Shown piece by piece: positions 1 to 35,369 of a DNA stretch of 35,369 nucleotides. Location: assembly GCA_022784065.1 (NCBI GenBank), contig JALFUO010000087.1:1-35369 (forward strand), given 5' to 3'. Position 1 is the stretch's first letter, and each line of letters opens with the position of its first letter. Under the pieces are notes generated by a model. That model did no database searches. It worked only from the letters and a program-made list of their open reading frames with translations, and had not been told where the DNA came from. A program made the position numbers and the translations under genes. The stretch is from Bacteroidales bacterium (GTDB lineage Bacteria > Bacteroidota > Bacteroidia > Bacteroidales > Bacteroidaceae).

Positions 1-163
1 TTGGGTTGACGTTTTGTCATCTTTTGTTTTCTTTTCGGTCTCAATCGTAAGTCTCATCGGTCACGTAGCCCGCTACGCTCCCTCTTCCACTTACAATTTA
101 TCCTCGAAAATAAATCCAAAATCTGCCAAAGCGAATTAATAGAACCCACCTTAATCCGAAAAG
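1..163. other. Upstream flank, no gene seen
   Basis: This stretch lies before the first recognisable gene. It is T-rich at its left end and holds a small inverted repeat near 66-77 (GTAGC..GCTAC). The frame of the following gene is closed by a TAA at 152-154, so the 164 ATG is the first start available to it. I see no complete promoter. Confidence 0.5.
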
Positions 164-1093
164 ATGCTCCAAGACTCTTTGCAGATAGTGCCGCCTGCGG
201 CTTTCGACACAGTGCCTGCCGCTCCGGCAGACATTCGGCCGCTGCCTGCCGGCGAGCCGTTGCAGATGTATCCTGCCGCGCTCGACACGGCGCAGTGGCA
301 GCACGGTCTGCTTCGCTTCGAGAATATGCCGCCTACCAGTGCGCCCGACAGCACGCTTCTGCATTACGGGGAGATAACCGCTTATAATCCCGAGGGCATG
401 GCTGGCGCGCCGCTGCCCTATTGTTTCAGGACGGACGATATAGTTACCTCCTTCCTGCTGCTTAGTTTCTTCTTGGTGGCATTTGTCACCGCCTATTCGC
501 GCCGTTTCCTTGCGGCGGCCCTAAAAGATTTTTTCCATAAGGGCAGCCGCAGCGAGCGGCTCACCACTCAGGAAGACAATAGCCTGCGCGGCAAGTCCTT
601 TCTCGTTTTCCAATCCTCCTTCCTGCTCGGCATTCTCTTTTACGACTATGCCGCAGAGCGGTTGCCCGAAGCCTGCGCCAAGGTGTCGCCTTATTATATC
701 CTTGGTGGCGCTGTATTGTTATGCATTCTCTGTTATTGGTTGAAAATGCTCTTGCAGCGGTTCGTCGGCAACGTGTTTTTCGATGCTGCGAGCAACCGCC
801 GCTGGACCGACGCTGCCAACCTGTGTATTTTCTTGGCGGGTATCTTTCTTTTTCCCTTGGTGCTATTGGTCGTTTACTTCGATTTGGACTTTGCTTTGAC
901 GCAAACATTGTTCCTTTTTACCTTTTTATTCATCGAAATCTTACTTGCTTATAAGTGTTTTTGCATATTTTTCGGTTACGCTTTCGGCTGGGTGCATTTA
1001 ATTTTGTACTTTTGCACGCTTGAAATTGCTCCCTTGATTATTTTGTGGCGGTCGTTGCATATTTTTACAGGTTACTTAGTTGTGCTTGAATAA
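164..1093 (+). CDS. DUF4271 family integral membrane protein
   Basis: The 309-residue protein has a soluble N-terminal part of about 90 residues, rich in Pro and Ala. It is followed by several hydrophobic segments beginning near residue 93 (TSFLLLSFFLVAFVTAY) and continuing to the C terminus. The composition, the late block of membrane helices and the position immediately before uroporphyrinogen-III synthase match the Bacteroidota DUF4271 family, whose function is not established. A stop lies in frame 12 bases before the ATG. The gene is followed after 97 bases by hemD on the same strand, so the two are probably co-transcribed, although a TAnnTTTG-like box at 1007-1014 inside the gene could give hemD its own weak promoter. 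The family call rests on recalled gene order and topology rather than on a strict motif. Confidence 0.75.
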   Translation: MLQDSLQIVPPAAFDTVPAAPADIRPLPAGEPLQMYPAALDTAQWQHGLLRFENMPPTSAPDSTLLHYGEITAYNPEGMAGAPLPYCFRTDDIVTSFLLLSFFLVAFVTAYSRRFLAAALKDFFHKGSRSERLTTQEDNSLRGKSFLVFQSSFLLGILFYDYAAERLPEACAKVSPYYILGGAVLLCILCYWLKMLLQRFVGNVFFDAASNRRWTDAANLCIFLAGIFLFPLVLLVVYFDLDFALTQTLFLFTFLFIEILLAYKCFCIFFGYAFGWVHLILYFCTLEIAPLIILWRSLHIFTGYLVVLE

Positions 1094-1190
1094 TAATTGC
1101 ACAGCCGAAGCGCAGGCGGGCAAAGGAGAGCGGCACAAGAAAAAGCAAGACTCTGCAACACAAAATATCTAAGCGAATCAAAAGATTCTC

Positions 1191-1934
1191 ATGGTAAAAA
1201 AAATACTTGTTTCACAACCGGCACCCTCTACGGAAAAGTCGCCTTATTTCGACATTGCGGCGAAGCACGGCGTAGAGTTCGTGTTCCATCCTTTCATTAA
1301 GGTGGAATGCCTCACGCCCAAGGAGTTTCGCCAGCAAAAGATACAGGTGCTCGACTACTCGGCCATCGTGTTCACCTCGCGCCACGCCATCGACAATTTC
1401 TTCACGCTTTGCAAGGAGATGCGCGTAGCCATTCCCGAAACGATGAAATACTTTGCCATTTCCGAAACCGTTTCCTATTATATTCAGAAATACGTTCAGT
1501 ACCGCAAGCGCAAGGTGTTTTGCGGCGCGACGGGCAAACTTGCCGATTTGGTGGCGATGATGGTGAAGCACAAGGGGGAGAAATATCTTGTGCCGCAGAG
1601 CGACGTGGCCGGCGACGAGGTGCACCGCTTGCTGGAAGAGAAGAAACTCAACCACACCGAGTGCATTATGTATCGCACCGTGCGCAACGACTATCCGCAG
1701 GACAAGCCTTTCGACTTCGACATGATAGTGCTCTTCACGCCTGCCGGCGTAGAGTCGCTGCAAAAGAATTTCCCCGACTTCGTTCAGGGCGACACGCGCC
1801 TGGCCTGCTTCGGCAAGAGCACGGCGAAGGCTTTGGGCGATGCAGGCTTCCGCTTAGACCTTGAAGCCCCCACGGTAGAGGCGCGCTCCATGACGGCCGC
1901 CATCGACCTTTATCTTGAAAAAGAAAACAAATAG
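1191..1934 (+). CDS. hemD: Uroporphyrinogen-III synthase (HemD)
   Basis: The 247-residue protein has the bilobed HemD pattern. The N-terminal VKKILVSQPAPSTEKSPYFD is followed by a hydrophobic strand with a Ser/Thr turn (IVFTSRHAIDNFF, about residues 61-73) and later by MIVLFTPAGVESL (about 176-188), the family's second domain. HemD converts hydroxymethylbilane to uroporphyrinogen III in the cytoplasm, the branch point for heme, siroheme and cobalamin. The sequence is divergent, as usual for HemD, and the call is helped by its place between DUF4271 and rnpA, a familiar Bacteroidales order. The ATG at 1191 begins the typical N terminus. A terminator-like hairpin follows the stop. No other tetrapyrrole genes are in the window. 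Confidence 0.85.
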   Translation: MVKKILVSQPAPSTEKSPYFDIAAKHGVEFVFHPFIKVECLTPKEFRQQKIQVLDYSAIVFTSRHAIDNFFTLCKEMRVAIPETMKYFAISETVSYYIQKYVQYRKRKVFCGATGKLADLVAMMVKHKGEKYLVPQSDVAGDEVHRLLEEKKLNHTECIMYRTVRNDYPQDKPFDFDMIVLFTPAGVESLQKNFPDFVQGDTRLACFGKSTAKALGDAGFRLDLEAPTVEARSMTAAIDLYLEKENK

Positions 1935-1939
1935 ACGGG

Positions 1940-1974
1940 TCTGCGTGGCGCGTGCCTCGCAGATTCTTTTTTTT
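1940..1974 (+). terminator. Terminator-like hairpin between hemD and rnpA
   Basis: A TCTGCG/CGCAGA stem (1940-1945 with 1958-1963) is followed by TTCTTTTTTTT. It lies 6 bases after the hemD stop and ends just before the rnpA ATG at 1983. The stem is short, so it may attenuate rather than fully stop transcription, uncoupling rnpA levels from hemD. Confidence 0.6.
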
Positions 1975-1982
1975 CAAAAACA

Positions 1983-2363
1983 ATGTCTCATCGGTTCACT
2001 TTTCCCAAGGCGGAGCATCTTTGTCTGAAAAACGACATAGAGCGGCTCTTTTCCGCCGGAGGCAAATCGCTCTCGGCTTATCCCTTGCGCCTTGTGGCGC
2101 ACAGCGCAGACAGTGCCGCCGTGCCCGTGAAAGTGTTGATGAGCGTATCGAAGCGGCGGCTGCGCCACGCCGTAGACCGTAACCGCGCCAAGCGGCAGAT
2201 GCGCGAGGCTTACAGGCTCAACAAGCACATCCTTTTAGATAGCCTTGCAGAGGGCGAATGTTTGCACCTCGCTTTCGTTTGGCTGGCAGACCGCCCGCTG
2301 CCCTCCAAGTTCGTGATGTCGAAAATGCAGAACCTCCTTGTGCGCCTTACCGAGAAAAGGTAG
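1983..2363 (+). CDS. rnpA: Ribonuclease P protein component
   Basis: The 126-residue basic protein carries the RnpA signature as SVSKRRLRHAVDRNRAKRQM (about residues 54-73), with the clustered Arg/Lys residues that contact RNase P RNA and the pre-tRNA leader. It is the protein cofactor of the 5' tRNA-maturation ribozyme. The start gives the typical N terminus (FPKAEHLCLKNDIERLF). yidD follows after 24 bases on the same strand, a near-universal rnpA-yidD arrangement. Here rpmH is not immediately upstream; hemD is, as usual in Bacteroidales. The end overlaps a GTAGGGGC string at 2360-2367 that resembles the repeat family described elsewhere. Confidence 0.95.
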   Translation: MSHRFTFPKAEHLCLKNDIERLFSAGGKSLSAYPLRLVAHSADSAAVPVKVLMSVSKRRLRHAVDRNRAKRQMREAYRLNKHILLDSLAEGECLHLAFVWLADRPLPSKFVMSKMQNLLVRLTEKR

Positions 2364-2387
2364 GGGCATAAAGTTTACAGAGATGGC

Positions 2388-2630
2388 ATGGACCTTATTT
2401 TTCAGAAAATCCGTAGTTTCTTTATTATTCTGTTGGTAGCGCCGATAAGGTTCTACCAACGTTTTGTTTCTCCCCTCACGCCCCCGGCGTGCCGCTTCAC
2501 CCCCACTTGCTCGCAATACGCCGTCGAGGCCTTGCGCCGCCACGGCCCCATAAAAGGACTCTACCTTGCCGTGCGCCGCATCTTGCGCTGCCACCCTTGG
2601 GGCGGCAGCGGCTACGACCCCGTGCCGTAA
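2388..2630 (+). CDS. yidD: Membrane protein insertion efficiency factor YidD
   Basis: The 80-residue protein shows the YidD pattern: an amphipathic N-terminal segment, then [28 protein letters not shown] with its paired cysteines, and [13 protein letters not shown] at the C terminus. YidD is a small membrane-associated factor that assists YidC-dependent insertion of inner-membrane proteins. The length is typical (70-90 residues). A second ATG lies five bases upstream (2383) out of frame. The gene is followed at 2641 by an array of 8-bp repeats and then by the TatD-like gene. Confidence 0.95.
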
Positions 2631-2640
2631 ACGAATTATC

Positions 2641-2698
2641 TGTATACTCGTTTACTCGTTTACTTGTTTACTTGTCTACTCGCCTACTCGTTTACTCC
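2641..2698. repeat. Tandem 8-bp repeat array before tatD
   Basis: About seven imperfect units of 8 bp (GTATACTC, GTTTACTC, GTTTACTT, GTCTACTC and similar) fill almost the whole gap between yidD and the TatD-like start. The units are the same as those forming the arms of the larger palindromic elements at 4806, 16753 and 22206, so this looks like a solo arm of that family. It is not a CRISPR array, because there are no spacers. Confidence 0.85.
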
Positions 2699-2704
2699 AG
2701 TTCG

Positions 2705-3244
2705 ATGTTCGACTTCCACACTCACCGCCTTGATGCTCCTGTGGGCGAAGCCATTATTTGCCTGCCCGCCGAAGTGCTGCGCCGTCCCGACGCTTTCGAG
2801 CCGCGCGAGGGTGCGCTCTATGCCGCCGGCGTGCACCCTTGGGCCACGGTCGACGAGGCTGATGCCCGCGTGCAGTTGCAAGGCCTGCCGTGCCTTTTGG
2901 CGCATCCGCAGGTGGTGATGCTTGGTGAATGTGGCTTGGATAGGCTGCGCGGCGGTGCCGAGGCGTTCCAGATAGAAATCTTCGAGGCGCAGATAGCCTT
3001 GGCAGAGCGTTTCCGCCTGCCCGTCACGCTCCACGTTGTCCGCGCTTGGGACGCCCTGCTGCGGCTGCACCGGTCTTTGCGACCCACTACGCAGTGGACG
3101 GTACACGGTTTTCGCGGCAAGCCCGCCCTTGCCCGGCAATTGCTCGATGCTGGCATTGACCTTAGTTTCGGCGCGCGATACAATCCCGAAAGTTTTCTTC
3201 TTACCCCTCCCGAGCGGCGGCATCGAGAGAGCGATGCGCTCTAA
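2705..3244 (+). CDS. Short TatD-family metal-dependent hydrolase, C-terminally clipped
   Basis: The 179-residue protein keeps every metal-ligand motif of the TatD family in order: FDFHTHR at the N terminus, GECGLD, TLHVVRAWDALL, VHGFRGKP and ESDAL. TatD enzymes are TIM-barrel metal-dependent hydrolases, some with DNase activity. The start at 2705 is chosen because it puts FDFHTH at the N terminus; the frame is open further upstream only because it reads through the 8-bp repeat array. The protein stops two residues after the ESD that corresponds to the last catalytic Asp, whereas relatives usually continue for a further 30 residues or more. A second 8-bp repeat array begins directly after the stop. 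It may be a functional short form or a gene cut by the repeat. Confidence 0.8.
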   Translation: MFDFHTHRLDAPVGEAIICLPAEVLRRPDAFEPREGALYAAGVHPWATVDEADARVQLQGLPCLLAHPQVVMLGECGLDRLRGGAEAFQIEIFEAQIALAERFRLPVTLHVVRAWDALLRLHRSLRPTTQWTVHGFRGKPALARQLLDAGIDLSFGARYNPESFLLTPPERRHRESDAL

Positions 3245-3249
3245 CGTCC

Positions 3250-3295
3250 ACTTGTTTACTCGTTTACTCGTTTACTAAACAACTCGTTTCCTCGT
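3250..3295. repeat. Tandem 8-bp repeat array after tatD
   Basis: The units GTTTACTC, GTTTACTC and GTTTACTA, then degenerate copies (ACTCGTTTCCTCG), begin six bases after the TatD-like stop. Together with 2641-2698 this brackets the gene with same-family repeats in the same orientation. Confidence 0.75.
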
Positions 3296-3334
3296 TATTA
3301 TAGGCAAAAAGGTATCTACCTCGAAAAGAATGCC

Positions 3335-3342
3335 TAACTTTG
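3335..3342 (+). promoter_or_regulatory. Candidate -7 box of the tyrS promoter
   Basis: TAACTTTG followed by T matches the Bacteroidota -7 consensus TAnnTTTG and would place the start of transcription about 30 bases before the tyrS ATG. No clear TTG is visible at the expected -33 distance, so this is a half-supported promoter. Confidence 0.5.
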
Positions 3343-3380
3343 TCCGCAGAAACTTGTAAAATCAAATTTTTGGAAATAAT

Positions 3381-4676
3381 ATGAATTTCGTAGAAGAACT
3401 CAAATGGCGCGGCATGATACACCAGATGATGCCGGGCACAGAAGAAATGCTTTCGCAAGGCATGGCAACGGCCTACGTGGGCATCGACCCCACGGCCGAC
3501 TCCCTCCACATCGGCCACCTCTGCGGCGTGATGATGCTCCGCCACTTCCAGCGGTGCGGCCATAAGCCCCTCGCCCTCGTTGGCGGCGCAACGGGCATGA
3601 TAGGCGACCCCTCGGGCAAGAGCGCAGAGCGCAACCTGCTCACAGAGGACGTGCTGCGCCACAACGTGGCCTGCATCAAGGCACAGCTCGCTCACTTCCT
3701 CGACTTCGACAGCGACGCACCCAACGCAGCCGAACTGGTGAACAACTACGACTGGATGAAGAACTATTCCTTCCTCGACTTCGCCCGCGAAATCGGCAAG
3801 CACATCACCGTCAACTACATGATGGCCAAGGAAAGCGTGAAACGCCGCATCAACGGCGAGGCAGGCGACGGGCTCTCATTCACTGAGTTCACCTATCAGC
3901 TCCTCCAAGGCTACGACTTCCTCCATCTCTATCAGGAAAAAGGCTGCCGCCTGCAAATGGGCGGTGCCGACCAGTGGGGCAACATCACCACGGGCACCGA
4001 ACTCATCCGCCGCAAGCTCGGCGCAGAAGCCGACGCTTATGCCCTCACCTGCCCGCTCATCACGAAAGCCGACGGCAAGAAGTTCGGCAAGACAGAGCAG
4101 GGCAACGTGTGGCTCGACCCGCAACGCACCACGCCTTACAAGTTCTATCAGTTCTGGCTCAACGTGGGCGACGAAGAGGCAGAGCGCTACATCAAGATTT
4201 TCACCTCGCTCCCGAAGGACGAAATCGACGCCCTCATCGCCGAGCACCGCGCCGACCCCGGCCGCCGCGTGCTGCAAAAGCGCCTCGGCGAGGAAGTGAC
4301 CTGCATGGTGCACTCCCGCGCCGACTACGAGATGGCCGTCGAGGCTTCCAACATTCTTTTCGGCAAGGCCACCAAGGAAAGCCTGCAGCGCCTCGACGAG
4401 GCCACCCTCCTGAGCGTCTTCGACGGCGTGCCCCGCTTCACCGTGGGCCGCGGCCAGGCCATCGGCGCAAAGGCCGTGGACCTCTTTGCCGAAACCACCC
4501 AGTGCTTCGCCTCGAAGGGCGAGATGCGCAAGCTCGTGCAGGGCGGCGGCGTGAGCCTCAATAAGGAAAAGCTCGCCCAGTTCGACCGCCCCATCGAGGA
4601 AGCCGACCTCATTGCCGGCAAATACCTCCTCGTGCAGCGCGGCAAGAAGAACTACTACCTCATCACCGTGAACTGA
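3381..4676 (+). CDS. tyrS: Tyrosyl-tRNA synthetase
   Basis: The 431-residue class I aminoacyl-tRNA synthetase charges tRNA-Tyr. The tyrosine and ATP site is visible as [16 protein letters not shown] with the HIGH motif (about residues 33-48) and [17 protein letters not shown]. The [13 protein letters not shown] and [10 protein letters not shown] blocks are typical of bacterial TyrRS. The KMSKS loop appears as KFGKT (about 236-240), a common TyrRS variant. An S4-like RNA-binding domain closes the protein ([15 protein letters not shown] onward). Length and start are typical. It is the last gene of the plus-strand block, followed by a strong terminator, and a candidate promoter precedes it. Confidence 0.98.
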
Positions 4677-4708
4677 TCCCGAGAGGACAGGCATATATTA
4701 AATGTCTT

Positions 4709-4745
4709 AGGGCATGCCAGGCATTGGCTTGGCATGCCCTTTTTG
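4709..4745 (+). terminator. Rho-independent terminator after tyrS
   Basis: A perfect 11-bp stem, AGGGCATGCCA (4709-4719) with TGGCATGCCCT (4730-4740), has a 10-base loop and a run of T directly after. It begins 32 bases after the tyrS stop. Confidence 0.93.
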
Positions 4746-4977
4746 CGTGTTTGCGCTTTTCTCATCTTGCCGCGCAGGAAAAAGTTCGTTTATATGAACG
4801 ATTTTTAGTAAACAAGTAAACGAGTATACAAGTAAACAAGACAGAGATGTCTTGCTAATTTATATTTTACATGAGAAACTTGTCTCGTCTACTCGTTTAC
4901 TTGTAAACTCGTCTACTAATAAACCAAAGAAAATACGTCCCTTAATGCCTTAAAACAAGCACGAAACCCCTGATTTG
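4746..4977. other. Intergenic DNA between tyrS terminator and GH85 promoter
   Basis: This non-coding stretch contains the palindromic repeat element at 4806-4918, flanked by A/T-rich DNA. No open frame with recognisable content was seen here. With the adjoining terminator and promoter it makes a 393-base gap between tyrS and the GH85 gene. Confidence 0.7.
4806..4918. repeat. 113-bp palindromic element, copy 1
   Basis: The ends are TAGTA and TACTA. Two arms of about 40 bases made of 8-bp units (GTAAACAA, GTAAACGA, GTATACAA and the reverse) can pair imperfectly across a central A/T-rich part containing GATGTCTTGC and TTTTACATGAG. The copy at 16753-16865 is nearly identical in reverse complement, and the copy at 22206-22316 is a diverged version. 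It carries no gene. It could be a MITE-like element or a structured intergenic repeat. Confidence 0.9.
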
Positions 4978-5009
4978 TTTGTTTCCTACTAAGATAATCG
5001 CTATTTTTG
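4978..5009 (+). promoter_or_regulatory. Bacteroidota-type promoter for the GH85 gene
   Basis: TTTG at 4978-4981 is separated by 20 bases from TATTTTTG at 5002-5009, close to the TTTG-N19-TAnnTTTG consensus. Transcription would begin near 5016, giving a leader of about 54 bases before the ATG at 5070. This excludes upstream in-frame starts. Confidence 0.75.
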
Positions 5010-5069
5010 CAGGGTAATAACTATATTAGCCCTTTCGGGGCATCACTTAAATCTATCAAAAAACACACA

Positions 5070-8000
5070 ATGAAAACGCTGAAAGCCTTTTTACTTTCAT
5101 CAGCTCTCGTTGCCACTGGCGCGTGGGCACAGAGTGTGCCGACGCATGAGGCGTACGTCAGCTACGGTATGCCGAGCAGCATCGTCGATGCACTCAAGAA
5201 CTGGGAACCGGGCAAGCCCTTCAACGGCGATGCCAATTACAAGGACGAGAATTTCTTCATCTCGCGCGTGCCGATGAAGCAGAAGTTCCTGCCTGGCGTT
5301 TACGCCAACCAGCAGATTACCGACGCTACCGACAAAAACCTTTGCTGGTGCGCTCCCACGGGCGAAATGACCAAAAAATGGGGCCCGATGCCGCGCTACA
5401 ATTTCGATGCCGACAACTTCAACCTCTGGCAGTATATCAATATCCACTCCAACTGGAGCAACGGCTGGTGGCGCGTGCCCGGCGCTTTCAACGACGTGGC
5501 CCACAAGAACGGCGTCAAGACAGGCTGCACCTACTTTATCGACTGGGGTGCTTCTGTCAACATGGCGAACGAGCCGGGCAAGACGCTTTACGAACTCTCG
5601 GCACAGGACACGAAGGGTAACCCCATCTACGCCGAGAAATTCATCAACTTCCTCCGCTACTACGGCATCGACGGCATCTGCCTGAACCCCGAAGGCACTT
5701 GGGGCGCGGCTGTTTACACGCGCTTCATGAAATTCCTCGCCGTATGCCACCGCATCGCCAAGGAAAAGGGCTGGCCGTTCCACGTGGACTGGTACGCCTT
5801 TGTGAGCAACACGGGCGCACTCTCCGACAACGGCTGCACGCTGAGCTCTTATAACGATAAATGGTTCCACAACGACGACCTCGGCCAGCCCGTCACGGAT
5901 ATGTTCTTCCTCAACTACAACTGGGGCGAAAGTTCGCTCTCTACCAGCGTGGCCACGGCCAAAGCCCACGGACGCTCCACGTTCGATGTGTATGCCGGTT
6001 TTGACATGCAGGGACGCGGTTTCGGTAAGTACGGCAACGCAGGTTGGGAAACGCTGATGCGCTATCCCGTCAGCATCGTAGTTTGGGGCGCACACGACCG
6101 CAGCCAGCTCTACATCGGCTCCACCGAAGGCGGCCAGAGCGACTACGCCGTGCAAAACGAGTATCAGAAGAAGCAGGAACTGCTCTTTTCCGGCGCCAAC
6201 CGCAATGTGCTCAACCTGCCTGCGCTCAACACGGGCAACACCACGACCTCCTTCTCCGACCTCGCCTCTTGGCACGGCTATGCCAAGGCCGTGCGCGAGC
6301 GTTCCACGCTGAGCGAAGTGCCCTTCGTGACGCGCTTCAACCTCGGTAACGGCCGCTTCATGAACAATGAAGGCGTGACGACCTGGAACCACAAGTGGTA
6401 CAACTGGGGCGTGCAGGACCTGCTGCCCACGTGGCGCTGGTGGATTGACAACGGCGACGGCAAGACCGTGCCCGCCCAGGCCATCGAGGCTGACTTTACT
6501 TACGACGACGCTTGGTTCGGCGGTTCTTGCCTCAAATTCCACGGCAAGACGATGCGCTCCGACGTGCGCCTCTTTGCCACGAAGTGGAATGTGGCTTCCG
6601 AAAACGACGAGTTCCGCCTTGTCTACAAGGTTAACTCTGGCAAGGAAACGGGTGCCCGCCTCATGGTGTCGAAGCAGGGTGCTGAAAACAACTTCGCTTT
6701 CGTGGCTCTGCCCGATGCCGAAAAGCAGGGCGAGTGGCACACTGCCACAATCAAGGCTTCTGCCCTCGGCTTGAAGGGCGGCGACGTGATTGGCTGCGCC
6801 GGCCTGTCGTTCCAGGCTACGCCCGCCAACTATGAAATCCTCCTCGGCGAGTTCGCATTCGTGCCCGCCAACTTCAACGAAACGCCCGCTACCCCGCAGA
6901 TTACCTACTCCGAAGTAATGAAGCGCGTGTACAACCGCGCCGACTTCAAGGTGGTATTCGATATGCCGTTCAGCGGTACGCGCAAGGCCGAATACGACGG
7001 TTGCCCCATCTACAACGAAGAAGTGGGCGCCTGGTACTACGAAATATTCGTCAAGCAGGGCGAAAAGGAAACCCTCGTTACCACCACCACCTCTTGGGCG
7101 GCTTACGCAGTGGACGCTCCGCTCGACGTGAACAATTCTAAGTTCCAAATCGGCGTGCGCGCCGTGGGCAAGGATGGCAAGACGAAGAGCCCCATCACGT
7201 GGACCGAAGAAATCGAGTCTCCCCTCACGCTCATCGAAACGCTCACCATCGACAAGGACGTCATCAAGCCCAACGAAACCTTTACCATCGGCTTTGAAGA
7301 CCCCAACCACGTGGCTTCTGACTTTAAGATCTACAACGCCCGCACGGGTGCCGTGGTGAAGACCGCCACCGGCGTGCTGACTATGGAAACCTCTCTGCCC
7401 GAGGTTGGCAGCTACGACGTAGAGGTTACGACCAACGGCGTTAAGAAGATGAACCGTTCGCTCATTCTCGTTTCCCCCGAAGCTACGGGCCGCCTGCCGC
7501 AAATCAACAGCCTTGCGGCCGACAAGACCACAGTTGCCGGCGGCGAAAGCGTGAACTTCACCGCTTCTATCAATAAGGGCGACACCTACAACGGCAAGCC
7601 CTGTACCGTTTCCAAGTCGCTCTACATGCAAGAGCCTTATCAGCTCACGGTTGACGCTGGCGTGATGAGTGAACACACCACTAACTCCTACGCGCTGTGG
7701 TTCAAGGTCGAGAAGTTCGAGCACGCCAGCCTCGGCACGCTCCTTATGACCAAGGTGAACCGCAACTACGGCGGCACGTGGACTGAAAGCGTATGGGGCG
7801 AAATGTGGACGGCTATCCGTCCCGCCGGCTATGCCAAGAACAACAACATCGGCCGCAACAACGCTGAAAACGAGCTTTCTGTCAGCTTCGACGGCCCCAA
7901 AGCCGGTACGCCCAGATACGAGCACAATAACGATGTGGACGGCCTTTCCGACGGCTACTCCTTGCAGCCCGGCACGTGGTACCACGTCTGCGTTGTGAAG

Positions 8001-8882
8001 AACGGCAAGAGCGACGTGCGCATCTACCTCAACGGTAAGAAGATCGTGCAGTGCGCCAGCCGCGGCGCAGGTCCTAAGGACTGGAGAGGCGCCAAGTTCT
8101 ACGTTGGCGGCTCTATGACGAACCTCGCCAGCTTTACCGGTTGGGTAGACGAAGTGCAGATTTGGGACAAGGCGCTCACCGATGCCGAAGTGCTGCAAAG
8201 CATGCAGGGCTACAGCGCAGGCAATATCCCCGCAAACCTCAAAGGCTACTTCACTTTCGAGGAAAGCCGTACCGATGGCGAGGGCTTTATCTATTTCCCG
8301 AACCTCGGAACGGGCGCAGCAGGTGCTCCGGGCGCTTACATGACGATCGGCAAGTCTGAAAACGATGTGACGACCGACTATAAGCAGAACCAGCTTACCA
8401 CAGCCCTCGGCGTGCCTATGATTGAAGGCAATCAGGCCATCGCTTACGAAAGCTCCAAGTGGATGCTCGACGGCGCATTGCTCGACACCTCTGCCGACGA
8501 AGCCGCTACGGCCACGTATCACGAAAAGGGTACTTATCCCGTGACGCTCGTTGCTTCCAACTCTTGGGGCAGCACCACGAAGACCATTAGCGACTACATC
8601 GTAGTGACCAGCAGCACCGGCATCAACAACGTGCAGACCGAAGGCGGCTATATGGTTTACCCCAAACCCTTCAAGGATAAGGTGAACCTGCTCTTCGCAC
8701 AGGAAGGCAACTATCGCATGATGGTGTTCGACGCAAGCGGCAAGCAGGTAGGAAACTCCTACGTTGAGGCTGCCGCTGGCGAGGTGAGCGAAATTGCCCT
8801 CAATGGCGCGAAAGGCACTTACGTGATTACCGTGCTGAAAGACGGCAAGTGCGTCCGCTCCTTCAAGGTGAACAAGCAATAA
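5070..8882 (+). CDS. Secreted GH85 endo-beta-N-acetylglucosaminidase with LamG and T9SS sorting domain
   Basis: The 1270-residue protein begins with a signal peptide (MKTLKAFLLSSALVATGAWA, cut before Q21). Residues of about 100-450 match glycoside hydrolase family 85: FNLWQYINI, VAHKNGVKTGCTYFIDWG, YYGIDGICLNPEG and MFFLNYNWG. N206 and E208 in LNPE correspond to the Asn/Glu pair that performs substrate-assisted cleavage in this family. Such enzymes cut the chitobiose core of N-glycans. Beta-sandwich and Ig-like modules follow, with a LamG/concanavalin-like domain at about 850-1050, a PKD-like stretch near 1150 and a type A T9SS C-terminal domain at about 1192-1270 (VYPKPFKDKVNLLF). The enzyme is therefore expected on the cell surface or outside. 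The start is set by the promoter and signal peptide. It stands alone, with no SusC/SusD pair beside it. Confidence 0.92.
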   Translation: MKTLKAFLLSSALVATGAWAQSVPTHEAYVSYGMPSSIVDALKNWEPGKPFNGDANYKDENFFISRVPMKQKFLPGVYANQQITDATDKNLCWCAPTGEMTKKWGPMPRYNFDADNFNLWQYINIHSNWSNGWWRVPGAFNDVAHKNGVKTGCTYFIDWGASVNMANEPGKTLYELSAQDTKGNPIYAEKFINFLRYYGIDGICLNPEGTWGAAVYTRFMKFLAVCHRIAKEKGWPFHVDWYAFVSNTGALSDNGCTLSSYNDKWFHNDDLGQPVTDMFFLNYNWGESSLSTSVATAKAHGRSTFDVYAGFDMQGRGFGKYGNAGWETLMRYPVSIVVWGAHDRSQLYIGSTEGGQSDYAVQNEYQKKQELLFSGANRNVLNLPALNTGNTTTSFSDLASWHGYAKAVRERSTLSEVPFVTRFNLGNGRFMNNEGVTTWNHKWYNWGVQDLLPTWRWWIDNGDGKTVPAQAIEADFTYDDAWFGGSCLKFHGKTMRSDVRLFATKWNVASENDEFRLVYKVNSGKETGARLMVSKQGAENNFAFVALPDAEKQGEWHTATIKASALGLKGGDVIGCAGLSFQATPANYEILLGEFAFVPANFNETPATPQITYSEVMKRVYNRADFKVVFDMPFSGTRKAEYDGCPIYNEEVGAWYYEIFVKQGEKETLVTTTTSWAAYAVDAPLDVNNSKFQIGVRAVGKDGKTKSPITWTEEIESPLTLIETLTIDKDVIKPNETFTIGFEDPNHVASDFKIYNARTGAVVKTATGVLTMETSLPEVGSYDVEVTTNGVKKMNRSLILVSPEATGRLPQINSLAADKTTVAGGESVNFTASINKGDTYNGKPCTVSKSLYMQEPYQLTVDAGVMSEHTTNSYALWFKVEKFEHASLGTLLMTKVNRNYGGTWTESVWGEMWTAIRPAGYAKNNNIGRNNAENELSVSFDGPKAGTPRYEHNNDVDGLSDGYSLQPGTWYHVCVVKNGKSDVRIYLNGKKIVQCASRGAGPKDWRGAKFYVGGSMTNLASFTGWVDEVQIWDKALTDAEVLQSMQGYSAGNIPANLKGYFTFEESRTDGEGFIYFPNLGTGAAGAPGAYMTIGKSENDVTTDYKQNQLTTALGVPMIEGNQAIAYESSKWMLDGALLDTSADEAATATYHEKGTYPVTLVASNSWGSTTKTISDYIVVTSSTGINNVQTEGGYMVYPKPFKDKVNLLFAQEGNYRMMVFDASGKQVGNSYVEAAAGEVSEIALNGAKGTYVITVLKDGKCVRSFKVNKQ

Positions 8883-8905
8883 GGCATTACTGCCCATACA
8901 AAAGC

Positions 8906-8943
8906 AAATCGGGTGCGCCCCTTGTCGGCGCACCCGATTTTTT
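8906..8943. terminator. Bidirectional terminator between GH85 gene and flippase
   Basis: A perfect 14-bp stem (8906-8919 with 8927-8940, AAATCGGGTGCGCC) has a 7-base loop and T residues on the plus side. It sits between convergent genes, 23 bases after the GH85 stop, and can serve both strands. Confidence 0.92.
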
Positions 8944-8945
8944 AT

Positions 8946-8967
8946 GTCTTGTCTACTCGTCTACTCG
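8946..8967. repeat. Short solo 8-bp repeat units
   Basis: The units GTCTACTC and GTCTACTC after TCTT match the arm units of the 113-bp palindromic family. They lie between the terminator and the end of the convergent flippase gene. Confidence 0.65.
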
Positions 8968-8973
8968 AAAGAC

Positions 8974-10416
8974 TCAAAATCGGCGGCGAATAACAACATA
9001 AGAAAAGCAGAGAGAAAGCAGAATGCTTGCGCCGGGAACAAGCCATTGATAAATGCCCGGCAGGCAATAGGCGGCCCAAAGCCCGAGGCAGAGCAGGAGG
9101 AAATGGGCGATCGACAGCGCGGCCGTGCCCCGCTGGAAACGGAAACCGTAGTGACGCCCGTAAACAACGGAAAGATTGAGCAAGTCCAAGGCATTGGCAA
9201 CGGTGAGGCCGATGCCCGCGCCAATCAGTCCGCCCCAATGATAGCCTGCCGCAATGGCTACCACGAAAAAGGCATTATAAGCCGCCTCCATGAAGAAATA
9301 AACGGTAGAGTGGCCCTTCGCCAAGGTGAGGTAGGCGATAGGCGTGTAAATCGCCTTAAAATACATCGAGGGCAGAGCCAGCAGCACCATCGGCGCAACG
9401 GGCAGGAAATTTTCGGAATAAAGCAGCCTGATGAGCAGCGGCAGGAGCGGCATCATCAGGAGCAGCAGCGGCGTCATCAGCAGCAGGCAGATGTTGATTT
9501 GCCGGTTGATGGCCAGGTTGCACGCCGCCGCGTCATGGTGCGCCGCCGAGAGGCGCGGGTAGTAGTCGGCATCGAATGCCAAGAACACCAGCCGCGCGTA
9601 GCTCACCGTCAGCGTGCAGCCGGCGGCAAACAGGCCCAATTCGGCAATAGAAGAGGAGGAAGAGATATAAGTTCTGACAATCAGTTCTGCCAAAGCCGTG
9701 AGCACGCCGGCGGCCACGAAGCCTATGCCGAGCTTGAGCAGTGGCAGGCCGCATTTCAGGTAGCGCGTGCTGCGCAGCGTGATGCTCCACGGCACGAGGC
9801 GCACGGTGGCACTGAGGCAAAGCAGGTAGAGTGCCGCGCCCGAGAGCACGAGCGATGGCAGCACGCCGCCGAGGCCCCACAGCCAGTAGCACGCCACGCA
9901 GATGCACAGCGTGCTGAGCGCGCCCACGGTCGTGATGCGTGCCAAGAGCCTCAATCGCCGCAGGGCTTTAAGGATTGCCATCTCGCCGCCCGTCAGCGTG
10001 GTGGCTGCCGCGAGCAAGGAGAGCAGCATGAAGTGGACGGTATAGGCGGCATCGTGCATCACCAGGCGGCTCAGCAGCGGCGCGGCCGCTATGCCGGCAG
10101 CGATGGCCGAGAGTGCCGTGACGGCGAGCCACGAACGTATGAGCCGCACCTGCCGCGCCACGCGCTTGCCGTCGCCTGCCTCATGCAGTTCCGAGAGGCG
10201 GCGCACCGCCGAGAGCGAGAGGCCGCAGCCCGTGGCCGTGCTGAGCATTTCGGCAGTGCGCGAAAAGAGGTCGGCAAGCCCCACGCCCGCCGTGCCGATG
10301 AGCAGCGCGGCGAACTTGTTGCGCACCACGGAGATGAGCAGGGTGACGACTTGCACGCTGCCAAACAGCCCCGTATATTTCAATATATGTCTGTAAGAAG
10401 CAGGAGGCATCGGCAT
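8974..10416 (-). CDS. Polysaccharide flippase, Wzx/MATE-like
   Basis: The 480-residue protein is almost entirely hydrophobic, with about twelve to fourteen predicted membrane segments. It starts in the manner of Wzx-type exporters (YRHILKYTGLFGSVQVVTLLISVVRNKFAALLIGTAGVGLADLF). Family members flip undecaprenyl-linked glycans across the inner membrane; the substrate cannot be told from sequence. Its ATG overlaps the stop codon of the upstream dgt gene by one base (TAATG), so translation is probably coupled. No glycosyltransferase genes are adjacent, which is unusual for a glycan-locus flippase and suggests a housekeeping or orphan role. A bidirectional terminator follows the stop. Confidence 0.82.
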   Translation of the reverse strand: MPMPPASYRHILKYTGLFGSVQVVTLLISVVRNKFAALLIGTAGVGLADLFSRTAEMLSTATGCGLSLSAVRRLSELHEAGDGKRVARQVRLIRSWLAVTALSAIAAGIAAAPLLSRLVMHDAAYTVHFMLLSLLAAATTLTGGEMAILKALRRLRLLARITTVGALSTLCICVACYWLWGLGGVLPSLVLSGAALYLLCLSATVRLVPWSITLRSTRYLKCGLPLLKLGIGFVAAGVLTALAELIVRTYISSSSSIAELGLFAAGCTLTVSYARLVFLAFDADYYPRLSAAHHDAAACNLAINRQINICLLLMTPLLLLMMPLLPLLIRLLYSENFLPVAPMVLLALPSMYFKAIYTPIAYLTLAKGHSTVYFFMEAAYNAFFVVAIAAGYHWGGLIGAGIGLTVANALDLLNLSVVYGRHYGFRFQRGTAALSIAHFLLLCLGLWAAYCLPGIYQWLVPGASILLSLCFSYVVIRRRF

Positions 10417-11753
10417 TAAACTCCCGGCAGGGAGTGCCCGTTGATTTTTCTGTAAAGGTCGAGGGCGTAGACGTCCGTCATGCCCGAGAGATAGTCTAAG
10501 ACGGCAAAGATGCGCTCTGCGGGCCGTTCGGCAGTCAGTTCGTACTGCGGCGAGACTTGGCGCAGCAACAGTTCAGAGTATGCCTTTTGCGGCGACAGCA
10601 CCGCCTCTGTCATCAATCCGAGGAGCGTATATATAATATGGTATCCTGCGAGGTCGATGTCCGTCACGCCTTTGCAGTTGTAAATCTGCGCGGCGGCGAT
10701 TTTGGTGCAACGGCTGTAGGCAGCCTTCAAAGGCTCGGGCAAGTGGTCAATAAGCGACCCTTGGAAAGTTCCGCCGAGGATTTCTGCCTCGTGGTCGGTG
10801 AAGATGCGCACGCAGGCGCGTTCAAGAGCATTGATTACGCAAGAGCGGAGATACACGATGCGGTCGTCGGTGTCCGTGCAGTCTTCATACGCCGTCATCA
10901 GCCGTTCCTGCTCTTCGGGCGCAAAGAAATCGAGAAACAGGCGCGTAGTTGCCTCGTTGGAGAGTATGCGCAGCTTGTGGGCATCCTCTATATCCATGAT
11001 TTCGTAGCAAATGTCGTCGGCCGCCTCAACGAGATACACCAACGGATGCCGCGCATAGCGCACGCCCTCATTGCCCTTGTCTTCAAGGCATGGTATGCCC
11101 AACTCGCGGGCAATGTGCTCGAAAGTGTCGCGCTCGGATTCGAAAAAACCGAACTTGGCTTTCTTGGCAAGAGAAGAACTAAACGGATATTTTACAATGG
11201 AGGCAAGGGTGGAATAAGTCATCACGAAGCCGCCGCGCCGCCGGCCGTTGAAATGGTGCGTGAGTAGGCGGAAAGTATTGGCGTTGCCGTCGAAGCGCGT
11301 AATGTCGTGCCATTCGCCGGGTGTGAAGTCGAGCGTGTCTTTCATCTCTGCGCCGCGCCCCTCCGAAAAGAAGCTGCGAATGGCGCGCTCGCCCGAGTGA
11401 CCGAAAGGCGGGTTACCCATATCGTGGGCGAGGCAGGCGGCAGAAACCACTGCGCCGAATTCGCTCCAAAGTTCATCGGGATAATCAGGATAACGCTTTT
11501 TCAAAATATCGGCGACATCGGTGCCCAGAGAGCGCCCCACGCTCGACACTTCGAGGCTGTGCGTCAGGCGGTTGTGCACGAACACGCTGCCCGGCAGGGG
11601 AAACACCTGAGTCTTGTTTTGCATGCGCCGGAAGGCGGACGAGAAGATTAGGCGGTCGTAGTCGCGCTGAAATTCCGTGCGCCGCTCCGAGGCGGAGCGC
11701 TGCGTGCCTGCCTTGCCCCAGCGTTTGGAAGAAATGAGTTGTTGCCAATCCAT
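10416..11753 (-). CDS. dgt: Deoxyguanosinetriphosphate triphosphohydrolase (dGTPase)
   Basis: The 445-residue HD-superfamily enzyme hydrolyses dGTP to deoxyguanosine and triphosphate, affecting dNTP balance. Visible motifs are DYDRLIFSSAFRRMQNKTQVF, HNRLTHSLEVSSVGRSLG with the first metal His, CLAHDMGNPPFGHSGERAI with the HD pair, and YLVEAADDICYEIMDIEDAH later. The start at 11753 (MDWQQLISSKRWGKAG) is preferred over an in-frame ATG at 11777, because the latter lies inside the -7 box of a good promoter at 11775-11802. The gene ends in a one-base overlap with the flippase start, so the two form an operon. Confidence 0.95.
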   Translation of the reverse strand: MDWQQLISSKRWGKAGTQRSASERRTEFQRDYDRLIFSSAFRRMQNKTQVFPLPGSVFVHNRLTHSLEVSSVGRSLGTDVADILKKRYPDYPDELWSEFGAVVSAACLAHDMGNPPFGHSGERAIRSFFSEGRGAEMKDTLDFTPGEWHDITRFDGNANTFRLLTHHFNGRRRGGFVMTYSTLASIVKYPFSSSLAKKAKFGFFESERDTFEHIARELGIPCLEDKGNEGVRYARHPLVYLVEAADDICYEIMDIEDAHKLRILSNEATTRLFLDFFAPEEQERLMTAYEDCTDTDDRIVYLRSCVINALERACVRIFTDHEAEILGGTFQGSLIDHLPEPLKAAYSRCTKIAAAQIYNCKGVTDIDLAGYHIIYTLLGLMTEAVLSPQKAYSELLLRQVSPQYELTAERPAERIFAVLDYLSGMTDVYALDLYRKINGHSLPGV

Positions 11754-11774
11754 AAAAACAGCATTAAATCTCTG

Positions 11775-11802
11775 CAAAGTTAGGAAAAAGGCTGGATTTC
11801 AA
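11775..11802 (-). promoter_or_regulatory. Promoter of the dgt-flippase operon
   Basis: On the minus strand TTG (11802-11800) is followed by a 17-base spacer and TAACTTTG (11782-11775). Transcription would begin near 11768, about 15 bases before the chosen dgt start. Confidence 0.65.
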
Positions 11803-11824
11803 GGCAGATACGTTACTATAAAGT

Positions 11825-11880
11825 AGGGGCGTTTTGCACACGCAGACGCCCGCCGTGTGCGCCACAATCAAAACGCCCCT
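11825..11880. repeat. GTAGGGGCG-family long hairpin
   Basis: AGGGGCGTTTTG at 11825-11836 pairs perfectly with CAAAACGCCCCT at 11869-11880. Inside, GCACACG and CGTGTGC can extend the hairpin. This appears to be an expanded member of the GTAGGGGCGTTTTGC palindrome family also seen at 18023, 28014 and 30026. Confidence 0.8.
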
Positions 11881-11891
11881 CACAACGCAAA

Positions 11892-11923
11892 GCGGCGGAC
11901 AAGTCCGTTGCCTTGTCCGCCGC
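11892..11923 (-). terminator. Hairpin after the DUF5723-like gene
   Basis: A perfect 12-bp stem (GCGGCGGACAAG, 11892-11903 with 11912-11923) has an 8-base loop and lies 27 bases beyond the stop of the minus-strand gene. The following T run is weak, so it is a probable rather than certain terminator. Confidence 0.65.
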
Positions 11924-11949
11924 CCGGTGATTATGCTTTCCTGTCTGCC

Positions 11950-13359
11950 TTAGAGCGGGCAGGTGAAGCCCATGTTGATATTGGTGTTCATGTGGTTGAG
12001 AGGAATGCCTTGCTTGGCGAGTTTGCCTATCCAGCGGTCCGTGCCGATGAAGAAGTTGAAGTGCTTGGCGTGGAAGTCAGCCACCATACCCCAAGAGCCG
12101 CCCGTGGAAGAGAGTGCGCCGTTGAGGTTGAACTCAAACCATTTCGCGGGGCGGATATTTGCCGACAACATTCCCTGATGCCAGCTGTGTATGCCGGCGA
12201 AGCGGGAAGTGTAGAGGAAGCCGAAGCGCAGCTTGCGGTAAACGGGCAGCGTGTATTCTGCGCCGATGTTGAGCGTGGCTGCGAGTGCTTTGGTCTCTTT
12301 GCCTGTGCCATCGTCGTAGATAGAGAAGAGTTCTTCGAGGTCGTCGCCGATTTTCTCGAACTGGTCACCAATCTTTTCGCCGTTGTCGCCGTCTACATGG
12401 ATTTCATTTTGAAATCCGTCGAACTCCCATTGGCCTGCAGAGGATGCCTTGTTCACGTTCTTCCAAGCGATAAAGCCGAGGTCCGTGAGGGCGGCGCTAA
12501 GCGTGAGGTCGGGGAGCACCTTGTAGGTTGCACCGAGGTCGAAGGCCAAGCCGAAGCCGGGCATGGAGAAAGAGTAGTCGCCGAAGCCCGAGATGCGCGG
12601 ACGGCCGGTGCGCGGGTCGTTTTTCGAAGCATCTTCATGCTCAAACGGCATTTTACCAAATGCCATCGTTCCGCGAATATCGCCGTTAACGGCCCAGTGG
12701 TCGTTGCGCATGGTCAGGTCGAGGCGTTCCGACTGAATGTCAGCGTAGGCAAGACCAACGAGGAATTTCATCTTTGCGCCGACTTTCCACTTATCGTTGA
12801 TTTTATGCGAGTGCCCAAGGGCAATTTCCGCATAGTTCTGCGTGCGCAGGCCGATGTCGGTAAGCGAGTACTGTTCCTGCGAGCCAGTTTCCTTCATCAG
12901 TTCAAAGAGGCCTTTCGGCAGGTTCACGTTGGTATTCGAGCGCAGGTTAAGTTCGATGAGGTTCGTGCCGCCAAAGGCGCGGAAAGCCACAGAGAAGAGG
13001 TTGTAGTTGAGATAGAGGCCGAGGCGCGTGTTGTCGTGCAGCTCATCGAGGAACTTGTTCTTGTCCACGCCGGGGTTCATAAAGGTCGTCAGCGTGTTGC
13101 CATTGCCATAGCCGGGCATTCCGGGCGTGAGGTCGTACACGAAATTTTTAAGTCCGAAGTTACCCGTCGTTCCGATATTGATATTTCCGAGGAAGGGTAT
13201 GCCCACGTAGCCTGCCGAATCGAGGAGGGCGGGGTTCATCTGATGGCGGAAGTTGGAAGTCTCCATGAAATAGGAGGAGCGCAGTTCCTGCGCCGTGGCA
13301 GAAAGACCGGCTGCTGCCGCGAGGGTGAGGGCGGCGAGTGATTTTATGATAGATTTCAT
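11950..13359 (-). CDS. DUF5723-like outer-membrane protein
   Basis: The 469-residue protein begins with a signal peptide (MKSIIKSLAALTLAAAAGLSATAQ). The mature part opens with ELRSSYFMETSNFRHQMNPALLDSAGY, a pattern I associate with Bacteroidales DUF5723 proteins. Alternating hydrophobic and polar residues, many Gly and aromatic residues, and segments such as LGLYLNYNLFSVAFRAFGG fit an outer-membrane beta barrel. No enzymatic motif is seen and the function is unknown. It lies 49 bases downstream of the large lipoprotein gene on the same strand and is probably co-transcribed from the promoter at 15411-15441. The pairing of a barrel with a lipoprotein suggests a joint envelope role, but that is inference. 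Confidence 0.7.
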   Translation of the reverse strand: MKSIIKSLAALTLAAAAGLSATAQELRSSYFMETSNFRHQMNPALLDSAGYVGIPFLGNINIGTTGNFGLKNFVYDLTPGMPGYGNGNTLTTFMNPGVDKNKFLDELHDNTRLGLYLNYNLFSVAFRAFGGTNLIELNLRSNTNVNLPKGLFELMKETGSQEQYSLTDIGLRTQNYAEIALGHSHKINDKWKVGAKMKFLVGLAYADIQSERLDLTMRNDHWAVNGDIRGTMAFGKMPFEHEDASKNDPRTGRPRISGFGDYSFSMPGFGLAFDLGATYKVLPDLTLSAALTDLGFIAWKNVNKASSAGQWEFDGFQNEIHVDGDNGEKIGDQFEKIGDDLEELFSIYDDGTGKETKALAATLNIGAEYTLPVYRKLRFGFLYTSRFAGIHSWHQGMLSANIRPAKWFEFNLNGALSSTGGSWGMVADFHAKHFNFFIGTDRWIGKLAKQGIPLNHMNTNINMGFTCPL

Positions 13360-13408
13360 AATTGTATAGTCGTTTAATGGATATTACACATATAGCGGTC
13401 TTTTCTCA

Positions 13409-15259
13409 TTAGTTGAAGTCGCCGATGATTTGTCCGTTGAGGCGCAGGAGTATTTTGCTTAATTGCAGGTATTGCTCCGATGTCAGCTTACGCGTTTCGT
13501 CGGCGGGCTGGTCGGCTGCTGCCGACACTCTGAAGGCGAAGCGGTCTACGCGCGAGAGGTCGGAGGGTTGTTTGAACGTAACGTTTACGGAGAAGGGTGA
13601 AATCTTTTCGCCGTTGTTTGCCGGTGCGGCCTCGATGGTTCCGATTGCCGGTGTTGCAAGCGCGATTTCGTTGCCCCAGATGTCGAGTGCTTTAAGTTCG
13701 GCAATCAGCTTTAAGGGCACGGTGTTCTTTGCCTCTGCCGAAATGGTGACGCCCGAAGCCTGATAGTCTTTCAGGTCGTCGTTCATGCAGTCCGTGGTGT
13801 CGCGGTAGAGGATGTTCAACTTGCTGTTGAACTCAAAGGGGAGGAAGATTTCGTAGCCGATGCCGGCGTTGTAGTCTCTGCCGAGTGAGATGGTGTTCAG
13901 CTCGCCCTGCTTGATGCGCACGCTGCCATCGGGCATATCTACCTTGATGTTTTCGGGAATGGGGTCGATGAGTTTGCTGAGATTGGGCACATCGTATATG
14001 TTGGCACCTGCTTCCACGCCATCGGGGTCGTAGGGGCTGCTTCCCTGATAGAAGTAAACGCCCGAGCGGTCGTGCTTGTTGAGCGTGGCGTGGCCTGCCG
14101 CCTGCTTCGGGAAGTAGATAGTTTCGCAGGTAGGCTGCCCGTTCTTGTCAAGCCCCCACATCTTGCCTTGGAACTCAAACGACATCGGCACTTCCGACAG
14201 GTCTACATTAAATTTAATGGTCGGGTTGGCCACGTCGATCTTCACCGAGTTGTCTTTCAGGAAGTCGGGCAGCTGCTCGGCGATGTCGAAGGGCGCCACG
14301 TCGCCCACGTGTACCGTAGGATTGTAAACGCCGCTCACCTTATCTAGGGCTACGAGGATTTTCCCGTTTTCGGGCGCGCTGCCTTCGAGGGCTACGGTGA
14401 GGCGCACGTTGATGAATGAGCCCGTGCTGAGCGTCACGTTGCGCTTGGTGCAGATGTCGAATTTACCCTCCATCTTAATCTCGCCCGCCAGTTCGATTTG
14501 TTCGTTTTCGATAGTCATGCCGAGTTCGTCCTCCGAAAGCCTCACTTCGTCGAGCGATACGGTGCCGAGTTCCAGCCGGTTGGTCTGTGCCGAAGGCGAC
14601 AGGTCGTCGAAAGTCTTGGTCTGGCCGGTCAGTTCGTTACTCTTAATGAAGTCGGGGAAGGTGATTTTCATTCCCTCAATCCTTTTGATGTAAAAGTCCT
14701 GCGTCCCAGAGTTTGAGAGGATTTCGAGAATGAGTTTGAAGCGGCTCGAACTTTCCTTCGGCACGATGCTCTTGAGCGATACGATGTCGCCCATGATGCC
14801 GCTCATGCTGAAATTGAAGTCTTCCTTGGCTTCTACCTTTGAAAGATCGAAGCCCGGGATTTGGGACAGCGAGTTGCCGGCGCCCAGCGTAACTGGAACG
14901 GGGAAACCTGTTCTGTCGAAGTTGAACACCTCTACGGTAGGCGTCAGCTTGGCTTCGTCGATTTTCGTCGTCACGTCTTGCACGTGGTAGTTAAACGAAG
15001 TAGTGCCGTTTTGCACGAGGTAGAAAAGGTTGTTGCCGTCCACGTGCCAAAGGTCGTCCTCGTCCACGTTGAGCATATCGCCCAAATAAATCTTTTCGGT
15101 TGCGCCGAGCGTCATGCCGAGCCCGTCGCTGCCGAGTCCCATAGTAAGGTCAATGCTGTCTGTGTCGTACTTGTCGTCGACGCAGCCCGTGAATGCAAGA
15201 CCGCAGACCGCGCACAAAAGGCTTTTTGCGAGCAGCTTGATAGTTGTTCTGCGTGCCAT
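13409..15259 (-). CDS. Large surface or periplasmic lipoprotein of unknown function
   Basis: The 616-residue protein starts with a lipoprotein signal: a basic N region, a hydrophobic core and the lipobox LAFTGC with Cys26 as the expected lipidated residue. It continues with VDDKYDTDSIDL. The rest is hydrophilic and beta-rich, with repeated short strands (for example LELGTVSLDEVRLSEDELGMTIENEQIEL), and shows no catalytic motif I recognise. Asp residues directly after the Cys resemble a Bacteroidota lipoprotein export signal, so surface exposure is possible. It is the first gene of a two-gene unit with the DUF5723-like barrel. A well-matched promoter lies about 150 bases upstream, leaving a long leader of roughly 145 bases. 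Confidence 0.7.
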   Translation of the reverse strand: MARRTTIKLLAKSLLCAVCGLAFTGCVDDKYDTDSIDLTMGLGSDGLGMTLGATEKIYLGDMLNVDEDDLWHVDGNNLFYLVQNGTTSFNYHVQDVTTKIDEAKLTPTVEVFNFDRTGFPVPVTLGAGNSLSQIPGFDLSKVEAKEDFNFSMSGIMGDIVSLKSIVPKESSSRFKLILEILSNSGTQDFYIKRIEGMKITFPDFIKSNELTGQTKTFDDLSPSAQTNRLELGTVSLDEVRLSEDELGMTIENEQIELAGEIKMEGKFDICTKRNVTLSTGSFINVRLTVALEGSAPENGKILVALDKVSGVYNPTVHVGDVAPFDIAEQLPDFLKDNSVKIDVANPTIKFNVDLSEVPMSFEFQGKMWGLDKNGQPTCETIYFPKQAAGHATLNKHDRSGVYFYQGSSPYDPDGVEAGANIYDVPNLSKLIDPIPENIKVDMPDGSVRIKQGELNTISLGRDYNAGIGYEIFLPFEFNSKLNILYRDTTDCMNDDLKDYQASGVTISAEAKNTVPLKLIAELKALDIWGNEIALATPAIGTIEAAPANNGEKISPFSVNVTFKQPSDLSRVDRFAFRVSAAADQPADETRKLTSEQYLQLSKILLRLNGQIIGDFN

Positions 15260-15410
15260 AATAATGAAAGTGATTTTAAGGATGAATGAAATATTATCTT
15301 ATATAAATTCCGTGAAATCTGTTTGAGAAAAGGTGCAATACAGGATTTCACAAAAGCGTTTTCAGAAAAGAGAAGTGCCAAATAAGTGCTTTTGCAAGCT
15401 TTATTCGCAG

Positions 15411-15441
15411 CAAATATACTTATTTTCTACGCTTTTCCAAA
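15411..15441 (-). promoter_or_regulatory. Near-consensus promoter of the lipoprotein operon
   Basis: On the minus strand TTTG (15441-15438), 19 bases and TATATTTG (15418-15411) match the Bacteroidota promoter consensus at every defined position. Transcription would begin near 15404. Confidence 0.85.
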
Positions 15442-15499
15442 CGAAATTTAATAAAAATTGAGCAAAAGAACAAGATTTCCTATGGAAGCTGTACGCGGG

Positions 15500-15547
15500 G
15501 GATATAGTTTGCGGCAAGTTTTAACCGCAGACCGTTCAAACTATCCT
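15500..15547. other. Bulged inverted repeat upstream of the lipoprotein promoter
   Basis: ATAGTTTG (15504-15511) pairs with CAAACTAT (15537-15544). The pairing extends to GGAT/ATCC across a two-base bulge, with an inner CGG/CCG pair. It could be an operator or part of a small RNA; nothing shows which. Confidence 0.45.
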
Positions 15548-15648
15548 ATATGAGCGTGCGCACGCGCTCCGAGAAAAATTTTCCTTTCTGCAAGATAATT
15601 TTTCCTCTTTGCGCAGACAATTTTCACTATCTGCGCAGAAAGTTTTTG

Positions 15649-15732
15649 TTACAAAGTTTGTAACATGTATTACAAACTTTGTAACACGTGTTATAAACTT
15701 TGTAACAAGCATTACAAACTTTGTAATAAAAA
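15649..15732. repeat. Four tandem 21-bp palindromic repeats
   Basis: The units begin at 15649, 15670, 15691 and 15712 and are exactly 21 bases apart. Each carries the core TTACAAASTTTGTAA or a one-base variant, followed by a 6-base tail (CATGTA, CACGTG, CAAGCA, TAAAAA). The spacing is two helical turns, as in iterons or operator arrays. TGCGCAG motifs lie on both sides, at 15610 and 15631 on the left and 15758 and 15780 on the right. Confidence 0.9.
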
Positions 15733-15750
15733 ATATCTCCGAGAAAATAA

Positions 15751-15789
15751 AAAATCTCTGCGCAGACAGGAAAAACTGTCTGCGCAGAG
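15751..15789 (-). terminator. Perfect 14-bp hairpin made of two CTGCGCAG motifs
   Basis: CTCTGCGCAGACAG at 15756-15769 pairs perfectly with 15776-15789 across a six-base GAAAAA loop. On the minus strand it is followed by ATTTTTTATTTT, so it can act as a second terminator behind the FolK-acetyltransferase gene. It is also the right boundary of the 21-bp repeat array. Confidence 0.75.
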
Positions 15790-15791
15790 CG

Positions 15792-15824
15792 AAAAAAATA
15801 GCACCGAGAAAATTGTTCGGTGCT
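15792..15824 (-). terminator. Rho-independent terminator of the FolK-acetyltransferase gene
   Basis: An 8-bp stem AGCACCGA/TCGGTGCT (15800-15807 with 15817-15824) is followed on the minus strand by ATTTTTTTC. It begins 16 bases beyond the gene's stop. Confidence 0.88.
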
Positions 15825-15839
15825 TAATGAAAATCTCAG

Positions 15840-16742
15840 TTATCTGCGGCGATAAACGTTCGTGTCGCGCTGCTCGAACCCGAGGCTGCGGTAGAGGCGG
15901 TTGGCAGCCTCGCGCTCGGGGCGCGAGGTGAGGTTGATGCTCTTTGCGCCCATGCGCCTCGCTTCGGCGCACAGGTGGAGTATCAATGCGCGGCCGTAAC
16001 CCTTGCCGCGTGCGGCGCGGTCAGTCACCACGTCCTCTATCCACGCCTTTGTGCCCGTGGGCGAAGCGCAGAGGCAGAGCGTGGCCATGGCCTGCGGCGT
16101 GCCGTGGGCGTCGGGGACAATATATATATAGGTGTCCTCGCGTCGGAGGAGGCTGGCAAGGCTTTCGGGTGTAAGCGGCGCGGCTGACGATGAGAGTTGC
16201 GGCAGCAAGCAGTTGATGCCGTCGAGCAGGGGGCGCGTGGCGGTTTGAACGCGGACAATGGCGGGTCTTTGCAGGGCAACGAGCAGTTCGCGCACGGTCT
16301 GGCCCGTTGTCGGCACGACAACCTGCGGCGCAATCTCGCAGAGCGGCTCGAGTACGAACGCCCGCTCCGCCATCAGCGGGTGGGGCAGCCTTAGCGCCGG
16401 TTCGTCTGAAACTTCATCGCCGAGCATCATCAGGTCGATGTCGATAGGACGGTCGGCATAGTGCCCGCCCGTGCTCTTTGCGGTGCGCCCAAGGCGGCGC
16501 TCGATGTCCTGCGTGATTTGCAAGATTTCCGAGGCGGACAGCGCGGTGCTGAAAGCGGCGGCGGCGTTGAGGAATTTATTGGGCGAGGCAAAGCCTTGCG
16601 GCTCTGTTTCGTAGAGGCGCGAGCAGGCCGTGCACTTCCCGATTTCTTCTTCCATCATCGCCACGGCGCGCCCGATGCTCTCTTCGCGGCGGCCTGTGTT
16701 CGCGCCGAGGGAAACGTACAAAAGCCGGTTTTCTGTCTGCAT
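15840..16742 (-). CDS. folK: Fusion of HPPK (FolK) with a GNAT acetyltransferase
   Basis: This is one open frame of 300 residues with two domains. Residues 1 to about 158 are 6-hydroxymethyl-7,8-dihydropterin pyrophosphokinase, the step before dihydropteroate synthesis in folate production: YVSLGANTG, RLYETEPQGF, KFLNAAAAF, HYADRPIDIDLMMLGDE and LPHPLMAERAFVLEPL. Residues of about 162-300 form a GNAT N-acetyltransferase, with the acetyl-CoA loop motif VVTDRAARGKGYGRAL and the C-terminal SRPEREAANRLYRSLGF. FolK in Bacteroidales is usually about 150 residues without this tail. The substrate of the acetyltransferase is unknown. The gene lies downstream of queA with a 113-bp palindromic element between them and is closed by two hairpins. 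The fusion looks genuine because no stop, frame break or start lies at the joint. Confidence 0.88.
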   Translation of the reverse strand: MQTENRLLYVSLGANTGRREESIGRAVAMMEEEIGKCTACSRLYETEPQGFASPNKFLNAAAAFSTALSASEILQITQDIERRLGRTAKSTGGHYADRPIDIDLMMLGDEVSDEPALRLPHPLMAERAFVLEPLCEIAPQVVVPTTGQTVRELLVALQRPAIVRVQTATRPLLDGINCLLPQLSSSAAPLTPESLASLLRREDTYIYIVPDAHGTPQAMATLCLCASPTGTKAWIEDVVTDRAARGKGYGRALILHLCAEARRMGAKSINLTSRPEREAANRLYRSLGFEQRDTNVYRRR

Positions 16743-16752
16743 GTTCGTTTAT

Positions 16753-16865
16753 TAGTAGACGAGTTTACAAGTAAACGAGTAGACGAGACAAGTTTCTCAT
16801 GTAAAATATAAATTAGCAAGACATCTCTGTCTTGTTTACTTGTTTACTCGTTTACTTGTTTACTA
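16753..16865. repeat. 113-bp palindromic element, copy 2
   Basis: Almost exactly the reverse complement of copy 1 at 4806-4918, with the same length, the same TAGTA/TACTA ends, the same central sequence and the same 8-bp units in the arms. It occupies most of the gap between folK and queA, next to the queA terminator. Confidence 0.92.
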
Positions 16866-16881
16866 AAATCGTTATTTTTTT

Positions 16882-16918
16882 TATAAACAAATAGGAGCGC
16901 TTGGCAACGCTCCTATTT
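16882..16918 (-). terminator. Terminator after queA
   Basis: A perfect 11-bp stem AAATAGGAGCG (16889-16899) with CGCTCCTATTT (16908-16918) and an 8-base loop lies just beyond the queA stop at 16927. It is followed on the minus strand by GTTTATAAAA, so the T run is moderate. Confidence 0.75.
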
Positions 16919-16926
16919 AAAAATTC

Positions 16927-17979
16927 TTAGTCGACAATCAGCATCACGTCGCCGAAAGGTCCGAACTGATACTTTTCTTGGAGCGCCACGTCGTAGGCGT
17001 GCATCGTGTAGTCGTAATCGCCGAAAGCGGCTGTGAGCATCAGGAGGGTAGAATAAGGCAGATGGAAGTTGGAGAGCATGGCATCGGCCACAGAGAAGTC
17101 GTAGGGCGGGAAGATAAACTTGTTGGTCCAGCCTTCAAATTCCTTGATGCGTCCCTCTGTGCCGCAGGCCGCCTCGAGGGCGCGCTGCACGGTGGTGCCT
17201 ACGGCCACGATTTTATGTCCCTCGTCCTTTGCCTTGTTCACGATGCGGCAGCAATCGGCCTCGACAAACATCTGTTCGGAGTCGATCTTGTGCTTCGTGA
17301 GGTCCTCCACGTCGGTGCTGCGGAAGTTGCCCAAGCCGCAGTGGAGCGTGATGTAGGCAAATTCGATGCCCTTGATTTCCATGCGCTTCATGATTTGGCG
17401 TGAGAAGTGCATGCCTGCGGTGGGCGCGGTGACTGCGCCTTCGTTTTTGGCAAAGATGCATTGGAAGCGCTCCAAGTCTTCCGGCTCGCTCTCGCGGCCT
17501 ACGAAGCGGGGAATGGGCGCTTCGCCGAGGGCGTAGAGCGAACGCTTGAACTCGTCGTGGTCGCCGTCGTAGAGGAAGCGGAGCGTGCGGCCTCGGCTCG
17601 TGGTGTTGTCGATAACTTCCGACACGATGGAGTTGTCTTCGCCGAAGTATAGCTTGTTGCCTATTCTGATTTTCCGCGCGGGATCTACCAGCACGTCCCA
17701 CAGGCGCAGTTCCTGGTTGAGTTCGCGCAGCAGGAACACTTCGATCCGTGCGCCGGTCTTCTCCTTATTTCCGTAGAGGCGTGCGGGGAACACCTTGGTG
17801 TCGTTGAACACGAAGACGTCGTGCTCGTCGAAGAAGTCGAGGATATCCTTGAACATGCGGTGCTCTATCTCGCCCGTCTTGCGATGGAGCACCATCATAC
17901 GGCATTCGTCTCGATGCGGTGCGGGATACTGGGCAATCTGCTCTTGCGGCAGGTCGAACTTAAATTGGGAAAGTTTCAT
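16927..17979 (-). CDS. queA: tRNA S-adenosylmethionine ribosyltransferase-isomerase (QueA)
   Basis: The 350-residue cytoplasmic enzyme transfers and isomerises the ribosyl part of SAM onto preQ1-modified tRNA to form epoxyqueuosine. Typical blocks are [22 protein letters not shown] near the N terminus, [18 protein letters not shown]-like sequence (as [19 protein letters not shown]), [13 protein letters not shown] in the middle, the conserved [10 protein letters not shown], and [16 protein letters not shown] near the end. Length and start ([11 protein letters not shown]) are normal. It lies 65 bases downstream of truB, and a GTAGGGGCG-type palindrome occupies part of that gap. A terminator follows. 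Together with truB it forms the tRNA-modification part of this cluster. Confidence 0.97.
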
Positions 17980-18022
17980 AGTACCTGTATTTTTTATTGT
18001 TTTCTTTTAAAAATAGGCCGGC

Positions 18023-18048
18023 GTGCGTTTTTTGCGAAACGCCCCTAC
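18023..18048. repeat. GTAGGGGCG palindrome overlapping the truB stop
   Basis: On the minus strand GTAGGGGCGTTTCGC is followed by AAAAAACGC. Its first bases form part of the TAG stop codon of truB, so the repeat abuts or has replaced the original gene end. It is an imperfect member of the family at 11825, 28014 and 30026. Confidence 0.7.
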
Positions 18049-18803
18049 TCGGGATAAATCCCTATCGGTGCGCGCTCTTCGGGGTTGGCGGGCAGTTCCG
18101 TTTCCACTTCGATGCCGCCGAGCCATTGCTCAAAGTCGTCGATCGTGGCGAAGCAGCGGCTGATGTCGGCCTCGCCCACTCGGGTGCGCCGCAGGGCGGT
18201 GAGATGTGCGCCGCTGCGCAAGGCGATGCCGATGTCGCGGGCAAGGGCGCGGATATAGGTACCCTTGGAGCAGCAGATGCGCAGGTCGATTTCAGAATTA
18301 TCGAGGTCGCAGCGCGTGAGTTCTATGCTGTCGATGCGCAGCGGCTTGGCTTGCAGTTCGGGCTGCTTCCCCTTGCGGGCGAGGTCGTAGGCGCGCTTGC
18401 CGCCGACCTTGCAGGCGGAGAACACGGGCGGCACTTGCATGATGTCGCCGGTAAACTGTTCGGAGAGCACGCGGCGTATCTCTTCCTCCGTGATATGGTC
18501 TGTGGGAAAAGTATGGTCGACGGGGTGTTCGAGGTCGAAGCTCGGCGTGGTGGCACCGAGTTTAAGCGTAGTCTCGTAGGTCTTCGCGCCCCCTTGCAGC
18601 TGCTCGATGAGTTTCGTGGCGCGGCCGGTGCAGATGATCATCACGCCCGTGGCCAGGGGGTCAAGCGTGCCGGCATGCCCCACCTTAATCTTCCGTCCCT
18701 CCATGCGCCGCGTGAGCAGCCAGCGCACCTTGGCAACCAGCTGGAACGACGTCATGCCGTAGGGCTTGTCGAAGCAAAGTATTTGTCCGCTTAAGAAATT
18801 CAC
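18045..18803 (-). CDS. truB: tRNA pseudouridine(55) synthase TruB
   Basis: The 252-residue enzyme makes pseudouridine 55 in the T loop of tRNAs. The N-terminal block ILCFDKPYGMTSFQLV, the catalytic motif KVGHAGTLDPLATGVMI with the nucleophilic Asp, and TGDIMQVPPVFSACKVGGKRAYDLAR with SKGTYIRALARDIG are all present. It is a short form with little of the C-terminal PUA-like region, as common in Bacteroidota. It lies 28 bases downstream of uppP. The stop codon is within a GTAGGGGCG repeat, so the last residues (IGIYPE) may have been altered by that insertion. Confidence 0.97.
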   Translation of the reverse strand: MNFLSGQILCFDKPYGMTSFQLVAKVRWLLTRRMEGRKIKVGHAGTLDPLATGVMIICTGRATKLIEQLQGGAKTYETTLKLGATTPSFDLEHPVDHTFPTDHITEEEIRRVLSEQFTGDIMQVPPVFSACKVGGKRAYDLARKGKQPELQAKPLRIDSIELTRCDLDNSEIDLRICCSKGTYIRALARDIGIALRSGAHLTALRRTRVGEADISRCFATIDDFEQWLGGIEVETELPANPEERAPIGIYPE

Positions 18804-18831
18804 TTGAAAAATCTAAGTTTCAAAACGTCCC

Positions 18832-19656
18832 TTAAAGACTGGCGATGATTGTGATGATACCCACAGCGATGCAATAGTAGGCAAAGTAGATGAGCTTTCC
18901 TTTCTTCACGATGCCTATCATCCATTTACAGGCCAATATGCCCGAGATGAAAGCGGCGATGAAACCCGCAAGGAGGGCGCTGACGGTAAGGTCGCCGAAC
19001 GCGGCGGCAAAGCCTTCCTTGGATGCTTTGACGATATCGAGCAATGCCTCGCCGAGAATGGGCGGAATGACCATGAGGAAGGAGAACTGCGCCATGCGCT
19101 CCTTATTGTTGCCGAGTATGAGGCCCGTGGCAATGGTTGTGCCCGAGCGGCTCAGCCCCGGCAATACGGCAAGGGCTTGCGCGCAGCCTATGATGAAGGC
19201 GTGCCAGGCTGAGATGTTTTCACGCTGGCGGGGACGGGCGAAATAGGAGAATGCCAAGAGGGCGGCGGTGAAAAGCAGGCAGCAGCCCACAATCAGCAGG
19301 CCCGAACCGAATATATCCTCTACCGCGTCCTTGAAAAACACGCCGACGATGCCAATCGGTATCATCGAAATCACGATGTTGAGCATATAGCGCTGGTCGG
19401 CGTTGAGACGGTTCAGTCCCGTGCCGCCCTGCAAGGGGCTGAACGTGCCTTTGAACAGCGACACGATTTCCTTGCCCAGCACCACGAGCGTGCTCAACAC
19501 GGTGGCCACGTGGACGGCGACGGTAAACATCAGGTTTTCTTCGCTTTCGATGCCGAGCAGGGCGGAGCCGATAGCAAGATGCCCGCTGCTGCTCACGGGC
19601 AGATATTCTGTCAGTCCTTGCAGCAAGCCGAGCCAAAGAGCTTCAAGTGTATCCAT
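18832..19656 (-). CDS. uppP: Undecaprenyl-diphosphate phosphatase (UppP/BacA)
   Basis: The 274-residue inner-membrane enzyme dephosphorylates undecaprenyl pyrophosphate to recycle the lipid carrier for peptidoglycan and surface glycans. Both family motifs are present: [17 protein letters not shown] at the N terminus and [15 protein letters not shown] near residue 160. About eight hydrophobic segments follow the family's topology. The gene lies six bases downstream of the DUF3098 gene, so it is in the ftsX-DUF3098-uppP-truB transcription unit. Confidence 0.97.
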
Positions 19657-19662
19657 AAGGCT

Positions 19663-19911
19663 TTAATCTTTTGTAGCCGCCGTCTTCGGGCGGCGAATGA
19701 TGGCGTAAATAATAAACAGGTAGCCGGCGAGGCATACGAGGGGCGCAACCTTGATGTGGCGGGCGTCGAAGATAGCAGCGTTGAACTGCGTTTCGTTGGA
19801 GCCGCTGCCCGACATGAGGATAAAGCCGGCAATCACGATGGCCATGCCGATGGCGAGCAGGATAAAGTTGATGCGGTCGAACGCAAACACTTGGGTTTTG
19901 TTTTCAGACAT
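19663..19911 (-). CDS. DUF3098 small membrane protein
   Basis: The 82-residue protein has two hydrophobic segments (INFILLAIGMAIVIAGFILM and IKVAPLVCLAGYLFIIYAII) joined by a polar loop containing NETQFNAAIFDARH, a pattern I associate with DUF3098. It is regularly found between ftsX and uppP in Bacteroidota, and the spacing here is 12 bases after ftsX and 6 before uppP. Function unknown; the context suggests a link to envelope or division processes. Confidence 0.85.
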   Translation of the reverse strand: MSENKTQVFAFDRINFILLAIGMAIVIAGFILMSGSGSNETQFNAAIFDARHIKVAPLVCLAGYLFIIYAIIRRPKTAATKD

Positions 19912-19923
19912 TGTTATAAAGGA

Positions 19924-20808
19924 TTATTTCAAATACATATCCGCGCCGCTCATTTTCAGGAAGCGGTTGACGGAGATAAAGGCGCAAAGAATGGTGAGCA
20001 GCAGCCCGCAAACGACAATCGTGCCGAGCGTGGCAATCCACACGGTGGGCGTTACGAGCTGGTTGAAATATACCTCGCCGCCGCCAACCTCATATTGCAT
20101 ATAATACAGCCCGCCGCCTATCAGCCCGCCGGCAAGCAGGGCGGCGACCAGTCCGATGCGGAAGGCCTGCGCGAGGAACGGGCGGCGGATATACCGCCAC
20201 TTGGCGCCCACGAGTTTCATCGTGTGGATGGTGAAGCGGCGCGCGTAGATATTCATGCGCACCGTGTTGTTGATGAGCGAGAAAGACACGAACGTCAGCA
20301 GCACCGCCAAGGCGAGCAGCACGAGGCTGACGGTAGGAATGGTTTTGCTCAGCGTCTGTATCTCCTCTCTCGGATATACGACGTCCGAAACGCCGGGCAG
20401 GCTTTTCAAGGCGGGCACGTAGCGGTTGAGGCTATCCTCATTGGCGTAGTCGGCTTTAAGATATATTTCAAACTCTGCCGGAATGGGGCTTGCGCCGATA
20501 AAGTCGCCCATGTCGCCCTGTAACGCCTCGTTGAGTTCCTTTGTGCCTTTTTCTTTTGAGATATAATTTACGTGGCGGGCGTAGGGCATCTGGCGCAACG
20601 CTGCTTGCAGCTTGTATTGCGTGGCGTTGGAGGTCGTGTCGTTTACGAGCACCGTCACCGTAAACTCCTCGCGGAGCTGGCGGCTGAAATTATTTGCCAT
20701 CGTGACAAAGGTGACCACCGTGCCGAGCAAAATGAGCACCAGCGTCGTGCTGATGCAGGAGGTTACGGTGTTGAAGCTTCCCGTGCTGCGTTTCTTTCTG
20801 CTTTGCAT
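19924..20808 (-). CDS. ftsX: Cell division protein FtsX
   Basis: The 294-residue protein is the ABC-permease-like partner of FtsE and couples cell division to peptidoglycan hydrolase control. It shows the family plan: a cytoplasmic start, a first membrane segment (CISTTLVLILLGTVVTFVTMA), a periplasmic region of about 130 residues, then three further membrane segments, with LVLLALAVLLTFVSFSLINNTVRMNIYARRFTIHTMKLVGA typical of FtsX. No ftsE is adjacent, which is common in Bacteroidales. It is the first gene of a cluster running through DUF3098, uppP, truB and queA. A candidate -7 box lies at 20854-20861. Confidence 0.94.
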   Translation of the reverse strand: MQSRKKRSTGSFNTVTSCISTTLVLILLGTVVTFVTMANNFSRQLREEFTVTVLVNDTTSNATQYKLQAALRQMPYARHVNYISKEKGTKELNEALQGDMGDFIGASPIPAEFEIYLKADYANEDSLNRYVPALKSLPGVSDVVYPREEIQTLSKTIPTVSLVLLALAVLLTFVSFSLINNTVRMNIYARRFTIHTMKLVGAKWRYIRRPFLAQAFRIGLVAALLAGGLIGGGLYYMQYEVGGGEVYFNQLVTPTVWIATLGTIVVCGLLLTILCAFISVNRFLKMSGADMYLK

Positions 20809-20853
20809 AAGTAATTATAGGGTAGACTTATCCACAATACATAATAAAACGCA

Positions 20854-20861
20854 CAAATTTA
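20854..20861 (-). promoter_or_regulatory. Candidate -7 box for the ftsX cluster
   Basis: TAAATTTG on the minus strand fits TAnnTTTG and would give a leader of about 40 bases. No convincing -33 element was seen at the right distance. Confidence 0.45.
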
Positions 20862-20897
20862 CAACTAAATTGGCAGTGTCACGGCAGAAAAGCGCAA

Positions 20898-20913
20898 TTA
20901 TCTTATAAGATAA
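20898..20913. promoter_or_regulatory. Perfect 16-bp palindrome upstream of ftsX
   Basis: TTATCTTATAAGATAA is a perfect palindrome between the M16 peptidase stop and the ftsX promoter region. The string TCTTATAAGATAAG from it recurs upstream of ruvB at 25608-25621. It could be an operator for a dimeric regulator. Confidence 0.5.
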
Positions 20914-20927
20914 GGGCAAAAAACAAG

Positions 20928-22193
20928 TTATTCCTCTGCTTTTGGCATATAAACGAGGCGGCAGAGCCGCTCGGGCGCAAAGATTTCTGCCGCGAGGCTG
21001 CGGATGTCCTCGGCGGTCACGGCTTCGATGTTTCGGCGCAGGAGGGCGATGTCGCGCACCGTGCCGTATTCGGCATAGGTGCGCCCGAGGGCGAGGGCGC
21101 GGCTTTCGCCGTTGTCCTGTGCAATGCCGATTTGTCCGCACAGTTGCGCCTTCGCCGCCGCAAGCCGCCCGGGCGTAAGCGGCGTTTCGGCAAAGCGGCG
21201 CAGTTCTCGCTGCACCAGCCGGCAGCAGCGCGCCACGTCTGCGCCGTCGCAGCCGAAATATACGTGCCAATAGCCGGCATCGGGATAGGTGGAAATATAA
21301 GAGTCTACTGAATAAACCAGCGCGGCCCGCTCGCGCAGCGCAATGTTGAGGCGAGAACTCATGCCCGGTCCGCCCAGCATGTTGTTGAGCAGCAGCAAGG
21401 CGAAGCGGCGCGGGTCTTCACCGCCGAAAGTCGGCGCGCCGATCATCACGTGCGCCTGGTGCGTGTCTTTGTTTGTCGAAACGTCGAAGCAGTGCGCCGC
21501 AGGGGCGGAGATTTGCTCTGAGGGCGCGGCGGCAAAAGCCTTTTCAGCAGGCTCGGGCTCGGGGATGGGATATTTTTCAAAAAGCCTTTGCAGCGTCCGC
21601 GCGGCTTTCTTGCCATCAATGTCGCCGCTCAGGAAGAACACGGCGTTTCCAGGGCGGTAGTGCCGCCGCGTGAAGCGCAGGGCATCGGCTGTGGTGTAGG
21701 TTTTGAGGCGCCGGGCCGTGCCGAGAATATCGCGTCCCAATGGGCTTCCCGCAAAGAGGCGTTGCTCGAACTCGTCGAAGATGAGTTCGCTCGGCGAATC
21801 CTTGAAACTCTCGATTTCATCGCAAATCACGTCTACCTCCTTGTCGATTTCGCGCTGCGGGAAGGTGCTGTGAAACACGATGTCGGTGAGCAGGTCGGCG
21901 GCGCGGGCGAACTGGGCTTTGAGCACCGTGGCGTGATACACCGTGCCCTGCTTGTTGGTATAGGCGTTGAGGTCGCCGCCGTAGCGTTCGAGCGCATTAT
22001 TTACGGCTGCTGAGCTGCGCCGTGCCGTGCCCTTGAACGAAAGGTGCTCCACAAAGTGCGCCATACCCTCGTCGGCCGTGTCTTCGTGGCGCGTGCCGGC
22101 ACCGACCACGTAGCCGCAATACACTACGTCGGAAGCCGTGCGCTCGCAAACGAGGCGCAGGCCGTTGGGCAAGATGTCTGTATAGTGAGCCAT
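20928..22193 (-). CDS. M16 family zinc metallopeptidase
   Basis: The 421-residue protein has the inverted zinc motif HxxEH as HFVEHLSFKGT (near residue 47) and a downstream conserved acidic block DVICDEIESFKDSPSE that supplies the third zinc ligand. The second half (LLLNNMLGGPGMSSRLNIALRERAALVYSVDSY) is the usual non-catalytic M16 repeat with the R/Y pair that completes the active site. It resembles the processing-peptidase type found in many bacteria. No signal peptide is present, so it is probably cytoplasmic. It is followed by ftsX after about 120 bases, and its start is next to copy 3 of the 113-bp palindromic element. Confidence 0.95.
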   Translation of the reverse strand: MAHYTDILPNGLRLVCERTASDVVYCGYVVGAGTRHEDTADEGMAHFVEHLSFKGTARRSSAAVNNALERYGGDLNAYTNKQGTVYHATVLKAQFARAADLLTDIVFHSTFPQREIDKEVDVICDEIESFKDSPSELIFDEFEQRLFAGSPLGRDILGTARRLKTYTTADALRFTRRHYRPGNAVFFLSGDIDGKKAARTLQRLFEKYPIPEPEPAEKAFAAAPSEQISAPAAHCFDVSTNKDTHQAHVMIGAPTFGGEDPRRFALLLLNNMLGGPGMSSRLNIALRERAALVYSVDSYISTYPDAGYWHVYFGCDGADVARCCRLVQRELRRFAETPLTPGRLAAAKAQLCGQIGIAQDNGESRALALGRTYAEYGTVRDIALLRRNIEAVTAEDIRSLAAEIFAPERLCRLVYMPKAEE

Positions 22194-22205
22194 TGGTTGT
22201 GTTTT

Positions 22206-22316
22206 TAGTAAACGAGTTTACAAGTAAACGAGTAGACGAGATAGATTTGTCTTGCAAACTTTATTTTATATGGAAACTTGTCTTGTTTACTCGTCTACTC
22301 GTTTACTTGTCTACTC
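22206..22316. repeat. 113-bp palindromic element, copy 3 (diverged)
   Basis: It has the same orientation as copy 1. It starts with TAGTA and is built of the same 8-bp units, with the central part recognisable (TTGTCTTGC, then TTTATTTTATAT and GGAAACTTGTCTTG) but with about ten differences. It fills the gap between the flippase stop and the M16 start. Confidence 0.88.
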
Positions 22317-22320
22317 ATAA

Positions 22321-23823
22321 TCATTTCTTAAAAAACCTTCCCACGACGGGCAGTTGCCGGAGCGGCAGGTCGTGGTAGACGATGTGGGCGGCGAAGAGCA
22401 CGACGCAGACTTCGTTGAATCCGAGTTGCAGCCAGGCGTTCGGGCAATAGGCCGCAAAGCCCTGCATCAGCGCGTAGAAGAAGGCGGCGAGCAGCACGTA
22501 CGCTGCCATGCTCTTCAGAGGATAGTCGATGGGGTAGTACTTGCGCCCCACGAGGTAGCTCGTGACCATTGCTGTGCCGTAGCCCGCCACGCCTGCCCAG
22601 GCGCAAGCCATGTAGCCGAAGCGCGGAATGCCCCACACGTTTACGCCGATAAGCACAAGGCAACCCAGTCCCGAGAACCATGCGCCCCAAATCGTGCGGT
22701 CGGTGAGTTTGTACCAAAAGGAAAGGTTGAAATAAATGCCCATCATGATTTCGGCGGCCATCACAACGGGCACCACTTTCAGTCCCGGCCAGTAGTCGCT
22801 GCCGATGAGGTGTTTCAGGATTTCCATGTTGCCCACAACCAGCAGGAAGGCGAGGAGGGTGAAGATGAGGAAGTATTTCATTGCCTTGGCGTAGGTGGCA
22901 CGGTTGTCCTTGTCGGCTTGCTTGCCGAACACAAAGGGTTCGTAGGCGTATCGGAAGGCTTGCGTGATCATCGCCATAATCATGGCAATCTTCACCGCCG
23001 CGCCGTAGATGCCGAGTTGCACCTTGCCGTCCTCGCCCGGCACGAGGTGGCGGAAGAGCATCTTGTCGGCCGTTTGGTTGAGAATGCCGGCGATGCCGAG
23101 GATCAGTATCGGCCAGGCGTAGGAGAGCATGCGGCGCAGCAGCCGCGTGTCGAGGCGGTAGCGGAAGCCTGTCAGTTCGCGGCGGAAGAAGAAGGTGACC
23201 AGCACCGTGCAGAACAAGTTGATGCCGAAGGCGTAGCCCACGCCGACGGCGGGGTCGTAGAATTTTGCCACAATCTCTCCCGTGGCGGGCAGGGCGTAGA
23301 GCGCGGGCAGCAGTAGGAAGAAGATGAGGTTGAGGCTGATGTTGAGCACGATGAAGAGCAGTTTCAGCGCGGCAAACTTTATCGGCTTCTTCTGATAGCG
23401 CAGATAGGCGAAGGGTATGCACTGGAAAGCGTCGATTGCCACGCACACGGCCATCATGCCGAGGTATTCGGGGTGGTCGGCATAGCCCAGCGCGGCGGCT
23501 ATCTGCGGCAGCAGCCCGAGCACGGCTGCAACAAACGTCAGCCCCACGCCGCCCACGGCGATGAGCGTCGTGGCATAGACGCGCATGGGGTCTTCCTCGG
23601 TTTTGTTTACAAAGCGGAAGAAGGTGGTCTCCATGCCGAAGGTGAGCAGCACGAGCAGCAAGGCCACGTAGCTGTACACTTCCGTTATCACGCCGTAGCC
23701 GCCCGTCGAGGCCGCCAGCGCGGTGGTGTAGAGCGGCACGAGCAAATAGTTGAGGAAGCGCCCGATAATGCTGCTAAGCCCGTAGATGGCCGTATCTTTT
23801 ACTAAGGAAGAGAGTGAAGTCAT
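22321..23823 (-). CDS. Polysaccharide/lipid-linked glycan flippase, Wzx-like
   Basis: The 500-residue polytopic membrane protein has about fourteen hydrophobic segments. The start (LVKDTAIYGLSSIIGRFLNYLLVPLYT) and the phrase FGMETTFFRFVNK are typical of the Bacteroidota polysaccharide biosynthesis/oligosaccharide flippase family of the MOP superfamily. It would move a lipid-linked glycan across the inner membrane. It is a different subgroup from the flippase at 8974-10416. I recall it as a housekeeping gene often near ruvB in Bacteroidales, as here. Upstream lies the large inverted structured region 23861-24242, whose left half could be in its transcript leader. Confidence 0.87.
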   Translation of the reverse strand: MTSLSSLVKDTAIYGLSSIIGRFLNYLLVPLYTTALAASTGGYGVITEVYSYVALLLVLLTFGMETTFFRFVNKTEEDPMRVYATTLIAVGGVGLTFVAAVLGLLPQIAAALGYADHPEYLGMMAVCVAIDAFQCIPFAYLRYQKKPIKFAALKLLFIVLNISLNLIFFLLLPALYALPATGEIVAKFYDPAVGVGYAFGINLFCTVLVTFFFRRELTGFRYRLDTRLLRRMLSYAWPILILGIAGILNQTADKMLFRHLVPGEDGKVQLGIYGAAVKIAMIMAMITQAFRYAYEPFVFGKQADKDNRATYAKAMKYFLIFTLLAFLLVVGNMEILKHLIGSDYWPGLKVVPVVMAAEIMMGIYFNLSFWYKLTDRTIWGAWFSGLGCLVLIGVNVWGIPRFGYMACAWAGVAGYGTAMVTSYLVGRKYYPIDYPLKSMAAYVLLAAFFYALMQGFAAYCPNAWLQLGFNEVCVVLFAAHIVYHDLPLRQLPVVGRFFKK

Positions 23824-23860
23824 GGTTGTCGTGATTTATGTTATTGGAGTTAGCCCTAAG

Positions 23861-24242
23861 ATTTTAGACAAAAACCATAAAAACCGCTTGCATCGTTTGA
23901 AGCCCAAGGGCACGCCGCTGGGCTTAATGCCGAGCCTGTGAGCCTAATCGGCTCACGCTGGCCCTTAATCCCTGCAGCTGCGGTCGGTTCCCGCCCGCTT
24001 CAAACGCCGCAAGCAAAAAACAGGAAAAAGTGGACGATTGCTTTTTACTGTAAATAGTAAGGACGAAATGCTTTACTTTTTTCTGTTTTTTGGTTGTCCT
24101 GTGGGGCGGGCGGGAACCGACCGCAGCCTTAGCAGATTAAGCACTAGACGAAAGTCGACAGACTTTTAGGCTGGGGCTTAATCGGATAAGGCAGGCGATA
24201 GCCCACACAGGACAAGCGGTTTTGATTGTTTTTGTCAAAATG
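23861..24242. repeat. Pair of inverted, structured elements with differing but paired stems
   Basis: Two homologous units, 23861-24031 and 24075-24242, face each other in inverted orientation. They share outer flanks (GGTTTTxATxGTTTTTGTC), a conserved core (23977-23996, matched in reverse at 24108-24127) and inner flanks (CTGTTTTTTG-like). Each unit can close a long stem: 23886-23903 with 23997-24014 on the left, 24094-24107 with 24201-24215 on the right. The stem sequences are different but remain paired. Inner hairpins include GTGAGCC/GGCTCAC on the left and GAC-GAAA-GTC on the right. No protein is encoded. It fills the 424-base gap between the flippase and the SpmA/B-like gene. Confidence 0.85.
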
Positions 24243-24247
24243 ACCCA

Positions 24248-25477
24248 TTAGAAAAACAGATATGCGATAAACACTGCGGCTATCATGCCCGCGAGGTCGG
24301 CCGCAAGGCCGCAGCCCACGGCATGGCGCGTGCGGCTCACGCCCACCGAACCGAAGTAAACGGCAAGGATATAGAACGTCGTGTCGGTGCTGCCTTGGAA
24401 GATGCAGCTAAGCCGCCCCGCAAAGCTGTCTGCGCCGAAGGTCTGCATCGCATCGACCATCATGCCCCGCGCTCCGCTGCCGCTGAGCGGCTTCATCAGG
24501 GCAGTAGGCAGTGCGCCCACCCACTCGGCATCGCTCCCCGTGCTTCTCACCAGCGCGGCGATGCCTTCTATCGCCCAGTCCATTGCGCCCGAAGCGCGGA
24601 ACACGCCGATGCTCACCAATATGGCAACGAGGTAGGGAATGATGCGCACGGCAGTCTCAAAACCGCCTTTGGCTCCCTCGATAAACGCATCGTAAACGTT
24701 CACCTTTTTCCTGATGCCCGCCACTATGAAGCAGATGATGATGAAAAATAGCAGCACGTTGGCGGTCGTAGTGCCCACGGTGTTCATCGCCGCCGCGTCC
24801 ATTTTGCTGAACAGCCACAGCAGGCCGCCGACTCCCGCCGACAGGCCGCCGAGCGTGAGCAGCAGCACGGGCGAGAGGAGGTTGATGCGCTGCACCAGCC
24901 CCGTGACGACGATGCCGCAGAGAGTGCTGAAAAACGTGGCGAGCAATATGGGGAGGAATATGTCGGTGGGCTGCGCCGCGCCCATCTGAGCGCGATACAC
25001 CATGATACTCACGGGAATGATGGTCAGCCCGCTTGTGTTGAGCACAAGGAACATAATCATCGAGTTAGAGGCAGTGTCTTTCTTCGTATTCAGTTCTTGC
25101 AGACCCTCCATTGCTTTCAGGCCGAGCGGCGTGGCGGCATTGTCGAGACCGAGCATATTGGCGGAGAGGTTCATAAAGATGTTGCCGATGACGGGGTGGT
25201 TGCGCGGAATTTCGGGAAACAATTTCGCAAACACGGGGCCCAGTACCCGCGCGAGGGCATTCACCACGCCGCCGCGCTCCCCGATTTTCATGATGCCCAT
25301 CCATAGCGAAAGCACGCCCGTAAGCCCGAGCGAAATCTCAAACGCCGTTTTGGCGGATTCGAACGTAGAGTTGATGACTGCGGGAAACACGTCGTAGTCG
25401 CCCATAAACAGCAGGCGCACGCAGGCAATGGCGAACGCCGCAAGGAAAAAGAAGATCCAGATATAATTGAGTACCAT
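24248..25477 (-). CDS. SpmA/SpmB-type nucleoside-recognition (Gate) membrane protein
   Basis: The protein of 409 residues begins at MVLNYIWIFFFLAAF, chosen because it opens directly with the first membrane helix; an in-frame ATG 21 codons upstream would add a non-typical polar tail. It consists of two related halves, the first like spore maturation protein A (FEISLGLTGVLSLWMGIMKIGERGG, then NMLGLDNAATPLGLKAM) and the second like SpmB (GGFETAVRIIPYLVAILVSIGVFRASG, then GARGMMVDAMQTFGADSFAG). Both belong to the Gate/nucleoside-recognition superfamily. In non-sporulating Bacteroidota the fused form is common and its substrate is unknown. A possible -7 box lies at 25560-25567. The gene is divergent from ruvB. 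Confidence 0.88.
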   Translation of the reverse strand: MVLNYIWIFFFLAAFAIACVRLLFMGDYDVFPAVINSTFESAKTAFEISLGLTGVLSLWMGIMKIGERGGVVNALARVLGPVFAKLFPEIPRNHPVIGNIFMNLSANMLGLDNAATPLGLKAMEGLQELNTKKDTASNSMIMFLVLNTSGLTIIPVSIMVYRAQMGAAQPTDIFLPILLATFFSTLCGIVVTGLVQRINLLSPVLLLTLGGLSAGVGGLLWLFSKMDAAAMNTVGTTTANVLLFFIIICFIVAGIRKKVNVYDAFIEGAKGGFETAVRIIPYLVAILVSIGVFRASGAMDWAIEGIAALVRSTGSDAEWVGALPTALMKPLSGSGARGMMVDAMQTFGADSFAGRLSCIFQGSTDTTFYILAVYFGSVGVSRTRHAVGCGLAADLAGMIAAVFIAYLFF

Positions 25478-25559
25478 ATTATATATAATGTGTATCGGGC
25501 AGGGTCGTATCGCGCTGTTCTGCCAAATGATCATTAACAAAATGGGCTTTATAATCGTG

Positions 25560-25567
25560 CAAAGTTA
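25560..25567 (-). promoter_or_regulatory. Candidate -7 box for the SpmA/B-like gene
   Basis: TAACTTTG on the minus strand fits the consensus. It would give a leader of about 75 bases, consistent with the start chosen at 25477. The -33 element is not clear. Confidence 0.5.
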
Positions 25568-25642
25568 AATAAAAACGTATGCACAGCCCGCCAAAAACGC
25601 GCTTTTCTTATAAGATAAGCCGTGCCGCCAATCCTTTTTTGC

Positions 25643-25650
25643 TAACTTTG
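25643..25650 (+). promoter_or_regulatory. Candidate -7 box directly before ruvB
   Basis: TAACTTTG ends only five bases before the ruvB ATG at 25656. If this is the promoter in use, the transcript would begin at or next to the start codon, meaning a leaderless or nearly leaderless mRNA. The -33 element is poor. Confidence 0.5.
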
Positions 25651-25655
25651 CCGCT

Positions 25656-26705
25656 ATGAAAGACGATACATTCGACATTCGCGCCCAGCAGCAAGCCCCG
25701 CAGCCGGCAGAAAAGGATTTTGAAAACGCGCTGCGCCCGCTTTCGTTCGACGATTTCAGCGGACAGAAGAAAGTGGTGGAAAACCTGCGCATCTTTGTCG
25801 AGGCGGCACGCTATCGCGGCGAGCCGCTCGACCATACGCTCCTGCACGGCCCCCCGGGACTGGGCAAGACCACGCTTTCCAACATCATCGCCAACGAACT
25901 TGGCGTGGGTTTCAAACTGACCTCGGGCCCCGTGCTTGACAAGCCGGGCGACCTGGCGGGCTTGCTCACGAGCCTTGAAAAGAACGATGTGCTCTTCATC
26001 GATGAGATACATCGCCTCTCGCCCGTGGTGGAGGAATATCTCTACTCCGCTATGGAGGACTACCGCATCGACATCATGATCGACCGCGGCCCAGCGGCGC
26101 GGTCAATTCAGATAGACCTCAACCCCTTCACGCTCGTGGGCGCCACCACGCGCAGCGGCCTGCTCACCGCCCCGCTCCGCGCCCGTTTCGGCATCAACCT
26201 CCACCTCGAATACTACGATGCCGCCACGCTGGCGCACATCGTGACGCGCTCCGCCGACATACTCGGCGTGCCCATAGAGCCCCGCGCGGCCGACGAGATA
26301 GCAGGGCGCAGCCGAGGTACGCCCCGTATCGCCAATGCCCTTTTGCGCCGCGTGCGCGACTTTGCACAGGTGCGCGGCAACGGCAGCATCAACCTCGCCA
26401 TTGCTCGCTTCGCACTCGAAGCGCTCAATATAGATAAATATGGCTTGGACGAAATCGACAATAAAATACTCCTCACCATCATCGACAAGTTCAAGGGCGG
26501 CCCTGTCGGCGTTTCCACCATTGCCACCGCTATTGGCGAGGACGCCGGCACTGTGGAAGAGGTTTACGAGCCGTTTCTCATCAAAGAGGGTTTTATACGC
26601 CGCACGCCGCGCGGCCGCGAAGTCACCGACCTCGCTTATCAGCACCTCGGCCGCAACCCCTATGGCGGCACGCCCATGCAGCCGTCCCTATTCACCGAAA
26701 ACTAA
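25656..26705 (+). CDS. ruvB: Holliday junction branch migration ATPase RuvB
   Basis: The 349-residue AAA+ hexameric motor drives branch migration of Holliday junctions with RuvA. Walker A is [12 protein letters not shown] (about residues 64-75), Walker B is [11 protein letters not shown] and sensor 1 is [12 protein letters not shown]. The RuvB-specific [19 protein letters not shown] (sensor 2 arginine) and C-terminal winged helix ([20 protein letters not shown]) follow. The start gives the usual N terminus ending in [15 protein letters not shown]. ybeY begins six bases after the stop, so the two form an operon. The string TCTTATAAGATAAG lies about 35 bases before the start. Confidence 0.98.
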
Positions 26706-26711
26706 TTGCTT

Positions 26712-27134
26712 ATGATTTCTTACCAAACCTTCAACGTGAAGATGCCGTCCATTCGCCGCCGCGACGTGTCGGCGTGGGTGCGCCGCGTGGCAGCGGGCTA
26801 CGGCAAAAGGGTGGGAGAGGTGGCATATATCTTCTGCGACGATGAGAAAATACTCGAAGTGAACCGCCAATATCTCAACCACGACTATTACACCGACATC
26901 ATCACCTTCGACTATTGCGAGGACGACACCATCTCGGGCGACCTCTTCATCAGCCTCGACACGGTGCGAAGCAACGCCGAGGCGCAAGGCACGGCCTACG
27001 ACGAAGAACTGCACCGCGTCATAATCCACGGCATTCTCCACCTTTGCGGCATCAACGACAAAGGCCCTGGCGAGCGCGCCATTATGGAAGCCGCCGAAAA
27101 CAAAGCCTTGCAGGAGCGCGCCGCAGGCAAATAA
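26712..27134 (+). CDS. ybeY: Endoribonuclease YbeY (rRNA maturation factor)
   Basis: The 140-residue zinc-dependent endoribonuclease is involved in 16S rRNA 3' processing and ribosome quality control. The start at 26712 (MISYQTFNVKMPS) is the first ATG after the ruvB stop. The metal motif appears as HGILHLCGINDKGPGER, that is HxxxH with Lys where many bacteria have the third His (GYDH). I recall this NDKGPGE form as usual in Bacteroidota, so it is not a defect. A conserved block YLNHDYYTDIITFDY precedes it. A strong terminator follows the stop. Confidence 0.95.
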   Translation: MISYQTFNVKMPSIRRRDVSAWVRRVAAGYGKRVGEVAYIFCDDEKILEVNRQYLNHDYYTDIITFDYCEDDTISGDLFISLDTVRSNAEAQGTAYDEELHRVIIHGILHLCGINDKGPGERAIMEAAENKALQERAAGK

Positions 27135-27141
27135 GTATTTC

Positions 27142-27181
27142 AATCTTGCTGATGTTTTTCATTTTCAGCAAGATTTTTTTT
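27142..27181 (+). terminator. Terminator of the ruvB-ybeY operon
   Basis: A perfect 11-bp stem AATCTTGCTGA (27142-27152) with TCAGCAAGATT (27165-27175) is followed by a run of T. It begins seven bases after the ybeY stop. Confidence 0.95.
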
Positions 27182-27467
27182 GCCCTCTGCGCATTCCGTA
27201 AAAACTTCCTTGCGGCAAATAAAAGATTCAACGCAGCAAACTCCGCTTTAATCCGTCAAACTTCGCCTTCCGCCGTTTTTCGCATCAAAAAATCGCCCGC
27301 CCTGCAAAGAAAGAGTGGCAATATTGCCAAAAATTCTTTGCAGGACGGGCTGTGTTTCTAATGTTTGGATAGCCGGCATAGTGCTCCCAGTCTGGCCATC
27401 TCGGAAGTTATGGAAACTTGCTCGCGAGAAAGTAGGTCCGGCGGGCGAGCCACGGCGCGGCGAGCGT
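27182..27467. other. Intergenic region between ybeY and the LOG-family gene
   Basis: This convergent gap holds a strong hairpin at 27295-27350. Between that and the LOG-family stop is a stretch with phrases reminiscent of 5S rRNA (TCGGAAGTTA, then GAGAAAGTAGGTC) that does not convincingly make a 5S gene. A minus-strand open frame of 79 codons (27248-27487) overlaps the end of the LOG-family gene and is not believed. Confidence 0.6.
27284..27350 (-). terminator. Long hairpin with inner palindrome, likely minus-strand terminator
   Basis: GCCCGCCCTGCAAAGAA at 27295-27311 pairs with 27334-27350, with one mismatch. The loop contains the perfect palindrome TGGCAATATTGCCA (27316-27329). On the minus strand it is followed by GATTTTTTTG. 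It may end the transcript of the LOG-family gene, though it lies 118 bases beyond that gene's stop. Confidence 0.7.
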
Positions 27468-28001
27468 TCAGGCCAAAAGCCTTTCAAGGTCGTCGACGTT
27501 GTCGGCCACGGCGAAGAGTTCCGCGAAGTCCTCGGAGATAAGGCCGTCGTCTTTCAGGCGTGCGAGTGTCGCGAGCAGGCTGTCCCAGCAGCCGCCGGCA
27601 TTGTAGAGCACTACGGGCATGCGGCCGATGCCGATGGTGGCGGTGGCGAGGGCGGTAAAGAGTTCGTCGAGCGTGCCGATGCCGCCGGGCAGCACCACGA
27701 GGGCTTCGCTCTCGCGCATCATGATGGCCTTGCGGTCGTGCAGGTCGGTGCAGCGGAACGTCACGTCCAGGAGGTCGCTCACGAGGTTGCGCTGGAAGAG
27801 AATTTCGGGCACAACGCCGTAGATGCGTGCGCCGCCGCAGCGGGCGGTTTGCGCCAATACTTCCATCATGCCCTTGCGAGCGCCGCCGTAGACCAGCGTG
27901 CGCCCTGTGCGTCCGAGCCAAGCGCCTACGTCTTCGGCCGCCTTGCGGTAGGCGGCAGGCAGGTCGGATTTTGAAGAAAGATATACGCCGATTTTTTGCA
28001 T
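27468..28001 (-). CDS. LOG family protein (cytokinin riboside 5'-monophosphate phosphoribohydrolase-like)
   Basis: The 177-residue Rossmann-type protein has the LOG signature PGGIGTLDELFTAL (about residues 104-117), matching PGGxGTxxE, and the earlier Arg-containing block MMRESEALVVL. LOG proteins cleave nucleoside monophosphates between base and ribose phosphate. In bacteria without plant contact the substrate is thought to be AMP or similar, so the physiological role here is open. The length is normal for the short class. The start lies just after a GTAGGGGCG palindrome. It is downstream of the C1 peptidase gene with an 84-base gap containing repeats, so co-transcription is possible but uncertain. 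Confidence 0.92.
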   Translation of the reverse strand: MQKIGVYLSSKSDLPAAYRKAAEDVGAWLGRTGRTLVYGGARKGMMEVLAQTARCGGARIYGVVPEILFQRNLVSDLLDVTFRCTDLHDRKAIMMRESEALVVLPGGIGTLDELFTALATATIGIGRMPVVLYNAGGCWDSLLATLARLKDDGLISEDFAELFAVADNVDDLERLLA

Positions 28002-28013
28002 AATTGTTTTTTA

Positions 28014-28037
28014 GTAGGGGCGTTTTGCAAAACGCCC
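28014..28037. repeat. GTAGGGGCG family palindrome
   Basis: GTAG precedes the perfect 20-bp palindrome GGGCGTTTTGCAAAACGCCC at 28018-28037. It is the cleanest copy of the family in the window and lies 13 bases upstream of the LOG-family start. Degenerate 8-bp units (GTAAACAA) of the other repeat family follow at 28041-28060. Confidence 0.85.
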
Positions 28038-28085
28038 GAGAGTAAACAATGTAAACAAGTAAATGAGTGGACGCGAGGAAACATA

Positions 28086-29477
28086 TTATTTGTCCTCGGC
28101 AAAGAGCGGGTCCCAAGCCGGGAGCACCGTGGGCTTCTGCTTCATGAGGTCGAGCACGGAGGCGGGCACGTATTTCTTGTCCACCACGAGGCGGAACATA
28201 TATTCGTCGAACCACTCATCGGTCATAATGATGTGTCCCTGATAACCGGCGGTCGGGCCCCAAGAATTTTCCACCTTCCACTTTGTAGGCTTGCCCTCGG
28301 CATCGAGGTCAACGGCCATGAGCGTCATGGCGTGGGAAGAGGCGGAGGCAAAGGTGCGTATGCGGTCGGCCTTGTTCATCGGGAAGTCCGTGCCGAAGAG
28401 GTCGGCGTAGTTGTAGTTGGCGAGCGAGAGGATGCCCGTCTTGGAGTTGTAGCATTTGCCCACGTCGCAGGAGAAATAGAGCATCGTGCTGTCCTTGATA
28501 GAGGCAATGGCAAGGGGCTTTATCTCGTCCATGGGCAGGTTGATGTACGTCCACTGGCAGCCGTCGTAAGAGTGGCGGTCGTACTCGATGGTGTAAGTTT
28601 TGTGGTAGGGGCGCGAGGGGTCGTTCATCACCATGATGTAGTTGTTCTTCAAGTCATCGCCCACGTAGGTTTCGTAGAACGAGCGCGGCGTGTAGTTTTT
28701 GGTCTCGACGGGTTTGCCCGATGCGTCCTTGCGCGTCCACGTGAACTCTGCGGGCGGCGTGCCGAGGCAGATGCTGAGCATTCGGTAGACGGTGGCGAGC
28801 ATTTCCGTCTTGCGTTTTTGCAGGGCGGCGGGTTTCTCGCCTTTCGCCACGGCGGCGCGGAGCGCAAGGCCGTATTCGCGCAGTTTGAGGGCGATGAGGT
28901 CGCTCATGCGCGAGGTGTTGTTGGCGGCGAAGCTTTCAGGCATCACTTCGGCAGGCACAAGGCCGTATTTCGTCACCACATCCTGCACGCCGCAGAAGGT
29001 GCCGCCATCGGAGAGCGGGTTCTTGAAGAGCCATTCCACCGTCTTGTCGTCCATCGGCTTCTTGGCGTTGTCGATCGTGGCTTGCAGGAAGAGGTTGGCC
29101 TTTTCAAGCTGGTCGTAGAAGAAGCAATAGCTTTGCGAAAACTCGAATTTGCCGAGTTCGTATTTCTTAATCATGCGTGCGCGGAACACGTTGAGGCCCG
29201 TGAAGAGCCAGCAGCGGCCGGAGGACTTTTGGTCGGTGACACCTTTCGAGGGCACCTCGTTGGAGAAATACGTGTCGGTGAGCGCGGGATTTTCAGCCGC
29301 AAGCGCGAGTTGGTTGATGCTCGTGCCGGCGAGGGCGTTGCGCAAGGCCCGTGTCTCGGCGGTGGCGGGACAGGCTTTGCGGATCTCGCTGAGCATTTCG
29401 GGGGAGATGCCGCCAGTTTGTGCTGCGGCGTTGCCCAAAGAAAGCAGGGCGAAGAGGGTGAAAAGAATTTTTTTCAT
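28086..29477 (-). CDS. Exported C1-family (bleomycin hydrolase/PepC-like) cysteine peptidase
   Basis: The 463-residue protein begins with a signal peptide (MKKILFTLFALLSLGNAAAQ). The catalytic Cys89 lies in QKSSGRCWLFTGLN, the His in SSHAMTLMAVD and the Asn in KVENSWG, the order and spacing of the C1B bleomycin hydrolase/aminopeptidase C group. The unusual point, shared with some Bacteroidota homologues, is the signal peptide, which places a normally cytoplasmic peptidase in the periplasm or beyond. It probably trims peptides from protein breakdown. The gene starts eight bases after the PAP2 stop, so the two are likely co-transcribed. Confidence 0.93.
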   Translation of the reverse strand: MKKILFTLFALLSLGNAAAQTGGISPEMLSEIRKACPATAETRALRNALAGTSINQLALAAENPALTDTYFSNEVPSKGVTDQKSSGRCWLFTGLNVFRARMIKKYELGKFEFSQSYCFFYDQLEKANLFLQATIDNAKKPMDDKTVEWLFKNPLSDGGTFCGVQDVVTKYGLVPAEVMPESFAANNTSRMSDLIALKLREYGLALRAAVAKGEKPAALQKRKTEMLATVYRMLSICLGTPPAEFTWTRKDASGKPVETKNYTPRSFYETYVGDDLKNNYIMVMNDPSRPYHKTYTIEYDRHSYDGCQWTYINLPMDEIKPLAIASIKDSTMLYFSCDVGKCYNSKTGILSLANYNYADLFGTDFPMNKADRIRTFASASSHAMTLMAVDLDAEGKPTKWKVENSWGPTAGYQGHIIMTDEWFDEYMFRLVVDKKYVPASVLDLMKQKPTVLPAWDPLFAEDK

Positions 29478-29485
29478 AATAAGGA

Positions 29486-30505
29486 TTATTTTGTTGTTGA
29501 TAATGACCTATGTCCGAGGTGCGCCACGCGCAGCCAGAGTTTGCTGCACACGAGGTAGAAGATAACGGCAGATACCCAGCCGCCGAATACGTCGATGAGG
29601 TAGTGCGCCTCAATGTACACCGTGGCGCCGCAGAGGAACACGTAGAACGGCAGGGCGCACCAGAAGAGCGGCCTGCCCGTGCGCCAAAGGAGGAAGAGTA
29701 GCACCGTGCTCATGCCTACGTGGGAAGAGGGGAAAGCCGCCGTGGGGCGTTCGCCCGACTGCTGCGTGCCTTCTACCAGCGAACGGAAGAAACCGTCGGG
29801 ACCGGGCGAGGCAGCCAGTTCCGTGTGGGTGCGGAAGTAGTCGCCCACCAGAGGGAAGTGGCCTGCGTTGATGACATCCTCGCCTACGGCGTGGAAATAA
29901 TATTGCGGGCCGGCAACGGGCAAGAAGAGGTAGATGAGATAATAAAGGAAAAACGCTGTGAGCACGATGAACGCGCTGCGCTCAAATTCGTTGCGGTTTT
30001 CGGCCAGCCTCTCCCGTTCGAGGGCGGGCGTATGCAATACGCCCCTACATAGCGGCGAGAGCACGGCGAGGGCAATGAGCGGATAGTAGGAGAAATAGCC
30101 GAGGTGGAACAATTCGCTCCACACCTTGCCCGATAGCCAACCGCTCATCTCCAACGAGGGCTGGCAGCCGAAGAGAGCAGCATCGGCGGCGGCGAACACG
30201 TGGTCGAGGTTGGGGAAGATTTGGCAAAATTCGTAGGTGTCGGGATACCAGTAGCCCAAGAGTGTGAGCGGATACAGATTGCGCAGGAAGAGCGTGTAGC
30301 GGTTGGGGCGCAGGCGGTGGAAGCCGAAGAGCAGCGACATGCCGCCGAGCACGAGGCCGCGCCCCGTGAGGAGCTGCCAAGGGTCGCGAAACTCGTGCCA
30401 GAGCAGCAGCACGAGGACGGCGGTGAAGAGCGTGTAGATCAGCGTGACCCATTCGATGGCCAAAAGCCCGGGGCGTTTTTCCATATTTCCGATATGTTCT
30501 GCCAT
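29486..30505 (-). CDS. PAP2-superfamily membrane phosphatase with an in-frame repeat
   Basis: The 339-residue protein has about six to eight membrane segments. The phosphatidic-acid-phosphatase motifs are visible towards the C terminus: RPTAAFPSSHVGMS (PSSH, with the catalytic-cycle His) and ATVYIEAHYLIDVFGGW (H and D of the last motif). The usual Ser-Arg before the last His is replaced by Ile-Glu. Such enzymes remove phosphate from lipid phosphates or lipid pyrophosphates at the membrane. Residues 153-160 (CRGVLHTP) are encoded by a GTAGGGGCG palindrome inserted in frame between two hydrophobic segments. It belongs to the close-set block with the epimerase, LTA-synthase-like enzyme and ABC exporter. 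Confidence 0.88.
   Translation of the reverse strand: MAEHIGNMEKRPGLLAIEWVTLIYTLFTAVLVLLLWHEFRDPWQLLTGRGLVLGGMSLLFGFHRLRPNRYTLFLRNLYPLTLLGYWYPDTYEFCQIFPNLDHVFAAADAALFGCQPSLEMSGWLSGKVWSELFHLGYFSYYPLIALAVLSPLCRGVLHTPALERERLAENRNEFERSAFIVLTAFFLYYLIYLFLPVAGPQYYFHAVGEDVINAGHFPLVGDYFRTHTELAASPGPDGFFRSLVEGTQQSGERPTAAFPSSHVGMSTVLLFLLWRTGRPLFWCALPFYVFLCGATVYIEAHYLIDVFGGWVSAVIFYLVCSKLWLRVAHLGHRSLSTTK
30026..30048. repeat. GTAGGGGCG palindrome inside the PAP2 gene
   Basis: The plus strand reads GGGCGTATGCAATACGCCC then CTAC, so the minus strand begins GTAGGGGCG. This is a full-length copy of the intergenic family within a coding frame, and the PAP2 frame reads through it. Confidence 0.85.
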
Positions 30506-30551
30506 TGATTATATTATATATTGTCTGATAGAATCCGATGAAATTAGAGGC

Positions 30552-31553
30552 TTATGCCTTGGGGCTGAAAGTTTCTTCCACGCCGCGCCTAAGGTCGTAG
30601 GCGGGCTTATAGCCCAGTTCTTCGACGGCGGGCGTGATGTCGCAGCGCCAGTTGCGCTGCTTCATGATGCGGTATTTGTCGGAGTTGAGCGTGGAGAGCG
30701 TGCCGCGCCGCGCCGCTATCCATTCCGCCGCGCGGCTTACGAGCCAAAGCACGCAGAGCGGGGCGGTGACGTGGAGCACGAAGCGAATGCCGAGCCGCTT
30801 CTGAATGAGCCGGGAGAAGTCGCGGCTGGAATATTCCTTGCCGTCTGTGAGGAAATAGGTTTTGCCAGATGTGCCTCTCGTGAGGGCGAGGAAGGCGGCA
30901 GCCACGAGGTCTTTCACATAGATAAAGGTAAGCACCTGCGGCTTGAAACCTACGGAGAAGTCCACGTGGCGGCGTATGCTGTCGGCCATCATGGCGTAGT
31001 CCTTCTCGCGCGGGCCGTAAACGCCCGTGGGGCGCAGCACGATGTAGTCCAGTCCGCCAATCTGCGCGAGCCTCTGCTCGGCCTCGAGTTTTGAACGCCC
31101 GTAGGCGGTGTTGGGCTGCGGCACGTCGTCGTCGCAGATGGGGCGTCCGCTGTCTTCGCAAAGCGGGCCGCACACGCTGAGGCTGCTGATAAATACGAAG
31201 CGGCCGGTGAGTGCGCCGGCGGCAAGGAGCGACTGCGCAAACAGCGCGGTGCCCTCAGTGTTGATTTTGAAGAAATCGGCCTCGCGGCGGCATTTAGTAG
31301 CGCCGGCGGCGTGGATAACGCAATGCCACGCCCCGTGCGCCGCCACGTGCGCGGCGAGTGCCTGCATCATCTTCTCTTCCGAACTGAAATCAAGTTCTAT
31401 GAAGCGAATGCGCGGGTCGGCGAGATAGCGGCGGCTGCTCGACGGGCGCACGGCCGCCCACACGTCCATACCCTCTGCCAAGGCGCGCTCCACAAGGAAA
31501 CTGCCGATAAAGCCGCTGGCGCCGGTGATGAGTATCTTGCTGATAGGTTGCAT
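30552..31553 (-). CDS. NAD(P)-dependent epimerase/dehydratase
   Basis: The 333-residue extended short-chain dehydrogenase has the N-terminal dinucleotide motif KILITGASGFIGSFLVERAL (GxxGxxG) and the catalytic AYGRSKLEAEQ (YxxxK). The upstream Ser is in FVFISSLSVCGP. It most resembles the group acting on nucleotide-sugar or sterol-like substrates, but the sequence does not decide the substrate. It lies between the LTA-synthase-like gene (11 bases upstream) and PAP2 (about 46 bases downstream), all on the same strand, so a role in modifying envelope glycans or lipids is a fair inference. Confidence 0.92.
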   Translation of the reverse strand: MQPISKILITGASGFIGSFLVERALAEGMDVWAAVRPSSSRRYLADPRIRFIELDFSSEEKMMQALAAHVAAHGAWHCVIHAAGATKCRREADFFKINTEGTALFAQSLLAAGALTGRFVFISSLSVCGPLCEDSGRPICDDDVPQPNTAYGRSKLEAEQRLAQIGGLDYIVLRPTGVYGPREKDYAMMADSIRRHVDFSVGFKPQVLTFIYVKDLVAAAFLALTRGTSGKTYFLTDGKEYSSRDFSRLIQKRLGIRFVLHVTAPLCVLWLVSRAAEWIAARRGTLSTLNSDKYRIMKQRNWRCDITPAVEELGYKPAYDLRRGVEETFSPKA

Positions 31554-31563
31554 CGCTGATTAT

Positions 31564-33408
31564 TTATTTATTCAATCGTCCCACCTCGTCGTACGCCGTC
31601 TGCCAATAAGCCTTGGCGGCGTCCTGTCGGGCGGCGGAAGGTTCGGGCTTATCCCAAATCACGCGCTCGGAAGCCAGATGCCACACGGTGCAGCCTGCGG
31701 AGTCTACGCACGCGATGCCCTCGCTCCACGAATGGAAGGCCGTGGGGCGCGTGTAGGACGGGGCGAGCACGTTGCGGCTGAACAGGAAATCGGCATGCGG
31801 GAGGCGCAGTTGCGCAAGGAGCGTGGCGGCGAGGTCGGACTGGTTGCACACCATGTCGTAACGCTGCGACTTGACCAATGCGCCGCCTGCCCAGATGAGG
31901 GGAATGTGATAGCGTCGGGGGTCGGGCGGCGTGATGTCTTCCGGATAGCCGATGCCGTGGTCGGGCAGAAGCACCAAGAGCGTGTTGCTCCATTCGGGCG
32001 TGCCCCGCAGCCGTTGCACGAAGCGGCCGATGCAATCGTCAAGGTAGGCCATGGCATTGGTGTGCTTATTGTCGGGGAATTTCTCAAAGGGCACTTCCCA
32101 AGGTTCGTGGCTCGCCAGCGTGAGGCACACCGTAAACTTCGGTTTGCCGTCGGGCGCAGGCGCGGCGAAGCGGTTGAAGAGCGTGTCGAGCACAATGGCA
32201 TCAGTCACGCCCCAGGCGTGCGTGCGGCGCACTTCGAGCGGGAAATGCGTGTCGCCCAGAATCGTTTCGAAGCCCGTTGTGCTCAGGTAGCCTTTCATCT
32301 TCGTGAAATTGATGTCGCCTCCGTAGAGAAACTCCGTGGCGTAGCCCGCGCGGGCGAGCGATGCGGCGATGGAGGGCAGGCGGCGGCAGAGGCGCGGCTG
32401 CTTCATCACGCTGAAATCGGGAAAAGAGGGATAGCCGCTCAGGGTGCATAGGGTGCCGCGGTCGGTGCGGAAGGAATTGGCATAGCACTGCGTAAACAGC
32501 ACGCCCTCGTTTGCCAAAGCGTTGAGGCAGGGCGTAACGCCTGGCTCGCCGCCGAGACTTTCGACAAACGTTGCGCCGCAGCCTTCCATCAATATCATCA
32601 CAATATTGGGGCGGCGGGTCGTGAGCAAACTGTCCGTGCCGTCATCGCTTCCGCCGAATTGCAAGCCACCAAACAGCCTTGCCCGCTCCTTTTCGTCGAA
32701 AAAGTCGCACTCGGAGGCATAGTCCGTGCCGGCGGAAAGCGTGGAGAGGAGGCTGAAAGCGGGATTGACGGCAGCGTGGTTCAGGAATTGGTCGGTGCTG
32801 TAATACACCATGCCCACGTTGGCCGTGCTCCGCCCCACGCCGCCGCGAATGCCGAGAAAGAGCAGGCCGCCGCAGAGCAGCATAGCGATGGAGGCGGCGA
32901 TGCGCCGCCGTTCGCGCGGCAGGGTTTTCTTCGGACGGAAGTAATCATAGGCCGCCCACAGTGCAGCGACGGCAGTCGCGAATGCCGCCACCACGCCAGC
33001 GGCATATAGCGGGCTGACGCTTTGGAGCGCGCCGCCAGGCTGGCTGATGTAGTTGAACACGGTGCCGTCGAGTTTGAACTCCCAAAAAGAATAGAGCACC
33101 GTGTCGGCCACGAAAATGAGCGCAAGCAGCACGGCAAGCAGCGTGTTGGCTACGCGGTAAAAAACGGTGAGGCATTTGAGCGGAAGATTCGCCCAAATGC
33201 CGATGCACAATAATAAATAATAGGGAATAACGGCATAGCCCGTAGCGGCAACGTCGAGCGGCAGGCCGTGCCACATCACGGCAACAACATCTCCAAACGC
33301 ATAGGGATGCGCCGCGCCGCCGTTGAAAAGCATGAAGAGCGGTTTGGCAGCGATGAATGTCAGTAATAGCAGCAGGAATTGCTGCGCCAGATATCGCAGG
33401 TGGGTCAT
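31564..33408 (-). CDS. LTA synthase-like sulfatase/phosphotransferase
   Basis: The 614-residue protein has five or so N-terminal membrane segments (to about residue 180) and a large extracytoplasmic alkaline-phosphatase-superfamily domain. The domain shows RRPNIVMILMEGCGATF with the metal-binding Glu, RTDRGTLCTLSGYPSFPDFS with the likely nucleophile Thr319, YGGDINFTKMKGYL, and LLVLLPDHGIGYPED with the Asp-His metal pair. Members in Gram-positives polymerise glycerol phosphate; in Gram-negative Bacteroidota they are thought to transfer phospho-groups to periplasmic or surface glycans. The acceptor is not known. The gene is 26 bases downstream of the ABC exporter gene and 11 bases upstream of the epimerase. 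Confidence 0.93.
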   Translation of the reverse strand: MTHLRYLAQQFLLLLLTFIAAKPLFMLFNGGAAHPYAFGDVVAVMWHGLPLDVAATGYAVIPYYLLLCIGIWANLPLKCLTVFYRVANTLLAVLLALIFVADTVLYSFWEFKLDGTVFNYISQPGGALQSVSPLYAAGVVAAFATAVAALWAAYDYFRPKKTLPRERRRIAASIAMLLCGGLLFLGIRGGVGRSTANVGMVYYSTDQFLNHAAVNPAFSLLSTLSAGTDYASECDFFDEKERARLFGGLQFGGSDDGTDSLLTTRRPNIVMILMEGCGATFVESLGGEPGVTPCLNALANEGVLFTQCYANSFRTDRGTLCTLSGYPSFPDFSVMKQPRLCRRLPSIAASLARAGYATEFLYGGDINFTKMKGYLSTTGFETILGDTHFPLEVRRTHAWGVTDAIVLDTLFNRFAAPAPDGKPKFTVCLTLASHEPWEVPFEKFPDNKHTNAMAYLDDCIGRFVQRLRGTPEWSNTLLVLLPDHGIGYPEDITPPDPRRYHIPLIWAGGALVKSQRYDMVCNQSDLAATLLAQLRLPHADFLFSRNVLAPSYTRPTAFHSWSEGIACVDSAGCTVWHLASERVIWDKPEPSAARQDAAKAYWQTAYDEVGRLNK

Positions 33409-33433
33409 ATCCCTATTTTTCTATATCTCGGAT

Positions 33434-35266
33434 TTACAGTTGCTGCATGTCGTGTAGGCGCTTGTAGTAGCCGTTGAGGGCGATGAGGCTCTCGTGCGTG
33501 CCGCGCTCCACGATGCGTCCCTCATAGAGCACGCAGATTTCATCGGCATTTTTAATTGTGGAAAGCCTGTGGGCGATAGCGATGGTGGTGCGTGTTTTCA
33601 TCAGACGTTCGAGGGCCTCTTGCACAAGGCGTTCGCTTTCCGTGTCGAGGGCGGAGGTGGCCTCGTCGAGGATAAGTATTGCCGGATTTTTGAGGATGGC
33701 GCGTGCGATGGAGATGCGCTGTCGCTGGCCGCCGGAAATGCGGCAGCCGCGGTCGCCTATTTTTGTGTCGTACCCCTGCTCGCTTTCCATGATGAAGTCG
33801 TGGGCGTTGGCAATCTTTGCCGCCTCCGCCACTTGCTCCATCGTGGCATTTTCCACGCCGAAGGCAATGTTGTTGAAGAAACTGTCGTTGAAGAGAATGG
33901 CCTCTTGGTTCACGTTGCCGATAAGCGAGCGCAACTCTGAGATATAGAGGTGCTTTACGTTTTTGCCGTCGATGGTGATTTCGCCGTCGGTCACGTCGTG
34001 GTAGCGCGGCAGGAGGTCCACGAGCGTCGATTTGCCGCTGCCGCTCTGTCCCACGAGCGCTACGGTTTGCCCGCGCTTCACGGTGAGGTCCACGCCGTGA
34101 AGCACCTGCGTGTGTCCGTTGTAACTGAACGAAACGTTTTTGAATTCGATTTTATCTTTCAGGCCCTCGATGTGTTCGGGGTGTTCGATTTCCTGAATGG
34201 TGTTGGGCGCTTTCAATATTTTGTTCACGCGCTCCACGGAGGCCATGCCTTTGGGGATGTTGTAAGTGGCTTTGGAGAGGTCTTTGATAGGCTGTATGAT
34301 GCTGTAAAGGATCACCATGTAGAAGATAAACGTCGGCGCGTCGATGGGCGAACTGTCCGAGAAAATCAGCGTGCCGCCATACCAGAGCACCAGCACGATA
34401 AGGGCCGTGCCGAGAAATTCGCTCACGGGGTGGGCCATCGACTGCCGCAGAGCCACGCGGATACAGGCGCTGCGAAATTCCTCAGAACTTTTGCGGAAGC
34501 GATCCGTCATTTTCTTTTCGGCGGTGAAGGCCTTGATAATTCTCATGCCGCCGAGCGTCTCGTCGAGTTGTGCCATCGTTTCGCTCCATTTTCCCTGCGC
34601 TTCGAGCGAGTTCTGTTTGAGCCGCCGTCCCAGCCGTCCCATGCCCCACACCATCAGCGGCATCACGACGATGGTGAACACCGTGAGTTGCCAACTCGTA
34701 TAGAGCAGCACGGCAAAGTAACTGCAAATAAGGATGGGATTTTTCACCAGCATTTCGAGCGAGCCGGTGATAGAGTTTTCGATTTCGCCCACGTCGCCGC
34801 TCATGCGTGCTATGATGTCGCCTTTGCGCTCATCGGAGAAGAAAGAAAGCGGGAGGGAGATGACCTTGTTGTACACGCTCACGCGGATATCGCGCACCAC
34901 GCCGGTGCGCATCGGCACCATAATGCCCACCGAGGCGAAGTAGCAGGACGTTTTGAGGAGCGTGGCGGTGACGAGGAACATGCCGATTAAGAATAGCGTC
35001 AGCGAAGGCCCGTGCTGCTCCATGAGTTGCGTGGTGTACCAATAGAGGTTGTTCACGGCAATGTCCTTGATGCTGCCGCCGGCGTCCCACGGAATGAAGG
35101 CATAGCGTGTCTGGTCGATGCCGAAGAGCAATTGCAGCATGGGAATAATCGCCACAAAAGAAAACACGTTGAGAACGGCCGAAAGGATGTTGAAAAACAA
35201 TGCGCCTATCATATACCACTTGTAGGGGAACAAGTAGTAGCGCATGATGCTGAAAAACTCTCTCAT
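33434..35266 (-). CDS. MsbA-like ABC exporter (fused permease and ATPase)
   Basis: The 610-residue half-transporter has an N-terminal six-helix permease domain (to about residue 330) and a C-terminal ATPase: Walker A GQSGSGKSTLVDLL at about residue 405, signature ISGGQRQRISIARAIL, Walker B ILILDEATSALD and the switch His in IAHRLSTIKNAD. It is of the homodimeric type that exports lipids, lipid A or drugs. The substrate cannot be read from sequence; neighbours that modify lipids and glycans favour an envelope lipid. It is the first gene of the minus-strand block as seen here. Its upstream region is only partly in the window. Confidence 0.95.
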   Translation of the reverse strand: MREFFSIMRYYLFPYKWYMIGALFFNILSAVLNVFSFVAIIPMLQLLFGIDQTRYAFIPWDAGGSIKDIAVNNLYWYTTQLMEQHGPSLTLFLIGMFLVTATLLKTSCYFASVGIMVPMRTGVVRDIRVSVYNKVISLPLSFFSDERKGDIIARMSGDVGEIENSITGSLEMLVKNPILICSYFAVLLYTSWQLTVFTIVVMPLMVWGMGRLGRRLKQNSLEAQGKWSETMAQLDETLGGMRIIKAFTAEKKMTDRFRKSSEEFRSACIRVALRQSMAHPVSEFLGTALIVLVLWYGGTLIFSDSSPIDAPTFIFYMVILYSIIQPIKDLSKATYNIPKGMASVERVNKILKAPNTIQEIEHPEHIEGLKDKIEFKNVSFSYNGHTQVLHGVDLTVKRGQTVALVGQSGSGKSTLVDLLPRYHDVTDGEITIDGKNVKHLYISELRSLIGNVNQEAILFNDSFFNNIAFGVENATMEQVAEAAKIANAHDFIMESEQGYDTKIGDRGCRISGGQRQRISIARAILKNPAILILDEATSALDTESERLVQEALERLMKTRTTIAIAHRLSTIKNADEICVLYEGRIVERGTHESLIALNGYYKRLHDMQQL

Positions 35267-35369
35267 AGATAGTAGTTGACGAGTATTTTGAATTAAGGTC
35301 TCACGAGTAGGGGGAATTTGGTTGCCTCATTGAATTATGCCTTTCGGCGCACTCGGCGGGGGGTTTTTT
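35267..35369. other. Right flank, upstream of the ABC exporter
   Basis: No gene is seen in these bases. They contain GACGAGTA near 35279 and GAGTAGGGGG near 35304, which resemble pieces of the two intergenic repeat families. The last bases are a G run followed by a T run. The promoter of the ABC exporter may be here or beyond the window. Confidence 0.4.

Follow-up and report, generated by a model that had tools for sequence, protein, structure and literature searches.

A dispersed intergenic repeat with paired, outward-facing folded ends in a Bacteroidales genome and its putative link to a GxxExxY nuclease

The stretch of DNA analysed here (the window) is 35,369 nucleotides long and comes from contig JALFUO010000087.1 of a Bacteroidales bacterium [GenBank assembly GCA_022784065.1]. 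Two genes in the window, one predicting a Gate-domain (nucleoside recognition) protein and the other a polysaccharide flippase-type protein, are codirectional and lie 424 bp apart, and the space between them holds a short gene-less element made up of two inverted units, an L-type and an R-type, on either side of a short centre (Table 1). An earlier note on this DNA, made from the letters alone, had described the units as reverse-complement homologues with an identical core, and both observations hold. The outer arms (23863-23890 and 24213-24240) match at 89% over 28 nt, and the core arms (23977-23998 and 24106-24127) at 100% over 22 nt; the inner arms (24010-24031 and 24075-24096) form a further inverted match of 91% over 22 nt. 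The closing stems were also found to pair within their own unit, as had been noted, the L stem as given in Table 1 and the R stem between 24094-24106 and 24203-24215 (92%). A motif like the outer tail of the L unit also adjoins nuclease genes in some of the relatives described below.

Table 1. Features of the element and its neighbouring genes in the window.
Feature	Position	Strand	Remarks
Downstream gene, polysaccharide flippase-type protein	22321..23823	-	
Complete short element (both units, centre and outer tails)	23867..24236	.	370 bp; colinear with the long copy (L154)
L-unit outer tail	23867..23885	-	Outward strand GGTTTTTATGGTTTTTGTC; 89% inverted match to right tail; kept across copies
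L-type folded unit	23886..24014	-	Structured outward (-) strand; more stable in 27/27 copies
L closing stem, one side	23886..23903	-	Partner 23997-24014; 89% pairing
L-unit inner tail	24015..24031	.	Matches inner edge of long copy
Short-element centre	24032..24074	.	43 nt; edges match both inner edges of the nuclease-gene-bearing copy
R-unit inner tail	24075..24092	.	From inverted match, cross-copy comparison and long-copy alignment
R-type folded unit	24093..24217	+	Structured outward (+) strand; more stable in 26/27 copies (RNA parameters) and 27/27 (DNA parameters)
R-unit outer tail	24218..24236	+	GGTTTTGATTGTTTTTGTC; inverted match to left tail; conserved across copies
Upstream gene, Gate-domain (nucleoside recognition) protein	24248..25540	-	Stop codon 11 bp from element

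A blastn comparison of the R unit with its own genome returned 91 matches. Loci were compared with both window units and then searched with a covariance model for each unit, giving a family of about 44 loci that comprises 28 intact short pairs, one long copy, and 15 others that are single units, copies cut by a contig end, or copies broken by other repeats. In every intact pair, and in the long copy too, an R-type unit is combined with an L-type unit and both face outward, which suggests that the pair is copied as a whole and is not a chance assembly. The pair in the window is one copy of this dispersed repeat, with one unit of each type facing outward. Two subfamilies are distinguished by a tail that starts with GAC or GAT, and they differ in the length of the centre as well. 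Among the best-scored candidates per genome, the sequence family was detected only in its own genome. The R and L models match that one of 58 genomes of the genus (best 59 candidates per genome scored), and the R model matches 1 of 399 genomes of the family, where absence carries little weight because the best 8 candidates per genome were scored under stricter filters.

The copies show several further features. The centres of the second subfamily (L022-L033) contain about 25 highly variable bases between a fairly conserved TTGATG and CATTG. In two single-unit copies (L156 and L020) the inner and outer tails of the missing unit are fused, as if the unit had been lost by recombination between the T-rich tails. 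Some copies, seen in the flanks of L009-L047, have an extra short inverted motif beyond the tails, GTTGGTTGAATTA / TTCAACCAAC. A second repeat, GTAGGGGCGTTTTGCAAAACGCCC, is found at 28014-28037 of the window and also in L038, L041, L043, L044 and L046; in element copies it is usually paired with an inverted copy ending in CCCCTAC, and it is nested inside several of them in place of part of a unit. In its sequence this second repeat looks like a REPIN, a GTAG-tagged palindrome doublet.

The gap between the Gate-domain and flippase genes was estimated from tblastn ends at 29 congener loci. Both genes are on one strand at 18 of these, with a gap of 3-173 bp in 17 of the 18 and 1124 bp in one; of the remainder, one has the genes on opposite strands, and in 10 no flippase gene was found within the stretch. 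This supports the view that the window copy was inserted between genes that neighbour each other closely in most of the congeners examined. A base-exact empty site was not found among the congeners, whose full-length matches in the flanking gene reach no more than 76% identity, and two trials with empty sites in Xylanibacter brevis were not clean. Scattered copies with target-site duplications had been proposed as the test for a mobile element. The first part is borne out by the approximately 44 loci, whereas no duplication of constant length was found in 29 copies.

The candidates proposed in the earlier note can be weighed on these data. A foldback mobile element is favoured by the number of loci (about 44), by the insertion between close neighbours and by the longer, nuclease-bearing copy described below, while a leader dedicated to the flippase gene is unlikely because the same element is found at many other sites; a paired small-RNA locus is conceivable. 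It also seems highly improbable that the element is a domesticated intergenic structure, either a bidirectional terminator or an mRNA-processing site, which now serves in regulation and was mobile only in the past. No open frame runs through the element in any of the 27 copies checked, a hairpin followed by a T-tract is terminator-like, and the element separates two codirectional genes in the window, all of which would suit such a role. However, the congeners have no such element at the single site compared, and other repeats and deletions interrupt several copies, which is unlike a maintained regulatory site.

The outward strand of each unit folds better than expected, with z = -5.60 for R and z = -3.60 for L, and in neither case did any of 200 dinucleotide shuffles fold as well. 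The units take the form of a closing stem with small side hairpins and a long arm, a multi-branched four-way junction that is clearest in the relatives; the window family has a short last side hairpin, of two pairs in the L consensus and none in the R consensus. The GNRA-type hairpin GAC-GAAA-GTC described previously is absent from the predicted structure, in which GAAAGTC pairs with the following GACTTT(T/C). The earlier note recognised no known RNA family, and the Rfam search that it had called for gave no match in the window at gathering scores. Matches below those scores were mostly to miRNA models across the long palindrome and were judged spurious.

Compensatory change was counted over 27 copies of each unit and compared with 500 shuffles. 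In the R unit, 16 of 43 pairs (shuffle mean 6.5) and 70 cells (shuffle mean 17.0) have a change on both sides that keeps the pairing; the corresponding counts for the L unit are 14 of 43 pairs (shuffle mean 4.0) and 44 cells (shuffle mean 10.9). No shuffle attained any of the four counts, and the covariation of both units also exceeds that of a control in which partners were slid by 1-3 columns. One-sided intermediates are few (few in R, against its 70 two-sided cells), so hairpin-templated correction may contribute to the stem changes, and the scarcity of intermediates would also fit such correction. In its full form, this explanation would have template switching copy one stem arm onto the other and produce compensatory changes without selection on structure. 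The excess of two-sided over one-sided cells in R and the whole apical blocks that differ among copies are consistent with it, but it leaves unexplained both the recurrence of the four-way-junction shape in dissimilar sequences and the excess, on one strand, of G-A over C-T mismatches, and we regard it as very doubtful. Constraint on a folded strand, in line with the selection on structure suspected at the outset, is supported by the covariation, by a shape common to different species in the absence of common sequence, and by strand asymmetry.

The long copy (L154, on contig C80) contains an R-like and an L-like unit, both detected as covariance-model matches, about 670 bp apart. Apart from mechanical ORFs of 64-99 aa, a single ORF of more than 100 aa lies between them, which is 181 aa as predicted and 158 aa from the chosen ATG, and the downstream unit is in the same sense as this ORF. 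The 158 aa protein belongs to the GxxExxY family of the PD-(D/E)XK superfamily, matching TIGR04256 with 83.7 bits (cut-off 35 bits, 1.2e-23) and PF13366 (PDDEXK_3) with 84.8 bits (cut-off 22 bits, 7.3e-24), and the PD-(D/E)XK residues and fold were both recovered. The window element aligns with the long copy in two colinear blocks, 78% identical over 185 columns and 71% over 174, and 610 bp of the interior that hold the ORF in the long copy correspond to 21 bp in the window copy. The short element is thus best read as an internal-deletion derivative.

GxxExxY genes are present in 23 of the 58 genomes of the genus, 22 of them above the cut-off. The protein of one congener (L178) is 51% identical to that of the long copy and is encoded between units of the same shape and dissimilar sequence; at another (L187) the single piece tried beside the nuclease gene folded weakly. 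A wider search of 84,980 species, each represented by a single genome and prefiltered with two peptide patterns, found 127 relatives of the nuclease, of which the best 80 were kept (L188-L267). The titles of 79 of these best 80 name Bacteroidetes groups, among which we take Sodaliphilus to belong, and one names Lachnospiraceae. The longer nuclease-bearing relatives occur in gut and rumen bacteria.

An inverted repeat spans the gene in 43 of 75 relatives with enough flank and is lacking in the other 32, compared with 3 when windows further out were taken at the same loci. The strict outward tail motif is found downstream in 25 of 74 relatives, upstream in 24 and on both sides in 17 (controls 0/59 and 0/59), so that it is absent from a given side in 49-50 of the 74; on the wrong strand it occurs downstream in 5 of 74. 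Among 43 units beside strict tails, the unconstrained fold is a closing stem bearing three inner branches in 35, and z falls below -3 in 35 (mean -5.2, with 40 shuffles per unit). A strict cloverleaf scan that makes no use of the tails detected the shape downstream in 44 of 74 relatives and upstream in 47, so that 31 have it on both sides and 60 on at least one, leaving 14 with none; the controls gave 7/61 and 4/61 by side and 0/61 on both sides. The strict criterion was modelled on shapes seen before and set after a looser one had failed to separate loci from controls (49 and 42 of 61 controls scored). Inward strands of the same flanks contain strict cloverleaves nearly as often (42 and 36 of 74), as expected of palindromes; the evidence for strand comes from mismatches and stability. 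In other Bacteroidales, then, units of this shape, with T-rich tails and little common sequence, lie on the two sides of many genes of the nuclease subfamily.

X. brevis ATCC 19188 contains 18 matches to its own unit, and both gene-bearing and gene-less copies are present; at L282, L283, L286 and L287, inverted pairs of L-type and R-type units with no nuclease gene between them were recognised by eye. Several copies in this species carry CCCTTGT / ACAAGGG outside the tails. At L252 (2930-3200) the space between the nuclease gene and the downstream unit holds a smaller unit of another kind, which has tails of its own and is absent from the closely related L254 locus. Two copies in one other genome (L198 and L201) are identical through the element and have visibly different flanks, which fits recent block copying or conversion of the element. 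In two further comparisons, L219 with L235 and L193/L195 with L249, the flanks are orthologous and the nuclease element is in opposite orientation, with messy junctions, which hints that the element either was inverted or inserted independently at the same site. Short motifs also occur as inverted copies on the two sides of GxxExxY genes from other subfamilies (L161, L166, L172, L177, L183 and L185), in several of them with a periodicity of about 10 nt, as in CACGAATTTCACGAATCTACACGAA. As these genes also lie between inverted motifs, mobility may extend to more of the GxxExxY family.

Single mismatches inside stems were counted by a rule that treats both strands alike. On the outward strand of 42 units from the relatives, G-U outnumbers A-C by 28 to 11 (p = 0.009) and G-A outnumbers C-T by 48 to 2. 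The copies of the window family, whose counts are not independent because the copies are related, give 7 to 3 and 40 to 0 for R, and 7 to 0 and 38 to 1 for L. With RNA parameters the outward strand is also the more stable one in 40/42 relatives, 26/27 R copies and 27/27 L copies, and with DNA parameters in 41/42, 27/27 and 27/27. A double-stranded cruciform would show no such bias, and one strand of each unit therefore seems to work single-stranded.

The bias fits RNA as well as single-stranded DNA. It is conceivable, and in our estimation somewhat unlikely, that the units are transcribed outward as structured RNAs with a U-rich 3′ tail and that DNA folding is irrelevant, with the nuclease, or a ribonucleoprotein made with such RNAs, acting in mobility or regulation. 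The structured strand is the outward one, a closing stem is followed by a T-rich tail, the downstream unit of the long copy has the same orientation as the ORF, and G-U makes up 7.2% of pairs on the outward strand of the relatives, compared with 3.7% on the inward strand. However, G-U is much rarer in the window family, at 1.5% of outward pairs in R, where the inward strand has more (2.3%), and 1.9% in L (1.3% on the inward strand). Outward transcription would require two divergent promoters around the 43 nt centre, and Rfam holds no matching family. Since G-T is also a tolerated mismatch in DNA, the G-U asymmetry does not decide between RNA and DNA.

The explanation that we favour, with moderate confidence, is that the window element is a gene-less, MITE-like derivative of a nuclease-linked class of mobile elements with strand-specific cloverleaf ends, a class which on our best reading is so far undescribed. 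We infer that the nuclease moves the element and that the folded strand is most likely single-stranded DNA. Each end would fold in single-stranded form, most likely as the DNA strand with its 3′ end at the element terminus, a position that makes the outward strand suitable for end processing. The folded ends may be recognised by the element's own Cas4/RecB-like nuclease, the predicted fold of which would suit single-stranded DNA, and nicked or processed by it; host replication or repair would then complete the move and leave no constant target duplication. Short gene-less copies would be moved in trans, and the copy in the window, which separates neighbouring genes, may alter their co-expression as a by-product. 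We know of no strand transfer by a PD-(D/E)XK nuclease alone, and an unlinked enzyme could be the mover. A more specific proposal, which we put forward as tentative, is an undescribed class of Bacteroidales elements with ends conserved in cloverleaf shape and not in sequence, in which the GxxExxY nuclease is the mobility enzyme, no known transposase or recombinase takes part, and gene-less pairs have spread in trans to dozens of intergenic sites.

It is distinctly unlikely that an unlinked transposase moves the family as an ordinary MITE or terminal-inverted-repeat element, with the hairpins and the nuclease gene as passengers. Inverted ends, short gene-less copies and intergenic sites are as in MITEs, and some copies have outer motifs resembling GTTGGTTGAA/TTCAACCAAC. 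Against this, no target duplication is constant, the nuclease gene is the only ORF above 100 aa between the units of the long copy, and a search for the Y1 family placed the only Y1-transposase match in the genome beside a different repeat. Passenger status would also leave unexplained why, in many species, it is this one nuclease subfamily that is found between such ends.

Known systems resemble the element in part. Like a MITE, the window element is short (370 bp), gene-less, bounded by terminal inverted repeats, intergenic and multi-copy, and it is colinear with a longer gene-bearing copy, L154. It differs in that each end is a strand-specific multi-branched fold, in having no target duplication of constant length in 29 copies, and in a linked gene that predicts a PD-(D/E)XK protein and no known transposase; for the last two reasons it was not filed as a MITE. 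PINSR, a 188-bp repeat of Prevotella intermedia and Prevotella nigrescens, is reported as lineage-specific and intergenic, with 177-184 copies and of unknown origin (PMC4755523). By description the window family is similarly lineage-specific, intergenic and many-copy, but PINSR is reported there without terminal inverted repeats (PMC4755523), which the window element has.

REP/REPIN sequences (TnpA-REP/RAYT) and IS200/IS605 elements are likewise palindromic high-copy repeats, and a dedicated enzyme is reported to recognise their single-strand secondary structures (PMC6006769, PMC8266576, PMC3733652). At about 125 nt, with hairpins that measure 122-140 nt where copies are intact, the window units are longer than the 20-40 bp of REPs, and no GTAG/CGTC tag is present at their ends. 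The linked enzyme is not of the HUH/Y1 type, the ORF of the long copy being PF13366, and the structured strands at the two element ends are on opposite DNA strands. No link to a Y1 transposase was detected, as the single match in the genome is located elsewhere and the window units have only chance-level matches of 10-18 nt there. That match (L093, 1387-1956) is flanked by 117-190 bp repeats of another family, and from its sequence the gene looks cut short or frameshifted.

The protein of the long copy is a member of the curated GxxExxY family (TIGR04256 / PF13366), to which the literature searched, including PMC8934634, assigns no function and which it does not connect with paired folded ends. 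An account of this type of element was likewise not found in that literature, which holds few subscription papers. Paired strand-specific cloverleaf ends give one GxxExxY subfamily a testable job, and the idea can be tested directly because copies with and without the gene are present in the named strain X. brevis ATCC 19188. If the nuclease is the mover, it would represent a new enzyme class for DNA mobility, and the proposal, if true, would explain at least some of the species-specific intergenic repeats of gut and rumen Bacteroidales.

Integron attC sites combine conserved structure with little conserved sequence and a choice of strand. Their folded DNA hairpins are reported to be recognised by the recombinase (PMC11641012). 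The use of a folded strand is what is proposed here for the element ends, which differ from attC sites in forming paired outward units around a nuclease gene and not cassettes.
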